From Candidatus Alloclostridium intestinigallinarum (GTDB lineage: Bacteria > Bacillota > Clostridia > Christensenellales > UBA3700), in assembly GCA_904382605.1 (NCBI GenBank), contig CAJFJA010000008.1:1-64000 (forward strand): a DNA stretch of 64,000 nucleotides, given 5' to 3'. Below are positions 1-64,000 of the stretch, piece by piece (position 1 is the first letter of the stretch; every line of letters starts with the position of its first letter). Made by a program: the position numbers and the translations under genes. The notes under the pieces are model-generated. The model saw nothing but the letters and a program-made list of their open reading frames with translations, was not told the origin of the DNA and did no database searches.

Positions 1-483
1 GAACAATACGAACACGGTCCGGCAAAGCCGATTTCAGCCGTTGCCGTGTCGTTTGTCTTGACAATACGTAGTATTGCCTGCGGCAATCTCCTTGCACCGG
101 CAAGAAATCGGCATTGCGGGACTGCAAGGCACCTCAGGGCGAAAGATTTTCGGGTGATTTTGTGCGAGCGGAGGGCAGACAATATACTGTATTGTCAAGT
201 GACGGCTGTGCAAAAGCGCCGAAAAGATATGTTCTGAGGCGCGTTCGTATTGTGCCTGTTCGGCATCTGCTCCTGTCGTAAAAAATCGCCTTTCCTCGTC
301 TGACGCGCCTTCTCTGCGGTGCGTTTAGTTTAAACTTTTAACAAGGCAATAATACGGGGGTTGTGAAGAAGAATGCCTTGGATTCGTTTGCTACTGTTTT
401 GGGGTATAATCATGAGTTGAGCGCGCTAATAACATTACCGCGTTTTTATTTTTTACTATCCGCTGAAAAAATGTTAATTATAC
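1..483. repeat. Gene-free repeat region at window start
   Basis: No convincing gene. An 11-bp inverted repeat (ACAATACGAAC at 3-13, its complement at 243-253) brackets a stretch with two small CAATAC/GTATTG palindromes (62-76 and 177-195), so this may be the end of a hairpin-type element cut by the window edge. Bases about 265-420 resemble the dispersed repeat seen twice at 38396-38666, sharing the GGTGCGTTTAGTT and GGTATAATCATG segments. A 63-residue open frame here has no protein-like features and was left out. Confidence 0.4.
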
Positions 484-512
484 TTGACATTTTCCCGTGT
501 ACTGCGTATTAT
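484..512 (+). promoter_or_regulatory. Sigma-A promoter of the ygbA-ECF operon
   Basis: TTGACA at 484-489 and TATTAT at 507-512 with a 17-bp spacer, a near-consensus housekeeping promoter. Transcription should start near 519, exactly where the first palindromic operator begins. Confidence 0.85.
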
Positions 513-518
513 TTATAT

Positions 519-639
519 GGTTAGAGAAAACTAACCGAATATTTATATCTGCCGGTTAGCGGTGACTAATCGCGGTACGCGTTTACGGGTAGGAAATAAA
601 GCGCGGAGGAATATATCCGCTGGTTAGTTAAAACTAATC
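519..639 (+). promoter_or_regulatory. Three GGTTAG-N6-CTAAYC operator palindromes
   Basis: The same inverted repeat occurs three times between promoter and start codon: 519-536 (GGTTAG, 6 nt, CTAACC), 554-571 (CTAATC) and 622-639 (CTAATC). All have exactly six bases between half-sites. The first covers the predicted transcription start, which fits repression. An 18-bp palindrome with TTAG/CTAA arms resembles sites of MarR-type or DtxR-type repressors, but no regulator gene lies next to it in the window, so the regulator is unknown. Confidence 0.75.
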
Positions 640-654
640 GGCGAGGGGTGACAG

Positions 655-1209
655 ATGGAGGAAGAAAGGAAAACGGGCGTTTCGGATAAAAGGGCAGGCG
701 CGGACGGCGCGGAGAGCAGAGCCGGAATGCAGGCGGCGGGCGGCGCGGCGGAAGTTTTTGTTGCGGACGAAGTGCAAAGCGTAAGCGGCGCGGCGGGACA
801 GACCGGGCAGGTTAAGCCGCAGGGAGCCAAGGGCAGATCGCTGACAGAGCAAGCCGAACGCGAGATGAAGACGCTGGAATTTATGATAGGCATATACTGC
901 CGCAAAAAGCATAAGCACAAGGACGGACTGTGCGCAGAGTGCAAGGAACTTCTGGACTATGCGCGGTTGCGCAGGAGTTTATGTCCGTTCGGGGATAAAA
1001 AGACTTTCTGTTCCAACTGTAAAATACATTGCTATAAGAAGGAAATGCACGAGAAGATGCGCAACGTTATGAAGTTCGCAGGTCCGAGAATGATATTCTA
1101 TGACCCGAAACAGGCGCTGGGACACGTGGCGGAGACCATACGGGTAAGGCGGCAGAGGAAGAGGGAAGAAAAAGAGAGAAAAAAACAGCAAAAGAGAGGT
1201 AGTTCATGA
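655..1209 (+). CDS. YgbA-family (nitrous-oxide-stimulated promoter) protein
   Basis: 184 residues. The first ~65 residues are a low-complexity Ala/Gly/Glu tail. From about residue 70 the protein matches my memory of the YgbA_NO family: a Cys/His-rich core with the motifs CRKKHKHKDGLC, CAECKELLDYA, CPFGDKKTFCSNC and HCYKKEMHEKMR, then GPRMIFYDP and a basic tail. The paired cysteines suggest metal or Fe-S binding. Relatives are reported in nitrosative-stress regulons; the biochemical role is unknown. The ATG at 655 follows GAGGGGTG at 642-649. It is the first gene of the operon and overlaps the next start by four bases (ATGA). Confidence 0.75.
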   Translation: MEEERKTGVSDKRAGADGAESRAGMQAAGGAAEVFVADEVQSVSGAAGQTGQVKPQGAKGRSLTEQAEREMKTLEFMIGIYCRKKHKHKDGLCAECKELLDYARLRRSLCPFGDKKTFCSNCKIHCYKKEMHEKMRNVMKFAGPRMIFYDPKQALGHVAETIRVRRQRKREEKERKKQQKRGSS

Positions 1210-1739
1210 AGAAAAAATTTGTCGTGATTTTTGCCGTTATCGCCGTCATCGGCGTAATGTTCGCGCTTGCCGCGTGCAAAGACGGCGGCGAAGAGACGTT
1301 TGAAGGAAGCGACGATATGGGCAGGGAATACGGACAGGTGTACGCCCTTACGCAGGAGAGCGCGGACGGTTGGTTTCGGGTGCCGGCGGAGTCCTTTTCC
1401 GAAAGCACTATGGGCAAGTTCATGGTGGACAACACACGCAAGGATTACGTGACGGTGATAAGGAGCGGAGAGGACTACTCGCTGATATATCACGCCACTT
1501 CGGACGATATGAACAACGTGCGCCTTGTGATAGACGGGCAGGACGTTGCCGCGCAGGCGGATACTACGGGGACGGTTTACAATTACAGGTTCGACAATCT
1601 GACATGGGAGGATATAAGCGGCGAAATATCCGTAAAGGTATACGTAGCCACTATGATGAAGCGCGATACGCAGTTCACGATACAGCTTGACTTCACTCAG
1701 GCAACGCTCGTGCCGGCCGGCAGCTTCGCGGAAAATTGA
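1206..1739 (+). CDS. Lipoprotein, possible NEAT-like ligand-binding domain
   Basis: 177 residues. A lipoprotein signal peptide is clear: MKKK, a hydrophobic stretch, and lipobox LAAC with the modified Cys at 24. The mature part is a single beta-rich domain. Its run of SGEDYSLIYHATSDD, then VYNYRFDNLTWEDISGEISV and a closing TQFTIQLDF strand recalls the strand order of NEAT haem-binding domains. I do not see the usual YxxxY haem-ligand pair, so this is a resemblance only. It overlaps ygbA by ATGA and is followed at once by a CydDC-like pair and an ECF transporter. That placing suits a surface receptor for the transported ligand. Confidence 0.55.
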   Translation: MKKKFVVIFAVIAVIGVMFALAACKDGGEETFEGSDDMGREYGQVYALTQESADGWFRVPAESFSESTMGKFMVDNTRKDYVTVIRSGEDYSLIYHATSDDMNNVRLVIDGQDVAAQADTTGTVYNYRFDNLTWEDISGEISVKVYVATMMKRDTQFTIQLDFTQATLVPAGSFAEN

Positions 1740-1740
1740 T

Positions 1741-3465
1741 ATGATAGACAAACAACTGATCGGGCTTATCGGAAAAGATAAGCGGTATGTAATATACTCC
1801 GTTCTGCTCAACGTGTTTTCCATGCTGGTGAACACGCTGATAACGGCGGGTATATGCTACATAATCTATTTGCTTTACGGCGGAGTAAAGGACATAACTT
1901 ACCTTTACCCCGCGCTTGTCATAGTTGTCGGCGCGGTTGCGCGCTATATTTTAATGCGCCTTTCGGGCGAGTGTACGTCCAGATTGGGCGGCAGCGTAAA
2001 GCGCAGTCTGCGCGACAAGACTTACGACAAGATAATGCGCCTGGGCGTGCGTTCTTCGGGCGATATGTCCGTAGCGGGGCTTACGCAGGTATCGCTGGAA
2101 GGGGTGGAACAGCTGGATACCTACTATTCGCAGTATCTGCCGCAGTTCTTCTATTCTATGATTGCGCCCTTATTGCTGTTTGTTATCTGCGCTCCCATAG
2201 AGTGGAAAACCGCGCTCGTACTGCTGGCGTGCGTGCCGCTTATTCCGCTTTCCATCGTGGCGGTGAGCAAGTATGCGAAAAAGATTTTCGCCAAATATTG
2301 GGGAAGGTACACTTCCATGGGCGACAGCTTTTTAGACAGCGTACAGGGGCTTAAAGAATTGAAGATATTCGGCGCCGACGGCGCGCGCCACAAGAAGATG
2401 AACGAGAGCAGCGAAGAATTCCGCAGGATAACCATGAAGGTGCTCGTAATGCAGCTCATGTCCACCACCATTATGGATTTGGTGGCGTACGGCGGTGCGG
2501 GCGCGGGAATCGCGCTTGCCATATGGGCGGGCGTGGACGGCGGACTCGAACCTGCAAAGGTACTCTTTCTGACGTTGGTGGCGGTGGAATTCTTCCTGCC
2601 GTTGCGTTCGCTCGGCTCGGCTTTCCACGTGGCTATGAACGGCGCTTCCGCGGGACGTAAAATTCTGGAGCTGCTCGCCCTGCCCGAACCTGAGTGGGGA
2701 GATAAGAAAGTGTCCTCTTCCGCACTTGAAATAAAGGACGTCACTTTTTCGTACGGCGGCGGAAAGGAAGTGCTCAAAGGCGTAAATATGTCCTTTCCCG
2801 AAAACAGCCTTACCGCAATCGTGGGCGAAAGCGGCAGCGGCAAATCCACCTGCGTTTCCCTGCTCATGGGCGCGATAAGGGCAAACAGCGGCGAAGTCAC
2901 CGTGGGCGGCACGCCCATAGGGGAACTTGACAGGGCGGACTACTATTCGCATCTGGGTATAGTTTCCTACAACACTTACATATTCAACGACAGCGTGCGC
3001 AACAACTTCCTCATGTACTCGCCCCGCGCCACCGACGAGCAGATGTATGAGGCTCTGAAAGAGGTGAACCTCGACAAGTTTATCCGCGAAGAGGGCGGAC
3101 TTGACAAGGTAATCAGCGAGGACGGCGTGAACATATCGGGCGGACAGCGGCAACGCCTTGCGCTGGCGGTCAATCTGCTTGCGGATAAGTCCGTTTATAT
3201 CTTCGACGAAGCCACTTCCAACATAGACGGCGAAAGCGAAGCGCTGATAATGGACGGGGTCAAAAAACTGTCCCGCCGCGCGGCCGTGGTGCTCATATCC
3301 CACCGCATGGCAAACGTCACCTGCGCGGACAATATCTACGTGCTGGACGGCGGAAAGGTCGCGGAAAGCGGCACGCATGAAGAACTTATGGAAAAGGGCG
3401 GCGTGTACGCGGGTCTTTATAAAACACAAAAGGCGCTGGAAGAAGGCGGGGAGGGAGAGATATGA
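1741..3465 (+). CDS. ABC exporter half-transporter, CydD-like
   Basis: 574 residues: an N-terminal six-helix membrane domain (about 1-310) and a C-terminal ATPase. Walker A GESGSGKST lies near 361-370, the signature SGGQRQR near 466, and Walker B VYIFDEATSN near 485. The ATG at 1741, one base after the lipoprotein stop, is chosen because the membrane domain begins IDKQLIGLIGKDKR; an earlier in-frame ATG lies inside the previous gene. With the next gene it forms a heterodimer of the CydDC type, a family that moves thiols or haem in characterised members. The ECF genes behind it suggest cargo handling linked to metal or haem acquisition rather than cytochrome bd assembly; no cydAB is present. 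Confidence 0.85.
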   Translation: MIDKQLIGLIGKDKRYVIYSVLLNVFSMLVNTLITAGICYIIYLLYGGVKDITYLYPALVIVVGAVARYILMRLSGECTSRLGGSVKRSLRDKTYDKIMRLGVRSSGDMSVAGLTQVSLEGVEQLDTYYSQYLPQFFYSMIAPLLLFVICAPIEWKTALVLLACVPLIPLSIVAVSKYAKKIFAKYWGRYTSMGDSFLDSVQGLKELKIFGADGARHKKMNESSEEFRRITMKVLVMQLMSTTIMDLVAYGGAGAGIALAIWAGVDGGLEPAKVLFLTLVAVEFFLPLRSLGSAFHVAMNGASAGRKILELLALPEPEWGDKKVSSSALEIKDVTFSYGGGKEVLKGVNMSFPENSLTAIVGESGSGKSTCVSLLMGAIRANSGEVTVGGTPIGELDRADYYSHLGIVSYNTYIFNDSVRNNFLMYSPRATDEQMYEALKEVNLDKFIREEGGLDKVISEDGVNISGGQRQRLALAVNLLADKSVYIFDEATSNIDGESEALIMDGVKKLSRRAAVVLISHRMANVTCADNIYVLDGGKVAESGTHEELMEKGGVYAGLYKTQKALEEGGEGEI

Positions 3466-5147
3466 AAGAGAAAAAACTCCGCCGCAGCGGCGGCAGGATA
3501 ATGGCGGGACTTATCGTGATGCTGGGCAGTCTGTCCTACGTCATGGTGTTTGCCGTAATAAACGGATTTTTGGGCTATATCTGCGCCATGGGCGTTACCG
3601 TATCGGGCGCGGTGGCGGTGGCGAAACTGCTGGGCGAGGGCGTGGCGATCTCCTATTACGCGCTTATCGGTATTGCAGTGGGCTGCGGCGTTATGCGCGG
3701 AATACTGCGTTATGCGGAGCAGTACTGCAACCATTTTATCGCATTTAAAATTCTGGCAACTCTCAGGGATAAAATTTTCGGCGCGTTGCGCAGACTGTGC
3801 CCCGCAAAACTCGAGAGTAAGAAAAAGGGCAGTATAATCGCCATGATAACCGCGGATATAGAAACGCTTGAAGTATTCTACGCGCATACCATATCCCCCA
3901 TATGTATAGCAATAACCGTATCGCTCGCGGTGTTCTTATTCGCGGGCTTTACATCCTCGTGGTATATCGCACTTGCGGCGCTTGCCGGCTATATGGTGAT
4001 TGCGCTGTTACTCCCCGCGCTTTCGTCCAAAAAGCTCAGCCGTCCCGGCGTGGAGTACAGGCGGGAATTTTCTTCCTTTAACGCCTTTTATATGGACAGC
4101 ATAAAGGGCGTGCGCGACGTGCTTTTGAGCGGAAGCGAAGAAAAGCGCAGGGAAGAAACCGACAGGCGCACCGATGTGCTTTTGCAAAAAACGTACACGA
4201 TAAAGCGTCTGTCCTCGCGTTCGGGCGCGCTTACCTTACTGGTCATATCCTTCTTTATAGCGGTAACGCTAGCCGTGGCGGTCGCGCTCGTGCTTACGGG
4301 CAATCTGTCCGTTGGCAGGGCGGTAATCGGAGTTGTGGCGGTGTTCGGCTCTTTCGGTCCCGTAACGGCAATAGCCGCGCTTCCCGGCAACCTCAACCAG
4401 ACGTTCGCCAGCGGCGACAGAGTGCTTGACCTTCTCGAAGAACAGCCCGCCGTGGAGCCGGTGGAAGGGAAGAAGGACGTAACATTGGAAAGGGCGGACG
4501 TAAAGAACCTTACGTTCTCGTACGGCGGCGAAGATGTACTCAAAGGCGTCAACGTGAATGTCAAAAAGGGCGAAACCGTAGGTATAGTCGGCGCTTCGGG
4601 GTGCGGTAAGAGCACGCTTCTGAAACTTATGCTCCGCTTCTGGAACCGCGGCGGCGGAGAGATAAACTACAACGGTATTTCCATAGACGAAGTGAACACG
4701 GCTTCGCTTATAGAAGAAGTTACAATGGTCAGCCAAAGCACTTGTCTTTTCAACGAAACGGTGCTTGAAAATCTGCTTATCGCAAAACCCGACGCCACGC
4801 GCGAAGAGGTGGAGAGGGCTTGCCGCATGGCGGGTATTCACGACTTTATCCTTACCCTTCCGCAAGGATATGACACCACGGTTGCGGCGCTTGCGGACAA
4901 TCTCTCCGCGGGCGAACAGCAGAGGATAGGACTTGCACGAGCGTTTTTGCGCGGAAGCAAACTGTTGCTTTTAGACGAGCCTACAAGCAACGTGGACAGC
5001 ATAAACGAGGGCATAATTCTGCGCGCCCTCAAAGAAAACTGCAAGGATAAAGCGGTCATACTCGTATCCCACCGCGAATCCACCATTGCGGGCGCGGACA
5101 GGGTATACCGGATAGAAAAAGGAGTTGCACATGAGAGAAAACAATAA
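3462..5147 (+). CDS. ABC exporter half-transporter, CydC-like
   Basis: 561 residues, partner of the preceding half-transporter, overlapping it by ATGA. A membrane domain (about 15-310) is followed by an ATPase with Walker A GASGCGKST near 377, the less common signature LSAGEQQR near 481 and Walker B LLLLDEPTSNVD. The variant signature (A for the second G) shows the two ATP sites are not equivalent, as is usual in heterodimeric exporters. Its 3' end overlaps the ECF S-component start by 17 bases, so all six genes are translationally linked. Confidence 0.85.
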   Translation: MKEKKLRRSGGRIMAGLIVMLGSLSYVMVFAVINGFLGYICAMGVTVSGAVAVAKLLGEGVAISYYALIGIAVGCGVMRGILRYAEQYCNHFIAFKILATLRDKIFGALRRLCPAKLESKKKGSIIAMITADIETLEVFYAHTISPICIAITVSLAVFLFAGFTSSWYIALAALAGYMVIALLLPALSSKKLSRPGVEYRREFSSFNAFYMDSIKGVRDVLLSGSEEKRREETDRRTDVLLQKTYTIKRLSSRSGALTLLVISFFIAVTLAVAVALVLTGNLSVGRAVIGVVAVFGSFGPVTAIAALPGNLNQTFASGDRVLDLLEEQPAVEPVEGKKDVTLERADVKNLTFSYGGEDVLKGVNVNVKKGETVGIVGASGCGKSTLLKLMLRFWNRGGGEINYNGISIDEVNTASLIEEVTMVSQSTCLFNETVLENLLIAKPDATREEVERACRMAGIHDFILTLPQGYDTTVAALADNLSAGEQQRIGLARAFLRGSKLLLLDEPTSNVDSINEGIILRALKENCKDKAVILVSHRESTIAGADRVYRIEKGVAHERKQ

Positions 5148-5955
5148 CTTCGATAAAATGAACGACGGCGCGGACGGGAAGGACGAAGGAAAAGAAACTC
5201 TCCTTTCCGAAGAGAAGAATTCCGCGGCAGGGGCGGAAAAAGACTGCCTCGACTGGCTGGACGAAGAAATTCCCGTCCAAAGCGAAAACGGCGGACAGGG
5301 GCGGGAAAATTCCGCAAAAACCGCCGGCAGGGATAAAAAAAGAAAAAGGCGCGAAAACCCTGATATCCGCGACGGCGTGAGATATAACAAAAAGGGCGAA
5401 GTTGCGATATTCCAGCCCTTTACCGTAAAGGATATAGTGTTCCTTGCGATAATAGGCGCGGCGGCGCTTATAACCTCTGCGGTAATGCCGCTCGTGGCGC
5501 AGGTGCCCATATTCGGTTTGCCGCAGCTTGTTACGGGCTTGCAGATGTCCGTATTCCCCACGATAGGGCTTATGAAGGTGCGCAAGACGGGCAGCGTGTT
5601 CATAGTGTCGCTGCTCGTTTCCGTGCTCGAATTGTTCATGGCTCCCGCGATGGGCGTTACTTCGCTTATCTCCGCAATCATAATAGAGGCGATAAATATC
5701 CTCACTTTCAAAGGCTACCGCAAGGATATAGCCTGTTTTGTGTCGGGCATGCTCATCAATCCCATGACGTTGCCATTCTATTACCTGTACTGCATGGCGT
5801 TTGAAACGGATTCCATCTTCTTTAAGGCGGCGGGCGACAGCCCGTGGGTGGCTGTGGGCATATCCGTCGCGGTGATTGCGGTGTGCGCGTTGGGCGCGGG
5901 ACTCGGCATTCTCATATCCCGTGAAATAAGGAAGGCAGGTTTAATGAAGAAATGA
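5131..5955 (+). CDS. ECF transporter substrate-binding (S) component
   Basis: 274 residues. The first ~85 are charged and low in complexity (Glu/Lys/Asp-rich), an unusual cytoplasmic extension. The rest is hydrophobic with about six membrane segments, including FLAIIGAAALITSAVMPLVA and a VFPTIGLMKV loop. This fits the integral-membrane family often called Trep_Strep/MptD-like that supplies S components to ECF complexes. The ATG at 5131 has GGAG six bases upstream. T and A components follow directly. The substrate is not readable from sequence; the NEAT-like lipoprotein and CydDC-like pair in the same operon suggest haem or a metallophore. Confidence 0.7.
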   Translation: MRENNNFDKMNDGADGKDEGKETLLSEEKNSAAGAEKDCLDWLDEEIPVQSENGGQGRENSAKTAGRDKKRKRRENPDIRDGVRYNKKGEVAIFQPFTVKDIVFLAIIGAAALITSAVMPLVAQVPIFGLPQLVTGLQMSVFPTIGLMKVRKTGSVFIVSLLVSVLELFMAPAMGVTSLISAIIIEAINILTFKGYRKDIACFVSGMLINPMTLPFYYLYCMAFETDSIFFKAAGDSPWVAVGISVAVIAVCALGAGLGILISREIRKAGLMKK

Positions 5956-6638
5956 CGGATACTTTTCACGCCAAAAATCCCGTATATCCGCTTTTCGGAT
6001 TCTTTGCGGCGCTTCTGATATTCGCCGCGGGTCTTGCCACTGCAAAACATACCGAAGGTATGTGGTATCTGCTGGGCGTATGGGTATGGTTTTTGCTGTT
6101 CGGTTATTGGCGCAGCTGCCTTGTGATTATCCCGTTCGCGGCGGTTTTCTCGGGGATATTCGCCGGAATAACCTATCTTTCCTCGCACGAAACGGCGGCA
6201 ACGCTTGCTGCGGTATCACGCTCCGCGGCGGTGTGTCTTGCGGTGCTCCCCGGACTTTCTCTGCCCGCGGTAAAGCTTACGCGCAATCTCTCCGGGCTTC
6301 ATGTGCCGCGCTCAATTACGCTGGGTATGATGATAGTGCTTTCCTTCGCCCCTCTTCTGGGCAGGGAGATAAAGCGAATACGCGAAGCCATGCGCACGCG
6401 CGGCGCGGGCAGTCTGCTCAATCCGAAGGTGTTCTACCGCGCTCTGCTCGTACCCTTTGCGGCGCGGATTGTCAATATTTCGGACACTCTTTCGCTTTCG
6501 GTGGAAACGCGCGGTTTTTGCACGGGTAAGGCGCCTTACACCGTGTACCACCCCGTAAAATGTACGGCGCGAGACGTAATTTTCCTGCTCGGGTTGGTCG
6601 CGGGCAGCGTGGCGGTAATCGTCTTTTGCTTTATATGA
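5952..6638 (+). CDS. ECF transporter transmembrane (T) component
   Basis: 228 residues, with about five membrane helices. In the C-terminal half it has the pattern of coupling-helix motifs of the EcfT/CbiQ family (REIKRIREAMRTRG and SVETRGFC, each with the Ala-Arg-Gly-like core that contacts the ATPases). It overlaps the S component by four bases (ATGA) and the A component by four bases. It should link the S component to the ATPase in the membrane. Confidence 0.8.
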   Translation: MTDTFHAKNPVYPLFGFFAALLIFAAGLATAKHTEGMWYLLGVWVWFLLFGYWRSCLVIIPFAAVFSGIFAGITYLSSHETAATLAAVSRSAAVCLAVLPGLSLPAVKLTRNLSGLHVPRSITLGMMIVLSFAPLLGREIKRIREAMRTRGAGSLLNPKVFYRALLVPFAARIVNISDTLSLSVETRGFCTGKAPYTVYHPVKCTARDVIFLLGLVAGSVAVIVFCFI

Positions 6639-8050
6639 ACGCAGTCGAAATGAAAAACGTACGCTTTGCGTACACAAAAGATACCTGGGTGCTGGACGGA
6701 GTTGACTTCACCGCCGAATACGGCAAAATTACCCTGCTTTCCGGTATGTCGGGCGACGGAAAATCCACTTTACTGTCAATCATCTGCGGCATAATTCCCA
6801 ATATGACCCCCGGCACGCTCGAGGGTGACGTAACCGTTGCGGGCAGGGACGTGCGCGGCATGAAAGCGGGCGAAATTTCCCGTCTTGTGGGCTGCGTTCT
6901 GCAAAATGCGGAATTGCAGATTGTGCAGAGCGTCGTGGAAGACGAAGTGGCGTTCGGCTGTGAAAACCTCGCCATGCCGCAGGAAATGATCGAAAAGCGC
7001 GTAAAGGCGGCGTGCGCCATGATGGAACTGGACCCGTCTCTTAAAACGCGCACGCTTTCGGGCGGACAAAAACAGCGGCTTATCACGGCGGCGACGCTTG
7101 CCATGGGACAGAAAATAGTAATTCTTGACGAGCCTCTCGCCAATCTGGACAAAGAAGGCACGCACACGCTTATGACGGCATTGCGCAGACTTGCCGGGCG
7201 CGGCTATTGCGTGATAGTTTCAGAACACAGGCTTGATATGGTTCTCCCCTACGTGGATGAGGTATGGAATATATGCAGGGGCGTGGTACGCAAAGTTGAA
7301 GACAAACAGGCGTATCTGCACTCGCAGGCGGAGATAATCAGCGACGGTTGCGCGCCCTATAACGGCGGCAGACCTGTTCTCACTCTTTCGGGCGTGACGA
7401 AAAAATTCGGCAGGCGCGAAATTTTAACGGGCGTCGACCTCACCGTTTACGAGGGGGAAAGACTGCTTATTCTCGGACAGAACGGTTGCGGAAAGACTAC
7501 GCTCATGCGTATAATCGCGCGTCTTGAAAAGGCTGACGGCGGAAAGACGGAACAGTTCATAGATAAAAAACTGGGTAAACGCCGCGCCTGCCGCCGCTGG
7601 TTCAGAGAGGTGGGCGTGGTGTATCAGAATCCCAACTATCAGCTTTTTATGCCCACCGTGCGCCGGGAAATAGAATTCGGCGCGGAAAGCAAGGAATACG
7701 CGGACGAGATAATGGATATGTTCGATCTGCATTCGCTCGCGTCCCGCCATCCCCAGTCGCTTTCCGAAGGGCAGAAAAGGCGTGTATCCATCGCCGCCGT
7801 CGTGGCTTCGCGCCCGAAAATTCTCCTTTTGGACGAACCTACGGTGGGGCAGGACTACGCCGGGCTTCAACGCCTTACGGACGTATTGGGTAAAATTCAC
7901 GAACGCGACAACAATACCATGATAACCGTCACCCACGACCTGCGCCCCGCCCGGGCGCTGTGCGACCGCGCCGTACTCATCGAAGGCGGAAAAGTCGTAA
8001 AAGAAGGCGGCAAGGAGTTGGTAAAGGAGTATTTTACGGGAGAGGAATAA
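6635..8050 (+). CDS. ECF transporter fused double ATPase (A component)
   Basis: 471 residues with two ATP-binding cassettes in one chain. The first has Walker A GMSGDGKST (about 37), signature LSGGQKQR and Walker B VILDEPLANLD. The second has Walker A GQNGCGKTT (about 281), signature LSEGQKRR and Walker B LLLDEPTVGQD. A duplicated A component replaces the EcfA-EcfA' pair of other systems. The ATG at 6635 overlaps the T-component stop. A strong terminator follows, making this the last gene of the operon. Confidence 0.88.
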   Translation: MNAVEMKNVRFAYTKDTWVLDGVDFTAEYGKITLLSGMSGDGKSTLLSIICGIIPNMTPGTLEGDVTVAGRDVRGMKAGEISRLVGCVLQNAELQIVQSVVEDEVAFGCENLAMPQEMIEKRVKAACAMMELDPSLKTRTLSGGQKQRLITAATLAMGQKIVILDEPLANLDKEGTHTLMTALRRLAGRGYCVIVSEHRLDMVLPYVDEVWNICRGVVRKVEDKQAYLHSQAEIISDGCAPYNGGRPVLTLSGVTKKFGRREILTGVDLTVYEGERLLILGQNGCGKTTLMRIIARLEKADGGKTEQFIDKKLGKRRACRRWFREVGVVYQNPNYQLFMPTVRREIEFGAESKEYADEIMDMFDLHSLASRHPQSLSEGQKRRVSIAAVVASRPKILLLDEPTVGQDYAGLQRLTDVLGKIHERDNNTMITVTHDLRPARALCDRAVLIEGGKVVKEGGKELVKEYFTGEE

Positions 8051-8083
8051 AAAAACGGGCCGCGTTTCTCGCGGTCCGTTTTT
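8049..8083. terminator. Bidirectional terminator
   Basis: An inverted repeat with arms AAAAACGGGCCGCG and CGCGGTCCGTTTTT lies between convergent genes. Its A-tract and T-tract let it serve both the ECF operon and the AraC gene. Confidence 0.85.
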
Positions 8084-8098
8084 ATAAATTAGCGGCGT

Positions 8099-8836
8099 TT
8101 ATTTTTCCGAATACTGTTTGGGGCTTACGCCCGTTATTTTCTTGAAAACTCTGGAAAAGTATAGCTGGTCCAAAAAACCGCACATCTCCGCAATTTCGTA
8201 TATCTTATAGTTGTTTATATTGCGCGACAGCAGTAGTTTCTGCGCATAGTTTATGCGCGTCTGGTTGAGGAATTGCAGAGGGGAAATTCCCTTTTCTTTA
8301 ATAAACTGCCTGCGCAGATAATCCTTGCTCAGCGGTATGTCGCGGTATATCTCGTCCACGCTGAAAGAAGGGTCGGAAAAGTTGTCCACAATCATATTAG
8401 CCATATTCTCAACGTGTTGGGAGTTGCCCGAAGAACCGGAGAGCGCTGATAGCATGTTGAGCAGGAGTTCGGTAAGCGAAATCATCAGTTTGGGCTGTTC
8501 GCGTATGCTCATATTGAAATAGCGGTAGCACATACTCATCACCGTGTAAAGGTCGCGGTGGGAATTGTCGTCGAGCAGCTGCGGCGTTTTGAAGGGCGGC
8601 GTCCACCCCGAAATGGTCATATGTATGTTCTTAAAGCCTCGTTCCGACTGGTTTGTGTGCAGCACTCCCGGCGGTACCAGCACCAACTGGTGCTGAGTGT
8701 AATCAATCGTCCTGCCGTCCTCGAACGTGATCGTTCCGTCGCCGCCCGTGCAGTAAATGAACTCCCAAAAGTCGTGCTTGTGCTGGGAAACTTCGTATGT
8801 GCGTAAGTTTTTACCAGTATAGTTTATGACAGCCAT
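8099..8836 (-). CDS. AraC-family transcriptional regulator
   Basis: 245 residues. An N-terminal cupin-type sensor (about 10-95, with HKHDFWEFIYCTGGDG and VPPGVLHTNQS) is followed by a linker and a C-terminal double helix-turn-helix (about 150-245). The latter ends in the family motif CGFLDQLYFSRVFKKITGVSP. Such proteins sense a sugar or small molecule and activate nearby transport or catabolic genes, but none adjoins it here; its target is unknown. It is convergent with the ECF operon and followed upstream only by repeats. Confidence 0.88.
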   Translation of the reverse strand: MAVINYTGKNLRTYEVSQHKHDFWEFIYCTGGDGTITFEDGRTIDYTQHQLVLVPPGVLHTNQSERGFKNIHMTISGWTPPFKTPQLLDDNSHRDLYTVMSMCYRYFNMSIREQPKLMISLTELLLNMLSALSGSSGNSQHVENMANMIVDNFSDPSFSVDEIYRDIPLSKDYLRRQFIKEKGISPLQFLNQTRINYAQKLLLSRNINNYKIYEIAEMCGFLDQLYFSRVFKKITGVSPKQYSEK

Positions 8837-8916
8837 AATCTTCCACCTCGCAGTTTCTGTTTACATAATAGCATAAAAAAACTATTTTGTCCATATTTTT
8901 TGTGGTGCCGTGTTCA

Positions 8917-9444
8917 GGCGTGACTATGACGCGTGTGGCGGCACCTTTGCATACTCTTTTGAATAAGTGCGCCTTGTCAATACGGCGCTGTCGTAAAAAT
9001 GTGGCTTATCCGCGTGTGTGGCGGTATCTTTACGCACTCTTTTGAATAAGTACATCTTGTCAATACCGCAAGAGTATTGACTGCGATGTCCGTATGCAAA
9101 ATAGCACGCAAATATATCCGCCACACACGCGGCTTCGCCCCATTTTCCGACAAATTTAATCTCTGCAAAGACCATAAAAACCGCGCGCCATTAGTCGTCT
9201 TATATGCGTACTGCAACAAATCAGCACGCAAATATATCCGCCACACGCGCGGCTTCGCTCCATTTTTCCGACAAATTTAATCTCTGCAAAGACCATAAAA
9301 ACCGCGCGCCATTAGTCGTCTTATATGCGTACTGCAACAAATCAGCACGTAAATATATCCGCCACACGCGCGGCTTCGCCTCATTTTTCCGACAAATTTA
9401 ATTTCTCTGCAAAGACCATAAAAACCGCGCGCCATAGTCACGCC
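8917..9444. repeat. Inverted-repeat-ended element with internal 120-bp repeats
   Basis: The ends match as inverted repeats: GGCGTGACTATGACGCG at 8917-8933 and the complement of GGCGTGACTATG at 9433-9444. Inside, a GCGTGTGGCGG...TTGTCAATAC segment occurs at 8931 and 9012. A 120-bp unit then starts at 9104, 9224 and 9344 (the last incomplete, to ~9436). The 120-bp unit contains the reverse complement of the GCGTGTGGCGG motif. No open frame looks real. I read it as a non-coding mobile or expanded repeat element. Confidence 0.6.
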
Positions 9445-9499
9445 TTCCCACGGCAATAATTGTCGTAAGTGAGCATTGAGGCAAAACAGTATACAAATT

Positions 9500-9647
9500 T
9501 ACCCGTAGCCAACCTCAGTAGAACACATTTTACTCTAAAACATAAAATATGTGTATATGTCGGGTTGTAAAATGCTTTGCTTTCAGCGTAACTGGTTATG
9601 CCGAAAACAGTACGATTAAAGTGTTCTACTGGGGTTGGCTACGGGTA
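9500..9647. mobile_element. MITE copy 1 (TA-flanked, 148 bp)
   Basis: The ends are near-perfect inverted repeats: TACCCGTAGCCAACCTCAG on the left and the complement of TACCCGTAGCCAACCCCAG on the right, continuing to about 27 bp. It is bounded by TA on both sides, as for Tc1/mariner-IS630-type insertions. It carries no transposase. Copies 2 (39476-39681) and 3 (51585-51819) share the ends and the ATAAAATATGTGTATATGTCG core. Confidence 0.8.
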
Positions 9648-9711
9648 TCTTTCGCAAGAGTATTGACTGCGGCGCGCAAATTATCTATATTGCGGAAAAT
9701 GTGTAAAAAAG

Positions 9712-9741
9712 TTGGCGGTATATTGTCGGGTGTGCTATAAT
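9712..9741 (+). promoter_or_regulatory. Promoter of the 9773 gene
   Basis: TTGGCG at 9712-9717 and TATAAT at 9736-9741 with an 18-bp spacer, 32 bases before the start codon and just outside MITE copy 1. Confidence 0.6.
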
Positions 9742-9772
9742 TTTTATGCGAATATAAAATCGGAGACGAGGT

Positions 9773-10120
9773 ATGAACAAGGTCAGAATTACCGTTCTCA
9801 AAACCACTTTGGATAAAGAACTTGCCGCGGAGTACGGAGCGGAAGGGCTTACGGCTTGCCCGATGATGAGTGAAGGGCAGGTGTTCTATGCCGACTATGC
9901 AAAGCCGCAAGGTTTTTGCGACGAAGCGTGGAAGGCGATATACCAGTACGTTTTTGCGCTTTCCCACGGCGCGGGTAAGGAAGTGTTCTATTACGGCGAC
10001 TGGATAAGAAAACCCGGAGTTGCAATATGTTCGTGCAACGACGGTCTGCGCCCGGTAATTTTCAAGCTGGAAGCCACCGACGAAAAATCCGAAATAAATT
10101 ATACCCCGGTCAAACGCTGA
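9773..10120 (+). CDS. TIGR04076-family small protein
   Basis: 115 residues. It starts KVRITVLKTTLDKELAAEYG, followed by CPMMSEGQVF, a CDEAW segment and a C-terminal CSCNDGLRPVIFKLE stretch. This order matches the small TIGR04076 family of unknown function found across Clostridia. The conserved cysteines suggest metal or redox chemistry. The ATG at 9773 follows GGAGACGAGG. The stop overlaps the PHP-domain start (TGATG), so the two are probably translated together. Confidence 0.7.
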   Translation: MNKVRITVLKTTLDKELAAEYGAEGLTACPMMSEGQVFYADYAKPQGFCDEAWKAIYQYVFALSHGAGKEVFYYGDWIRKPGVAICSCNDGLRPVIFKLEATDEKSEINYTPVKR

Positions 10121-10863
10121 TGAATAAATACACTTATAAACTTGAAACACACGCCCATACTATTCATAACAGCCATTGCGCGGAAACGACTCCCGCCAAA
10201 GTCGCGGAAGTGTATGCAAGCAAGGGCTATAACGGCATAATCTGCACCAACCACTTCAATACCCACGACACGCTCTATCTCAAAAAACAGTATGGCGCGA
10301 AAGACGATTGCGACGTAATGGAACTCTATCTGCGCGACTTCTACGAGTTGAAAAAGTGCGGAGCTAGGGTGGGGCTGGACGTGTTTTGCGGCGCGGAAAT
10401 CTCTCCCGACTGCACCACTTATTATAAGGACAATCCGCCTTACCGCGAGTTCCTGATACTGGGCATAAATCCAGAAGTGTTGCACAGGGACGGATTGTCG
10501 CTTCTTAAAACGGACCAGCGCGGACTTTTTGAATGGTGTAACGCAAACGGGGCGCTTCTGGTCCAGGCGCACCCTTATCGTGAAATATGCACTCCGGGCG
10601 ATCCGGAGTATCTCCATGGCGCGGAGGCGGCAAATCTTCATCCTCTGCATAACTCCAAAAACAGTAAAGCGTTGCGCTTTTGTAAACACAATAACCTGAT
10701 CGGCACGGGAGGCAGCGACTTTCATTTTCCGCTGGGCATCGGCGGCGGCATTCTTCTGCCGCGCGCGCCCAAGGACGAGGCGGACCTCGTTACGTTGATA
10801 AAATCGCGCGACTTTGAAATAATTGGGAGCAGATGGCATGCACGTAAGAATTACAGATTATAA
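10120..10863 (+). CDS. PHP-domain phosphoesterase
   Basis: 247 residues. Metal-binding motifs of the PHP fold are visible: HAHTIHNSHC near the N terminus, NHFNTHD near residue 45, a Glu in FCGAEISPD, HPYRE, and GSDFHFP near the C terminus. PHP proteins hydrolyse phosphoesters with two or three metal ions; the substrate (nucleotide, histidinol phosphate or oligonucleotide) cannot be told. The ATG at 10120 overlaps the previous stop. The end overlaps the GrpB-like gene by 26 bases. Confidence 0.75.
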   Translation: MNKYTYKLETHAHTIHNSHCAETTPAKVAEVYASKGYNGIICTNHFNTHDTLYLKKQYGAKDDCDVMELYLRDFYELKKCGARVGLDVFCGAEISPDCTTYYKDNPPYREFLILGINPEVLHRDGLSLLKTDQRGLFEWCNANGALLVQAHPYREICTPGDPEYLHGAEAANLHPLHNSKNSKALRFCKHNNLIGTGGSDFHFPLGIGGGILLPRAPKDEADLVTLIKSRDFEIIGSRWHARKNYRL

Positions 10864-11365
10864 CGAAAAATGGCCGCAGATGTTCGCCGAAGAGGCGCTC
10901 GCCATATCCGGTATATTAGATGGCAACCTGGCGGCAATATATCATATCGGGAGTACCGCGGTTCCGGGACTTGCAGCCAAACCGATAATAGACATTATGC
11001 CCGTGGTTTACGATCTTAAAAAGGTGGATAAAGTAAGGAAAAAGTTCGTAGAACTCGGTTATGAATATATGGGTGAATTCGGTATTCCCGGCAGAAGGTA
11101 TATGCGAAAGGGCGGCGATGACAGAACCCACCAAGTGCACATTTTCGAGCGTTCCGACAGGGAAAATATCGTCCGCCATCTGGCGGTGCGCGATTACCTC
11201 ACCGCCCACCCGCAGGAAGCGGAAAGCTACGCCGCGTTAAAACGCCGCCTTGCCGCGCTCTACCCGGAGGATATAGGCGCTTACTGCGACGGAAAGGACG
11301 CTTTCGTCAAGGCTTTGGAAGAAGAAGCGTTGAAATGGTACTCCGTACCCGGAGATAACAGGTAA
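10838..11365 (+). CDS. GrpB-family (UPF0157) nucleotidyltransferase-fold protein
   Basis: 175 residues. It has the family hallmark IYHIGSTAVPGLAAKPIIDIMPVV cut across residues ~38-60: a GS(T)-x-DxM pattern of the nucleotidyltransferase fold, followed by HQVHIFE and a conserved HLAVRDYL helix. Start ATG 10838 has GGGAG at 10825-10829. The family is widespread; some members are fused to or sit beside CoA-biosynthesis or GNAT genes, but no reaction is firmly known. Last gene of a three-gene operon. Confidence 0.8.
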   Translation: MHVRITDYNEKWPQMFAEEALAISGILDGNLAAIYHIGSTAVPGLAAKPIIDIMPVVYDLKKVDKVRKKFVELGYEYMGEFGIPGRRYMRKGGDDRTHQVHIFERSDRENIVRHLAVRDYLTAHPQEAESYAALKRRLAALYPEDIGAYCDGKDAFVKALEEEALKWYSVPGDNR

Positions 11366-11503
11366 AGCGATAATCATTGTTTATAATATGTCATAATTCA
11401 ACGGAGGTTTCACCTTTTGCATATTCTTAGGGTGGATACGGTATACAATAGACGATGTTATTTCAATCGCCCGGCGGGTCGAGTGCATTGGGAAAACGGT
11501 CTC

Positions 11504-11532
11504 TTGACTAAAATGCAATACGGTGCTATAAT
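11504..11532 (+). promoter_or_regulatory. Promoter of the GNAT gene leader
   Basis: TTGACT at 11504-11509 and TATAAT at 11527-11532, 17-bp spacer. It lies about 157 bases before the GNAT start codon and therefore defines a long 5' leader. Confidence 0.8.
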
Positions 11533-11556
11533 AACACAAGGCTATAACACTGCGCC

Positions 11557-11639
11557 GGAGGAAACTGCCGTTCCCTATCCGCCGTTATGCGGCGTAACAA
11601 ATTGCAGAGCGGACACATTGCAGTCTTAGGGCGGCAGTT
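11557..11639 (+). ncRNA. Structured 5' leader RNA of unknown class
   Basis: AACTGCCG (11563-11570) plus CCCTA (11573-11577) pair perfectly with TAGGG (11627-11631) plus CGGCAGTT (11632-11639), giving 13 base pairs with a two-base bulge. Inside is a CGCCG-TTATG-CGGCG hairpin. An alternative small hairpin GGAA-ACTGCCG-TTCC spans 11560-11574. There is no T-run, so control would act on translation or RNA stability. Part of it (CGGAG...AACTGCCG.TTCC) resembles the asnB leader. No known riboswitch was recognised. Confidence 0.45.
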
Positions 11640-11688
11640 GATGCAAGTATTTTATGATGAGGGGTAAAATATATACGAGGAAAGAACT

Positions 11689-12108
11689 ATGGAGCTTACT
11701 ACGCGTATTTTTACTTCTCTGCCTGACGAGGCAAAGCAGATTCGCAAGACCGTTTTTATGCAGGAGCAGGGATTTTCGGAGGAATTCGACCATATCGACG
11801 CCTATGCGCGCCACATTTTATGTTATGCGGACGGCGTTGCGGTAGCCACGTGCCGTTATTTCCATTCCGACAGAGAATACGTTATCGGCAGGCTTGCGAC
11901 CCTCGCCCCTTACCGCGGCAACGGAATCGGCGCCGCTGTAATGCGCGCCGCAGAAGACGCAATACGCTTAGAAGGCGGCACTTCCGTGTGTATCCACGCC
12001 CAGGTCGCCGCACGTCCGTTCTATGAAAAGTGCGGCTACATCTCCACGGAAAAATTCGACGAAGAGCAGGGCTGTCCCCACGTGTTCATGGTGAAAAGGC
12101 TTTCCTGA
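11689..12108 (+). CDS. GNAT-family N-acetyltransferase
   Basis: 139 residues. It has the ElaA-like layout: LPDEAKQIRKTVFMQEQGF at the start, the acetyl-CoA loop in RLATLAPYRGNGIGAAVM (about 66-83) and a C-terminal FYEKCGYIS motif. It acetylates a small molecule or protein amine; the substrate is unknown. ATG 11689 follows GAGGAAAG. It is expressed from its own promoter through the structured leader. Confidence 0.8.
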   Translation: MELTTRIFTSLPDEAKQIRKTVFMQEQGFSEEFDHIDAYARHILCYADGVAVATCRYFHSDREYVIGRLATLAPYRGNGIGAAVMRAAEDAIRLEGGTSVCIHAQVAARPFYEKCGYISTEKFDEEQGCPHVFMVKRLS

Positions 12109-12235
12109 CTCGGACGTATGTTTATTCTTATTATGTTCCGGGCGGACAACGATCCGTGCTTATTTTTATGCGGTAAGTTTTATAATTCAATGCTCTCATA
12201 TTGCTTATAATAATTTTATTGATGCAATTTAAAGC

Positions 12236-12264
12236 TTGCGCACTTTCAAATATTGTAGTATAAT
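12236..12264 (+). promoter_or_regulatory. Promoter of the surface-glycan operon
   Basis: TTGCGC at 12236-12241 and TATAAT at 12259-12264, 17-bp spacer, in a 190-base AT-rich gap. It is the only good promoter seen before the glycan genes. Confidence 0.6.
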
Positions 12265-12297
12265 CTAAAAAAGCGTAAATTTGACAGGAGTTACTGA

Positions 12298-13509
12298 ATG
12301 AAAGAAAGAAGTATAAGTTTTTCGCCTCCGGATATAGGGCAATCCGAAATAGACGAAGTGGTGCAGGTTCTAAGATCGGGCTGGATAACCACCGGGCCGA
12401 AAACAAAGCTGTTCGAATCCCAGATTGCAGCGTATTGCGGGACAAAAAAGGCTGTATGCCTTAATTCTGCAACGGCGGGGCTGGAATTGGCTTTGAGGAT
12501 TTTAGGCGTGGGGGAAGGCGACGAGGTGATAACCAGCGCTTATACTTATACCGCAAGTGCGAGCGTAATAGAACACGTCGGCGCTAAAATAGTGTTATGT
12601 GACATTGCTTCCGGCGGTTATGAAATGGATTACGACAAATTGCCGGATCTTATAACCGAAAAAACCAAGGTTATAATCCCTGTTGATATAGCAGGTAAAA
12701 TCTGTAATTACGATAAACTTTACGAGATAGTAAAGGCTTCTGCAAGCAAATTTAAGCCGAACGGGGCGATTCAGGAAAAGTTCGGGAGAGTGATTCTGCT
12801 CGCCGACGCGGCGCATAGTTTCGGAGCTGAGCGGCATGGCCTGAAAAGCGGTAATATCGCCGATATATCGGTATTCAGTTTTCACGCGGTCAAAAATCTT
12901 ACCACCGCAGAAGGAGGAGCCGTTACTTGGCGCGAAACATCCGCAATCGACGACGAAGCGTTTTACCATGAATTTATGCTTTGGTCTTTGCATGGTCAGA
13001 GTAAGGACGCATTGGCAAAGACAAAAAAAGGGGCATGGGAATACGACATCAAGATGTGCGGAATGAAATGCAATATGACCGATATAATGGCTGCAATCGG
13101 AATTGCACAGTTAAAAAGGTATTCTTCAATTTTGAACCGCAGACATGAAATAATCGGGCGGTATGACGAGGTGATTAAAAATAAACTTGCCGAAACTCTC
13201 GACCATTACGGTGACGATTACGCTTCTTCGGGGCATTTGTATCTGACCAATGTGTTCGGCGCCGACGAGGGCAGTCGCAATCGCATTATAACGAAAATGG
13301 CCGAACGCGGCGTAGCGGCAAACGTACATTATAAACCGCTTCCGATGCATACCGCATATAGAAATCTGGGATTCGATATTAAAGATTATCCGCATGCGTT
13401 TATGCGTTATGCAAATGAGCTTACGCTTCCTTTACATACGCTTTTAACGGACGATGACGCGGAATATGTGGCGGAAGTATATTCGAATGCCGTAAAGGAA
13501 TTATTATAA
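12298..13509 (+). CDS. DegT/DnrJ/EryC1/StrS sugar aminotransferase
   Basis: 403 residues, usual family length. Pyridoxal-phosphate enzyme: the Schiff-base lysine is Lys199 in SFHAVKNLTTAEGG, and LLADAAHSFGAERHG (about 168-181) holds the cofactor-binding Asp. It transaminates a nucleotide-linked keto-sugar to an amino-sugar for glycan assembly. Start ATG 12298 follows CAGGAG. Its stop overlaps the sugar transferase start (TAATG). No sugar dehydratase for its substrate is nearby apart from RmlB, so the substrate source is unclear. Confidence 0.88.
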   Translation: MKERSISFSPPDIGQSEIDEVVQVLRSGWITTGPKTKLFESQIAAYCGTKKAVCLNSATAGLELALRILGVGEGDEVITSAYTYTASASVIEHVGAKIVLCDIASGGYEMDYDKLPDLITEKTKVIIPVDIAGKICNYDKLYEIVKASASKFKPNGAIQEKFGRVILLADAAHSFGAERHGLKSGNIADISVFSFHAVKNLTTAEGGAVTWRETSAIDDEAFYHEFMLWSLHGQSKDALAKTKKGAWEYDIKMCGMKCNMTDIMAAIGIAQLKRYSSILNRRHEIIGRYDEVIKNKLAETLDHYGDDYASSGHLYLTNVFGADEGSRNRIITKMAERGVAANVHYKPLPMHTAYRNLGFDIKDYPHAFMRYANELTLPLHTLLTDDDAEYVAEVYSNAVKELL

Positions 13510-14192
13510 TGGAAGAATTGAAGGGCAAAGAAGAGGTAAAAACGGAGAATATCGATTTAATTGATTTTGACGCTGTTTTAAAGAAAAAGAGGGCGGCATT
13601 GTTTTTTAAACGCTGTTTTGACATTTTCGCCTCTTTGTTCGGACTCTTATTTTTGGCAATTCCGTTTGTGTTTATAGCAATAGCCATAAAAACGTCATCC
13701 AAAGGCCCGGTATATTTCAGGCAGGAACGTGTGGGAAAGAACGGTAAACTTTTCAGGATATTTAAGTTCAGAACTATGGTTTCCGATGCGGAAAGCAAGG
13801 GAATGCAGATTACGGTAGGGGCTGATTCCAGAATTACAAAGGTAGGAAAGTTTTTAAGAAAAACCAAGATAGACGAACTTCCGCAATTGATAAACGTACT
13901 TTTGGGACAAATGAGTTTCGTAGGTCCCAGACCGGAAGTGCCGCACTATGTAGAACTTTATACGGACTATCAACGCAATGTTTTGCGGATTAAGCCCGGA
14001 ATTACCGAACTTGCCTCGATAATTTACAAAGATGAAAATGAGGTTCTCGCCCAAAGCGATGATCCAGAGAAGACCTATATAGAAGAGATAATGCCGAAAA
14101 AAATTGAAATCAACATGGAATACATTCAAAAAATGAACGTATTTTATGACATTAAGTTGATATTCAAAACATTTGCGGCAGTTTTGGAGTAA
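13509..14192 (+). CDS. Priming sugar-phosphate transferase (WcaJ/PglC type)
   Basis: 227 residues. One membrane segment (LFGLLFLAIPFVFIAIAI, about 43-60) is followed by the bacterial sugar transferase domain: SKGPVYFRQERVGKNGK, FRIFKFRTM, KTKIDELPQLINVL and SFVGPRPE. It transfers a sugar 1-phosphate to undecaprenyl phosphate at the inner membrane face, the first committed step of the repeat unit. It has only one helix before the catalytic part, closer to the short PglC/WbaP core than to full-length WcaJ. Translationally coupled to the aminotransferase, whose amino-sugar may be its substrate. Confidence 0.88.
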   Translation: MEELKGKEEVKTENIDLIDFDAVLKKKRAALFFKRCFDIFASLFGLLFLAIPFVFIAIAIKTSSKGPVYFRQERVGKNGKLFRIFKFRTMVSDAESKGMQITVGADSRITKVGKFLRKTKIDELPQLINVLLGQMSFVGPRPEVPHYVELYTDYQRNVLRIKPGITELASIIYKDENEVLAQSDDPEKTYIEEIMPKKIEINMEYIQKMNVFYDIKLIFKTFAAVLE

Positions 14193-14195
14193 ATC

Positions 14196-15014
14196 ATGAA
14201 ATACAGTATGCTGATGTCGGTATATAGAAATACCAAGGCGGACGAATTGAAGCTTTGTATGGACAGCATTTTCGCGCAGAATCCCGCCCCGGCAGAAACC
14301 ATCATTGTCGAAGACGGTCCTGTTTCCGAAGACGTGGCGCAATATTTGAGCAACCTTCAATCCGAAGGTAAGGTAAAACTAGTACCTTTGGAAGAAAACG
14401 TCGGCTTGGGCAGGGCGCTTGCGGCGGGGACCGAACATTGCTCTTGCGAATGGATCGCACGTATGGACAGCGACGATATCTGCGCTCCCGACCGTATGGA
14501 AAAGCAGGCGGCTTATCTCGAAGCACACCCTGAAGTGGATGTGCTGGGTGGAAATATAGCGGAGTTTATAGATTCTCCCGATGATATCGTAAGTAAAAGA
14601 ATTGTGCCGGAAGATCATGAAAAGATATGCGAATATTTGAAAAAAAGATGTCCGTTTAATCATATGACAGTTGTTATTCGCAAAAATGCTCTTGAAAAAG
14701 CCGGAGGCTATCAACATTGGCATTTTAATGAAGATAGCTACTTGTGGGCAAGAATGTATCTGAGCGGGGCAAGATTTGCCAATCTAAGTGAAATTCTGTG
14801 TTATGTCAGAGTAGGTAATGAAATGTTTAGGCGCCGCGGCGGCTATTCTTACTATAAAAGCGAACGCGATTTGTTCAAATTCATGTACAAAAACAAGATA
14901 ATCAACTGGTTCGAATATCAGCAGGCAAAATTTATACGCTTTGTCGTTCAGGTGCTTATGCCCAACAGCGTAAGGCAATGGTTTTTTATCAAGTTTGCGA
15001 GGAAGGAAAAATGA
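14196..15014 (+). CDS. Glycosyltransferase family 2
   Basis: 272 residues with a GT-A fold: IIVEDGPVSEDV (nucleotide-binding region) and the DxD motif in ARMDSDDICAPDRM (about 89-102). It transfers a sugar from a nucleotide donor onto the growing lipid-linked repeat unit in the cytoplasm. It ends with an amphipathic stretch near IRFVVQVLMPNSV. Overlaps LicD by ATGA. Acceptor and donor cannot be told. Confidence 0.85.
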   Translation: MKYSMLMSVYRNTKADELKLCMDSIFAQNPAPAETIIVEDGPVSEDVAQYLSNLQSEGKVKLVPLEENVGLGRALAAGTEHCSCEWIARMDSDDICAPDRMEKQAAYLEAHPEVDVLGGNIAEFIDSPDDIVSKRIVPEDHEKICEYLKKRCPFNHMTVVIRKNALEKAGGYQHWHFNEDSYLWARMYLSGARFANLSEILCYVRVGNEMFRRRGGYSYYKSERDLFKFMYKNKIINWFEYQQAKFIRFVVQVLMPNSVRQWFFIKFARKEK

Positions 15015-15853
15015 AAAAGATATCAATTAACGAAGCAAAGCAAATATTATTAACCGTACTGGATGAGTACGCAGAATTCTGTAATAAAAATGGTTTGAGA
15101 TATTTTTTGGCAGCAGGTACTTTGCTCGGAGCGGTAAGGCATGACGGATTTATTCCGTGGGATGATGATATTGACATTTATATGCCGAGACCTGATTATG
15201 AAGAATTCATCAAGCTTTATCCAAAGGAAGGAATAAATGTCTTAAATGAGTTCAGAACGAATGAGAAATATATGTATCCATTTGCAAAGCTGTGCAAAAG
15301 AAATACGTTGTGTAAGGAGAGAGGCGGTTATGGCGGAGTTGAGATGGGTATATATATAGATATTTTTCCAGTTGATGGGCTTGGTAATGAATATAAGGTA
15401 GCAAGAAAAATTGTGAGAAAGGTTACCAGGTATGTCAACATGAATTTAAGCTTACTTGTTAAACAATGGAGAAAAGATGTATCATTCATTAAAAACATGG
15501 CCATTTGGGTGTTGCATGGTTTTTCTAGGCTCTATGGTGGTCATACTAAAATTATAAAAAAGATGAACGATATTCTTTTGAAAAATGATTTTGATAAATG
15601 TAAATATGTAGGACAGTTAGTAGAAATGCCAAGGTATTCAAAGATAACTGATAGAACCATGTATGAGAAATCCATACAACATAATTTTGAGGGAAAAGAA
15701 TACAATATTCCTGCAGATTACGACGAAATACTTAAAAAATTATATGGCGATTACATGACATTGCCTCCGGTAGAGAAAAGAGTATATGCCCATGGATATG
15801 AAGCATATGTTTTTGATAATAATGAAGACAGGGGAACAGGAGAAAAAAAATGA
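15011..15853 (+). CDS. LicD-family phosphotransferase
   Basis: 280 residues. Diagnostic LicD motifs: GTLLGAVRHDGFIPWDDDIDI (about 36-56, counted as one region), MPRPDYEEF and a second metal-binding area in YIDIFPVDG. LicD enzymes move a phosphorylated alcohol such as phosphocholine or phosphoribitol from a CDP carrier onto glycans. The next gene makes a CDP-linked precursor, so the pair probably decorates the polysaccharide with a phospho-substituent. From here the DNA becomes clearly AT-rich. Start ATG 15011 follows GGAAGGAAAA and overlaps the previous stop. Confidence 0.88.
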   Translation: MKKISINEAKQILLTVLDEYAEFCNKNGLRYFLAAGTLLGAVRHDGFIPWDDDIDIYMPRPDYEEFIKLYPKEGINVLNEFRTNEKYMYPFAKLCKRNTLCKERGGYGGVEMGIYIDIFPVDGLGNEYKVARKIVRKVTRYVNMNLSLLVKQWRKDVSFIKNMAIWVLHGFSRLYGGHTKIIKKMNDILLKNDFDKCKYVGQLVEMPRYSKITDRTMYEKSIQHNFEGKEYNIPADYDEILKKLYGDYMTLPPVEKRVYAHGYEAYVFDNNEDRGTGEKK

Positions 15854-16278
15854 AAAAATATAAAATAGGGTATACTTGTGGTGTGTTCGACGTTTTTCAT
15901 GTAGGACACTTAAATTTATTAGAAAGATGCAAGGAGTATTGCGATAAATTGTATGTCGGAGTGTGTGATGACCGATATGTTAAGGTCAAGAAGAATAAGG
16001 AGCCTGTTTACAGCGAAAACGACAGGGTGAGAATAATCAATGCTTTGAAGTGTGTTGATGGAGCATTTTTGGTAACTATAGAAGAGACAGATGATAAGAC
16101 GAAAGTTTTTGATAGATGTCGCTTTGATGTCTTATTTTCAGGGGATGATTGGAAAGGAAGTGAACGATATAAGCGAACAGAAGAAGAATTTAAAAAAATA
16201 GGAATAGATATTGTCTATTTGCCTTATACTCAAGGAATTTCCACCTCGCAAATCAGAGAGAAGATAAAGGAGGGATAA
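15850..16278 (+). CDS. TagD-like cytidylyltransferase
   Basis: 142 residues, the normal length for glycerol-3-phosphate cytidylyltransferase. Motifs GVFDVFHVGHLNLL (HxGH, about 10-23), and the C-terminal TQGISTSQIREKI equivalent to the RTEGISTT signature. It would join CTP and a phosphorylated alcohol to give CDP-glycerol or a related carrier, feeding LicD. Overlaps LicD by ATGA. Alternative: another small CDP-alcohol synthase of the same family. Confidence 0.85.
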   Translation: MKKYKIGYTCGVFDVFHVGHLNLLERCKEYCDKLYVGVCDDRYVKVKKNKEPVYSENDRVRIINALKCVDGAFLVTIEETDDKTKVFDRCRFDVLFSGDDWKGSERYKRTEEEFKKIGIDIVYLPYTQGISTSQIREKIKEG

Positions 16279-16285
16279 ACTATCA

Positions 16286-16885
16286 ATGTTAGGAAAGGAG
16301 GGAGTATGGTGGTTATATTATAAACAAAACGAAGGCGAAAATTTTATCGCTCCGAATGTCACGGTTATACAATATTGTCCTAAAGCACTTAATGTGATCG
16401 TTAATTTATTTAAAAAGGACAATGTCATTCTAAACGATATCGGTGCAAAATTTTCGTTTGTATTTTATTTTTATCAAAAGGCAACTTCAAAATATATTAT
16501 GCCAAAGATAATGTAACCGGTGAAATAGTTTTTCATAGCGTAGTGTATGGTAAAAGTTTTAAATTTAGATTTATGCGTAAGGATGATTATCAAATAGCAC
16601 ATTGCTTTACACGGGAAACACATAGAGGAAAAAATATATATCCATATGTGTTAAAGTATATTACTAAAAAAGAAAAAGGCAATGCCGTCATGTTTATAAA
16701 AGATGGCAACAAGGCTTCCGAACACGGGGTGGTAAAGGCCGGATTTGCAAAATATGCGGGGGGGGGAAAATTCGAAGGAATTTTTTAAAAATATACTATA
16801 TGTCGAAACAATAAAATTTTTTACGTCAGAAGAATTAGTTGTTAAAAGAAAGGCCGATCAAATATTTCGCAATAACAAAATTTGA
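16286..16885 (+). pseudogene. Broken acyltransferase-like gene with two frameshifts
   Basis: Coding similarity continues across three frames. Frame 1 runs from ATG 16286 to about 16475. Frame 2 continues as KIYYAKDNVTGEIVFHS and FRFMRKDDYQIAHCFTRE to the G-tract. After nine G bases (16758-16766), a third frame reads SKEFFKNILYVETIKF and ends at 16885. The RKDDYQIAHCFTRETHRGKNIYPYVL part resembles the acetyl-CoA loop region of GNAT-like proteins found in glycan loci. The G9 tract causes one shift. Repairing it alone would not restore the gene, because of the upstream shift. Confidence 0.65.
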
Positions 16886-16928
16886 CAAACACAATTATAT
16901 AGTATATAATAATCAAAAGCGCAAAGTT

Positions 16929-17999
16929 ATGGTTATATTACACATCGCAAATATCGGAGATAACTTGGCGAACGGCGTTCATGTTGCCGTTCCCAGGCAT
17001 GTTCAGGCTCAAGCTAATCTTGCGCAGGTATTGCTTGTAAATATTCGCAATATCAATGTGGCGGGCGATATGCAATGTGAATATAAAGGCGCGGAAAGTT
17101 TTCCGGATTATCTGCCCGAGCCGTTTAATAAGCCGGATATAGCGATATTCCATGAAGTAAATTATATTGAATATATAAAATTATACAAACAGCTTTTAAA
17201 ACGGAACATTCCGTACATAATTGTTCCTCACGGTGAAATAACGCAAGCAGCATTAAATAGAAAGTGGTTGAAAAAAAAGATTGCCTATACGCTTTGGTTT
17301 AACCGTTTTATAAAAAAGGCAGCCGCGGTGCAATGCCTTTCCGAAAACGAGGCGAAGGAAAGCGTAATTGCAGAGAGCAAAATTATAGTACCCAACGGCA
17401 TGGAGCTTCATGAACAAAAACCCGTCCATTTTGATAGGAAAGGTATGAAGCTTGTATATATCGGAAGACTCGATCCTATACATAAAGGGCTTGATTTAAT
17501 GATAAAAGCAGTAGGTGAAATTGCCGGATATATGCGTGAAAATGACATATCGTTGAATATATATGGTCCTGATATAAACGGCAGACTTGCTATTATAAAT
17601 GGATATATTGAAGAAGAAAACGTCGGGGACATAGTGCACACCCATCCCCCCGTCTTTGGAGAAGAAAAGGCGCGGGTTATTAATGAAGGCGACCTATTTA
17701 TACAAACTTCGAGATTCGAAGGCTTGCCAATGGGTATTTTGGAGGCGCTGTCTTATGGAATGCCTGTTATTGTAACGGAAGGCACTAGGTTAATGGAGCA
17801 GGTAACGGAAAATAATTGCGGATATGCCGCGGGAGATTGCGTAGAAAGTATTGCCGATGCAATAAAACAGGCTTTTGTCACAAAAGATAAATGGAAGGAA
17901 CTCGGAATTGCCGCCAGGGCATTTATTAAAGAGCATTATCAGTGGAGCAAAATCGGAAAGCAATCTGTGAGGCAATATGAGGGGTTGATCAATGAATAA
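16929..17999 (+). CDS. Glycosyltransferase family 4
   Basis: 356 residues, GT-B fold. The C-terminal half has LVYIGRLDPIHKGLDLMIKAV and the E-x7-E nucleotide-sugar motif in EGLPMGILEALSYGMPVIV (about 268-286). The start at ATG 16929 is chosen because the domain begins VILHIANIGDNLANGVH; the ribosome site is weak and upstream codons belong to the broken gene. It adds a sugar to the repeat unit. Overlaps the next gene by eight bases. Confidence 0.82.
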   Translation: MVILHIANIGDNLANGVHVAVPRHVQAQANLAQVLLVNIRNINVAGDMQCEYKGAESFPDYLPEPFNKPDIAIFHEVNYIEYIKLYKQLLKRNIPYIIVPHGEITQAALNRKWLKKKIAYTLWFNRFIKKAAAVQCLSENEAKESVIAESKIIVPNGMELHEQKPVHFDRKGMKLVYIGRLDPIHKGLDLMIKAVGEIAGYMRENDISLNIYGPDINGRLAIINGYIEEENVGDIVHTHPPVFGEEKARVINEGDLFIQTSRFEGLPMGILEALSYGMPVIVTEGTRLMEQVTENNCGYAAGDCVESIADAIKQAFVTKDKWKELGIAARAFIKEHYQWSKIGKQSVRQYEGLINE

Positions 18000-18984
18000 G
18001 TATAGCATTATAGTACCGGTATATAATGTCGAAAAGTATATTCGGGAGTGTTTGGATTCCATTAAAAATCAGACTTACGGAGAATTCGAAGCAATATTAG
18101 TAGATGATGGTACTCCCGATAACAGCGGTAAAATATGTGATGAGTATGCCGCAAGCGATGGACGTTTTAAGGTTATCCATAAACAAAACGGCGGACTTAT
18201 TTCCGCATGGAAAGAAGGACTTTGGCATGCAGAAAATGATCTCATAGTATTCGTTGACAGTGATGATACAATTAAAACCGATACTTTGGCAATACTTGAA
18301 GAAAAAGCCGATTATTCCAAGGCGGATCTTATTCAGTTCGATGCTATGACAGGAAAAGATACACTAAATGTCGAATATAAGAACATAACGGATTTATTGC
18401 CGGTTCTTTTATATTACAAAGGGTATTCAAAGATTGTAAAAAACAGTAGGTGTGGGAAAGTTTTTAAGAAGGGAAAATTACTGCCGTTATTAAATGATAT
18501 AGATAACCGCGTGGAAATAGGCGAAGATAGGCTTACGACATTTTGTTATCTGTTGAACATAGACACGGTTGGATTTATTGATTTTGGAGGGTATAATTAT
18601 CGTCAGCATGCAAACTCAATGACTCATAGTTATAATGAAAATTTTTATGAAAAAACAAGCGTTTTGTTTGACTCGCTGAAAATTGTGATAGATAAATACG
18701 CAAAAGGTTACGATTATACAGATCAGCTTTGCAAAGAAAAGGTTATTTATGCGATAAATATTATGGCAAATGCGTTTCTTGCGAAAGACAAAAAGATAAG
18801 ACGCCATGTTTTCGGGCAGGTGTTATCAGATGCCGAAATGACGCGCGGATTTCGGATTATAGATATGGATGATTTGAGCTTTTATCAAAAAAAAATGGCG
18901 TCGGCATTAAAAGACGGCAGTTATTTTCGGATTGCATTTTGGCAGTGTATTAGGAAAATAAAAAGAGTCGTCAAAGGAGTATAG
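17992..18984 (+). CDS. Glycosyltransferase family 2
   Basis: 330 residues. GT-A hallmarks: SIIVPVYNVEKYIRECLDS, LVDDGTPDNSGKICDEY and DxD in VFVDSDDTIK (about 82-91). The C-terminal ~200 residues are an accept-specific extension. It shares layout with the gene at 20212. Low-GC like its neighbours. Confidence 0.85.
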   Translation: MNKYSIIVPVYNVEKYIRECLDSIKNQTYGEFEAILVDDGTPDNSGKICDEYAASDGRFKVIHKQNGGLISAWKEGLWHAENDLIVFVDSDDTIKTDTLAILEEKADYSKADLIQFDAMTGKDTLNVEYKNITDLLPVLLYYKGYSKIVKNSRCGKVFKKGKLLPLLNDIDNRVEIGEDRLTTFCYLLNIDTVGFIDFGGYNYRQHANSMTHSYNENFYEKTSVLFDSLKIVIDKYAKGYDYTDQLCKEKVIYAINIMANAFLAKDKKIRRHVFGQVLSDAEMTRGFRIIDMDDLSFYQKKMASALKDGSYFRIAFWQCIRKIKRVVKGV

Positions 18985-18988
18985 CCGA

Positions 18989-20215
18989 ATGGATGCAGGA
19001 GCAAGATTGTTGCGACATGACTTGAAATTGATAAGCAGGCGCAAACTTTCGTTTAGCGGCTGGCTTTTGGCGCTCAGTTTTTTTGTTATACCATTCGACG
19101 CGTATCTTGGAAGTCAAAACTTATCATTTATAACGATAGGTATCTTGCTGTTGTTCATGCTGTCAAGGGTTATAGAGTGTTCCGTGAAGGGGATAGCTAT
19201 AAAGTTCAGATTCAATATTGTAACCGCTTATCTTGCATACAATGTTTTCAGCGCTCTATATGGCGCGTTGAAAGTAGGTGCGACATACAATAATCTATTG
19301 TTTTTTTCGATGGTGTGTTTTTTCGTGGTGTTCGTATGTTGGCCGGTGTCAGCAAGAGAATTACAATGTATAGCTTCGGTTTCTGTTGTCCAAATGGTGG
19401 TATTTATTGCTATTTGCTTTAGATACGTTTCGATTGCCGATGGAAGCATATATATGGGGATACGTGATATAGTAGATCCAAATTATCTCGTAACAAACAG
19501 TTTGCTGATGATTGCGTTCTTTCTTTATAAATTTCAGCAGACAAAAAGGACTTCAGTCGTATATACGCTGATTCAGGCATGTATTTTATTTCTTTATATT
19601 GTATGCATAGCGTTTATCGGTAGCAGAGGAGGTTTGGTGACGGCGTGTGCCGTTATAGTTGTGTATTTATTATTGCAGACACGCAAGCCGTTGCGTGCCG
19701 TATTGTTTCTGGCTGTTATCGGAATAATAGGTCTCATTCTGTTTTTTAATCTTTTGCCTTCATATATTACGGAAAGATTTACTTTACAGCATATCTTGCA
19801 GGACGGAGGCAGTGGCAGATTAACCATATGGAGTAATTATCTTTCCTATTATGCAGAACAAAATTTGGATTTTTGGTTATTCGGAGCTGGCAGAGATGTT
19901 CCACCCACTCAAATTTATCTTCCTGAGTTTGGCGTAGTGTATTATTCGCACAACTTGTTTATCAAAGCTCTTATTGAAGGCGGTATTGTGGGGTTGACAC
20001 TGCTTGTCGGTTCAATTGTGTATTTATTAAAAAAAGGGATTGCAAATAAAAATGGTATATTTGTAGCTACGCTCATAGCGTTTGTTGTCGGAGCGATTTT
20101 TTTGGATCTGGATAACATGAGGATTTTTTATCTGATACTGGCTTATGGAGTGAGCATAAATAAACGTATAATGAGTGTTTGGAAAGGCAATATATTGCTC
20201 CGGAGGGAGAGATGA
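18989..20215 (+). CDS. Wzy-type O-antigen/capsule polymerase-like membrane protein
   Basis: 408 residues with about ten hydrophobic segments and a larger outward loop near 260-320 that contains SGRLTIWSNYLSYY. The pattern of FIGSRGGLVTACAVIVVYLL, then RLTIW and YSHNLFIKALIEGG is typical of the O-antigen ligase/polymerase superfamily. Its place between glycosyltransferases and before a flippase supports Wzy, which joins repeat units on the outer membrane face. A ligase role cannot be excluded. Confidence 0.8.
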   Translation: MDAGARLLRHDLKLISRRKLSFSGWLLALSFFVIPFDAYLGSQNLSFITIGILLLFMLSRVIECSVKGIAIKFRFNIVTAYLAYNVFSALYGALKVGATYNNLLFFSMVCFFVVFVCWPVSARELQCIASVSVVQMVVFIAICFRYVSIADGSIYMGIRDIVDPNYLVTNSLLMIAFFLYKFQQTKRTSVVYTLIQACILFLYIVCIAFIGSRGGLVTACAVIVVYLLLQTRKPLRAVLFLAVIGIIGLILFFNLLPSYITERFTLQHILQDGGSGRLTIWSNYLSYYAEQNLDFWLFGAGRDVPPTQIYLPEFGVVYYSHNLFIKALIEGGIVGLTLLVGSIVYLLKKGIANKNGIFVATLIAFVVGAIFLDLDNMRIFYLILAYGVSINKRIMSVWKGNILLRRER

Positions 20216-21207
20216 AACTGAGCGTAATCGTGCCTGTTTATAATGCGGAAAAGTATTTGCGGCAGTGTTTGGATTCTTTGGTGAATCAAACATTCAGTAA
20301 TATGGAAATAATTCTTGTCAATGACGGCAGTAATGACGGCAGCGGCGTGATATGCGAAGAATATTGTAAAAAGTATAATAACGTCAAATATATAGATAAG
20401 CGAAACGAAGGCGTAATGGCGGCATGGATTGACGGGGTCAAAATAAGTGAAGGGGAATATATCGGGTTTGTGGATGCGGACGATTATTGCGAAACAGACA
20501 GATTCGAACAGTTTATAAACAGCGCCGAAAAAACACAGGCGGATATAGTTATCGCCGGGCACAGGACAATTGATTCAAACGGAAATATTTCCAATGCAGT
20601 ACGCAGAGGGAGTATAAGCCCGGGTGTTTATGAAGGCGAAGATTTGGAGTATATAAAAAATACGTATTTTAAAGAATCTTATTTTAGCGCTCTGCGTTGG
20701 GAAAAAATCACAAAAAACGAATTAATCAGAAGGAATATTTCAAGTTTCAACACCGAAATAGCGCTCGGCGATGATATAGTTTTTACATTGGCAACTTTAT
20801 TGGATGCAAAAAAATTGAGCGTCATAGAAAACAATGGTTATTATTATCGGTATAACGGCAATTCAATAACGCATAGTTTCTCTGAAAAAAGAATAGACGA
20901 GCTGTGTTATTTGTGTGAGAACATAAACCACATATGTAAATCAAAAGGCTATGACGCTTATAAAGACTTAGAATTTAAAAGGCAGTTATCAGTTACGACG
21001 ACAATGCTTATCAGCAGTAATAAACGATTTTTCGAAAAGAGAAAGCTCTTGCAAAGGCTAAGGAGAACCGATACTGTAAAAAACATTTTTGCCGATAATA
21101 AATATCCTATAATGTCCGTTGCGGAAAAGATGAAACTGTATTTGTTAAAGCACAAGTGCTATATTATGCTCATAATACTTGCACAATTGAAAAAAACAAA
21201 TAAATGA
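20212..21207 (+). CDS. Glycosyltransferase family 2
   Basis: 331 residues. Motifs SVIVPVYNAEKYLRQCLDS, LVNDGSNDGSGVICEEY and DxD in GFVDADDYCETDRF. Start ATG 20212 follows GGAGGGAGAG and overlaps the wzy stop. Similar in plan to the gene at 17992, and possibly an old paralogue. Confidence 0.85.
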   Translation: MKLSVIVPVYNAEKYLRQCLDSLVNQTFSNMEIILVNDGSNDGSGVICEEYCKKYNNVKYIDKRNEGVMAAWIDGVKISEGEYIGFVDADDYCETDRFEQFINSAEKTQADIVIAGHRTIDSNGNISNAVRRGSISPGVYEGEDLEYIKNTYFKESYFSALRWEKITKNELIRRNISSFNTEIALGDDIVFTLATLLDAKKLSVIENNGYYYRYNGNSITHSFSEKRIDELCYLCENINHICKSKGYDAYKDLEFKRQLSVTTTMLISSNKRFFEKRKLLQRLRRTDTVKNIFADNKYPIMSVAEKMKLYLLKHKCYIMLIILAQLKKTNK

Positions 21208-21222
21208 GAGTGCTCGAAAATA

Positions 21223-21453
21223 ATGTCTGTAAACAATACCAAATCCAGAGTGAAGAATTCTTTCCGAAACACCATGTTCGGGTTTTTGGGACTACTATTA
21301 TATCAGGTATTTAATTTTGCTACCCGTTCCGTATTTATTCGTTTACTTGGAGTCGAATACAAAGTCAATGGTTTGCGAAAATTTAATACATATAGGATAT
21401 GGACAGAAAAGTATCAGTATGATATAATATATACAATACCTACACTATATTAG
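21223..21453 (+). pseudogene. Truncated Wzx flippase remnant
   Basis: 76 residues. The first ~50 (FGFLGLLLYQVFNFATRSVF, then IRLLGVEY) match the N terminus of a polysaccharide flippase, whose usual continuation would be LGVNGL plus membrane helices. After VNGL the reading becomes unrelated hydrophilic sequence and stops. A full-length flippase gene follows at 23582, so this is probably a relic of an earlier locus arrangement. Confidence 0.6.
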
Positions 21454-21496
21454 TTAGTGAAGAGTAGTAAGCTTGGGTATCACCAGGAGATAAAAT

Positions 21497-22582
21497 ATGA
21501 AGATAATAGCATTTAATTTGCCGCAATTCCATGAGATCCCCGAAAACAATGAATGGTGGGGAAAAGGATTTACAGAGTGGACGAATATTAAAGCGGACAA
21601 TAAATACAGCGAAGGAATAAAGCCGCTGGATGGAAATTATTATAATTTTTTGGATAAGTCCACGATGCAATGGCAGACTGATTTATGTAAGAAATATGGG
21701 GTTTACGGCATGTGCTATTACCATTATTATTTTAATGGAAGATTATTGCTTGAAAAACCGGCAGAAAATTTATTGGAATGGAAAGATATTGATCAGAAAT
21801 TCTGCTTTTGCTGGGCGAATCATACATGGTGCCGCAGCTGGAACGGAACAAAAGAAGTTCTATTGGAACAAACATATGGAAAAGAAGAAGAATGGCGCAG
21901 GCACTTTGAATATCTTAAACCGTTTTTTGAAGATGACAGATATATCAAAATCGATGATAAACCTGTATTTATGATTTTTAATACTAGGGTTGAATGTTTG
22001 GAACAAATGATGTCGTATTTCGATGATGCTTGCAAAAAAGCCGGGTTTGCGGGGATATTTTATATTCAGTCGATATCAAATCAATGCTATTTGGAAAAAG
22101 TTCCCGAAAATGCAGACGCGATATTAACTAGAGAACCGGATTATTCTTATAACAAATACGTGAAAAAATTAAATAAGACTCCGTTGGGATTCATTGTAAG
22201 ATGTATTAGATACGTTAACCGTAAGATATTTCACATCAAGAGAATTAATTTGCGAAAATTCGATGGAAATAAACTTATGCGCTTCGCTACAGAAAACTTA
22301 AAGAAGGCTCCTACAGACAGACCATATTTTAGATGCGCGTGGTCTATGTGGGATAATACTTATCGCCATAAGTGGAGGGGATATAAAATATCAAGGCCGT
22401 CAAAAGAAGTATTTGAAGATTATCTGCGTGCTTTGAAGGAAGAATGTGAAAAAAGAAACGAGGAGTACATATTCTTCAATGCATGGAACGAATGGGCGGA
22501 GGGAATGATACTCGAACCCGAGGAAAAATACGGCTACTATTTTTTGGAAAGCATTAAGAAAGTAGTTATTGATGAAAAATAA
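21497..22582 (+). CDS. WbsX-like glycosyltransferase (GH99-like fold)
   Basis: 361 residues. It begins NLPQFHEIPENNEWWGKGF and continues with MCYYHYYFNGR, FCWANHTWCRSWNG and a C-terminal FFNAWNEWAEG. This is the signature order of the WbsX family, whose members lie in O-antigen and capsule loci and share a fold with family 99 glycosidases. The exact reaction is not settled for the family. Start ATG 21497 follows CAGGAG. Confidence 0.85.
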   Translation: MKIIAFNLPQFHEIPENNEWWGKGFTEWTNIKADNKYSEGIKPLDGNYYNFLDKSTMQWQTDLCKKYGVYGMCYYHYYFNGRLLLEKPAENLLEWKDIDQKFCFCWANHTWCRSWNGTKEVLLEQTYGKEEEWRRHFEYLKPFFEDDRYIKIDDKPVFMIFNTRVECLEQMMSYFDDACKKAGFAGIFYIQSISNQCYLEKVPENADAILTREPDYSYNKYVKKLNKTPLGFIVRCIRYVNRKIFHIKRINLRKFDGNKLMRFATENLKKAPTDRPYFRCAWSMWDNTYRHKWRGYKISRPSKEVFEDYLRALKEECEKRNEEYIFFNAWNEWAEGMILEPEEKYGYYFLESIKKVVIDEK

Positions 22583-22663
22583 AGTACTTGACATAAAGTG
22601 ATTGGTTATTTGTTTACAAATATTGATCACTACAAAATACAGATAAGATTTGGGTAAATAGTG

Positions 22664-23572
22664 ATGCAAATAGACGGAAGACAAGTATCGGTAATGGCAC
22701 AAATAATAACATACAATCCGGATATGGATATATTACGTGAAAATGTTAGATCCATAATTTCACAAGTAGATGCCTTATTGATATATGATAACGGCTCAGC
22801 CAACATAAAAGCCGTTGTTGAAGGTTTGCAAGATTATAATTGTGTTTGGATAAAAAATACTGTCAATATGGGAATAGGTGAAGCGCTCTATGATGGAATA
22901 AATTACGCTTATAAACAAGGATATAAATATATTTATACCCTTGATGATGACACGGTGTCTAATTATGATGTTGTAAAACTTGTCGTATCCGAATTAGAAA
23001 AAGACAATTCGTTGGCTATTATAGCAGCAGGTACGCAATTGCGGCTGGATGAAGATTTTTCAAAAAATAGCTATGAGAGCAAAATTGATTACGTGACGAA
23101 AGAAAGAGGTGTGATGACGGCAGGGAGCTGTGCACGCGTTGAATATATTTTGAATGAGGGCAACTATAAAAAGGAATGGTTTATTGATTGGATAGATTGG
23201 GAAATGTGCAATAGATTGATTAAGAGAGGTTATAAGGTGGCGTTACATAGGGGTGCCGCTCAAAGACATGCCGAGGGAAATAAATTGGAAAAGAAATTCT
23301 TTGGCAAGAACGTTATATCACAAGATTACCCTGCATTCAGGCTGTATTATCGTAGCCGTAATCTTGTTTTGTTAAGAGCATTAAATATGGATGATGAATA
23401 TTATCGAAAAAGAGCTTTCAAATCAGATTTTTCTTATCGGATAAAATGCATTCTCGCTATTGAAAGGAATAAGATTAAAAAGCTAACGGCAATCTTAAGA
23501 GGTATAATTAACGGTAAAAAGATGTTGCGAACAGGGAAAACGATTCCGTATAGTAAAAAATTTCCCTACTGA
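22664..23572 (+). CDS. Glycosyltransferase family 2, rhamnosyltransferase-like
   Basis: 302 residues from ATG 22664 (a GTG lies just before). Motifs IYDNGSANIK, TLDDDTVSNYDVV (DDD metal site, about 90) and the acceptor-side DWIDWEMCNRLIKRGYKV, typical of the RfbF/WbbL rhamnosyltransferase group. dTDP-rhamnose genes at 25237-28532 would supply the donor. Low GC; the start has no strong ribosome site. Confidence 0.78.
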   Translation: MQIDGRQVSVMAQIITYNPDMDILRENVRSIISQVDALLIYDNGSANIKAVVEGLQDYNCVWIKNTVNMGIGEALYDGINYAYKQGYKYIYTLDDDTVSNYDVVKLVVSELEKDNSLAIIAAGTQLRLDEDFSKNSYESKIDYVTKERGVMTAGSCARVEYILNEGNYKKEWFIDWIDWEMCNRLIKRGYKVALHRGAAQRHAEGNKLEKKFFGKNVISQDYPAFRLYYRSRNLVLLRALNMDDEYYRKRAFKSDFSYRIKCILAIERNKIKKLTAILRGIINGKKMLRTGKTIPYSKKFPY

Positions 23573-23581
23573 GGTGATTAA

Positions 23582-25240
23582 GTGGCTGTAAACAGGACAA
23601 AATTTGCATATATTAATATAGCATGCTCGTTGGTATCATCTATTTTGAGGATGGTGCTAGCGTTTTTTGTTCAGCAGCAATTGGTAAAGTATCTCGGATA
23701 TGATTTAGTGGGGGTAAATAGGACGTGTACGTCAATTATCGGCATGCTGTCGGTGGCAGAAATGGGCTTGGGAAGTGCAATAACATTTTGCTTATACGAG
23801 CCTCTTTCACACGATAACAGAAAAAAAATATCTGCCTTAATCAGCCTTTATCGTAAGATATACTACGGTGTGGCGTTCGTAGTCATTGTAGGTGTTGCGG
23901 TAACTATGCCGTTTATCAAAAAATTCACACAAAGTAACTATGATTTGAGTTATTTGTGTTTGGTTTACGGACTGTTTGCACTAAACACGGTGGCATCGTA
24001 CTTATTGTCATATAACCAAACACTTTTAGCAGCTGACCAACACGAATATATTACGACACTGATTACATCTGTCTCGTCTACATTGATGTATATAGTGCAA
24101 TTTGTGGTGCTTTACAGTGTAAAGTTTTTTGCTGATAAAGCGAGAGAATTCTTTGTGATATATTTATTGGTAGCGGTTCTATTTACGTTTATCGGGAATA
24201 TAGTGGTTTATATAATCGTACGTAGGAAATATCCATATATTAAGAAATTTAAAAAAGAAAAGCTTGGAAAAGATGATAAATCAACGATCAAAAAAAAAGT
24301 TGGCGCGCTGATTTATCATAGAATAGGTAATTATTTGGTTACAGGAACCGACACGCTGATAATTACGGGGTTTTTAACATCTGCGGTTTCCGGCATTACA
24401 AGTAATTACTATACAATCACGACTGCGCTGAATACGATTTTGACAAAAGTTCCGACTGCTCTGTTGCCGGGTTTTGGAAATTTAATTGTAGAAGCGGATG
24501 GAGAAAAGACATATTCTATATATAAGCGAGCACAGTTTCCGATATTCATTCTGTTCGCGATTGCGGGTATAGGAGCAACAGTGTTGAGCGATTTGTTTAT
24601 ATCACGAATATGGCTTAGTGAAACAGGTTTAATGGACCATGCATTTACAATTTTATTGGGGACAAACTTTTTTATAACAGGATACACGACGCTTATGGGC
24701 AGCGTGCGTTTTGCGGCAGGTGTATTTGAGCCTGATAAGTATTTGCATATCGTCATAGCTGTTCTCAATCTCGTTATTTCAATATTGCTTGTAAATGTTT
24801 GGGGTGCTGCCGGTGTATTGGTCGGAACGCTGATATGTTTGTTAATAAAAGAAAGCAGTGTTCTGCCGTATATATGTTGTAAATATGTATTCAAAATAAA
24901 AACTAGACCCTTGATTGCCAGATTATGGTTTGAGTATATTTTATATGGAATACTGTGCGGTGCGTGTTGGTTCATTTGCGGTACATTTACGATGGATAAT
25001 GCGATAGTGGAATTTATTTTGAAGGGGTTAATTTGCGCGGTGTTGCCTACGTGTGTAATATGTTTGCTGTATTGCAGAACTTCTGAAATGAAATATTATG
25101 TGGGAAGAGTTAAAAATTTGATTTCGAAAATTATAAATTGCATGCGAAAATCAAAAAGAAAGAAAGAGAATAACAATATCGACAGCAGTATAGAAGAAAA
25201 TCAAGTTATGTCTGATAATACGGAGGATCCAAAACAATGA
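23582..25240 (+). CDS. Wzx-type polysaccharide flippase
   Basis: 552 residues with 12-14 membrane segments and a hydrophilic, Lys/Glu-rich tail of ~50 residues. The N terminus reads VQQQLVKYLGYDLVGVNRT, like MATE/MOP-family O-antigen flippases. It moves the lipid-linked repeat unit across the membrane before Wzy acts. GTG start with GAGGTG five bases upstream. It overlaps the rhamnose gene by four bases. Confidence 0.85.
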   Translation: MAVNRTKFAYINIACSLVSSILRMVLAFFVQQQLVKYLGYDLVGVNRTCTSIIGMLSVAEMGLGSAITFCLYEPLSHDNRKKISALISLYRKIYYGVAFVVIVGVAVTMPFIKKFTQSNYDLSYLCLVYGLFALNTVASYLLSYNQTLLAADQHEYITTLITSVSSTLMYIVQFVVLYSVKFFADKAREFFVIYLLVAVLFTFIGNIVVYIIVRRKYPYIKKFKKEKLGKDDKSTIKKKVGALIYHRIGNYLVTGTDTLIITGFLTSAVSGITSNYYTITTALNTILTKVPTALLPGFGNLIVEADGEKTYSIYKRAQFPIFILFAIAGIGATVLSDLFISRIWLSETGLMDHAFTILLGTNFFITGYTTLMGSVRFAAGVFEPDKYLHIVIAVLNLVISILLVNVWGAAGVLVGTLICLLIKESSVLPYICCKYVFKIKTRPLIARLWFEYILYGILCGACWFICGTFTMDNAIVEFILKGLICAVLPTCVICLLYCRTSEMKYYVGRVKNLISKIINCMRKSKRKKENNNIDSSIEENQVMSDNTEDPKQ

Positions 25241-26628
25241 ATTTTATTGATACAAAACTCAGGGGTGTAAAAATAGTAGAACCGGTAGCATACGGAGATA
25301 ATCGTGGCTGGTTTATGGAAACTTATAACGAAGGGGAATTCCATAAAAACAATCTATATTATAATTTCGTGCAGGATAACCAAAGTTTTTCCGCACAAAA
25401 AGGAGTACTCCGCGGATTGCATTTTCAGAACAATCCTTTTGCGCAAGCCAAATTGGTGCGGTGCACCCAAGGTGCAATTTTAGACGTGGCGGTTGATATA
25501 AGAAAGGGCAGCGATACTTATCTGCAGTACGTAAGTGTGGAGCTGAGTGCGGAGAACAAAAGACAGCTACTTATTCCACGCGGGTTTGCGCACGGTTTCG
25601 TAACTCTCACAGACAACGTGATGGTGCAATACAAGGTAGATAATCTTTATAGTAAGCCGCACGATAGGGGAATACAATATTGCGACCCTTCAATCGGGGT
25701 TAAATGGGATATTACGAATCCGATTCTTTCGGTAAAGGATACCACAAGTCCCATGCTGAAGGACAGCGACGCGAATTTTACCATAAAAGTTTTGGTTACG
25801 GGCGTTAAAGGACAGCTGGGATACGACGTGGTGAAAAAGCTTACGCAAGAGGGATTTGAATGCAGGGGTATAGACATAGACGATTGCGATATTACCGACG
25901 AAAACGCTGTTAAGGAATATATAGTAAAATATAATCCTGACGTGGTAGTTCATTGTGCGGCGTATACGGCAGTGGACAGAGCCGAGGAAAACGAAGCGGC
26001 GTGCAGAAAGGTGAACGTGGAAGGCAGTGAAAATATAGCCAAAGCGTGCAGGCTGATAGATGCAAAGATGGTTTATGTCTCCACCGACTACGTATACGGA
26101 GGGGCGGGGGAGAAGCCGTTTGAAGTGACGGATAAAATTGCGCCGCTCAATGTGTACGGTAAGACAAAATTCGAAGGCGAGCAAGCATGCAGAAGGCATT
26201 TGGAAAAACTTTTCGTCGTAAGAACGTCGTGGGTATTCGGTAAAAACGGTGGTAATTTCGTGAAGACGATGCTTAAACTTGCGGGAGAGAAAAAGGAACT
26301 TTCCGTAGTAAGCGATCAGATAGGGTCGCCTACATATACGGTTGATCTTGCTGATTTTCTGTTTTATATTATTCAAACGGATAAATACGGCACGTACCAT
26401 TGCTCCAACGAGGGATATTGTTCGTGGAATGAGTTTGCCAAGGAGATATTCCGCCTGGCAGGTAAAGACGTCAGGGTAAACGAGGTATTGACTAAGGATT
26501 ACAAGAGCGTTGCGGCAAGGCCGCTTAACAGCAGATTGAGCAAGAAGTGCCTGGAAGAATGCGGTTTCGGCAAGATGCCGACATGGCAGGACGCTTTGGA
26601 CAGATATTTGAAGGAGATTGGAAAATGA
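25237..26628 (+). CDS. Fused dTDP-4-dehydrorhamnose 3,5-epimerase / reductase (RmlC-RmlD)
   Basis: 463 residues containing two enzymes. Residues ~1-180 are RmlC (LRGVKIVEPVAYGDNRGWF, QSFSAQKGVLRGLHFQ, IPRGFAHGFVTL). Residues ~186-463 are RmlD (VLVTGVKGQLGYD, YVSTDYVYGG and the YGKTKFEGE Tyr-Lys pair). They catalyse the last two steps to dTDP-L-rhamnose and are normally separate genes of ~185 and ~285 residues. There is no stop or frameshift at the joint, so the fusion looks genuine. It is coupled to rmlB by ATGA overlap. Confidence 0.88.
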   Translation: MNFIDTKLRGVKIVEPVAYGDNRGWFMETYNEGEFHKNNLYYNFVQDNQSFSAQKGVLRGLHFQNNPFAQAKLVRCTQGAILDVAVDIRKGSDTYLQYVSVELSAENKRQLLIPRGFAHGFVTLTDNVMVQYKVDNLYSKPHDRGIQYCDPSIGVKWDITNPILSVKDTTSPMLKDSDANFTIKVLVTGVKGQLGYDVVKKLTQEGFECRGIDIDDCDITDENAVKEYIVKYNPDVVVHCAAYTAVDRAEENEAACRKVNVEGSENIAKACRLIDAKMVYVSTDYVYGGAGEKPFEVTDKIAPLNVYGKTKFEGEQACRRHLEKLFVVRTSWVFGKNGGNFVKTMLKLAGEKKELSVVSDQIGSPTYTVDLADFLFYIIQTDKYGTYHCSNEGYCSWNEFAKEIFRLAGKDVRVNEVLTKDYKSVAARPLNSRLSKKCLEECGFGKMPTWQDALDRYLKEIGK

Positions 26629-27644
26629 AGATACTTATAACCGGAGGAGCCGGATTTATAGGCGGCAATTTCGTATATTATATGCTGCAGAATCATGCCG
26701 ACTATATGATTGTATGTCTTGATAAACTAACGTATGCGGGCAATCTTTCCACTCTTGCGGAAGCAATGAAAAATGAGAGGTTCAAGTTTGTCAAAGGTGA
26801 TATTGCCGATAAGAAATTTGTCGAAGAACTGTTTAAGCGTGAAAAATTCGATGCGTGCGTTAACTTTGCGGCTGAAAGCCACGTGGACAGGAGCATAGAA
26901 GATCCGCAGATTTTCCTTATGACAAACATTATAGGTACCCAGGTTTTGATGGACGCCTGCCGGCTTAACGGAAATATACGCTATCACCAGGTATCCACCG
27001 ACGAGGTTTACGGCGATCTGCCGCTTGACAGACCCGATCTTATGTTTACCGAGGCAACGCCCATACATACGTCGAGTCCGTACAGCGCAAGCAAAGCGGG
27101 CGCGGATTTGCTCGTTCAGGCTTATTATCGCACTTACGGGCTGCCGGTGACGATTTCACGTTGCAGCAATAACTACGGCCCCTATCATTTTCCGGAAAAA
27201 CTTATTCCGCTTATGATAACGCGCGCTCTGGCTGACGAGAGCCTGCCCGTTTACGGCGACGGTAAAAACGTTCGCGACTGGCTGTACGTTGAAGACCACT
27301 GTCGCGCGATAGATCTTATTCTGCATAAGGGCAGAATAGGCGAAGTTTATAATGTGGGCGGACATAACGAAATGGCGAATATAGATATAGTCAGGCTTAT
27401 TCTGAAAAAGCTCGGCAAGCCTGAAAGTCTTATAAGATACGTGACCGACCGAAAGGGGCATGACAGGAGATACGCCATCGATCCTACGAAAATACATAAT
27501 GAATTGGGTTGGCTTCCGGAAACAAAGTTCGCCGACGGAATAGAAAAGACGGTAAAATGGTACTTGGATAACAAGAAGTGGTGGCAGGATATAATCAGCG
27601 GCGAATACCGCGGTTATTACGAAAAAATGTATTCAAACAGGTGA
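26625..27644 (+). CDS. rmlB: dTDP-glucose 4,6-dehydratase
   Basis: 339 residues. NAD-binding GGAGFIGGNF at the N terminus, then STDEVYGDL, the YSASKAGAD Tyr-Lys active site and NNYGPYHFPEKLIPL. It converts dTDP-glucose to dTDP-4-keto-6-deoxyglucose. Start ATG 26625 overlaps the preceding stop and fits the Rossmann N terminus. Confidence 0.93.
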   Translation: MKILITGGAGFIGGNFVYYMLQNHADYMIVCLDKLTYAGNLSTLAEAMKNERFKFVKGDIADKKFVEELFKREKFDACVNFAAESHVDRSIEDPQIFLMTNIIGTQVLMDACRLNGNIRYHQVSTDEVYGDLPLDRPDLMFTEATPIHTSSPYSASKAGADLLVQAYYRTYGLPVTISRCSNNYGPYHFPEKLIPLMITRALADESLPVYGDGKNVRDWLYVEDHCRAIDLILHKGRIGEVYNVGGHNEMANIDIVRLILKKLGKPESLIRYVTDRKGHDRRYAIDPTKIHNELGWLPETKFADGIEKTVKWYLDNKKWWQDIISGEYRGYYEKMYSNR

Positions 27645-27653
27645 GGTAATTAT

Positions 27654-28532
27654 ATGAAGGGGATAATTTTAGCGGGAGGCAGTGGAACCAGACTTTATCC
27701 GCTTACAAAATATACGTCAAAACAGGCGTTGCCTGTATATGACAAGCCGATGATATATTATCCGCTGTCCACGCTTATGCTTGCGGGTATAAGGGATATT
27801 CTCATTATATCAACTCCGCGCGATCTGCCCACGTTCAAAAATATGCTCGGAGACGGAAGTAATTTCGGAATACGGCTTTCGTATGCAGAACAGCCTTCTC
27901 CGGACGGCTTGGCACAGGCGTTTATAATTGGCGAAGATTTTATCGGCAAAGATAAATGCGCTATGATCCTGGGCGACAATATATTCCATGGCAACGGACT
28001 TTCCAGAGTGTTAAAGCAGGCTGCGGAAAAGGAAACCGGAGCAACGGTGTTCGGTTATTACGTGGATGATCCGGAGCGCTTCGGGGTAGTGGAATTCGAT
28101 AAAGACGGCGAAGTTATTTCCATAGAAGAAAAACCCAAAAAGCCGAAGTCGAATTATGCCGTTGCAGGGCTTTATATTTACGATAATAAAGTTGTGGAGT
28201 ATGCTAAAAAAATAAAACCGAGTGAAAGAGGCGAACTTGAAATAACCGACATAAACAAACTGTATTTGCAGGAAGGGCAGCTGCACGTAAAATTGCTCGG
28301 GCGCGGTTACGCGTGGCTGGATACGGGCACGATAGAGAGTTTGCTGGAAGCGGCGGAATTTATGAGTATTTTGGAAAAAAGACAGGGGATAAAAGTGTGT
28401 ATACCCGAAGAAATAGCCTATAAAAACGGTTGGATAAGCGCGAAAAAATTAGGTGAAATTATTTCTGAATACGGCAAGAGCAACTACGGGAATTACCTGA
28501 GAAAGGTAAAAGAAGGAAGAATCAGATATTAA
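27654..28532 (+). CDS. rmlA: Glucose-1-phosphate thymidylyltransferase
   Basis: 292 residues, standard length. [19 protein letters not shown] begins the nucleotidyltransferase domain, followed by LGDNIFHG and [13 protein letters not shown]. It makes dTDP-glucose, the entry step to dTDP-rhamnose. Last gene of the glycan locus, followed by a terminator. Confidence 0.93.
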
Positions 28533-28551
28533 GGTCCGACAATCAATACAA

Positions 28552-28577
28552 GCCGAGGGGAGTCCCTCGGCATATTT
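28552..28577 (+). terminator. Terminator of the glycan operon
   Basis: GCCGAGGG and CCCTCGGC arms with a 4-base loop, followed by ATATTTTTA. Confidence 0.85.
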
Positions 28578-28613
28578 TTACAAAAAAACTACATTAAGCG
28601 GTACGACCCGGTA

Positions 28614-28643
28614 TTGACGGTTTTAATTGCGTTGGGTTATAAT
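28614..28643 (+). promoter_or_regulatory. Promoter of the MacB-like gene
   Basis: TTGACG at 28614-28619 and TATAAT at 28638-28643, 18-bp spacer. Confidence 0.75.
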
Positions 28644-28710
28644 ATAGATAAATTCGTTTGCGTCGGGGTTCGGGGCGGACGGGTTTTACTCGTTTTCGGA
28701 GGCGGGGAAA

Positions 28711-31440
28711 ATGCTCAGATTAAAGGGGATAGAAAAGTTTTACAAGACGGGTGACGGCGGAGTTCTGGCGCTGAAAGGGATAGATATAAACTTTCGCCGC
28801 AACGAGTTCGTGTCGGTGCTGGGTCCTTCGGGGTGCGGCAAGACTACGCTTTTGAATATAATAGGCGGACTTGACCATTATACTGCCGGCGAAATGAGCA
28901 TAGACGGCGTTTCCACCAAAGAATACGGCGACCGCGATTGGGATACCTACCGTAACGAGCGGATAGGTTTTGTATTTCAAAGTTACAATCTGATACCGCA
29001 GCAGAGCATTCAGGGGAACGTGGAACTTGCCCTTACCATAGCGGGCGTGGGCAGGCAGGAGCGTGCGCGCAGGGCGCGCGAGGCGCTGGACAAGGTGGGG
29101 CTTGCCGGGCTTTACAACAAAAAGCCCAACCAGCTTTCGGGAGGACAATGCCAAAGGGTGGCTATTGCCAGAGCGCTTGTGAACGAACCGGAGATACTGC
29201 TTGCCGACGAGCCTACGGGCGCGCTCGATACCGTGACGTCCGTGCAGATAATGGACCTTATCAGGGAGATAGCGGGCGATAAGCTGGTGATTATGGTCAC
29301 GCACAACCCGGAACTTGCCAAGGAATATTCAACCAGAATAGTAGAGCTTCTGGACGGCAAAATGGTGGGCGATTCCAACCCTTACACGGACGAAGAGTGC
29401 GATAAAGACGCCGCGGAAATGCGGCGGGAGCCGGAATACGCGGCGGAGGCTTGCGAAGAAACAAGTAAGGATAAAGAGAAAGAAGAAAAGGCGAAAGGTT
29501 TGCGCAAATTATTCAAAAAACGCGGGGCAGGGGTGAAAAAACGCAAGTCGAAACTGTCTTTCGGAACGGCGTTTTCGCTTTCTGCGAGAAATCTGCGCGC
29601 CAAGATAAAGCGCACCGTCATGGTGTGTATAGCCGGAAGTATAGGCATTATCGGCGTGGCGAGCGTGCTGGCGGTTTCTTCGGGTGTGCAGAACTACATA
29701 ACGGATATGCAGAACGATATGCTTTCGGGCAATCCGGTAGCCGTGCAGGAATCGGGAATAAATCTTTCGTCCGTAACCGAACTTATGTCGGGAGGACAGA
29801 TATCCGACGTAATAAAGCAGTCCGTCGAGGACGGATATATCAACGTGGATACCGCGATAGATTCGCTCATGCGTATGGCGGAGATGATGGGCGGGTTTAC
29901 TTTCGAAAATGAAATTACGCAGGATTATATCGACTACGTCAAAGCCATGCCGCAGGAGTATTATTCGGCGATGTCGTTCGATTACGGCATAAATATGGCG
30001 TATTCGCTATATACGGATTATACGATGGCGGAAGGAGAAGAACGGCTTTCCGTATTCGCGGCGGACAGCAAGCTGCGCGCGCTTATGGAGCAGGCGGGGT
30101 ATTCGGAGCTGTCAAGTTCTTTTGACGACGCGGCGGGCGTATTTTCCTTGGCGCCCGATAACGCCGAGTTCATTTTATCGCAGTACGATATAGTAAACGA
30201 GGGCGGTTATATCCCCGCGCAGGCGGGTGAAATAATGATAGTCGTCAACGACGAAACGGAGATATCGGATATTCTGCTTGCCCAACTGGGATATTATACG
30301 CAGGAAGAATTCCTCAACGCGATATATAAGGCGGCGGGCGACGAACGCTACGACGAAAGTCTGGACAAGCCGCGCATTTCCTATGAAGAGTTGCTCGGCA
30401 AGACGTTCACTTTTTATCCCAATGACGAGATATACACTTCGGAAGAAGGCATAACGGGGACGAAGTTCGGCTATGACGCTTCGCACGAAGGGGAGGGAAT
30501 CGAACTTACCGTTACGGCGATTCTGCGGCCGAAGGAGGGGCTTTCTTTCGGAAGTCTGGATACGGGCGTTTACTATACTCAGGCGCTTGCGGACGAAATT
30601 GTCAAAGTAAATTCCCAATCGGAAATAGTAAATTATATGCTTGAAAACGAGCAGACAGGCGGCGAATACGCTCTGGTGGGTACGGTTGTCGGGTCGCAGA
30701 TAATGGGCACGATACCCACATACGAGATGAGCTACACTTTCGAGGGAAGTACGTATACGCGCACGATGTGCGTGGGCAGTACGTACAGCGCGCAGAATAC
30801 CACGATATACACGCTTATGCTGCGCGACGCCGGAGGCAATACCATTCCCGAAACGATAAGCATATATCCCGTGGATTTCGAGTTGAAAGACGGCGTGACC
30901 GCGTATCTGAGCAAATGGAACGAAGACGGCGACATTACCGTGAACGGTAAGGTGTTGACCGCGGAGGAGAGGGCGCAGATAACTTATACCGATAATCTTT
31001 CCGTAATCATATCCATGATAGGCGATATGATAGACATAGTAACTTATGCGCTGGTGGCGTTTACCGCGCTTTCGCTGGTGGTTTCCACCGTAATGATAGC
31101 TATTATCACATATGTGTCGGTAATAGAGAGGGTGAAAGAAATAGGCGTTATACGCTCGCTTGGCGGCAGAAAGAAAGACGTGTCGCGCCTGTTCAACGCG
31201 GAAACGTTTATCATCGGGTTTATCTCGGGCGTGATAGGCATTGTGATCACATATATAATCTGCCTTGTCATAAACGCCGTCGTAGGCGCGGCGGTCGGCA
31301 TTACCGGTATAGCAAGTCTGCCGTTCACGACCGCGCTCATACTTATAGCGGTATCCGTGCTTCTTACGCTCATATCCGGGCTTATCCCCGCAAAACTTGC
31401 GGCGAAGAAAGATCCCGTGGAAGCGCTCAGAAGCGAATAA
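28711..31440 (+). CDS. Fused ABC ATPase/FtsX-type permease (MacB-like)
   Basis: 909 residues. The ATPase occupies ~1-225 (GPSGCGKTT, LSGGQCQRVAIARAL, LLADEPTGALD). A charged linker (~230-290) follows, then one membrane helix near 310. An extracytoplasmic domain of ~430 residues precedes three C-terminal helices of the FtsX type and the ending LIPAKLAAKKDPVEALRSE. Such mechanotransmission transporters export or shed peptides and lipids, or sense antibiotics. No two-component genes flank it. ATG 28711 starts at LRLKGIEKFYKTGDG. Confidence 0.85.
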   Translation: MLRLKGIEKFYKTGDGGVLALKGIDINFRRNEFVSVLGPSGCGKTTLLNIIGGLDHYTAGEMSIDGVSTKEYGDRDWDTYRNERIGFVFQSYNLIPQQSIQGNVELALTIAGVGRQERARRAREALDKVGLAGLYNKKPNQLSGGQCQRVAIARALVNEPEILLADEPTGALDTVTSVQIMDLIREIAGDKLVIMVTHNPELAKEYSTRIVELLDGKMVGDSNPYTDEECDKDAAEMRREPEYAAEACEETSKDKEKEEKAKGLRKLFKKRGAGVKKRKSKLSFGTAFSLSARNLRAKIKRTVMVCIAGSIGIIGVASVLAVSSGVQNYITDMQNDMLSGNPVAVQESGINLSSVTELMSGGQISDVIKQSVEDGYINVDTAIDSLMRMAEMMGGFTFENEITQDYIDYVKAMPQEYYSAMSFDYGINMAYSLYTDYTMAEGEERLSVFAADSKLRALMEQAGYSELSSSFDDAAGVFSLAPDNAEFILSQYDIVNEGGYIPAQAGEIMIVVNDETEISDILLAQLGYYTQEEFLNAIYKAAGDERYDESLDKPRISYEELLGKTFTFYPNDEIYTSEEGITGTKFGYDASHEGEGIELTVTAILRPKEGLSFGSLDTGVYYTQALADEIVKVNSQSEIVNYMLENEQTGGEYALVGTVVGSQIMGTIPTYEMSYTFEGSTYTRTMCVGSTYSAQNTTIYTLMLRDAGGNTIPETISIYPVDFELKDGVTAYLSKWNEDGDITVNGKVLTAEERAQITYTDNLSVIISMIGDMIDIVTYALVAFTALSLVVSTVMIAIITYVSVIERVKEIGVIRSLGGRKKDVSRLFNAETFIIGFISGVIGIVITYIICLVINAVVGAAVGITGIASLPFTTALILIAVSVLLTLISGLIPAKLAAKKDPVEALRSE

Positions 31441-31452
31441 AAAGGGGGTTAT

Positions 31453-32121
31453 ATGGATAATTTCGAACTTATGCAAAGCAGACATTCCGTACGCAGTTAC
31501 CTTGATAAAGCCATTGGAAGCGGGAAGGTTGAGTTTTTGAAAAATGAGATAGAAAAAGCCAACGCCGAAGGCGGATTGCATATGCAACTTATTTTGAACG
31601 AGCCGCATGCTTTCGACAGCTTCATGGCAAGGTACGGCAAATTTTCCGGCGTGCGCAATTATATCGCTTTGGTAGGTAAAAAGGGCGCAGGGGCGCAGGA
31701 AAAATTGGGATATTACGGCGAAAGGGTTGTGCTTGCCGCCCAAAGCGCCGGGCTGAACACCTGCTGGGTGGGAATGACTTATAAAAAAATCGGGAAAGCC
31801 TTTGAACTCGGCAAAGGAGAGAAGATATACGGGGTTATCGCTCTCGGTTACGGAAAGACGCAGGGAAAGGCGCACACGGGCAAAAAGCCGTCAGACGTGT
31901 GCGACCCCGAAGGCAAGCCCGAATGGTTCATGCGCGGAGTGGAAGCGGCGTTGCTTGCCCCCACGGCGCTCAACAGGCAGGGCTTCAAGTTTTCATTGAA
32001 CGACGACGGCAATGTCGCGGCATATATGAGTCCCGGCTTTTACCGCAGTATGGATCTGGGTATCGTAAAATACCATTTCGAACTCGGCGTGGGACGGAAG
32101 TTCGGTTGGGCGGAAAAGTGA
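31453..32121 (+). CDS. Nitroreductase-family protein
   Basis: 222 residues. MQSRHSVRSYLDKAIG at the N terminus is the nitroreductase FMN-contact motif, and LAPTALNRQGFKF near 175 and GIVKYHFELG complete the fold. It fits the putative TM-nitroreductase subgroup. FMN-dependent reduction of a nitro compound or quinone is likely, substrate unknown. AAAGGGGG precedes the ATG; it is 12 bases behind the ABC gene and probably co-transcribed. Confidence 0.78.
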   Translation: MDNFELMQSRHSVRSYLDKAIGSGKVEFLKNEIEKANAEGGLHMQLILNEPHAFDSFMARYGKFSGVRNYIALVGKKGAGAQEKLGYYGERVVLAAQSAGLNTCWVGMTYKKIGKAFELGKGEKIYGVIALGYGKTQGKAHTGKKPSDVCDPEGKPEWFMRGVEAALLAPTALNRQGFKFSLNDDGNVAAYMSPGFYRSMDLGIVKYHFELGVGRKFGWAEK

Positions 32122-32141
32122 CCGGTCGGTAAACCGCCCGT

Positions 32142-32834
32142 CTATACTACGCATACTGCGGAAAAATAGACCGTGAATTCGCCGTTTTCATACTTGCAGA
32201 ATTCCTGCACGTATCCGAGCAAATCGGCGTTGTAAAGTCCTGTAATGCGCCGCATAACGGATAAGTCGAACGTACCGCTCCTTATATATACCGGAGTGGC
32301 GGTGTTTACCGCCGATACGTCCGCCGTTACGGGGCGGATAAGTTTTCCGTCAGAATACAATCCGTCAAGATATTCGCCGCTTCTTCCGCTTAGGTCGATA
32401 TAAAAAATGCGTTCGCCGTTTGTTACTTTTACTTTGTATCCGTCCTGATATTGCGCGGTATATTCGTTTTCTATTTCGTCGCTGTCGAATATTATTTCGG
32501 GCTGAGGTCCTGAAAAATCGTATATGCAGGAGTAGGAAAAAGCTCCGCTACCGCCGCTTTGTATGTTGTAATATACGTCGTTCAAGCCGTCGCCCGTAAA
32601 ATCTGCAAGCACGAGCGAAGGTTCGTATCCGCTGTCATGCGAAGGGGCGACGGTAAATTTTTCGCCGCCGCGTTCAACGTAAATAACCGCGTCCGTGCAG
32701 TATGCGCCGCCGTCCGCCTGTTGCGCTTCGAGCACGGCGCAAATTCGGTTTTCGCAAGTTTTATTCGTCCCCGGCACACACGTAAACGGCGAAATTATGC
32801 AGGTTAATAATGCCGCCACGATTTTTATCTTCAT
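32142..32834 (-). CDS. Secreted protein with a FG-GAP-like calcium-loop motif
   Basis: 230 residues from the start MKIKIVAALLTC. A signal peptide with cysteine at FTC is visible but the lipobox is poor. The motif LADFTGDGLNDVYY (about 77-90) is the Asp-rich loop seen in VCBS/FG-GAP and other repeat proteins. The rest is beta-rich. No known family recognised. It is convergent with the nitroreductase gene. Confidence 0.5.
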   Translation of the reverse strand: MKIKIVAALLTCIISPFTCVPGTNKTCENRICAVLEAQQADGGAYCTDAVIYVERGGEKFTVAPSHDSGYEPSLVLADFTGDGLNDVYYNIQSGGSGAFSYSCIYDFSGPQPEIIFDSDEIENEYTAQYQDGYKVKVTNGERIFYIDLSGRSGEYLDGLYSDGKLIRPVTADVSAVNTATPVYIRSGTFDLSVMRRITGLYNADLLGYVQEFCKYENGEFTVYFSAVCVV

Positions 32835-32877
32835 AACGTAAGTATGTGCTATTGAAAGCGGTTGTTGCAACGGCAAC

Positions 32878-32906
32878 TTGAAAAAAGCGTATTACGGATA
32901 TATAAT
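32878..32906 (+). promoter_or_regulatory. Promoter of the CoA-disulfide reductase gene
   Basis: TTGAAA at 32878-32883 and TATAAT at 32901-32906, 17-bp spacer, 37 bases before the start codon. Confidence 0.7.
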
Positions 32907-32942
32907 ATTATTACAGAATATCCGACGTAAAGGGAGGTAAAT

Positions 32943-34577
32943 ATGAAAGTAGTAATTATAGGCGGAGTTGCCGGAGGTGCGAGTTGCGCTACCCGTCTGC
33001 GCAGACTGGACGAGAGGGCGGAGATAATCATTTTCGAGCGCGGGGAAAACGTATCGTACGCAAACTGCGGACTGCCTTATTATATAGGCAGGGAAATAGA
33101 GCGGGAAGAGGACCTTACCGTGGCTTCTCCCGCGTTTTTGCGCGCAAGATTCAACATAGACGTGCGCGTTATGTCAGAAGTCATCGGAATTGACCGAAAG
33201 GCGCATACGGTAACCGTGCGCTCGCCGCAGGGCGAATATAAGGAAAGTTACGATAAGCTGGTGCTCACTCCGGGTGCGGGAGCAAAGACTTTCGGCTTTG
33301 GCGGAGAGGGGGTGTTCACCCTGCGCGACGTGCGCAACACGCTGGATCTGAACGCTTATCTTACGGATAACAATGTGACAAACGCGCTGGTCGCGGGCGG
33401 CGGTTTTATAGGCGTGGAGATAGCGGAAAACCTTATTCGCCGTGGAATTAAGGTGACTTTGGCGGAGTTTGCGCCCCAGCTTATGCCGCCTTTCGATAAG
33501 GAGACGGCTCTGCTTGTATCCGACGCGCTTAAAGGCGGCGGCGTGGACGTGCGCGTGAATACGGGCGTAAAGGCGGTTGAGCGCGCGGACGGCGGATTGA
33601 AGGTCGCGTTTACCGACGGCACCGCCATGAATGCGGGCGCGGTGATTCTCGCTTTGGGAGTGGCTCCCGAAACCGCCCTTGCAAAGCAGGCGGGGCTGGA
33701 GCTTGCCGCAAACGGCGGAATAAAGACGGACGAATTCATGCGTACAAGCGATGAGGACGTTTTTGCCGCGGGCGACGCTGTCAGCGTTATCGGCGCGGAC
33801 GGCGGAGAAACGCTCATACCTCTTGCCGGACCTGCAAACAGACAGGGCAGGAGCGTTGCCGCAAACCTGCTCGGCGGCAGGGAGAGCAACGGCAGGGCGG
33901 TGCTGGGCGCAAGCGTGGTAAAGGTGTTCGACCTCACCGCCGCAAGCGTGGGCAGGAACGAAAAACAACTGCAAAAGGCGGGTGTGAAGTATAAAAAAGC
34001 ATATGCGTTTCCCATGACCCACGCGGGTTATTATCCGGGCGCAACGCAGCTTACGTTAAAGTTGCTGTTCGGTGAAAACGGGGAAATTTACGGCGCCCAG
34101 GCGGCGGGCAGGGAGAACGTGGAAAAGCAGATAGACGTAATCTCCGCCGTAATGAAACTGGGCGGCACCGTGCACGACCTGGCGCAGATGGAACTGTGCT
34201 ACGCGCCGCCGTATAATTCGGCGAAAAGCCCCGTGAATATGCTCGGCTTTATCGCGGAAAATATCCTTTCCGGACTTTGCCCCACCACTTATGCGGAAAA
34301 TCTGAAAAAGGGCGACTTCGTGCTTGACGTGCGTATGCCGGGCGAATGCGCGAGGGGCGGAATTCCCGGCGCGGTGAATATCCCTCTCGACGTACTGCGC
34401 GACCATATTGACGAACTGCCCAAGGATAAGAAGATAATCGTGTCCTGCGCGGTGGGTCTGCGCGGCTATCTCGGCACGCGTATTCTCCGCCAGCACGGCT
34501 TCGACGCGGTCAACCTTTCGGGCGGCTATCGCGTATATTCGCTCTGCTCGCGCGCGGGTATGCTGCAAAACGATTAA
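32943..34577 (+). CDS. CoA-disulfide-reductase-like flavoprotein with rhodanese domain
   Basis: 544 residues. An FAD domain (VVIIGGVAGGASCATRLRR) carries the single redox cysteine in VSYANCGLPYYIG (about Cys43). An NAD-binding segment follows (ALVAGGGFIGVEIAENL), then the dimerisation domain and a C-terminal rhodanese module (about 455-540, with active-site loop SCAVGLRGYLG). This is the CoADR-RHD arrangement, which reduces CoA-disulfides, persulfides or polysulfides with NAD(P)H. It should serve redox or sulfur homeostasis in the cytoplasm. GGGAGG precedes the ATG. Confidence 0.88.
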   Translation: MKVVIIGGVAGGASCATRLRRLDERAEIIIFERGENVSYANCGLPYYIGREIEREEDLTVASPAFLRARFNIDVRVMSEVIGIDRKAHTVTVRSPQGEYKESYDKLVLTPGAGAKTFGFGGEGVFTLRDVRNTLDLNAYLTDNNVTNALVAGGGFIGVEIAENLIRRGIKVTLAEFAPQLMPPFDKETALLVSDALKGGGVDVRVNTGVKAVERADGGLKVAFTDGTAMNAGAVILALGVAPETALAKQAGLELAANGGIKTDEFMRTSDEDVFAAGDAVSVIGADGGETLIPLAGPANRQGRSVAANLLGGRESNGRAVLGASVVKVFDLTAASVGRNEKQLQKAGVKYKKAYAFPMTHAGYYPGATQLTLKLLFGENGEIYGAQAAGRENVEKQIDVISAVMKLGGTVHDLAQMELCYAPPYNSAKSPVNMLGFIAENILSGLCPTTYAENLKKGDFVLDVRMPGECARGGIPGAVNIPLDVLRDHIDELPKDKKIIVSCAVGLRGYLGTRILRQHGFDAVNLSGGYRVYSLCSRAGMLQND

Positions 34578-34602
34578 ATAAAACAAGAAGAGTAAAAGAA
34601 AG

Positions 34603-34629
34603 AAGCTCCGTTTTGTGCGGAGCTTTTTT
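34603..34629 (+). terminator. Intrinsic terminator
   Basis: AAGCTCCG and CGGAGCTT arms, 7-base loop, followed by a T run. Confidence 0.88.
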
Positions 34630-34771
34630 GCGCTTTGCGTACGTGCGGAAAATTGCTTGCGGTGCGGTTACCGCCGTTTTTTATGCAAATAAATTAAATT
34701 GCAACAAAAATTTTGCAACCCTTTCAAAACGCTTGCAAAATTTCCGCCAAAGGTATATAAATGTTTCGGAT

Positions 34772-35929
34772 ATGAACGAGGAAGGCGGCAGGGCGGTAAA
34801 ACCGCATATCAGATACATAATAAAAAGCCTGGTAAAAGGGCATATCGTGCTCATAATCGCGGCGGTGGCGGCGGCTGTCACCTGCTTTTTCGTGCCGCCG
34901 AACGCGGGATATGCGGATTACTTCGACCTGGATACGCTTTCCTGCCTGTTCTGTACTTTGGCGGTCGTCTCCGCGCTTAAACGCAGGCGGTTTTTCGAAT
35001 GGCTGGCGGTAAAGATAGTCACCGCTTTCGGCAATATGCGGCGCGTTGCTTTCGCGTTGGTTTTCGTCACTTATTTCGGCTCTATGGTCATGGCGAACGA
35101 CATGGCTCTTATAACGTTTCTGCCGCTGGGCTGGTTCGTCCTCTCTTCGTGCGGAAAGACTAAATATACCGCTTTCGTGTTCGTAATGCAGAACGTGGCG
35201 GCGAATCTGGGCGGTATGCTTACGCCGTTCGGCAATCCGCAGAATCTGTACCTTTACTCCTTTTACTCGATAGAGGCGGCGGAATTTTTCAAAATAATGG
35301 CGCTTCCTTTCGCGATGGCGTTCGTGCTGATTGTCGGGACGTGCTTTTTCGTCAGACTTGAACCTATTAAGCTGGAAACCGCGCCCCAGCCCGCTCCGCC
35401 CGTGTGGCGCATTGTGATATACTTTGTGTTGTTCGTCATCTCGGTGATGATAGTTTTCCGCGTGTTCGAATGGTGGATAGGGCTTGTCGTTGTAACTGCC
35501 GCGCTGCTGATTTTGGAGCCTAAGGCGTTTCTGCTCGTGGACTACGGATTGCTGCTCACTTTCTGCGCCTTTTTCATATTCTCGGGCAATATGTCGCAAA
35601 TTCCCGCAGTACGCGAATGGCTGGGCGCGCTGGTTGCGCTTTCGCCGCTTCTTGTGGGTACGGCGTCGTGCCAGGTGATAAGCAACGTGCCGTCCGCCGT
35701 GCTCCTGTCACGCTTTACGACGGATTACCGCCACCTGCTCATCGCCGTGAATATCGGCGGTCTGGGTACGCCCGTGGCGTCGCTGGCAAGCCTTATCACC
35801 CTGGGCGAATACCGCAAGCGCAACCACGGAAAAACTCTCCGCTATCTGGGACTTTTCTCGCTTATAAATTTCGCCTATCTGGGTATTTTAATAGGAACAA
35901 GTTACTTAAACGACCTTATTTTGGGATAA
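34772..35929 (+). CDS. SLC13/ArsB-like ion transporter
   Basis: 385 residues from ATG 34772, with about ten membrane helices. Two pseudo-symmetric motifs of the ion transporter superfamily are visible: NDMALITFLPLGWF with TPFGNPQNLYLYS in the first half, and SNVPSAVLLSRF with GGLGTPVASLASLITLGEY in the second. Family members move dicarboxylates, arsenite, phosphate or Na+. The start is uncertain because no strong ribosome site is seen. Confidence 0.75.
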   Translation: MNEEGGRAVKPHIRYIIKSLVKGHIVLIIAAVAAAVTCFFVPPNAGYADYFDLDTLSCLFCTLAVVSALKRRRFFEWLAVKIVTAFGNMRRVAFALVFVTYFGSMVMANDMALITFLPLGWFVLSSCGKTKYTAFVFVMQNVAANLGGMLTPFGNPQNLYLYSFYSIEAAEFFKIMALPFAMAFVLIVGTCFFVRLEPIKLETAPQPAPPVWRIVIYFVLFVISVMIVFRVFEWWIGLVVVTAALLILEPKAFLLVDYGLLLTFCAFFIFSGNMSQIPAVREWLGALVALSPLLVGTASCQVISNVPSAVLLSRFTTDYRHLLIAVNIGGLGTPVASLASLITLGEYRKRNHGKTLRYLGLFSLINFAYLGILIGTSYLNDLILG

Positions 35930-36011
35930 TTGAGCAAGTACGCGGAAAATATTTAATCGCGCTTTACATATCAAACGCAAAATTGTATAATGATTGCGTG
36001 AGGAAAAAGGT

Positions 36012-36491
36012 ATGTTCGAACCGCTGACAAAGTTTATAGGACCGCTCGGCGAAATACAAAAGCCGGGAGTATGGCGCAGCGAGCTTTACGACGAAAATGG
36101 AAACGTCGCGGAGCTTGTAATTCCATATATTGACTATTGCGACACGATAAAGCAGTTTGTGGCGGCGGTTGAAAAGTTCAATGAAGATTTTCCGCAATTC
36201 CATATGCTTAAATATATGGCCGAATTAAAGGCGAAACACATATATTGGGACGTGGACGCGATGAAAGTTCCCGACGCGACCCGTCTGTCGGACAGGACGG
36301 TGCTCAGTTTGCTTATGGGCATGGTGAGGGGCGAATATTTTTGCGCGGGCGTTATAGAAGAGTACGTAACCGAACGCCACGTGATAAGGTGGCTTGAAAG
36401 ATTGAAATATCTGGACGAATTCAGATATAAGCGCGAGGCAAACAAGAAAGCCCGTGGAGAAAACGGCGTTGACCAAAGCGGAGCGCGTTAA
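36012..36491 (+). CDS. DUF6508-like protein
   Basis: 159 residues. The C-terminal half (SDRTVLSLLMGMVRGEYFC, then VIEEYVTERHVIRWLERLKYLDEF) resembles the DUF6508 domain, helical and of unknown function. ATG 36012 follows AGGAAAAAGG. It lies just upstream of the asnB leader. Confidence 0.55.
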   Translation: MFEPLTKFIGPLGEIQKPGVWRSELYDENGNVAELVIPYIDYCDTIKQFVAAVEKFNEDFPQFHMLKYMAELKAKHIYWDVDAMKVPDATRLSDRTVLSLLMGMVRGEYFCAGVIEEYVTERHVIRWLERLKYLDEFRYKREANKKARGENGVDQSGAR

Positions 36492-36522
36492 AGCCGAAAA
36501 TTCCGCAAAATGGAAAAAACAG

Positions 36523-36551
36523 TTGACAGGCGGACGTAAGAAGGCTATAAT
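36523..36551 (+). promoter_or_regulatory. asnB promoter
   Basis: TTGACA at 36523-36528 and TATAAT at 36546-36551, 17-bp spacer. Confidence 0.88.
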
Positions 36552-36594
36552 TTTGACATATATAATTTACGCGTAAGCGTGAAGGCAAGTGTAA

Positions 36595-36660
36595 CTGCAA
36601 TGGCGCAGGCGCACGGAACGGAGAGTAACTGCCGCTTCCTGAAAGGGAGGCGGCATTTTT
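36595..36660 (+). promoter_or_regulatory. asnB leader: ANTAR-type hairpin and terminator
   Basis: CTGC (36595-36598), hexaloop AATGGC (36599-36604), GCAG (36605-36608): a 4-bp stem with A at loop position 1 and G at 4. A terminator follows at 36630-36660 (TGCCGCTTCC, loop, GGGAGGCGGCA, then TTTTT). A second weak hairpin, GGAGAG...GCTTCC around ACTGCC (36620-36639), overlaps the terminator's left arm, so it could act as the antiterminator. Confidence 0.7.
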
Positions 36661-36679
36661 ATATTTACAGGAGGCGGAT

Positions 36680-38257
36680 ATGTGCAGTATTATCGGATGT
36701 TGCGGAAAAGTGGACGAAGAGGAGTTTAAGCGCGGTTTTGCGCGCACGGAAAACAGAGGTCCGGACATGAGCCGCGTCATGAACGTGGACGGCGGAGTTA
36801 TGGGTTTTCACAGGTTGGCTATTATGGGCTTGGACGAGCGGGGCATGCAACCATTTGTCAGGGGTAATTCCGCTGTTGTGTGCAACGGCGAGCTGTACGG
36901 CTTCCGCAAGGTAAAAAAGGAGCTTGAAGGAAGGGGATACATATTCGCTTCCGAAAGCGACTGCGAGATAATTCTGCCCCTTTACAAAGAGTTCGGCACG
37001 GGAATGTTCGAAAAACTGGATGCGGAATTCGCCATGATAATCTACGACGGGGATACGGGCGAATGGATAGCCGCGCGCGACCCAATCGGCATACGTCCGC
37101 TGTATTGGGGCAGAACGAAAGACGGAGTCATGTGCTTTGCCAGCGAGCCGCGCAACCTCACTTCTTTGTGCGATAAGGTGATGCCTTTCCCTCCCGGCTG
37201 TTATTGGCGCAGGGGCAGATTCACGCGCTATACGGACATTGCAAAAGCGGATAAATTCATAGAAGGGGATTTGGACGAAATATGCGGCAATATCCGCGAA
37301 AAACTGATAGCAGGGGTGGAAAAAAGGCTGGATTCCGACGCGCCCATGGGCTTTTTGTTAAGCGGCGGACTTGACTCTTCCTTAGTGTGCTCCATTGCTG
37401 CAAAGAAAATGGGAAAAATACGTACCTTTGCCGTGGGCATGAGAAAGGACGCAATCGACCTTAAATACGCAAAAGAAGTTGCGGACTATATAGGCAGCGA
37501 ACATACCGAGATATACATGACGTTCGAAGACGTGCTTGAAGCGCTCGACGAAGTTATATGCAACCTGGGCACTTTCGATATAACCACGATAAGGGCGAGC
37601 ATGGGCATGTATCTCATCTGCCGCGCGATACGCCGCACCACGGACGTGAGAGTTCTGCTTACCGGCGAGATTTCAGACGAGTTGTTCGGTTACAAATATA
37701 CCGATTTCGCCCCGAGTGCGGAGGAGTTCCAAAAGGAGAGCGAAAAGCGCGTGCGCGAGTTGCATATGTACGACGTACTGCGCGCCGACAGGTGCATATC
37801 GTCCAACTCTCTTGAAGCGCGCGTGCCGTTCGGCGACCTTGATTTTGTGCGCTACGTCATGTCGGTAAACCCCAAGCTGAAGATGAACACCTACGGCATG
37901 GGTAAATATCTTCTGAGAAAGGCGTTCGAGGGCGACTGGCTCCCCGAAAACATTTTATGGCGCGAAAAAGCCGCTTTTTCAGACGCCGTGGGACATTCCA
38001 TGGTCGATATGCTCAAAGAAGAGGCGGAAAAGAGGTATACCGACGAACAGTTTGGGAAATTGCGCAAAAAATACTCCTATCATTGCGAGCCGTTCACAAA
38101 AGAATCGCTCATGTACCGCGAAATTTTCGAAAAATATTACCCCGGACAGGCTGAAATGATAGTAGATTACTGGATGCCCAACCGCACTTGGAAGGGGTGC
38201 GACGTGAACGACCCTTCGGCGAGAGTTCTTTCTAACTATGGCAAAAGCGGACAGTAA
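36680..38257 (+). CDS. asnB: Asparagine synthase (glutamine-hydrolysing)
   Basis: 525 residues. The catalytic Cys2 of the class II glutaminase domain follows Met1 directly (MCSIIGCCG), with RGPD, GFHRLAIMGLD and CNGELYG. The synthetase domain has the pyrophosphatase loop SGGLDSS at 228-234. It amidates aspartate using glutamine and ATP. ATG 36680 follows CAGGAGGCGG. Regulated, I infer, by antitermination in its leader. Confidence 0.92.
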   Translation: MCSIIGCCGKVDEEEFKRGFARTENRGPDMSRVMNVDGGVMGFHRLAIMGLDERGMQPFVRGNSAVVCNGELYGFRKVKKELEGRGYIFASESDCEIILPLYKEFGTGMFEKLDAEFAMIIYDGDTGEWIAARDPIGIRPLYWGRTKDGVMCFASEPRNLTSLCDKVMPFPPGCYWRRGRFTRYTDIAKADKFIEGDLDEICGNIREKLIAGVEKRLDSDAPMGFLLSGGLDSSLVCSIAAKKMGKIRTFAVGMRKDAIDLKYAKEVADYIGSEHTEIYMTFEDVLEALDEVICNLGTFDITTIRASMGMYLICRAIRRTTDVRVLLTGEISDELFGYKYTDFAPSAEEFQKESEKRVRELHMYDVLRADRCISSNSLEARVPFGDLDFVRYVMSVNPKLKMNTYGMGKYLLRKAFEGDWLPENILWREKAAFSDAVGHSMVDMLKEEAEKRYTDEQFGKLRKKYSYHCEPFTKESLMYREIFEKYYPGQAEMIVDYWMPNRTWKGCDVNDPSARVLSNYGKSGQ

Positions 38258-38395
38258 AATTTATTTATAAGCGAGGGGCGCCGCGCATAAGCACCCTCCT
38301 GCGGTGTCAAGCCAACTTTTTCCTCAGTCACGTACGCCCTAGTACGCTCCTGTCGCAAAAAGATTGTCTTTCCTAGCATTAGGGCACTTCTTCGC

Positions 38396-38666
38396 GGTGC
38401 GTTTAGTTGCGGCTTTTAACAAGGAAAAATTAAAAGTATTGCGAAGAAAAGAGTCCGCAATTTACTCAGAACCGTTTCGAGGTATAATCATGGGTGGAGC
38501 GCCACGCGCTCCCGGCTCGCCGCGGTGAAGCGCACGGTGCTTCCGGTGCGTTTGGTTGCGGCTTTTAACAAGGAAAAATAAAAAGTATTGCGAAGAAAAG
38601 AGTCCGCAATTTACTCAGAACCGTTTCGAGGTATAATCATGGGTGGAGCGCCACGCGCTCCCGGCT
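38396..38666. repeat. Tandem 122-bp direct repeat
   Basis: Two near-identical 122-bp copies, 38396-38517 and 38545-38666, start GGTGCGTTTRGTTGCGGC and end in the palindrome GGAGCGCCACGCGCTCC. Related pieces occur at ~265-420 and, inverted, inside MITE copy 3 (~51665-51700). The gap 38258-38671 contains no gene. Confidence 0.75.
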
Positions 38667-38671
38667 ATGGT

Positions 38672-39448
38672 CTATCTTCTTATTATCCGGGCGATGAATG
38701 ATAAAAGCATGGCTATAACGGATATTGCCAGCGCCATCAGCATTATACAGAGCAATCCGCTGCCGACAAACACTATCGCGCTCGTCATAGCGTTCAGCGC
38801 CTCCATGGATACGACTCCCACTATTACGTCCACGATAGCCAGGATAACGAGTATAAACAAAAGTCCGCCCAGCGCATTGCGTATATCCGCGCCGCTCAAA
38901 GTCATATGCAGTGCCAGAAACAGCCCGACCAGCACGAATACCCACCACTGCCAGGTGACGGCGGCGGAGAAGAACGACACTATCACTTTCCCTATCTGCG
39001 CAAAGAATTCGCGCGCGTCACTAGTATTCGAGCGGGAAAATGCGCCTATATCGCTTATAAATTCGGGCAGAAGTCCCCAGGCAAGCAGGAAGAGCAGTCC
39101 CGACATCACTAAAATAGGGGCTACGCCTATAAAGAAATTGCCTATGCGCTGGTACATATTGCGCCTGTTGTAAGAGTGGATGACGTACCCCATCGTGCCG
39201 TCGTCGGAAATCTGAAACAGCTTTATCTCCCTTATCCTGTGAAAGAAAATAAGACAGAAGAGAGCGTGCGAAAGCTCGTGTATGGGCGCGCCTACAAAGC
39301 CGGTTATGTAGCATACTATATTGCCGAACCGGCCGAAGTTGGAATAAAAGACCTTGTTACAAAGCGCAATCAGCCACCCGAGCAGAAAAATCACCCCTAT
39401 AGTGAAGGCTATTTGCAGTAAAAAGGCGATAAATATGTCAAGCGCCAT
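38672..39448 (-). CDS. M50-like membrane metalloprotease
   Basis: 258 residues with about six membrane helices. HELSH at 57-61, inside a membrane segment (GAPIHELSHALFCLIFF), is the zinc-binding HExxH motif of site-2-protease-like proteins. I do not see a clear second metal motif (a DG pair in a later helix), although ISDDGTMG occurs in a loop. It might process a membrane substrate or be a non-peptidase relative. Own transcription unit downstream of MITE copy 2. Confidence 0.6.
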   Translation of the reverse strand: MALDIFIAFLLQIAFTIGVIFLLGWLIALCNKVFYSNFGRFGNIVCYITGFVGAPIHELSHALFCLIFFHRIREIKLFQISDDGTMGYVIHSYNRRNMYQRIGNFFIGVAPILVMSGLLFLLAWGLLPEFISDIGAFSRSNTSDAREFFAQIGKVIVSFFSAAVTWQWWVFVLVGLFLALHMTLSGADIRNALGGLLFILVILAIVDVIVGVVSMEALNAMTSAIVFVGSGLLCIMLMALAISVIAMLLSFIARIIRR

Positions 39449-39475
39449 TTTCTCCTCTCCTCAACTATTTTATTA

Positions 39476-39681
39476 TACCCGTAGCCAACCCCAGTAGAAC
39501 ACTTTAATCGTACTGCTTTCGACATATTTGCACAATCTGTCGACTTGTTGTAGGTCACTACAACTGCGCGCCATCTCGCACAAATCTGCCCGAAACCAGT
39601 TACGCTGAAAGCAAAGCATTTTACAACCCGACATATACACATATTTTATGTTTTATGTTCTACTGAGGTTGGCTACGGGTA
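39476..39681. mobile_element. MITE copy 2 (TA-flanked, 206 bp)
   Basis: Inverted ends TACCCGTAGCCAACCCCAG and CTGAGGTTGGCTACGGGTA, flanked by TA. It is in opposite orientation to copy 1 by its internal core. The middle (~39520-39600) differs from the other copies. It lies between the M50-like gene and glutamine synthetase III. Confidence 0.8.
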
Positions 39682-39780
39682 CCATAAAATAAACAAAAAG
39701 CAACAAAAACTTTGAAAAGTAATCCGCGCATAAAAAAGCCCGAAGGGAAAACCCTCCGGGCTGTGGCTAAGCGGCTTTTC

Positions 39781-41865
39781 TTACACGTTGAAGAGCAAAT
39801 CGCTGTACGTGGGGAAGGGCCAATACTTGGCTCCCACATTCTGTTCCAGCATATCCGCCGTAATGCGCAGTTTGTTCATGGCGGGAATCACGCTGTCGCG
39901 GCAGTATTTGGACATCACCGTCACGTCCGAGCAATTCTTTATGCCGGCAATGGCGGAATCCAGCGCGTCCGCGTCCGCATAAGCCCTGTCGAGCAGACCG
40001 GAGAGTTTTACTATGGCGTCGGAAATGCGCGCGGCGGGCGCTCCGGGGCACATACAAGCCGCCTTATACGTCTTACCGAGCGAAGCGAGATATTCGCCTG
40101 CGGCGGGTATTATCTGGCTGCGCGCCATATCGGTCATGGTGAGCGCTTCTATATTTATCGTCTTGCAGTAGCCTTCCGAAAGTATCTCGTAGCGGCTTTC
40201 CATTTCCTCTTTGGTGAAAATTTTGTGTTTGGTGAACAAATCCACGTTCTTTCTGTCAAGGAAGTGAGGCAGGGCGTCGGGGGTGGAGGTGAGGTTGAGC
40301 AGTCCGCGCCGTTTGGCTTCCGCCACCCATTCGTCCGAGTAGTTGTTGCCGTTGAAGATTATGCGCTTATGCGCGGTGATCGCGTTTTTGATAAGCGTTG
40401 TCATGGTGGCGGGAACGTCGTCGGAACATTCCATAACGTCGGCAAAGCGGCACAGTTCTTCGGCGACTATCGTGTTGAGTACGACGTTGGGTCCGGAGAT
40501 GGACATGGACGAACCGGGCATGCGGAATTCGAACTTGTTGCCGGTAAAGGCGAATGGCGAAGTGCGGTTGCGGTCGGTAGAGTCCTTTGCAAATGAAGGA
40601 AGATAGTGCACGCCCACTTCAAACAGCGATTTCTTTCTGTCGGTGTAGGAGTTTTCGTGTTCGATACTTTCAAGAATTTCCGTAAGTTCGTCGCCCAGGA
40701 ACATGGAGATAATAGCGGGCGGAGCTTCGTTCGCGCCCAGACGGTGGTCGTTGCCCGCGCTTGCCACGGATATACGCAGCAGATCCTGGTAATCGTCCAC
40801 CGCGCTTATCACGGCGCATAGGAAGAGCAGGAACTGCGCGTTCTGCGCGGGGGTCTTGCCAGGTTCGAGCAGGTTGACGCCCGTGTCCGTACTTATCGAC
40901 CAGTTGTTGTGCTTGCCCGAGCCGTTTATTCCTGCAAAGGGCTTTTCGTGCAGCAGGCACACGAGTCCGTGCTTGCGCGCCAGGCGGCGCATCATCTCCA
41001 TCGTAAGCTGGTTGTGGTCGGTGGCTACGTTCGCTCCGCCGAATATGGGCGCAAGTTCGTGCTGCGCGGGGGCAACTTCGTTGTGCTCCGTCTTGGCGTG
41101 TATGCCCAGCTTCCACAGCTCGAAGTCAAGGTCGCGCATATATTCGTGGACGCGCGTTTTGATTGCGCCGAAGTAGTGGTCTTCAAGTTCCTGACCCTTG
41201 GGCGGCTTTGCGCCGAAAAGCGTTTTGCCCGTGATTACAAGGTCGCGGCGTTTCAAGTAAAGTTCGCGGTCTATAAGGAAGTATTCCTGTTCGGGACCCA
41301 CCGTAGTATTGATAGATTTAGCGTCGCTACCCAAAAGGCGCAGTATGCGCATAGCCTGTCTGTCCAGCGCCTGGATGGAGCGCAGAAGGGGGGTTTTCTT
41401 ATCCAGCGCCTCTCCGCCGTACGAACAGAAGGCGGTGGGGATATACAAAGTGTCGTCCTTTACGAACGCGTAGGAAGAAGGATCCCACGCCGTGTAGCCG
41501 CGCGCTTCGAAGGTGGCGCGCAGACCGCCGGAGGGGAAGGAAGAAGCGTCCGGCTCGCCCTTTATCAGCTCTTTGCCGCGGAATTCCGTTATCACCGTAC
41601 CGTCGCCGGCGGGGGTGATGAACGAGTCGTGCTTTTCGGCGGTGACGCCCGTCATGGGCTGGAACCAGTGTGTGAAGTGGGTCGCGCCGCGTTCGATAGC
41701 CCAATCCTTCATGGCGTTGGCAATCACGTTCGCGGTGGCAAGGTCCAGAGGGGTGTCCGTTTCAAGGCAGTTTTTAAGTGCCTTGTAGGTGCTGCGCGGA
41801 AGGCGCTCCTGCATGACCGCGTCGTTGAAAACCATGCTGCCGAAAATTTCTTTGATGTTTTCCAT
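39781..41865 (-). CDS. glnN: Type III glutamine synthetase
   Basis: 694 residues, typical of GSIII, against ~440 for the GlnA type. Family features: FTHWFQPMTG near 75, EKHDSF, TVGPEQEYFLIDRELY, GANVATDHNQLTMEMMRR, and the nucleotide/glutamate region NNWSISTDTGVNL, NDHRLGANEAPPAIIS and RNRTSPFAFTGNKFEFR. It makes glutamine from glutamate, ammonia and ATP. The start at 41865 (ENIKEIFGSMVFND) has AAGGAG upstream; the open frame continues further but through the terminator leader. Divergent from the glutamate synthase genes. Confidence 0.93.
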   Translation of the reverse strand: MENIKEIFGSMVFNDAVMQERLPRSTYKALKNCLETDTPLDLATANVIANAMKDWAIERGATHFTHWFQPMTGVTAEKHDSFITPAGDGTVITEFRGKELIKGEPDASSFPSGGLRATFEARGYTAWDPSSYAFVKDDTLYIPTAFCSYGGEALDKKTPLLRSIQALDRQAMRILRLLGSDAKSINTTVGPEQEYFLIDRELYLKRRDLVITGKTLFGAKPPKGQELEDHYFGAIKTRVHEYMRDLDFELWKLGIHAKTEHNEVAPAQHELAPIFGGANVATDHNQLTMEMMRRLARKHGLVCLLHEKPFAGINGSGKHNNWSISTDTGVNLLEPGKTPAQNAQFLLFLCAVISAVDDYQDLLRISVASAGNDHRLGANEAPPAIISMFLGDELTEILESIEHENSYTDRKKSLFEVGVHYLPSFAKDSTDRNRTSPFAFTGNKFEFRMPGSSMSISGPNVVLNTIVAEELCRFADVMECSDDVPATMTTLIKNAITAHKRIIFNGNNYSDEWVAEAKRRGLLNLTSTPDALPHFLDRKNVDLFTKHKIFTKEEMESRYEILSEGYCKTINIEALTMTDMARSQIIPAAGEYLASLGKTYKAACMCPGAPAARISDAIVKLSGLLDRAYADADALDSAIAGIKNCSDVTVMSKYCRDSVIPAMNKLRITADMLEQNVGAKYWPFPTYSDLLFNV

Positions 41866-41913
41866 AATATCTCCTTCTTTGCGGAATTGCTTCCGGAAAT
41901 TTATTTTCAAAAC

Positions 41914-41950
41914 AAAAAGGCGCCGCGAATTTCTCGCAGCGCCATTGCCG
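41914..41950 (-). promoter_or_regulatory. GSIII leader: ANTAR-type hairpin and terminator
   Basis: On the minus strand CGGC, hexaloop AATGGC, GCTG (41950 to 41937) form a 4-bp stem with A1 and G4. The terminator GGCGCTGCGA/TTCGCGGCGCC plus TTTTT spans 41943 to 41914. It shares the loop's last three bases and right arm, so both cannot form at once. Confidence 0.75.
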
Positions 41951-41962
41951 TTTACACCAGCT

Positions 41963-41991
41963 ATTTTATGCCCAAAATTCGCGTATGTCAA
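41963..41991 (-). promoter_or_regulatory. GSIII promoter
   Basis: Minus-strand TTGACA (41991-41986) and TAAAAT (41968-41963), 17-bp spacer. Start near 41956, about 6 bases before the hairpin. Confidence 0.85.
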
Positions 41992-42046
41992 TTGATTTAG
42001 GGGAGTTTTCGCTAAAAATTTCGCGGAAATTTCCGCCTCTATTTTG

Positions 42047-42075
42047 TTTACTTTTACAAGGATATGTGCTAGAAT
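42047..42075 (+). promoter_or_regulatory. Glutamate synthase operon promoter
   Basis: TTTACT at 42047-42052 and TAGAAT at 42070-42075, 17-bp spacer. Predicted start at 42082, the first base of the GAAC hairpin arm. Confidence 0.75.
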
Positions 42076-42081
42076 ACCGTA

Positions 42082-42148
42082 GAACAAAGGCGTTCGCATA
42101 AGGGTAAATTCCCCTGTGCGGGCGCCTTTTTCCGTTTTACGGAAAAGG
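42082..42148 (+). promoter_or_regulatory. Glutamate synthase leader: ANTAR-type hairpin, terminator, SD-masking hairpin
   Basis: GAAC, hexaloop AAAGGC, GTTC (42082-42095). A long terminator stem starts AAGGCGTTCGCA (42087) and ends GGGCGCC plus TTTTT (~42131), swallowing the loop and right arm of the first hairpin. A third possible hairpin, CCTTTTTCCG/CGGAAAAGG (42125-42148), covers part of the AAAAGGAG ribosome site at 42143-42150. Confidence 0.75.
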
Positions 42149-42154
42149 AGTATT

Positions 42155-43246
42155 ATGGAAAGCAAATTTTACGAAGGAGCAGTGCGCATTCCCTCAGGCT
42201 GTGCGATAAGCGGCTTTATCAACCGCGACGGCAGACTTTCGGACGGCGGCGCAATCATCAGATCCATCGCAACCATGCACGACCGCTCCAACGGTCTGGG
42301 CGGCGGTTTTGCGGGCTACGGAATTTACCCCGAATATAAGGACTATTACGCCGTCCATATGTTTTACGAGGATACTTTTGTCAAAAAGCAGACGGAAGAG
42401 TTTCTGGACGAGCATTTCGACATAATCAATCTTTCCAAGATTCCCGTCAGGAAAACGCCCAAAATAGTGGACGAACCTCTTATATGGCGATACTTCGTCA
42501 AGCCTCTGCCCACCAAGCTTGCCGAAAGCCAGCTTGACGAGGACGAGTTCGTGTCGCGCTGCGCCTTCCGCATAAATACCTTTATGAAAGGCGCTTACGT
42601 GTTCTCCTGCGGCAAGAATATGGGCGCGTTCAAGGCGGTGGGCTATCCCGAGGACGTGGGCGAATTTTACCGCCTGGACGAGTATGCGGCTTACAGCTGG
42701 ATAGCGCACGGCAGATACCCCACCAACACTCCCGGCTGGTGGGGCGGAGCGCACCCGTTCTGCCTGCTCGATTTTGCGGTGGTTCACAACGGCGAAATCT
42801 CTTCTTACGACGCGAACAGGCGCAACATAGAGATGTACGGATACAAGTGCAACCTGCAGACGGATACGGAAGTTATTACGTATATTTTCGACTATCTTGT
42901 AAGAAAGCGCGGGCTTACCCTGCGCGAAGCGTGCAAAGTCATCGCCGCGCCCTTCTGGGAGCAGATAGACCGCATGCCGGAAAAAGAGCGCAGGGAGGCG
43001 GAGTACCTGCGCAGAGTGTATTCCGGGCTTTTGGTTACGGGGCCTTTCTCCGTCATATTGGGCTATACGGGCGGACTGCTTGCGATAAACGACAGGCTGA
43101 AACTGCGCGGCATGGTGGTGGCGGAAAAGGGCAACACCACATATATAGCCAGCGAGGAGTGCGCAATCCGCGCCATTGCGCCCACGGTGGACAGGATATA
43201 CGCGCCGAAGGGCGGAGAAGTCGTGATTGCGGAGGTGAACAGATGA
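42155..43246 (+). CDS. Glutamate synthase, class II glutaminase subunit (archaeal type)
   Basis: 363 residues, a stand-alone glutamine amidotransferase domain. The catalytic cysteine appears to be Cys16 in RIPSGCAISGFINRDG, so the first 15 residues must be removed or the active site is unusual. Supporting motifs: WIAHGRYPTNTPGWWGGAHPF and VVHNGEISSYDANR. It releases ammonia for the synthase subunit encoded next (ATGA overlap). Start ATG 42155 follows AAAAGGAG. First gene of a three-gene glutamate synthase operon. Confidence 0.85.
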   Translation: MESKFYEGAVRIPSGCAISGFINRDGRLSDGGAIIRSIATMHDRSNGLGGGFAGYGIYPEYKDYYAVHMFYEDTFVKKQTEEFLDEHFDIINLSKIPVRKTPKIVDEPLIWRYFVKPLPTKLAESQLDEDEFVSRCAFRINTFMKGAYVFSCGKNMGAFKAVGYPEDVGEFYRLDEYAAYSWIAHGRYPTNTPGWWGGAHPFCLLDFAVVHNGEISSYDANRRNIEMYGYKCNLQTDTEVITYIFDYLVRKRGLTLREACKVIAAPFWEQIDRMPEKERREAEYLRRVYSGLLVTGPFSVILGYTGGLLAINDRLKLRGMVVAEKGNTTYIASEECAIRAIAPTVDRIYAPKGGEVVIAEVNR

Positions 43247-44742
43247 ACAACGCAAGGGCAAGGGCTGAATTCGAGATATTGAAAGATAAGGAAAGGTGCA
43301 TAGAGTGCGGATTGTGCGAAAGACAGTGCGCGAACGGCGTTTACAAAAAGACGGAAGAGGGCAGGTGGCTCATAGCGGACGAAAAGTGCGTGAACTGCCA
43401 AAGGTGCGTGGAAATGTGCCCCACGGGTGCGCTGAAAGTCATTAAAAACCGCAACACCCCGAGGAGCGACGGCAACTGGTCGGCGCGGGCGGTCAGGGAG
43501 GTATACAAGCAGGCGGAAACGGGCGGCGTGCTGCTCTCGTCCATGGGCAACCCTTCGGACACGCCCACGTACTTTGACAGGATACTTATAAACGCGTCGC
43601 AGGTGACCAACCCTTCCATCGACCCGTTGCGCGAGCCTATGGAAACGCGCGTATATCTGGGCGGCAAAAAGGGGGAGACGAAAAGGGATAAGGACGGCGC
43701 GCTTGTCACGGAAGAGGACGGACTGAGGCTCGAAGTGCCCGTGCTCTTCTCCGCCATGTCGTACGGCTCGATAAGCTACAATGCCCACGCCGTTCTGGCG
43801 CGCGCGGCGCAGGAGCTGGGGACTTATTACAACACGGGCGAGGGCGGACTCCACCGCGACTTTTACAAGTACGGCGCAAGCACGATAGTGCAGGTGGCTT
43901 CGGGCAGATTCGGCGTGCACAAGGACTATCTGGAAGCGGGCGCGGCGATAGAGATAAAAATGGGTCAGGGCGCAAAGCCGGGCATAGGCGGACACCTGCC
44001 CGGGGAAAAGATAGTGGGCGACATTGCCGCCACGCGTATGATTCCGCAGGGCAGCGACGCCATCTCCCCCGCGCCACACCACGACATATATTCGATAGAG
44101 GATTTGCGCCAGCTAGTGGATTCGCTCAAAGAAGCCACGGAGTATAAAAAGCCCGTATTCGTCAAGGTGGCGGCGGTGCACAATATCGCGGCGATAGCCA
44201 GCGGCATAGCCAGAAGCGGCGCGGACGTCATAGTGCTCGACGGCTGGAGGGGCGGCACGGGCGCCGCGCCCACACGCATACGCGACAATGTGGGTATCCC
44301 CATAGAACTCGCGCTTGCGGGCGTGGATTCGCGCCTGAGGGCGGAAGGTATACGCGACAGGGTATCGCTCATCGCGGGCGGAAGCATACGCAACTCAGCC
44401 GACGTTGTAAAGGCGATAGCTCTGGGCGCGGACGCGGTGTACATAGGCACGGCGGCGCTTATCGCCATGGGCTGCCATATGTGCCGCAACTGCCACAGCG
44501 GCAAATGCAATTGGGGCATAGCCACGCAAAATCCCGAACTCGTGTCGCGCCTGGATATAAACGAGGGCGTGAGGCGGCTTGTGGGACTTGTCACGGCATG
44601 GAAACACGAGATAGAAGAGATAATGGGCGGCATGGGCATAAACGCGATAGAGGCGCTCAGGGGCAACAGGCTGATGCTCCGCGGTCTGGGACTCAATTCG
44701 CGCGAACTGGATATACTCGGAATAATGCACGCGGGAGAGTAA
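43243..44742 (+). CDS. Glutamate synthase, FMN/Fe-S synthase subunit
   Basis: 499 residues. N-terminal ferredoxin-like segment with CIECGLCERQC and CVNCQRCVEMCP (about 17-65). It is followed by the FMN-binding TIM barrel of GltB: SAMSYGSISYNAH, GEGGLHRD, KMGQGAKPGIGGHLPG, and the 3Fe-4S ligand region CHMCRNCHSGKC near 415. It combines 2-oxoglutarate with channelled ammonia to give glutamate. This split arrangement is the archaeal/anaerobe type, with no NADPH-dependent small subunit nearby. Confidence 0.92.
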   Translation: MNNARARAEFEILKDKERCIECGLCERQCANGVYKKTEEGRWLIADEKCVNCQRCVEMCPTGALKVIKNRNTPRSDGNWSARAVREVYKQAETGGVLLSSMGNPSDTPTYFDRILINASQVTNPSIDPLREPMETRVYLGGKKGETKRDKDGALVTEEDGLRLEVPVLFSAMSYGSISYNAHAVLARAAQELGTYYNTGEGGLHRDFYKYGASTIVQVASGRFGVHKDYLEAGAAIEIKMGQGAKPGIGGHLPGEKIVGDIAATRMIPQGSDAISPAPHHDIYSIEDLRQLVDSLKEATEYKKPVFVKVAAVHNIAAIASGIARSGADVIVLDGWRGGTGAAPTRIRDNVGIPIELALAGVDSRLRAEGIRDRVSLIAGGSIRNSADVVKAIALGADAVYIGTAALIAMGCHMCRNCHSGKCNWGIATQNPELVSRLDINEGVRRLVGLVTAWKHEIEEIMGGMGINAIEALRGNRLMLRGLGLNSRELDILGIMHAGE

Positions 44743-44743
44743 T

Positions 44744-45460
44744 ATGGAAATATACGCTAAGGGAATAGAGAGCAGACAGCTAAACGAAATAATCAGAGGT
44801 TGCAAAGACGATAAAATAGTTATCCGCGGCGTGAATGGTCAGCGTTTTATCGCCTGCGGTCTGGACAAAAAGGACGTCACCGCCGTGGGAACGATAGGCA
44901 ACGGCGCGGGTGCGTACATGCAGGGCGGAGTGCTCAGGGTGGAAGGCAGCGCGCAGGACGCTACGGGCGACACCATGAACGGCGGCGAAATATACGTCGG
45001 CGGCAGGTGCGGCGACGCCGCCGGTTACGCCATGCGCGGCGGCGGAATTTTCATAAAGGGCGACGTGGGCTACCGCGCGGGAGTGCATATGAAGCAGTAC
45101 GGAGAGCACAAGCCCGTAATAGTCGTGGGCGGCACGGCGGGCTGTTTTCTGGGCGAATATCTCGCCGGCGGCGTTATCGTGGTGCTCAACACGGAAAACA
45201 AGGAAAATCCCGTGGGCGAGGATATGGCGCGCGGCATGCACGGAGGCAGGATATATGTAAGGGGCAGGGTAACCGTGCCGCTGCCCGTATCCGTCACGGC
45301 AAGAAAGGCGGGCAGTGAAGATATGCTGTTTATAAAGCCCTATCTGGAAAGTTTCTGCGTTGCGTTCGGCGGCAGTATAAAGGAACTTACAAGCGACGAA
45401 TTCACGCTCATTCTTCCCGCCGCGGGCAATCCGTACAAGCGGCTTTACGTGCACAATTAA
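44744..45460 (+). CDS. Glutamate synthase, GXGXG structural subunit
   Basis: 238 residues made of a right-handed beta-helix with repeating G-x-x-G-x-x-x-G pattern: TIGNGAGAYMQGG, GRCGDAAGYAMRGGG, GTAGCFLGEYLAGG and DMARGMHGGRIYVRG. It equals the C-terminal domain of the large GltB and holds the ammonia tunnel partner surface. It starts one base after the previous stop. Confidence 0.9.
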   Translation: MEIYAKGIESRQLNEIIRGCKDDKIVIRGVNGQRFIACGLDKKDVTAVGTIGNGAGAYMQGGVLRVEGSAQDATGDTMNGGEIYVGGRCGDAAGYAMRGGGIFIKGDVGYRAGVHMKQYGEHKPVIVVGGTAGCFLGEYLAGGVIVVLNTENKENPVGEDMARGMHGGRIYVRGRVTVPLPVSVTARKAGSEDMLFIKPYLESFCVAFGGSIKELTSDEFTLILPAAGNPYKRLYVHN

Positions 45461-45485
45461 GAATATAAATAAAGCGTGCGCTTTT

Positions 45486-45520
45486 ACGGCGGAGAAGACT
45501 TTTTCCGCCGTATTGATTTT
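45486..45520 (+). terminator. Probable terminator of the glutamate synthase operon
   Basis: ACGGCGGA (45486-45493) and TCCGCCGT (45504-45511) arms followed by ATTGATTTT. Confidence 0.65.
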
Positions 45521-45570
45521 GCCGGGCGGCCGTGTTAAAATATAGGTATGGCGGAATCGGATAATTTACT

Positions 45571-45599
45571 TTAATATGCGGCGCAATTTGCGCTATAAT
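45571..45599 (+). promoter_or_regulatory. glnA promoter
   Basis: TATAAT at 45594-45599 with a poor TTAATA at 45571-45576 (17-bp spacer). No terminator hairpin lies in this leader, unlike its neighbours. Confidence 0.55.
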
Positions 45600-45631
45600 A
45601 AATAAAACGAAAGTTTTCGGCGGAGGTAATT

Positions 45632-46861
45632 ATGCAATATACCAGATACGATGTTGAGGAATTCGTGCGCGAACACGACGTAAAGTTCGTGCGTTTGGCG
45701 TTTTGCGACATATTCGGGAACCAGAAGAACATATCCGTTGTGCCCCAGCAGTTGCCCAAGGCGTTCGAATACGGCATATCTTTCGACGCTTCGGCGGTGA
45801 AGGGCTTTATGAACGTGGAAAATTCCGACCTTTTGTTAAAGCCCGATCCCGCCACCATGTGCGTACTGCCCTGGCGTTCGCACGACGGTACGGTCATACG
45901 CATGTTCTGCGACATATACAAGCCCGACGGCACGCCTTTTACCGCCTCGGGCAGATATATTCTGAAAAACGCCTGCGGACACGCGCGCGAATTGGGCTAT
46001 ACCTGCCGCGTGGGCACGGAGTGCGAATTCTATCTGTTTCTTGCGGACAAGGACGGCGCGCCCACTTTGACTCCGCTGGACAGGGGCGGTTACTTCGACA
46101 TTTATCCGCTGGACAGGGGCGAAAACGTGCGCAGGGAGATATGCAACACGCTTACGGAAATGGGGCTAAATCCCGAGCGCAGCCACCACGAGCAGGGACC
46201 GGGACAGAACGAGATAGACTTCCGCCATTCCGAGCCGGTTTCCGCGGCGGATAACCTGGTGACTTTCCGCTGGATAGTTTCCAACGTGGCGCAGGCGAAC
46301 GGACTTGCGGCTTCCTTCGACCCCAAACCGCTGGAAGGTGAGAGCGGCAACGGACTGCACGTGAATATATCCCTGCAAAAAGACGGGGAGAACATATTCT
46401 CCGAATCAGGCGGCATGAGACGGGACGCGAAGAGTTTTATTGCGGGAGTTATGCGCAGGGCGGCGGAGATAGCCGCGTTTACCAATCCTCTGCCGCAGTC
46501 CTACGACAGGCTGGGCAGTTGCGAAGCGCCCAAATATATCACCTGGTCGCGCGGCAACCGCTCGCAGCTTATTCGTCTGCCGTATGCGGACGAGGCGGGC
46601 AGAAGGATAGAGTTGCGCTCGCCCGACCCTTCGTGCAACCCCTATCTCGTATTCGCGCTGATAATAGAGGCGGGGCTGGAGGGCATAAGGGAAAATCTTC
46701 AGCTGGAAGAGGCGTGCGACATGAATATGTTCGGGGTGGAAGACGGCAAATACCCTTCTCTGCCGGGCGATATAACCGCGGCGGCAAATCTTGCGAGAAA
46801 AAGCGCGTTTGTGGAAAGGGTACTTTCGCGCGAGGTGACGGAGAAATTTTTGGAAAGGTAA
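45632..46861 (+). CDS. glnA: Glutamine synthetase-like (GlnA type)
   Basis: 409 residues, about 30 shorter than usual GlnA. Catalytic motifs are present: GTECEFYLF, HHEQGPGQNEIDFRH, GNGLHVNIS, the NRSQLIRLP segment and RIELRSPDPSCNPYL. The adenylylation Tyr loop is not obvious. It may be a true glutamine synthetase or a related gamma-glutamyl ligase; its position between the glutamate synthase and the ANTAR regulator favours nitrogen assimilation. ATG 45632 follows GGCGGAGG. Confidence 0.8.
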   Translation: MQYTRYDVEEFVREHDVKFVRLAFCDIFGNQKNISVVPQQLPKAFEYGISFDASAVKGFMNVENSDLLLKPDPATMCVLPWRSHDGTVIRMFCDIYKPDGTPFTASGRYILKNACGHARELGYTCRVGTECEFYLFLADKDGAPTLTPLDRGGYFDIYPLDRGENVRREICNTLTEMGLNPERSHHEQGPGQNEIDFRHSEPVSAADNLVTFRWIVSNVAQANGLAASFDPKPLEGESGNGLHVNISLQKDGENIFSESGGMRRDAKSFIAGVMRRAAEIAAFTNPLPQSYDRLGSCEAPKYITWSRGNRSQLIRLPYADEAGRRIELRSPDPSCNPYLVFALIIEAGLEGIRENLQLEEACDMNMFGVEDGKYPSLPGDITAAANLARKSAFVERVLSREVTEKFLER

Positions 46862-46867
46862 GGCTTG

Positions 46868-47434
46868 ATGGGTAAAGTGCTGGTAGCTTCCATAGGAGAG
46901 CTTGACGTTCGGGAGATACTCGGGCGCGAGCTTTTTTCGCGCTTATCCGTGGAAAGGGTGAGCGGCGCGGGACAGGCGCGCAGGAAGCTGGGCGGCGATA
47001 CCTATTCCATGCTTATAATAAACACTCCTTTGGAAGACGAGATGGGCGCGGAATTAGCCATACAGGCGGCGGAGCGCACCACGGCGGGCATACTCGTGCT
47101 CGTAAGGCAGGGCGTATACGCCATGGCGGCGGATAAGCTGGAACCTTACGGAGTCATCGTCATGCCCAAGCCCTTCAACGGCGAGGACGCGCGCAGGGCA
47201 AGCAGACTGCTTCTTGCCACTTCCGCCCGCCTGCAGGGCATGAAGAGGGCGACCGTCAAGCTGAAAAGTCAGATAGACGAACTCAAAACGGTGTACCGCG
47301 CCAAATGCGTACTCATGCAGTATTTGGGCATGACGGAAGAAGAAGCGCACAAGTATATCGAAAAGCAGGCGATGGACAGCCGCCGCAGCCGCTTTGAAGT
47401 GGCGCTGGACGTAATCAGAACTTACGAAAATTGA
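46868..47434 (+). CDS. ANTAR-domain RNA-binding antiterminator (NitR-like)
   Basis: 188 residues. Residues ~1-115 form a receiver-like domain, but the phospho-acceptor position reads MLIINTPLEDEMG, with Asn where Asp is expected, so it is probably a pseudo-receiver. A coiled helix (KLKSQIDELKTVYRAK) leads into the ANTAR three-helix domain (about 140-188: CVLMQYLGMTEEEAHKYI, KQAMDSRRSRFEVALDVI). ANTAR proteins bind RNA hairpins with A1/G4 hexaloops and stop terminators forming. NitR of Clostridium beijerinckii is a known relative lying beside glnA. Seven bases downstream of glnA. Confidence 0.88.
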   Translation: MGKVLVASIGELDVREILGRELFSRLSVERVSGAGQARRKLGGDTYSMLIINTPLEDEMGAELAIQAAERTTAGILVLVRQGVYAMAADKLEPYGVIVMPKPFNGEDARRASRLLLATSARLQGMKRATVKLKSQIDELKTVYRAKCVLMQYLGMTEEEAHKYIEKQAMDSRRSRFEVALDVIRTYEN

Positions 47435-47454
47435 ATTAAATTCCGTCAAATGCG

Positions 47455-47484
47455 TTGACAGGAATACGGCGGTGAGAGTATAAT
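47455..47484 (+). promoter_or_regulatory. pyrG promoter
   Basis: TTGACA at 47455-47460 and TATAAT at 47479-47484, 18-bp spacer. Predicted start at 47491, the first base of the hairpin. Confidence 0.85.
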
Positions 47485-47490
47485 TTACAA

Positions 47491-47537
47491 GAACAAAGGC
47501 GTTCACCGCGGATAATTTCCGCAGTGGGCGCTTTTTT
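47491..47537 (+). promoter_or_regulatory. pyrG leader: ANTAR-type hairpin and terminator
   Basis: GAAC, hexaloop AAAGGC, GTTC at 47491-47504, identical to the glutamate synthase leader. The terminator pairs AAAGGCGTTCAC (47495-47506) with GTGGGCGCTTTT and ends in a T run at 47537. The two structures share bases, so they are mutually exclusive. Confidence 0.78.
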
Positions 47538-47553
47538 ACTTTTCGGAGGACGT

Positions 47554-49146
47554 ATGAGCAAGTATATCTTTGTAACGGGCGGAGTCGTTTCTGGACTTGG
47601 TAAGGGCATTACCGTGGCTTCCCTCGGCAGACTGTTGAAGTCCAAGGGGTATAAGGTGGCGGCGCAAAAGCTCGACCCCTACATAAACGTGGACCCGGGC
47701 ACCATGAGCCCCTACCAGCACGGCGAAGTTTTCGTTACCGAAGACGGCGCGGAAACCGACCTGGATTTGGGTCATTACGAGCGCTTTATTGACGAAAATA
47801 CCAACAAGTATTCCAACCTTACCACGGGCAAGGTATACTACAACGTGATAAGAAAGGAGCGCGAGGGCGCCTATCTCGGCGGCACCGTGCAGGTGATTCC
47901 GCATATCACCGACGAGATAAAGCGGTTTATCTACTCCGTGGGCGCAAAGACGGGCGCGGACGTGGTCATAACGGAGATAGGCGGCACGATAGGCGACATA
48001 GAAAGCCAGCCTTTTCTTGAAGCCGTGCGCCAGGTATGCTTCGAGCATAAGGGGGAGAGCATGCTCATACACGTCACCTTGGTGCCGTTCATAGACGGTT
48101 CCGACGAGTACAAGACAAAGCCCACGCAACATTCGGTAAAGGAACTCCAATCCATGGGTCTGCACCCCGACATAATCGTGGCGCGGTGTAAGGAGCGCCT
48201 GCCGCGCGACGTCAAGGATAAAATAGCCATGTTCTGCAACGTGGAGCGCGACTGCGTTATAGATAACGTCACCGTGCCCAGCCTGTACGAAGCGCCTCTC
48301 ATGCTGGAAGAAGACGAAATAAGCAAGAAGGTGTGCCGCATACTCGGCTTAACGGATTATCCCTGCGACCTTGAAGAGTGGAAGGAGATGGTAAAGCGGA
48401 TAAAAACCACGGGCAGGGGCGTGAAAATCGCGCTCGTGGGCAAGTACGTCAGACTGCACGACGCTTACCTTTCCGTAGCCGAAGCGCTCCGCCACGGCGG
48501 CATAGCTCATAACCTCTCCGTGGAGATAGATTGGGTGGATTCGGAGCTTTTGACGGAAGAAAACGTAAAGGAGCGGCTTTCCGGCTGCGGCGGAGTCATC
48601 GTCCCCGGCGGCTTCGGCGACAGGGGCATAGAGGGCATGATTGTCGCGGCAAAATACTGCCGTGAAAATAACGTGCCTTACTTCGGAATATGCCTGGGTA
48701 TGCAGATAGCCGTAATCGAGTACGCGCGCAACGTGCTTAAATTGCAGGGCGCGCATTCGGGCGAATTCAACAGTATGTCGCCGCATAAGGTCATCGACCT
48801 TATGGAGGACCAGTACGGCAACCTGCCCAAGGGCGGCACCATGCGTTTAGGCAAATATCCCTGCCGTCTGCTGGAAGGAAGCAGGGCAAGGGAAATTTAC
48901 GGCGCTGAGCAGGTGGACGAGCGGCACCGCCACCGCTACGAATTCAACAACGCGTACAGGCGCGACTTTGAAAAGGCGGGGCTTACCGTGTGCGGCTACT
49001 CGCCCGACTGCAAGCTGGTGGAAGCGGTGGAGATAAGCGGCAGACCCTTTTACATAGGCGTACAGTTCCACCCCGAATTCAAGTCAAGACCCAACCGTCC
49101 GCACCCCCTGTTTGCGGCATTTATAAAAGCGTCATCGGAGGTATAA
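47554..49146 (+). CDS. pyrG: CTP synthase
   Basis: 530 residues. Synthetase domain: [34 protein letters not shown] and [15 protein letters not shown]. Class I glutaminase domain: PGGFGDRG, the nucleophile Cys in YFGICLGMQ and VQFHPEF near the end. It aminates UTP to CTP with glutamine. ATG 47554 follows GGAGGA and lies after the leader terminator. It is the only pyrimidine gene here; glutamine use explains its place in this block. Confidence 0.95.
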
Positions 49147-49147
49147 A

Positions 49148-50317
49148 ATGAAGATAAATCCCACGTTTTCCCAGCTCACCCCCAGCTATCTGTTTGCGGA
49201 GATAGCAAACAGGGTCGCGGCTTATAAAAAGGCGAACCCCGGTAAAAAAGTCATCTCGCTGGGTATAGGCGACGTCACCCGTCCGCTCATAAAACCTGCG
49301 GTTGACGCGCTTATCAAGGCAAGCGGTGAAATGGGCACGGCAGAAGGTTTCCGCGGCTACGGACCCGAGCAGGGCTACGAGTTTCTGCGCGCCGCTCTCG
49401 TGAAGTATTACGCCGGGCGCGGAGTTACGCTCGCCACCGACGAAGTGTTTATCTCCGACGGCGCAAAGAGCGATTTGGGCAACTTCTTGGATATCTTTCC
49501 GCGCGGCATAACCGCGCTTATTCCCGACCCCGTATATCCCGCCTATGTGGACGGCAATATCATGTCGGGCAATAAGATAGTTTACATGGACGCAACTCCC
49601 GAAAACGGCTTTCTGCCCATGCCCGAAGACGTGGAGGGCAGGGCGGACGTCATATACCTTTGCTCGCCCAACAATCCCACGGGCGCGGCGTACACCTTTG
49701 AACAGCTTGCCGTGTGGGTGGATTACGCGTTAAAGACGGGCGCGCTCATCATCTACGACGCCGCCTATGAGCGGTTTATTCAGGACGAAGACTGTCCGCA
49801 CACCGTCTTTTCCGTGCCCGGCGCGCGCGGCTGCGCGGTGGAGATATGCTCTTTTTCCAAAATGGCGGGCTTTACGGGCCTGAGGTGCGGTTGGACGGTA
49901 GTTCCCCACGAATTGCAGGCAAACTCCGTAAACGCCGCGTGGCTCAGGCGGCAGTGCGTAAAATTCAACGGCGTGCCTTACATAGTCCAGCGCGCGGCGG
50001 AAGCGGCGCTCACGCCCGAAGGACTTGCCGCGGCGGATAAGAATATCGAATATTACAGGATAAACGCGCGCGTCATAGGCGCCGCGCTTGACAGCATGGG
50101 TATCCGCTACTACGGCGGCAAAAATTCGCCCTATATCTGGATGCAGTGCGGCATGCCCTCGTGGGAATACTTCGACAAACTGCTTAACAATGCGCAGATA
50201 GTGGGCACCCCAGGCGCGGGCTTCGGCAAGAACGGGGAAGGCTTCTTCCGTCTGACCGCTTTCGGCGGAGCGGGCAACACCGTGGAAGCGGCGCAGAGGC
50301 TGCTCAAACTGAAATAA
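49148..50317 (+). CDS. dapL: LL-diaminopimelate aminotransferase
   Basis: 389 residues, normal length. LGIGDVTRPLIKPAV near residue 36, FRGYGPEQGYEFLR, SPNNPTGAAY (about 176) and the PLP lysine in CSFSKMAGFTGLRCGW. It converts tetrahydrodipicolinate to LL-diaminopimelate using glutamate as amino donor, for lysine and peptidoglycan. It starts one base after pyrG and is therefore under the same leader. Confidence 0.93.
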   Translation: MKINPTFSQLTPSYLFAEIANRVAAYKKANPGKKVISLGIGDVTRPLIKPAVDALIKASGEMGTAEGFRGYGPEQGYEFLRAALVKYYAGRGVTLATDEVFISDGAKSDLGNFLDIFPRGITALIPDPVYPAYVDGNIMSGNKIVYMDATPENGFLPMPEDVEGRADVIYLCSPNNPTGAAYTFEQLAVWVDYALKTGALIIYDAAYERFIQDEDCPHTVFSVPGARGCAVEICSFSKMAGFTGLRCGWTVVPHELQANSVNAAWLRRQCVKFNGVPYIVQRAAEAALTPEGLAAADKNIEYYRINARVIGAALDSMGIRYYGGKNSPYIWMQCGMPSWEYFDKLLNNAQIVGTPGAGFGKNGEGFFRLTAFGGAGNTVEAAQRLLKLK

Positions 50318-50341
50318 CTTTATTATCCCGTTTGTCAATCA

Positions 50342-50380
50342 AACGGTAAAAAGCCCCGAACTTCGGGGCTTTTTACCGTT
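50342..50380. terminator. Bidirectional terminator
   Basis: Long perfect palindrome with arms AACGGTAAAAAGCCCCGAA and its complement, between dapL and the convergent lipoprotein gene. Confidence 0.92.
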
Positions 50381-50391
50381 GTAGGGTGATA

Positions 50392-51487
50392 CTACGCCTC
50401 TTCGGGCAGAGGAATCTGTTCTATCTTCATTCCCGTAAAGGTGTATTCGGTTGATTGGGAAGTGGTGGTGTATTTTCCTTGTTGAATATTTGCAATTATG
50501 CTTTCGGGATTTGTTGAAGGCGCTTCGGCTCTTAACGTATATTTTTCCACACCGACTTTCGTTATTTGATAAACCATAATATTTCTATATTCTTTTCCGC
50601 CTTCTGCACTTAGAGTCCCGATATTACACCAAATATCGCCTTCAAGGGTGTTGTCAGCATCAATTGTTTGTATTACAGTTTTGCCAAGGTCAGTGTTGTT
50701 TTCAATATTTGCAAAAGATGATTGTGGGTTTTGATAGTCTACTGAATATGTGACATTATTTAAATTTCCATTAATAATATCTTGCACAGTATCAACTGCA
50801 TCAAACGATACTTTCCCTACTTTAAAATATTTTGAATTTCCCTGAGTATAATATACATTCGCATATAATCCATTTATGTCATTGTTGCTAATATTTGCTA
50901 CATACCATTCTACGCTGTCAAAACTTTCTGCAGTTCCATTTCTTCCGATAAATTGTTTTGCCAAACTCTCCATATGAGTTTCATTCAAAATTTGCACAAA
51001 CTCATCTGCAAAATAATTTATTTCGTCAATTTCGTCCACTTTATAAATGCTTTCGGGGAAGTCGGAAGTATCGCCGTCACCGGGATTTATAGGATCGGTA
51101 GGGTCAGAAGGGTCAGGATCGATAACAGGATCATCAGGATCAATGACAGGGTCGTCAGGGTCGATAACAGGATCATCAGGATCAATGACAGGGTCGTCAG
51201 GGTCGATAACAGGATCAACAGGGTCGTCGGGCACGATAACGTCGTCCCAGTAGTCGTCATCGTTTTCGTTTGAATTGTCCGGGTTATCGGTATCCGAAGA
51301 AGGGGGTTCGGTCTGTCCGGGAGTTGCGGGATCTGCGTCGTCATCGCCGCCGAAAAGGCACGCGGCAAAGGAGAATATTACGCACAGTATAAGGCATAAA
51401 GTTATGCCGGTTAAGACAATACGCTTAAAATTTTTCTTAATGCTTGTGGGGGGGGGTAGCCCTGTCTGAAGAATAGTTGTTTTGCAT
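50392..51487 (-). CDS. Lipoprotein with DPDDPVI repeats, frame set by a G9 tract
   Basis: About 365 residues. Signal peptide IVLTGITLCLILCVIFSFAA with lipobox FAAC, an Asp/Pro-rich linker with heptad repeats DPDDPVI (DNA period 21/42 bp, ~51111-51230), then a globular domain (~160-365). Start problem: the ATG at 51487 has GAGGTG five bases upstream, but in this sequence its frame ends after 26 codons. The long frame opens only with a GTG (51495) inside that ribosome site. The nine Gs at 51448-51456 (C in the gene) lie between ATG and signal peptide. Ten or seven would put the ATG in frame. I therefore read it as a phase-variable gene caught in the off state, or a sequencing slip. Confidence 0.65.
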
Positions 51488-51521
51488 AAGAGCACCTCTT
51501 TTTAATTAGTTTTTCACTTAC

Positions 51522-51549
51522 ATTATAGCACGGCTAATATAAAATTCAA
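51522..51549 (-). promoter_or_regulatory. Promoter of the phase-variable lipoprotein gene
   Basis: Minus-strand TTGAAT (51549-51544) and TATAAT (51527-51522), 16-bp spacer. Confidence 0.55.
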
Positions 51550-51584
51550 CAAAAAAGCCGTGATATTCCCGAAAAATTTTTCCG

Positions 51585-51819
51585 TACCCATATCCAACCT
51601 CAGTAGAATACATTTTACAGTGAAACATAAAATATGTGTGTATGTCGTGTTGTAAAATGCTTTGCTTCAGCGGGAGCGCGTGGCGCTCCACCCATGATAA
51701 TCTGCGAAGCAACCGGGCAATAATGCCGAATTGCTTTCTTCGCAGAGTAATCAGCCTGCGGCGGCTCGCCGCCCGAAAGCAGTACGATTAAAGTGTTCTA
51801 CTGGGGTTGGGTATGGGTA
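51585..51819. mobile_element. MITE copy 3 (TA-flanked, 235 bp)
   Basis: Ends TACCCATATCCAACCTCAG and the complement of TACCCATACCCAACCCCAG. Both ends have CCCAT instead of CCCGT, so the change is matched on the two sides. The interior carries an inserted hairpin-rich piece of the 122-bp repeat family (GGGAGCGCGTGGCGCTCC). It lies between the lipoprotein and P-loop genes. Confidence 0.78.
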
Positions 51820-51841
51820 CACGCCGCCGCAGGACAAAAAA

Positions 51842-51871
51842 TTGCATTTTATAAGCAATGTATGTTATAAT
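51842..51871 (+). promoter_or_regulatory. Promoter of the P-loop gene
   Basis: TTGCAT at 51842-51847 and TATAAT at 51866-51871, 18-bp spacer, outside the MITE. Confidence 0.6.
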
Positions 51872-51915
51872 ATTTCAGTACCCATAAGGGGTAAATAAAA
51901 AACGGCGGTGCGGTT

Positions 51916-52416
51916 ATGATACTTTACGCATTGGAAGCAAAGGACAATTGCGGCAAGTCCACTACGCTTAAAAAGTTGCTTCTCCACCTTTTGGAAAGCG
52001 GGGCGGCGCCCCTTACCGACGTGAGCAAATCACAGCTCAAAGGTCAACTTCTTGCCGAAAGGCGCGCACGCATTTCGGGCGAGGAATACGAAACGCAGGA
52101 CATTACGGCGATATTGGACGTGGCGGGCACAAAGGTGGGCATAGCCACGGACGGTTCCACGCCGGAAGTTACGGGCGACGCTGTCAATCTTTTCCGCGAC
52201 AGCGGTTGCAAGGTGTGCTTTTTCGCCGTGCGTTCAAAAGGCGCGGTGCAGGCGATGCTGAACGAATACGCGCGGTATAACACCGTTTACCGCGTGGAAA
52301 AGGCGGTACTTTTCGGCGCGGAGCAATTCCCCGACTGCAACAGGTACATAGAAGAGCTGAACGCCTGGCAGGCAAGCCGTCTTTACGACTTTTGCCAAAG
52401 CGAATTAAACGCCTGA
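51916..52416 (+). CDS. P-loop NTPase-like protein of unknown function
   Basis: 166 residues. ALEAKDNCGKSTTLKKLL at the N terminus is a degenerate Walker A (first Gly replaced). AILDVAGTKVGIATDG may be the Walker B/sensor region. The size and the start recall nucleotide kinases such as Tmk, but no lid or nucleotide-specific motif is visible. A partial second copy of its C-terminal third lies at 53586-53775. It ends one base before the permease gene. Confidence 0.5.
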   Translation: MILYALEAKDNCGKSTTLKKLLLHLLESGAAPLTDVSKSQLKGQLLAERRARISGEEYETQDITAILDVAGTKVGIATDGSTPEVTGDAVNLFRDSGCKVCFFAVRSKGAVQAMLNEYARYNTVYRVEKAVLFGAEQFPDCNRYIEELNAWQASRLYDFCQSELNA

Positions 52417-52417
52417 T

Positions 52418-53254
52418 ATGCTGGCGGTTTTTGTAATCGTCATATTATTCGCCACCTGCGCGGGGGCTACCTGCGGCATGGGCGGCGGAGTTATAATAAA
52501 ACCCGTTCTGGACGCGCTCAGTCCCATGAGCGCGTTTCAGATAAATTTCACCTCGTCCATGTGCGTGCTCGCCATGGCGCTTTCTTCCCTTGTAAAGCAC
52601 TTATTCCAAAAAAAGTCTTCGCATATCCCCACCGCGGTTGCGGCGGCTTGCGGAGCTTTTGCCGGCGGCGTGGCGGGCGAGTTTATCTTTGAAGCGGTTG
52701 AAAACGCCGCAGGGTCGGTACTCGGCGAAAATGCCGACGCGCTTATCAAAATAATTCAGAATTCCGTGCTGGCGTTGCTCCTTGTCGGCGTGCTTGTCTA
52801 TATGCTCCTGCGCAAAGAAAAGGGCGTATATCTTCCCTCGGCGGCAATGACGATAAAGGCGTTCGCCGCCTGTTGCGTGCTCGGCGTAATCTCCACCTTC
52901 CTGGGCATAGGCGGAGGTCCTATCAACGTGTGCGTGCTCTGCCTCGTTTTGCGCACGGATACGAAGGAAGTCACTTTCTACTCCCTTTTAACCGTCATGT
53001 TCGCGCAGGTGGCAAAGCTGTTCAAACTCGCCGTCACGGGCGGTTTCACTTCCAACGTCATTCTGGACGTAAATCTGGAGTGGTGGGCGCTCGTCATAAT
53101 GATAGCCGCCGCCGTGATAGGCGGACTGCTCGGCGCCGTGTTCAACAAGCGCCTTTCTTCAAAAGCCGTCAACCGCATCTATTACGCCGTTATCGGGATA
53201 GTAATCGCGCTGAATATCTACAATATAATTTACAACGCGGTGACCGCGCTGTAA
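52418..53254 (+). CDS. TauE/SafE-family membrane permease
   Basis: 278 residues, about eight membrane helices in two halves. Each half starts with the Gly-rich family motif: ATCGMGGGVIIKPVL (about 12-26) and FLGIGGGPINVCVL (about 163-176). Members export sulfite or other small organosulfur anions. The substrate is unknown. The gene directly follows the P-loop gene and is probably co-transcribed. Confidence 0.82.
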   Translation: MLAVFVIVILFATCAGATCGMGGGVIIKPVLDALSPMSAFQINFTSSMCVLAMALSSLVKHLFQKKSSHIPTAVAAACGAFAGGVAGEFIFEAVENAAGSVLGENADALIKIIQNSVLALLLVGVLVYMLLRKEKGVYLPSAAMTIKAFAACCVLGVISTFLGIGGGPINVCVLCLVLRTDTKEVTFYSLLTVMFAQVAKLFKLAVTGGFTSNVILDVNLEWWALVIMIAAAVIGGLLGAVFNKRLSSKAVNRIYYAVIGIVIALNIYNIIYNAVTAL

Positions 53255-53333
53255 TTTTCAAAGTTACCCGATGAAACCGTTTGAAAAAACGCGCCCCGTG
53301 GCGCGTTTGTAATTTTCGTTCGTGCAGACAAAC

Positions 53334-53585
53334 GTCAGAGTCTGCTTTTGAAATCGTCGTAGGAAAAGGTTCTTACCGTCACAAGTTCTCCGTCCGATTT
53401 TCTGTATAAAATATCTGGCAGAGGCGTGCCGTTAAAGGTGTTCGTCTTTACCATGGTGTAAAGCGCCATATCCAGAAAGGTCACCCTGTCGCCTATGCGC
53501 AGGGGCGTATCGAAGGAATAGTCGCCTATGACGTCGCCCGCAAGACAGGTGTTGCCCGCAAGGCGGTAGGTGTACTTTTTTTCGC
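53334..53585 (-). pseudogene. Duplicated 3' fragment of carboxynorspermidine decarboxylase
   Basis: About 250 bases nearly identical to 56685-56935, the end of the nspC-like gene, in the same orientation (differing at scattered bases such as CGTATCG versus CATATCG). It has no start and stops abruptly at CTTTTTTTCGCC, where it joins a fragment of the P-loop gene. Non-functional remnant. Confidence 0.85.
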
Positions 53586-53775
53586 CGGGCGTTCAAAAGG
53601 CGCGGTGCAGGCGATGTTGAACGAATACGCGCGGTATAACACCGTTTACCGCATAGAACAAGCGGTGCTGTTAAATGCGGAAAGCTTTCCCGACCGCTTC
53701 AAATATACGGAAGAACTCAACAGCTGGCAGGCAAACAGACTTTACGACTTTTGCCAAAGCGAAATTACGGGGTGA
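53586..53775 (+). pseudogene. Duplicated 3' fragment of the P-loop gene
   Basis: Reads RSKGAVQAMLNEYARYNTVY and ELNSWQANRLYDFCQSEI, a diverged copy of residues ~105-166 of the protein at 51916. It lacks the N-terminal two thirds and a start. It begins at the junction with the nspC fragment. Confidence 0.85.
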
Positions 53776-53810
53776 AAGATTGTTGCGCAAATAACGGTTA
53801 AGAAATAAGC

Positions 53811-53839
53811 TTGACTTTTTTACGGCGCAATGTTATTAT
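53811..53839 (+). promoter_or_regulatory. Promoter of the small membrane protein gene
   Basis: TTGACT at 53811-53816 and TATTAT at 53834-53839, 17-bp spacer. Confidence 0.75.
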
Positions 53840-53869
53840 TTTATTGAAATTAAATTAAGGGGGCGGAAG

Positions 53870-54169
53870 GTGTTTAACAGCTCTTTGAAATTGATCAAAA
53901 GAATAATTGATTTTTTATTTGTGTTTATCGAGGCAACATTATTGATAGCAACGATATTGTTGACGATGTACGTATCGGTGCTTTTCACGCTGATGTTGTT
54001 CGTTATGGTGTTTTGCCTGCCGATGTGGATAGTTATCCGCCTGCATTTAAGACATATGGACGATGTGAGAAAAATACGCGAAATGTTGGAAAAGGCGGCA
54101 ATCATAGGAGAAAAAGAGAGCGCCGATAAGAAAAATGCGCAGGGGGCGTTTTCAAGCAAAAGCATATAA
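53870..54169 (+). CDS. Small two-helix membrane protein
   Basis: 99 residues with GTG start, AAGGGGG about seven bases upstream. Two hydrophobic segments (about 12-33 and 35-58) are followed by a charged cytoplasmic-type tail (HMDDVRKIREMLEKAA). No family recognised. A good promoter and its place before the leucine-rich-repeat gene suggest a short operon. Confidence 0.55.
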   Translation: MFNSSLKLIKRIIDFLFVFIEATLLIATILLTMYVSVLFTLMLFVMVFCLPMWIVIRLHLRHMDDVRKIREMLEKAAIIGEKESADKKNAQGAFSSKSI

Positions 54170-54229
54170 CATCAAAAAGCCGTTTGTTAAAAGACAGCCG
54201 AGTACAAAAACTTGATATAAGCAGGAAAA

Positions 54230-55894
54230 ATGAATCATTCCGACAATAAAAGAAAGCCCTCTGAAAAAAAAGACAATTTGAAAGTGGTCGCCTTTGCGGC
54301 GGCGGTATGTCTGTTTTTCATAATGGTCGGACTTTTGATAGCGGGTTTGCAAAATGTTGCGGTGGATACGCTGTATGTGGACGGGTGCAAACTTGTCAAA
54401 GGGGAACAGGGATATAGCATTGTGGATTACGATGAGTTTATGTGCGGCAAGAAAAAACTTACCATTCCCGAACATGTAGGGGGCGTTCCCGTCGTGTCAA
54501 TTTCTAGCTGGGCATTTGCGTCTTCCAACATAAAAGAAATCGTATTGCCCGCAAGCTTGCTGGAGATAGAACATGGAGCATTCGGTTGGTGTCATACGCT
54601 TGAAAGCATAGAGTTTGCCGAAAACAGTAAACTTGCAAGCATTGGAAGTAGCGCTTTCTATTATTGCGATTCACTTACAAGCATTGAGATACCGGACAGC
54701 GTAATAATCATAGGAGATTATGCATTCAATAGGTGTGATTCACTTACAAGTATTGAAATACCCGACAGTGTAACAAGCATAGGAGAGAATGCATTCTCCG
54801 ATACTAATCTAGTTCGAGAAGAGAACGGTGTTAGTTATGTTGATAAATGGGTTATTAATTGCGATAGTTCATTAAAGCAGGTACAATTGCGTGATAATAC
54901 GGCAGGCATAGCCAATAGCGCATTTTATAATTGTAGTTCGCTTACAAGCATTGAAATACCCGATGGGGTAAGAAGCATAGGCGATTCAGCGTTCTATTAT
55001 TGTGATTTGCTTGTAAGTATAACCATACCCGATAGTGTAACAAGTATAGGGTACAGCGCGTTCAGCGGTTGCAGTTCACTTACAAGCATTGTGATACCAG
55101 ATGGAGTAACAAGCATAGGTGATGAAACATTTCGGTCTTGCGATTCACTTACAAGCATTGAAATATCAGACAGTGTAACAAGTATCGGAGAGGAAGTATT
55201 CGCGTGGTGCGATTCACTTACAAGCATTGAAATACCCGATGGGTTAAGAATCATAGGCGATTCTGCATTCTATTATTGTGATTTGCTTGTAAGTATAACC
55301 ATACACGATAGTGTAACAAGTATAGGGTGCAGCGCGTTCAGCGGTTGCAGCTCACTTACAAGCATTGTGATACCAGATGGAGTAACAAGCATAGGTGATG
55401 AAACATTTCGGTCTTGCGATTCACTTACAAGTATTGAAATACCGGACAGTGTAACAAGTATCGGAGAGGAAGCATTCGCGTGGTGCGATTCACTTACAAG
55501 CATTGAAATACCCGATGGGGTAAGAAGCATAGGCGATAGAGCATTCCTCGGAACTAATTTAATTCAAAAAGAAAACGGTGTTAGTTATGTTGATAAATGG
55601 GTTATTGATTGCGATGGTTCATTGAAGCAAGTGCAATTGCGTGATAATACGGTGGGTATCGCTGATAGCGCATTTGACTTGTGCGATTTAACAAGCATAA
55701 TTATACCGGACAGTGTAACAAACATAGGCGCGGAAGCATTCTATTTGTGCGATTCGCTTAAAACCATAAACTTCCAAGGTACCAAGGCGCAATGGGAGGC
55801 AGTAAATAAAGGCGACGATTGGAATGATTTTGTCGGAGGATCCAGAGGCTATACGGTAGTTTGTACGGACGCCACCTTGCATGAAGAAGGATAG
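54230..55894 (+). CDS. Membrane-anchored BspA-like leucine-rich-repeat protein
   Basis: 554 residues. Charged N terminus, one membrane anchor (VVAFAAAVCLFFIMVGLLIA, about 22-41), then about 17 LRR_5 repeats of 23 residues of the form CDSLTSIEIPDSVTSIGxxAF. A 276-bp (4 x 69) block is duplicated in tandem, at 54983 and 55259, nearly base for base. Two VSYVDKWVI segments interrupt the repeats. BspA-type proteins are surface adhesins of gut and oral bacteria. No sorting signal at the C terminus; the N-terminal anchor would hold it outside. Confidence 0.85.
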   Translation: MNHSDNKRKPSEKKDNLKVVAFAAAVCLFFIMVGLLIAGLQNVAVDTLYVDGCKLVKGEQGYSIVDYDEFMCGKKKLTIPEHVGGVPVVSISSWAFASSNIKEIVLPASLLEIEHGAFGWCHTLESIEFAENSKLASIGSSAFYYCDSLTSIEIPDSVIIIGDYAFNRCDSLTSIEIPDSVTSIGENAFSDTNLVREENGVSYVDKWVINCDSSLKQVQLRDNTAGIANSAFYNCSSLTSIEIPDGVRSIGDSAFYYCDLLVSITIPDSVTSIGYSAFSGCSSLTSIVIPDGVTSIGDETFRSCDSLTSIEISDSVTSIGEEVFAWCDSLTSIEIPDGLRIIGDSAFYYCDLLVSITIHDSVTSIGCSAFSGCSSLTSIVIPDGVTSIGDETFRSCDSLTSIEIPDSVTSIGEEAFAWCDSLTSIEIPDGVRSIGDRAFLGTNLIQKENGVSYVDKWVIDCDGSLKQVQLRDNTVGIADSAFDLCDLTSIIIPDSVTNIGAEAFYLCDSLKTINFQGTKAQWEAVNKGDDWNDFVGGSRGYTVVCTDATLHEEG

Positions 55895-55952
55895 CGATAA
55901 GCCAAAAAGCCGCAAGTTGGAGAGATTGCCCGAAAGCGTTCGGGCGATTATT

Positions 55953-56678
55953 TTATTGAGGCGCGGCGGTTTTATTTATTACGCTCTGCATAAAGGAGAG
56001 CGTTTTTTGGATAACTTCCGCTTGAATTTCCGCCTTATCGCGGGTGGTGCCGCCGCCGTCTAAAAGACTCGAAGCACCGTAGCACATATGACCCGCGCCC
56101 CGCAAGGTGACGAATTCGCAATCTTTATTCATTCGGTTTTTAGCCGCGCTCTGCATAGAAGAAGAGAGAACTTTATCGTTCTCCGCCTCGAAGTATATCG
56201 TCGGCATATCCTTGTCGGACAGCGTGCAGTCGTTGGAGATAAGGGGAGAATAGAGCGCGACGCCGCGCGTTGACGTCGGATTTTCGCACGCTCTTCTCAC
56301 CGCCGTGCCGCCGCCCTGCGAGTGTCCGCCGATAAAGTAATTTTGCATTCCTAGGGCGGCATACGCTCCATCTTCCTCATTATAAAGTACATCGGGGAAA
56401 GGGTTGGAGTTTACAAAAACCGCTATGCCCGCCGAGGCTATTTCCGTCATAATATTGTCGTAGTTGTCCGTGCTCATCGCGGTGCCGAGATAGAAGATAA
56501 AGCCCCAGGTCACATTCTCCGCCTTAGGAGAAAACAACCGCCCGTCTTCGCGGTCCGTTATCTCCACTTCATAGGAGTTAAGCGCAATGTCGGTATAGTC
56601 CGCCTCGGGCAGAGGCGCGCACGCGCCGAGGCAGAGGGCGAAAAGGAGCATCGCGATTGCGGCAGCGACTTTTTTCAT
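55953..56678 (-). CDS. Lipoprotein alpha/beta hydrolase
   Basis: 241 residues. Signal peptide with lipobox LGAC near residue 19. The nucleophile elbow is GGHSQGGG (Ser about 119) in an alpha/beta-hydrolase sheet, with MPTIYFEAENDKVL holding the acid and GAGHMCYG the catalytic His. It resembles the PET-hydrolase/chlorophyllase-like group. Last gene of the polyamine operon (one base after nspC); its link with polyamines is unclear, but it could act on an exported ester or amide. Confidence 0.75.
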   Translation of the reverse strand: MKKVAAAIAMLLFALCLGACAPLPEADYTDIALNSYEVEITDREDGRLFSPKAENVTWGFIFYLGTAMSTDNYDNIMTEIASAGIAVFVNSNPFPDVLYNEEDGAYAALGMQNYFIGGHSQGGGTAVRRACENPTSTRGVALYSPLISNDCTLSDKDMPTIYFEAENDKVLSSSMQSAAKNRMNKDCEFVTLRGAGHMCYGASSLLDGGGTTRDKAEIQAEVIQKTLSFMQSVINKTAAPQ

Positions 56679-56679
56679 A

Positions 56680-57786
56680 TCACAGTCTGCTTTTGAAATC
56701 GTCGTAGGAAAAGGTTCTTACCGTCATAAGTTCTCCGTCCGATTTTCTGTACAGAATATCGGGCAGAGGCGTGCCGTTAAAGGTGTTCGTCTTTACCATG
56801 GTGTAAAGCGCCATATCCAAAAAGGTCACCCTGTCGCCTATGCGCAGGGGCATATCGAAGGAATAGTCGCCTATGACGTCGCCGGCAAGGCAGGTGTTGC
56901 CCGCAAGGCGGTAGGTGTACTTTTTTTCGCCTGGCTGACCCGAATCAAGCACGGGCGGACGGTAGGGCATTTCCAGCACGTCGGGCATGTGGCAGGCGGC
57001 GGAAGTATCTAAAACGGCTATATCTATGCCGTTGCTTACTATGTCCAGCACCGTGCCATTAAGTTCGCCCGCGTTCAGCACGACCGCTTCGCCCGGCTCC
57101 AGGTAGACTTGCACGCCGTATGTGTCCTGCAAGCGCCGCACGGTCTTTTCCAAAAGGGGAATATCGTAGTCGGGGCGGGTTATGTGGTGTCCGCCGCCCA
57201 GATTCAGCCACTTTACGCGGTGCAGATATTTCCCGAATTTTTCTTCCAGCGCTTCAACGGTCTTTGCAAGCGCGTCGCTGTTTTGTTCGCACAGCGTGTG
57301 CATATGGAATCCGTCCAGAAGCTCAAGCGCGCCTTCGTCGAAGTCGCGCGCTCTTACGCCCATGCGCGAGCCGGGCGAGCAGGGGTCGTATATGGCGTGA
57401 TCCTGCGTGGAACATTCGGGATTCAGCCTCAGCCCCACGCCCTTGCCGCGCGCTTTCGCCGCCGGGGCATACTTTTTCAGCTGCGCCATGCTGTTGAACA
57501 CGAACTCGTCCGCAATATCCAAAAGCTGCTCAAAGTCCCCACGCTTGTAGGCGGGCGAAAATACGTGCACTTCGCCCGGGAAGTGCTCCTTTCCCAGCTT
57601 TGCCTCGTAAAGTCCGCTGGCGGTGGTTCCGTCCAGATACTTTGCTATAAGCGGATAAGTGGCGTAGCAGGAATAAGCCTTTTGCGCAAGCAAAATTTTG
57701 CACCCCGTGTTATCCTTCACCCTTTTTAGGATTTCAAGGTTGCGCAAAAGGTTTTTTTCGTCGATGATAAAGCAGGGCGTGCGCAT
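56680..57786 (-). CDS. nspC: Carboxynorspermidine decarboxylase
   Basis: 368 residues. Fold III PLP decarboxylase: PLP Lys36 in LLAQKAYSCYATY, then GLRLNPECSTQ, HTLCEQNSDAL, WLNLGGGHHITRPDYD, LEPGEAVV and GNTCLAGDVIGDY. It decarboxylates carboxy(nor)spermidine to (nor)spermidine. Start ATG 57786 overlaps the upstream stop (TGATG); longer in-frame upstream codons lie within that gene. A copy of its 3' end sits at 53334-53585. Confidence 0.9.
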   Translation of the reverse strand: MRTPCFIIDEKNLLRNLEILKRVKDNTGCKILLAQKAYSCYATYPLIAKYLDGTTASGLYEAKLGKEHFPGEVHVFSPAYKRGDFEQLLDIADEFVFNSMAQLKKYAPAAKARGKGVGLRLNPECSTQDHAIYDPCSPGSRMGVRARDFDEGALELLDGFHMHTLCEQNSDALAKTVEALEEKFGKYLHRVKWLNLGGGHHITRPDYDIPLLEKTVRRLQDTYGVQVYLEPGEAVVLNAGELNGTVLDIVSNGIDIAVLDTSAACHMPDVLEMPYRPPVLDSGQPGEKKYTYRLAGNTCLAGDVIGDYSFDMPLRIGDRVTFLDMALYTMVKTNTFNGTPLPDILYRKSDGELMTVRTFSYDDFKSRL

Positions 57787-59045
57787 CAGTCCACCAGAGT
57801 GGGATTGTCTTCTATCTGCCAGGGCAGACCGTACTTGTTCAGCGCGTCCATATAGGGATCGGGATCGAACTGTTCCACCGTATAAACGCCGGGGGTCGTC
57901 CACTTGCCCGTGACCATCATAAGCGCGCCTATCATTGCGGGCACGCCCGTGGTGTACGCCACCGCCTGCGAGCCGACTTCCTTATAACATTCTTCGTGGT
58001 CGCAGATATTGTAAATGTACGCGCGCTTTTCCCTGCCGTCCTTTTTGCCCGTGAAGATACAGCCGATATTCGTCTTGCCTTTGGTGCGCGGACCGAGCGA
58101 AGCGGGGTCGGGCAACAGAGCTTTCAGGAACTGAATGGGCACAATCTCGCGCCCTTCGAACATGACGGGTTCGGTGGAGAGCATGCCCACGTTTTCCAGA
58201 CACTTCATGTGCGTGAGATAGCTTTGCCCGAAGGTCATGAAAAAGCGTATGCGCTTTACGCCCTTTATGTTCTTTGCAAGGCTTTCAATCTCCTCGTGGT
58301 GTAGCAGGTACATATCCTTTTCGCCCACGCCGTCGAAGTTGTATTCGCGCTTTATGCTCATGGCGGGCACTTCCACCCACTTGCCGTTCTCCCAATAGGA
58401 GCCGGGAGCGGAAACTTCGCGCAGGTTTATTTCGGGGTTGAAGTTGGTGGCAAACGGATAGCCGTGGTCGCCGCCGTTGCAGTCGAGAATATCTATCGTG
58501 TCAATGCTGTCGAACAGGTGCTTTTGCGCGTAGGCGCAGTAAGCCTGCGTAACGCCGGGGTCGAAGCCCGAGCCGAGCAGGGCGGTGAGTCCCGCCTTTT
58601 TGAACTTATCCATATATTCCCACTGGTAGGAATAGTCGAAGTAGGCGGAAAAGCCCTCCTTTTCACAGCGCTCTTCATACCTCTTGCGCCACTTCGGGTC
58701 GTTTGTGTCCTCCGGCTCGTAGTTTGCCGTGTCCATATAGTTTACGCCGCACTTTAAGCACGCGTCCATTATCGTAAGATCCTGATAGGGCAGGGCTATA
58801 TTCATGACAAGGTCGGGTTTGTAGGAGTTTATCAGCCCGCAAAGCTCGTCCACGTTGTCCGCGTCCACCCTAGCGGTGCTTATTTTCGTCTTTGTCCTGT
58901 CTTCCAGCTTTTTCTTCATGTCGTCGCATTTGGATTTGGTGCGGCTAGCGATACATATCTCCGTGAACACGTCGTCCACCTGACAGCATTTCTGTATTGC
59001 CACCTGCGCCACGCCTCCGCAGCCGATTATAAGAACCTTTGCCAT
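57786..59045 (-). CDS. Carboxynorspermidine dehydrogenase (saccharopine dehydrogenase family)
   Basis: 419 residues. Rossmann start KVLIIGCGGVAQVAIQKC, then ICIASRTKSKCDDM, NIALPYQDLTIMDACL, TALLGSGFDPGVTQA and NGGDHGYPFATNFNPEINLR. It condenses putrescine (or diaminopropane) with aspartate semialdehyde using NADPH. Paired with the decarboxylase downstream it forms the alternative spermidine pathway. Start ATG 59045 follows GGAGG. Confidence 0.9.
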   Translation of the reverse strand: MAKVLIIGCGGVAQVAIQKCCQVDDVFTEICIASRTKSKCDDMKKKLEDRTKTKISTARVDADNVDELCGLINSYKPDLVMNIALPYQDLTIMDACLKCGVNYMDTANYEPEDTNDPKWRKRYEERCEKEGFSAYFDYSYQWEYMDKFKKAGLTALLGSGFDPGVTQAYCAYAQKHLFDSIDTIDILDCNGGDHGYPFATNFNPEINLREVSAPGSYWENGKWVEVPAMSIKREYNFDGVGEKDMYLLHHEEIESLAKNIKGVKRIRFFMTFGQSYLTHMKCLENVGMLSTEPVMFEGREIVPIQFLKALLPDPASLGPRTKGKTNIGCIFTGKKDGREKRAYIYNICDHEECYKEVGSQAVAYTTGVPAMIGALMMVTGKWTTPGVYTVEQFDPDPYMDALNKYGLPWQIEDNPTLVD

Positions 59046-59046
59046 A

Positions 59047-59910
59047 TTAAACCTCCTTGTTTTCGAGAGCAATCAGCATCTCGCGTATTATCTTGCATGC
59101 CGCCGCGGTCGAAACTCCGCTTTGGTCGTAGTGGGGCGAAAGTTCGTTTACGTCGCAACCCACGATATTCGCCTTTCTGCACACCTGCGTAGCCGCCTTC
59201 CTCAATTGCTCGAAAGTGACTCCGCCCGGTTCGGGAGTGCCCGTGCCGGGGAAACAGGACGGATCGAGCACGTCCAGGTCCAGCGTGAAGTATACGGGAA
59301 CGCCCTTTAACTTTTCGAGCGTTTCGCCAAGCCCTTCGAAGTCGAAAAGGCGGGTTGCGACTTTCCCTTTCCCCCACGCAAATTCGCTCTTATCGCCCGA
59401 ACGTATCCCGAACTGGAAAATTTTACCGTCCCCGACAAGGTCGTAACAGCGGTGCAGTACGCACGCGTGGGAGAGTTTCACGCCCAGATAGTCGTCCCTT
59501 AAGTCCGCGTGCGCGTCAAAGTGTATTATGTGCACGTCAGGATATTTCTCCCATACCGCCCTGAAAGCGCCCAGCGTCACCAGGTGTTCGCCGCCTATCA
59601 TGAAGGGGATTTTTCCGTCCTTCAAAATACTGCCCGCACGCTTTTTTATCGCTTTTAGGGTGGCTGTGGCTTCTCCTATCGGCAGTTCCAGTTCCCCGCT
59701 GTCGAAAACGCGGCAGTCTGAAAGGTCGGCGTCCTGGTAGGGGCTGTACGTTTCCAGCCCGAAGGAATCGCGCCTTATCGCGCCGCCGGCAAAGCGGGTG
59801 CCGGGGCGGAAGGACGTGGTACCGTCGAAGGGCGCGGAAAACAGCACTATATCCGCGTCCTTATATTTACAATCGCACGCCATAAAGGCGTCAGTCTGCA
59901 TGTTCAACAT
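59047..59910 (-). CDS. speB: Agmatinase
   Basis: 287 residues of the ureohydrolase family. Mn-binding residues lie in GGEH (106-109), HFDAHAD (130-136) and TLDLDVLDPS (209-218). It hydrolyses agmatine to putrescine and urea. The start at 59910 is favoured by GAGGAG ten bases upstream, inside the speE end (20-base overlap). Confidence 0.9.
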   Translation of the reverse strand: MLNMQTDAFMACDCKYKDADIVLFSAPFDGTTSFRPGTRFAGGAIRRDSFGLETYSPYQDADLSDCRVFDSGELELPIGEATATLKAIKKRAGSILKDGKIPFMIGGEHLVTLGAFRAVWEKYPDVHIIHFDAHADLRDDYLGVKLSHACVLHRCYDLVGDGKIFQFGIRSGDKSEFAWGKGKVATRLFDFEGLGETLEKLKGVPVYFTLDLDVLDPSCFPGTGTPEPGGVTFEQLRKAATQVCRKANIVGCDVNELSPHYDQSGVSTAAACKIIREMLIALENKEV

Positions 59911-60751
59911 TGCTCAGCAGCTCCTCTACGTATGCGGGGATATAAAACGCCCCTTTGTGCAAAGTCGTGGTATAGTATTTGCATTTTATGCCGCGCGCGT
60001 TCCACTTTTTTTCGTCAATGTCGCGTAGCGGGTGGTATTTTTTGGAAGCGAATCCGAACAGCCAGTGCCCCGAAGGGTAGCTGGGAATATGCGCCTGGTA
60101 CACTTTTGCTTTGGGGAAGGATTCCACGATGCGCTTGTGCGCGCGCTGGCAGGCAATCGCGTCCTCCGCGTAAAAGGGGCTTTCGTGCTGGTTGACCATA
60201 ATGCCGTCTTCGCGCAGGGCCTTGTAGCAGTTGCCGTAAAATTCGCGGGTGAAAAGTCCTTCTCCCGGTCCGAACGGATCGGTGGAGTCCACTATTATAA
60301 GGTCGTAGGCGTCCTTTCTGGTGCGCACGAATTTCAGTCCGTCTTCAAAGTGCAGGCTCACCCTGGGGTCGTCGAAGGCGCAGGCGGTAAAGGGCAGATA
60401 TTCCCTGCACACGCGCGTGACTTCCTCGTCTATCTCCACCAGGTCGATATGTTCTATATCGCCGTATTTGACAAGTTCGCGGATAACTCCGCCGTCGCCG
60501 CCGCCGATGACGAGTATATCCTTTGCGTGCGGATGCACGGCGAGAGGGACGTGCGTTATCATCTCGTGATAGATGAACTCGTCCTTTTCCGTAAGCATCA
60601 TATAGCCGTCAAGCACCAAAAATCTGCCGAATTCGGGCGAATCGAACACGTCTATGCGCTGGAATTCGCTCCTGCCCGAGTACACCTGCTTATCCACGCG
60701 GATGGAAAGTTTAACGTTGGGCGTATGCATTTCAGAAAACCAGTATTCCAT
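59891..60751 (-). CDS. speE: Spermidine synthase
   Basis: 286 residues. YSGRSEFQRIDVFDS, VLDGYMMLTEKDEF, the decarboxy-SAM site LVIGGGDGGVIREL (80-93), and the catalytic Asp in LIIVDSTDPFGPGEGLF. It moves an aminopropyl group from decarboxylated SAM to putrescine. It overlaps speB and is one base after speA. Confidence 0.95.
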   Translation of the reverse strand: MEYWFSEMHTPNVKLSIRVDKQVYSGRSEFQRIDVFDSPEFGRFLVLDGYMMLTEKDEFIYHEMITHVPLAVHPHAKDILVIGGGDGGVIRELVKYGDIEHIDLVEIDEEVTRVCREYLPFTACAFDDPRVSLHFEDGLKFVRTRKDAYDLIIVDSTDPFGPGEGLFTREFYGNCYKALREDGIMVNQHESPFYAEDAIACQRAHKRIVESFPKAKVYQAHIPSYPSGHWLFGFASKKYHPLRDIDEKKWNARGIKCKYYTTTLHKGAFYIPAYVEELLSNVEHAD

Positions 60752-60752
60752 A

Positions 60753-62207
60753 TCAAACTCCTTTTAGCACGTTCAGCCTTGTAATGTCGGCGTCTTCCGG
60801 GCCGGTCATGGAACAGCCCTTGTCCTTGGCGTATCTTATATAGTCGAGTATCTGCGGCGTAATCTTCTCCCCGGGCGCGAGTATGGGTATGCCGGGAGGG
60901 TAGCACATTACGAATTCGCTGCAAATCCTGCCCGACGTTTCCTCTACGGGCAGGGAAATTTTGTCCGCGTAAAACGCTTCCTGCGGCGACACCACCACGA
61001 CGGGGTCGATGTATTCCTGCTTCATAAGTCCCGCCTTGTCGCGCCTGAACCGCCTGCGTATCTCCGCCAGGGCGCCGATGAGCCTTTCTATCTCGCGGGG
61101 ACGGTCGCCTATCGAGATGTAGGCGAGCAGGTTGCCCAAATCGCCGAATTCCGCCTGAATGTCGTATTCGTCGCGCAAAAGCGAGTAGACTTCTATGCCC
61201 GCAAGTCCCACGTTCAGCGTGTTTATCGAAAGTTTTGTTTCGTCAAAGTCGAATATGCTGTCGCCGTTGATCAGTTCCCTGCCGTAAGCGTAGTAGTCGC
61301 CTATTTCGTTCACTTCGTCGCGGGCGTATCTTGCAAGGCGCATTACGCGCGCAAAGGCGTCTTTGCCGCGGAGCGCCAGATTCCTGCGCGAAATATCGAG
61401 TGAAGAAAGCAGGAGGTAAGACGCGCTCGTCGTCTGCGTAAGGTTTATTATCTGCCTTACGTAGCCTTCGTGCATGGAAGGGCCGGTGAGCAGTATGGAA
61501 CTTTGCGTAAGACTGCCGCCCGACTTGTGCATGGAAACCGCCGCCATATCCGCGCCCGCCGCCATGGCGGAAACGGGCATATCCTCGCCGAAATAAAAGT
61601 GCGTGCCGTGCGCTTCGTCGACTATGCACAGCATATTGTGTTCGTGCGCCAGCTTTACTATCTCCCTGAGATTGGAGCATATGCCGTAATATGTGGGGTT
61701 GTTCACCAGAACCGCTTTGGCGTCCGGGTTGGCGAGAATGGCTTTTTTCACGCCCTCAACGCCCATGCCCAGCGATATGCCCAGATTGTCGTCGCATTCG
61801 GGGTCCACGTACACGGGCAGGGCGCCGTTAAGCACCATTGCGCCCATGACGCTGCGGTGCACGTTGCGCGGCAGAATTATCTTCTCGCCCTTTTTGGATA
61901 CGGCAAGCACCATGCTCTGCACGGCTGAAGTTGTTCCGCCCACCATCAAAAAGGCGTGCGCCGCGCCGAAAGCCTCCGCCGCCAGCTCTTCCGCGTCCTT
62001 TATGACGGAAACGGGGTGGCACAGAAAGTCCAGACATTTCATGGAATTGACGTCCAGATTCATGCACCGCTCGCCCAGAAGGGCGGTGAGTTCGGGATTG
62101 CCGCGCCCGCGCTTGTGCCCCGGTACGTCGAAAGGCACCATGCGCATGGACTGCAAGTTTTCCAGCGCCTCATAGATTGGCGCGCGCTCTTGTGAAAGTT
62201 TTTTCAT
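60753..62207 (-). CDS. speA: Arginine decarboxylase (Orn/Lys/Arg family, fold I)
   Basis: 484 residues, the short Bacillus SpeA-like form without the wing domain. VPGHKRGRG near 28, VGGTTSAVQSMVLAV, VDEAHGTHFYFG (197-208) and PLP Lys228 in SMHKSGGSLTQSS. The C-terminal EFVMCYPPGIPILAPGE is family-typical. It makes agmatine from arginine for SpeB; lysine decarboxylation cannot be fully excluded. One base after speD. Confidence 0.9.
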   Translation of the reverse strand: MKKLSQERAPIYEALENLQSMRMVPFDVPGHKRGRGNPELTALLGERCMNLDVNSMKCLDFLCHPVSVIKDAEELAAEAFGAAHAFLMVGGTTSAVQSMVLAVSKKGEKIILPRNVHRSVMGAMVLNGALPVYVDPECDDNLGISLGMGVEGVKKAILANPDAKAVLVNNPTYYGICSNLREIVKLAHEHNMLCIVDEAHGTHFYFGEDMPVSAMAAGADMAAVSMHKSGGSLTQSSILLTGPSMHEGYVRQIINLTQTTSASYLLLSSLDISRRNLALRGKDAFARVMRLARYARDEVNEIGDYYAYGRELINGDSIFDFDETKLSINTLNVGLAGIEVYSLLRDEYDIQAEFGDLGNLLAYISIGDRPREIERLIGALAEIRRRFRRDKAGLMKQEYIDPVVVVSPQEAFYADKISLPVEETSGRICSEFVMCYPPGIPILAPGEKITPQILDYIRYAKDKGCSMTGPEDADITRLNVLKGV

Positions 62208-62208
62208 C

Positions 62209-62967
62209 TCAGTACACGTTCCTGCCGCTGAAAATTTCTATCATCTCGCGGCGCAGATTGTTCATTATCTCCAGCCTGAGCCTGGGCGGAAGTTCGTATA
62301 CGTCCGTCTTGAACAGGTAGTTTTGCAGATTGATGTCCTTCACCATCATCTTGGTGTGGAATATATTCGCCCCGTACACGTTTATATCCACCGCGTCGTA
62401 ACGCGAAAGTATGTTGTCGGACACGTAATCCTGTATGCTGGTCACCTTGTGGTCCATGAACAGCTTTTTGCCGTCCACGTCGCGCGTAAAGCCGCGCACG
62501 CGGTAGTCCATGGTTATTATGTCGGAATCGAACGAGCTTATCAGATAATCCAGCGTGGAAAGGGGCGTTATCTCGCCGCAGGTGGCGACGTCTATATCCA
62601 CGCGGAAGGTGGCAAGCGAAGTTTCGGGGTGGTATTCGGGATAGGTGTGCACGGTGACGTGGCTCTTGTCAAGGTGCGCCAGCTGTGTTTCGCCCGCGGG
62701 TTTCATAGAACCTTCGGCAATGAGTATGGTTACGGAAGCGCCCTGGGGGTCGTAGTCCTGTTTGGCTATGTTCAGCACCTTTGCGCCTATCATGTCCGTA
62801 AGGGTGGTGAGGATATTGGTAAGGCGTTCGGAGTTATACTGCTCGTCGATGTATGCGATATAATCGCGCTGTTCGCGCGCGGTTTTCGCGTAACATACGT
62901 CGTATATGTTAAAGCTCAGAGACTTGGTCAGGTTGTTGAACCCGTATAACTTCATCTTATCTTCCAT
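62209..62967 (-). CDS. speD: S-adenosylmethionine decarboxylase
   Basis: 252 residues, close to the 264 of the E. coli type. The self-cleavage Ser is about 102 in [13 protein letters not shown], which becomes the pyruvoyl cofactor; [13 protein letters not shown] and [11 protein letters not shown] follow. It supplies decarboxylated SAM to SpeE. Start ATG 62967 follows GGAGGA. First gene of the polyamine operon, directly after the leader terminator. Confidence 0.93.
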
Positions 62968-62979
62968 TTTTCCTCCGAC

Positions 62980-63010
62980 AAAAAGGGCGATATGCCTAAG
63001 CATACCGCCC
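62980..63010 (-). terminator. Leader terminator before speD
   Basis: Minus strand GGGCGGTATGC/GCATATCGCCC followed by TTTTTG, ending 13 bases before the speD start. Its position between promoter and first gene indicates attenuation. Confidence 0.85.
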
Positions 63011-63297
63011 GTAATAATCGTTATAGTGCACAATGCTCCTACGGATAACAGAGTCTATATAGCAAATACTTACTTTTACTACTCTTATTGTTACAAGCGG
63101 TTTGTACGCGCCCAGGCGGCGTACACGGTTATCAAGTAACCAACTTATAAGGGATCGGTTTCCCGATACAATAAGGCAACGCGTGTTGCTGTTCGGCAGT
63201 GGACCCGGCTGTCCGTATGGCCTTGACCCCTAGGGGTGGTCCGTAGTTATTTGCATGGATACTCTGCAAGGGCGCGACCCTTTCATATCCGATGGTA
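62980..63297 (-). ncRNA. Large structured leader RNA of the polyamine operon, unknown class
   Basis: A ~315-nt untranslated leader. A long-range helix can form between 63286-63299 (minus strand GCTACC, then CGGATA) and 63035-63047 (TATCCG, then GG and AGC), enclosing ~240 bases. Inside are local hairpins such as ATCGG-GAAA-CCGAT, GTACGC...GCGTAC and CCCCTAGGGG. A terminator follows. I recognise no known riboswitch consensus (SAM, cobalamin, lysine, T-box all lacking). A 60-codon frame across it looks spurious. Candidate sensor of SAM, polyamine or arginine. Confidence 0.6.
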
Positions 63298-63302
63298 GCT
63301 TC

Positions 63303-63331
63303 ATTGTAAAGCATAAATTTTCAAATGTCAA
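63303..63331 (-). promoter_or_regulatory. Polyamine operon promoter
   Basis: Minus-strand TTGACA (63331-63326) and TACAAT (63308-63303), 17-bp spacer; transcription begins near 63296. Confidence 0.88.
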
Positions 63332-63586
63332 TTACTTTCCCGAAAATAGCGCGTATAAAATGAAAAAGTACCCGCCCTTTCCGGGCGGTGTGTAAAGAAA
63401 ACGGCGGACGGCGGGGTGTCTTGTGAAAAAATTGTGAAAATTAAACGTTAATTTACCTTGCCGCGCTTGCATTTTCCGCCCTCAATAATATAAAATTATT
63501 AAGACAGGCAATATTTTTTTCGGCGCGCGGCGGCGCGGCAATATGAATACGCTGGTCACTCAAATAAACTTTCGCGGAGGTGGCTT

Positions 63587-64000
63587 ATGGCGTCTATCAA
63601 AGAACAATTCAGACAGATCAAACCCGCAAACTTCTTCTTTCTCACCATTGCGGGCATAATAAACGCGGTGGGCGTAACGCTTTTTCTCGCGCCCGAAGCG
63701 GTGAACTTGTACGACAGCGGATTTTCCGGCACTTCCATTCTGCTGGGCAATCTGACGGAAAACGTCGGTATGAATATGAGTATCTGGCTCATTATTCTCA
63801 ACGTGCCGTTTTTCTTGCTCGGACTTAAAAAAATGGGCGTGCCGTTCATAGCGTATTCCCTCTATACCATAGGCGTGTATTCGCTGTTTTCCTGGTGTTT
63901 CCAGACGGGATTTCATATCGTGTTCCCCGACGGCGGCTCCCCCATTGCGGGCAGCGACAAACTGCTGTGCGCCATCTTCGGCGGACTTATATCCGGTATA
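63587..64000 (+). CDS. YitT-family membrane protein (partial, cut by window end)
   Basis: 138 residues seen. The order IKPANFFFLTIAGIINAVGV, LFLAPEAVNLYDSGFSGTS, then NVPFFLLGLKKMG and membrane segments matches the N terminus of the YitT/DUF161 family, whose C-terminal DUF2179 domain would lie beyond the window. Function unknown. ATG 63587 follows GCGGAGG. The 63340-63586 gap before it holds only an AT-rich stretch with a possible weak promoter. Confidence 0.82.
   Translation, partial: MASIKEQFRQIKPANFFFLTIAGIINAVGVTLFLAPEAVNLYDSGFSGTSILLGNLTENVGMNMSIWLIILNVPFFLLGLKKMGVPFIAYSLYTIGVYSLFSWCFQTGFHIVFPDGGSPIAGSDKLLCAIFGGLISGI

Follow-up and report, generated by a model that had tools for sequence, protein, structure and literature searches.

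A structured leader RNA found upstream of polyamine biosynthesis and import genes in the Bacillota, a candidate new riboswitch class

The window analysed here, a 64,000-nucleotide stretch of Candidatus Alloclostridium intestinigallinarum DNA, encodes a long leader RNA in front of a polyamine operon. Judged by its sequence relatives, this RNA recurs across the Bacillota almost exclusively before genes for the production or import of polyamines, making it a candidate new riboswitch class. It is probably a large cis-acting feedback OFF riboswitch, through which a polyamine, most likely spermidine, would end transcription early. The databases have so far held just a 54-nt piece of this RNA, entered as a small RNA of unknown function.

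The whole leader (62980..63296, minus strand) comprises ~317 nt up to the terminator U-tract and was delineated by folding and by homologues at ~180 distinct loci gathered across the Bacillota. Its folding energy lies 3.8 sd under that of shuffled sequences, none of 100 shuffles being equally low. Upstream lies a sigma-70-type promoter (TTGACA-17-TACAAT, 11 of 12 matches; 63303..63331, minus strand), which has the same placement in related loci, and transcription is expected to start near 63296 on the minus strand. The window contains one such site where 1.5 are expected in shuffles, so that this promoter is weak evidence on its own; across the upstream regions of all loci, promoters with 11-12 of 12 matches occur in 89 of 199, as compared to one of 199 shuffled regions. 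The leader ends in an intrinsic terminator, GGGCGGUAUGC-UUAG-GCAUAUCGCCC-UUUUU (62980..63010, minus strand), with an 11-bp stem (63010-62985) that ends 18 nt upstream of the speD ATG at 62967, and speD is provided with a Shine-Dalgarno sequence (GGAGGA, 62976-62971). The operon, entirely on the minus strand, consists in order of speD (S-adenosylmethionine decarboxylase, 62209..62967; TIGR03331, 400.8 bits), an Orn/Lys/Arg decarboxylase gene (60753..62207; OKR_DC_1), speE (spermidine synthase, 59891..60751; profile searches), speB (agmatinase, 59047..59910; TIGR01230), a gene for a carboxynorspermidine synthase-like dehydrogenase (57786..59045; Sacchrp_dh domains, and NF043000 with 416 bits, under the cut-off of 800) and nspC (carboxynorspermidine decarboxylase, 56680..57786; TIGR01047), and codes for a spermidine-type pathway. 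An earlier note, made from the sequence of the window, had described a consensus promoter, a leader of ~315 nt, a terminator just before speD and a polyamine operon; all four hold, the last being borne out by the gene families (speD, speE, agmatinase, nspC). Elsewhere in the window (54230-55894, plus strand), a protein of the leucine-rich BspA-like repeat type, whose repeats are long and nearly identical, was named by eye from its translation.

The 5' domain of the leader (63193..63242, minus strand) is a member of the Rfam family RF02440 (SpF59_sRNA or "ldcC RNA"), matched by cmscan over the full length of the model (1-54) with 68.8 bits (E 8.5e-12) against a cut-off of 37.2 bits, and two genus-mates also reach the membership score. 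It shows covariation and comprises the helices P2 (GGACC 63242-63238/GGUCC 63205-63201), P2a (ACCCC 63237-63233/GGGGU 63230-63226) and P2b (GGC 63222-63220/GCC 63209-63207). A CGG/CCG hairpin placed inside the RF02440 loop by RNAalifold was rejected, because loci with GCCC..GGC break it and keep GGC/GCC by compensation. The Rfam covariance search proposed in the earlier note thus corrects its statement that the leader fits no known class: the leader is not wholly unrecognised, as this 50-nt piece is RF02440, but the statement stands for the 3' domain described below, and the rest of the leader is likewise without an Rfam match. No further class scored above its cut-off in the scan of 62000-64000, where SAM-I, T-box, lysine and other families gave no match at E up to 10; a plus-strand match to Ref66 (27.5 bits, cut-off 92) was discarded as a chance match over the palindromic terminator region.

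In Streptococcus pneumoniae the RF02440 RNA carries the names F59, SN20 and srn235. F59 was described as an 82-nt RNA between SP0915(-) and SP0916(+) (PMC3395615), and SN20 as a ~314-318 nt RNA, with a predicted promoter and rho-independent terminator, between SP0915 and SP0916 (PMC2887815); the latter has the same length as the window leader. Two loci that are probably Streptococcus-like (L213 and L214) have the complete RNA together with a terminator and a gene for a decarboxylase, their RF02440 scores being barely above the cut-off. The length of SN20 and the full RNA at these loci suggest that the Rfam entry, whose type is sRNA, is a fragment of a larger RNA: the model represents 54 nt out of a ~250-nt conserved RNA and lacks the 3' domain, the closing helix, the antiterminator and the wider polyamine regulon. 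The nickname "ldcC RNA" shows that a gene link had been noted by someone before; a functional account of RF02440, SpF59 or "ldcC RNA" was not found in the open literature, to which the search extended. The report of SN20/F59 as a small RNA in S. pneumoniae and the Rfam type would favour a trans-acting small RNA that lies upstream of polyamine genes for some other reason. This is highly improbable, however, given that at all readable loci the RNA shares the strand of the gene and lies a few hundred bases upstream of it, that it overlaps with an antiterminator (see below), and that a terminated leader would itself resemble an sRNA in RNA-seq or tiling arrays.

The P3 hairpin (63176..63189, minus strand; changes on both sides in six of six pairs) is followed by a second, larger and highly conserved 3' domain (63086..63173, minus strand), which is absent from Rfam and occurs in nearly all of the ~180 loci. 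Within it, P4 (UAUUG 63173-63169/CAAUA 63090-63086) encloses P5 (63167-63154), P6 (AUAAGU 63148-63143/GCUUGU 63098-63093), P7 (63141-63127) and P8 (63126-63104), and P9 (AGAGU 63085-63081/ACUCU 63054-63050; 63050..63085) is nearly invariant, with 98% of cells paired. The block common to nearly all loci beyond RF02440 reads UAUUGAUUGAGUUAAAAGCUCAAAUUUUAUAAGUUGGUUACUUUAUAACC..ACUUGUGAAAYGGUCAAUAAGAGUAGUAAAAGUA..UUUGCUAUAUAGACUCUG. When 45 pairs in nine helices of the core were tested in 53 diverse sequences, 95.4% of cells were paired, 22 of the 45 pairs had changes on both sides (10.9 in shuffles) and covariation was 0.213 versus 0.096, none of 500 shuffles being as high. Pairing falls to 29-40% if the partner columns are slid by one to three, and helix pairs rank highest in an unguided covariation ranking, headed by the closing pair of P2 (U-A/G-C/C-G). 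Just three core pairs stay significant (E<0.05) under a phylogeny-aware null, which was custom-made, is heavy-tailed and serves as a conservative bound. The core therewith displays the conserved, covarying structure expected of a riboswitch aptamer. Between alignment columns 110 and 164, the positions directly preceding UUUUAUAAG and following GAAA, A.C (79) is exchanged for G.U (33), an isosteric covariation that suggests a contact of the wobble type and may mark a tertiary contact or belong to the ligand site.

The core is enclosed by a long-range closing helix (minus strand), made up of an outer part (63042..63291; CGGAUA 63291-63286/UAUCCG 63047-63042 and CAGAGU 63266-63261/ACUCUG 63054-63049) and an inner part, P10 (63062..63254; GCAAAUA 63254-63248/UAUUUGC 63068-63062). 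The loci pair their own 5' and 3' ends with -30.2 kcal/mol, as compared to -23.4 kcal/mol for swapped ends (z=-17.5), and matched versus mismatched ends give z=-15 for the inner part, z=-13 for the outer part and z=-1 for an unrelated segment. With swaps within gene class, which reduce but do not fully remove the kinship confound of statistics drawn from related sequences (here and for the antiterminator), the inner and outer parts retain z=-10.4 and z=-10.2, respectively. A closing helix across ~265 bases had been proposed in the earlier note, which made the proposal depend on covariation; the span was right, the three pairings given above constitute the helix, and the matched versus mismatched comparison supports it at z~-10 within class. 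The 5' strand of the helix often forms a local hairpin too, in the window GGAUA/UAUCC with a large loop containing GCAGAGU (63257..63290, minus strand; read from the sequence), which competes or combines with the long-range pairing. As ACUCU can furthermore pair either locally, in P9, or long-range, alternative folds exist in the closing region. Alternatively, an RNA-binding protein responding to polyamine status could read the leader as an attenuator, using the highly conserved unpaired bases as its site, and no ligand would bind the RNA directly. This is rather improbable, since the size of the RNA, its multi-helix core and its long-range closing helix are features typical of an aptamer, and no protein is needed for the overlap of terminator and antiterminator.

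An intrinsic terminator is located downstream in 178 of 181 loci, as compared to five of 56 shuffled sequences. When a 12-nt frame was slid over the whole core, the terminator 5' arm paired best with CACA-AACUUGUG, which is the P6 3' strand with its 5' neighbour, reaching -8.2 kcal/mol against the P6 3' strand versus -3.6 kcal/mol with shuffled arms. Matched versus mismatched pairs give z=-10.5, and z=-10.0 within gene class, with 0.0 for a control segment. This complementarity and its compensatory changes constitute a predicted antiterminator, overlapping the core and by its pairing mutually exclusive with the terminator, as would be expected of a riboswitch. In the window (63000..63107, minus strand), 63107-63091 (GUACAAACCGCUUGUAA, including the P6 3' strand) would pair with 63014-63000 (UUACGGGCGGUAUGC, the terminator 5' arm) at -16.5 kcal/mol; at L216 the antiterminator pairing has shifted onto P8 (GUGGUACAC/GUGUACCAC). 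According to nearest-neighbour energies, the window transcript up to the terminator loop folds to -93.2 kcal/mol with P6 and -89.2 kcal/mol with the antiterminator, as compared to -108.3 (P6 and terminator) and -95.9 kcal/mol for the full transcript. Until the terminator is complete, the P6 and antiterminator states differ little in energy, which is a requirement for switching.

In the proposed mechanism, the core, and probably the P4-P8 domain, would bind a polyamine, most likely spermidine. With the ligand bound, P6 (AUAAGU/RCUUGU) would stay closed and its 3' strand would be unavailable to the terminator arm, allowing the terminator to form and switching the operon OFF; with the ligand absent, the 3' strand of P6/P8 would pair with the terminator 5' arm as the antiterminator, and the operon would be ON. 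The RF02440 domain would serve as an accessory or second sensing domain. The OFF logic is deduced from the functions of the genes. Leader-peptide attenuation through ribosome stalling controls polyamine genes elsewhere, such as speF of Enterobacteria. For the present RNA it is scarcely credible: no conserved leader peptide or uORF was found among 168 leaders, 105 of which have no SD-preceded uORF of at least eight codons, the rest having theirs at scattered places, and uORF attenuation was rejected on these grounds.

Among 174 distinct loci, the first downstream gene codes for an Orn/Lys/Arg decarboxylase in 56, SpeD in 44, the importer component PotA in 42 and carboxynorspermidine synthase in 23. 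A polyamine gene is thus first in all 165 readable loci, with families verified by profile and an independent clustering also done, so that downstream genes of one theme occur in diverse species, as is expected for a riboswitch. The nine unread loci comprise seven that run past the locus end, a chance match of the pattern where the RNA is absent (L041, Caulobacterales), and L186, which is under the cut-off and was left out of the counts. Together with the covariation of the core and of the closing helix, the 165 readable loci uphold the idea, put forward in the earlier note, that the leader is a large structured attenuator or resembles a riboswitch, and that it is linked to polyamine genes. 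Biosynthesis-first and import-first loci have a single gene function in common, that of raising the polyamine level of the cell. As all four gene classes share spermidine as a product or cargo, it is the most probable ligand, with putrescine or cadaverine as less probable candidates. A riboswitch for another metabolite of the pathway (arginine, agmatine, putrescine, cadaverine, SAM or decarboxy-SAM) appears unlikely, even if speD, which uses SAM, and Orn/Lys/Arg decarboxylase genes lead many operons and an agmatinase is present in that of the window. SAM, decarboxy-SAM and arginine, which the earlier note had listed beside a polyamine, play no part in the potA importer or carboxynorspermidine synthase operons led by the same RNA and are disfavoured by these gene associations, leaving a polyamine as the listed ligand that fits the four gene classes.

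RF02440 matches were found in 41 of 391 Clostridia, 25 of 297 genomes of the order of the window, 31 of 400 Bacilli and 18 of 399 Bacillota, and a pattern scan of named genomes matched at least 118 contigs, the matches listed including Faecalibacterium prausnitzii, Blautia schinkii, Paenibacillus, Bacillus, Acidaminococcus, Phascolarctobacterium and Lachnospira. Viral contigs contained no exact match to the RNA, and phage or mobile spread was rejected. A search with the 3' block alone matched 39 of 391 Clostridia genomes, with no matches in reversed-pattern controls; 33 of these matches lie downstream of an RF02440 match, and six are extra loci (L215-L220) in which the 3' domain, the terminator and a polyamine gene are kept and an Rfam scan detected neither RF02440 nor another credible family. 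In several of the six, only a short stretch separates the 5' region from P3 or P4, and a decayed RF02440 remnant is possible in L219. As all nine 3'-domain matches in the Bacilli fall in genomes with an RF02440 match and these six loci lack it, the 3' domain appears to be the more constant part of the RNA and RF02440 a separable domain. More tentatively, the RNA could represent a widespread class of polyamine riboswitches that is new in structure and has two separable conserved domains, a loseable RF02440 and a P4-P9 part absent from Rfam and wired to the terminator, which may be two sensors (for two polyamines, or a polyamine and a precursor) acting on one gate.

The literature searched contains a single validated class of polyamine riboswitch, a rare SAM-I variant that senses spermidine, with 13 known examples (Salvail et al. 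2023, PMC10853860). The present RNA shares with it the position as a polyamine-gene leader in Gram-positive bacteria and, as predicted here, a terminator-based OFF switch and the sensing of spermidine; however, the SAM-I variant has the four-stem architecture of SAM-I, a family without a match in 62000-64000 even at E up to 10, and its helices and conserved bases are unlike those of the present RNA, which is distinct from it. The speF (alpha-proteobacteria), odc1 and potE RNA motifs likewise precede genes for ornithine decarboxylase or polyamine transport (PMC8632094, PMC11477304), but differ in taxa and architecture; no such family is matched by Rfam in the leader, and the odc1 motif has a uORF, of which the present RNA has no conserved counterpart. 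Long multi-helix leaders with mutually exclusive antiterminator and terminator are also known from the lysine and AdoCbl riboswitches, whose covariance models do not match this RNA. Few small molecules bound to RNA are as abundant as polyamines, and the present RNA would show how a large RNA selects a plain polycation. Among the Clostridia and Bacilli sampled, ~8-10% of species have it, Faecalibacterium, Blautia, Paenibacillus and probably Streptococcus being included. A forgotten sRNA entry would thereby become a switch with an explicit and testable mechanism, through which gut bacteria would control the production and import of spermidine.

In the window copy and those of its genus-mates L174 and L175, the otherwise near-invariant GAAAYGGU between P6 and P4 is missing and P5 is remodelled, so that the window copy may be a variant or weakened one. 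With terminator and antiterminator both intact, the window copy is likely to have remained a switch, possibly one of changed affinity or specificity, and this natural variant could serve to test ligand specificity. Other departures from the common form were also observed. The 3' domain is interrupted or lost after P6/P7 in L107, L145 and L051, situated before potA or decarboxylase genes, which may be decaying copies or other platforms, and is strongly altered in the potA-linked L112, L124 and L138, the first of these with two AAUAAGAGU blocks. In the order of the window, L172, L179, L133 and L140 are reduced, with other hairpins in place of P3 and P5-P8, and retain the closing helix and the AAUAAGAGUAGUAAAAGUAAGUAUUUGCUAUAUAGACUC block. 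A copy with speD in an uncultured Spirochaetes MAG (L091) reflects either transfer or mis-binning, and at L150 a c-di-GMP-I riboswitch (2514-2605) lies on the opposite strand, ~1 kb from the polyamine RNA.
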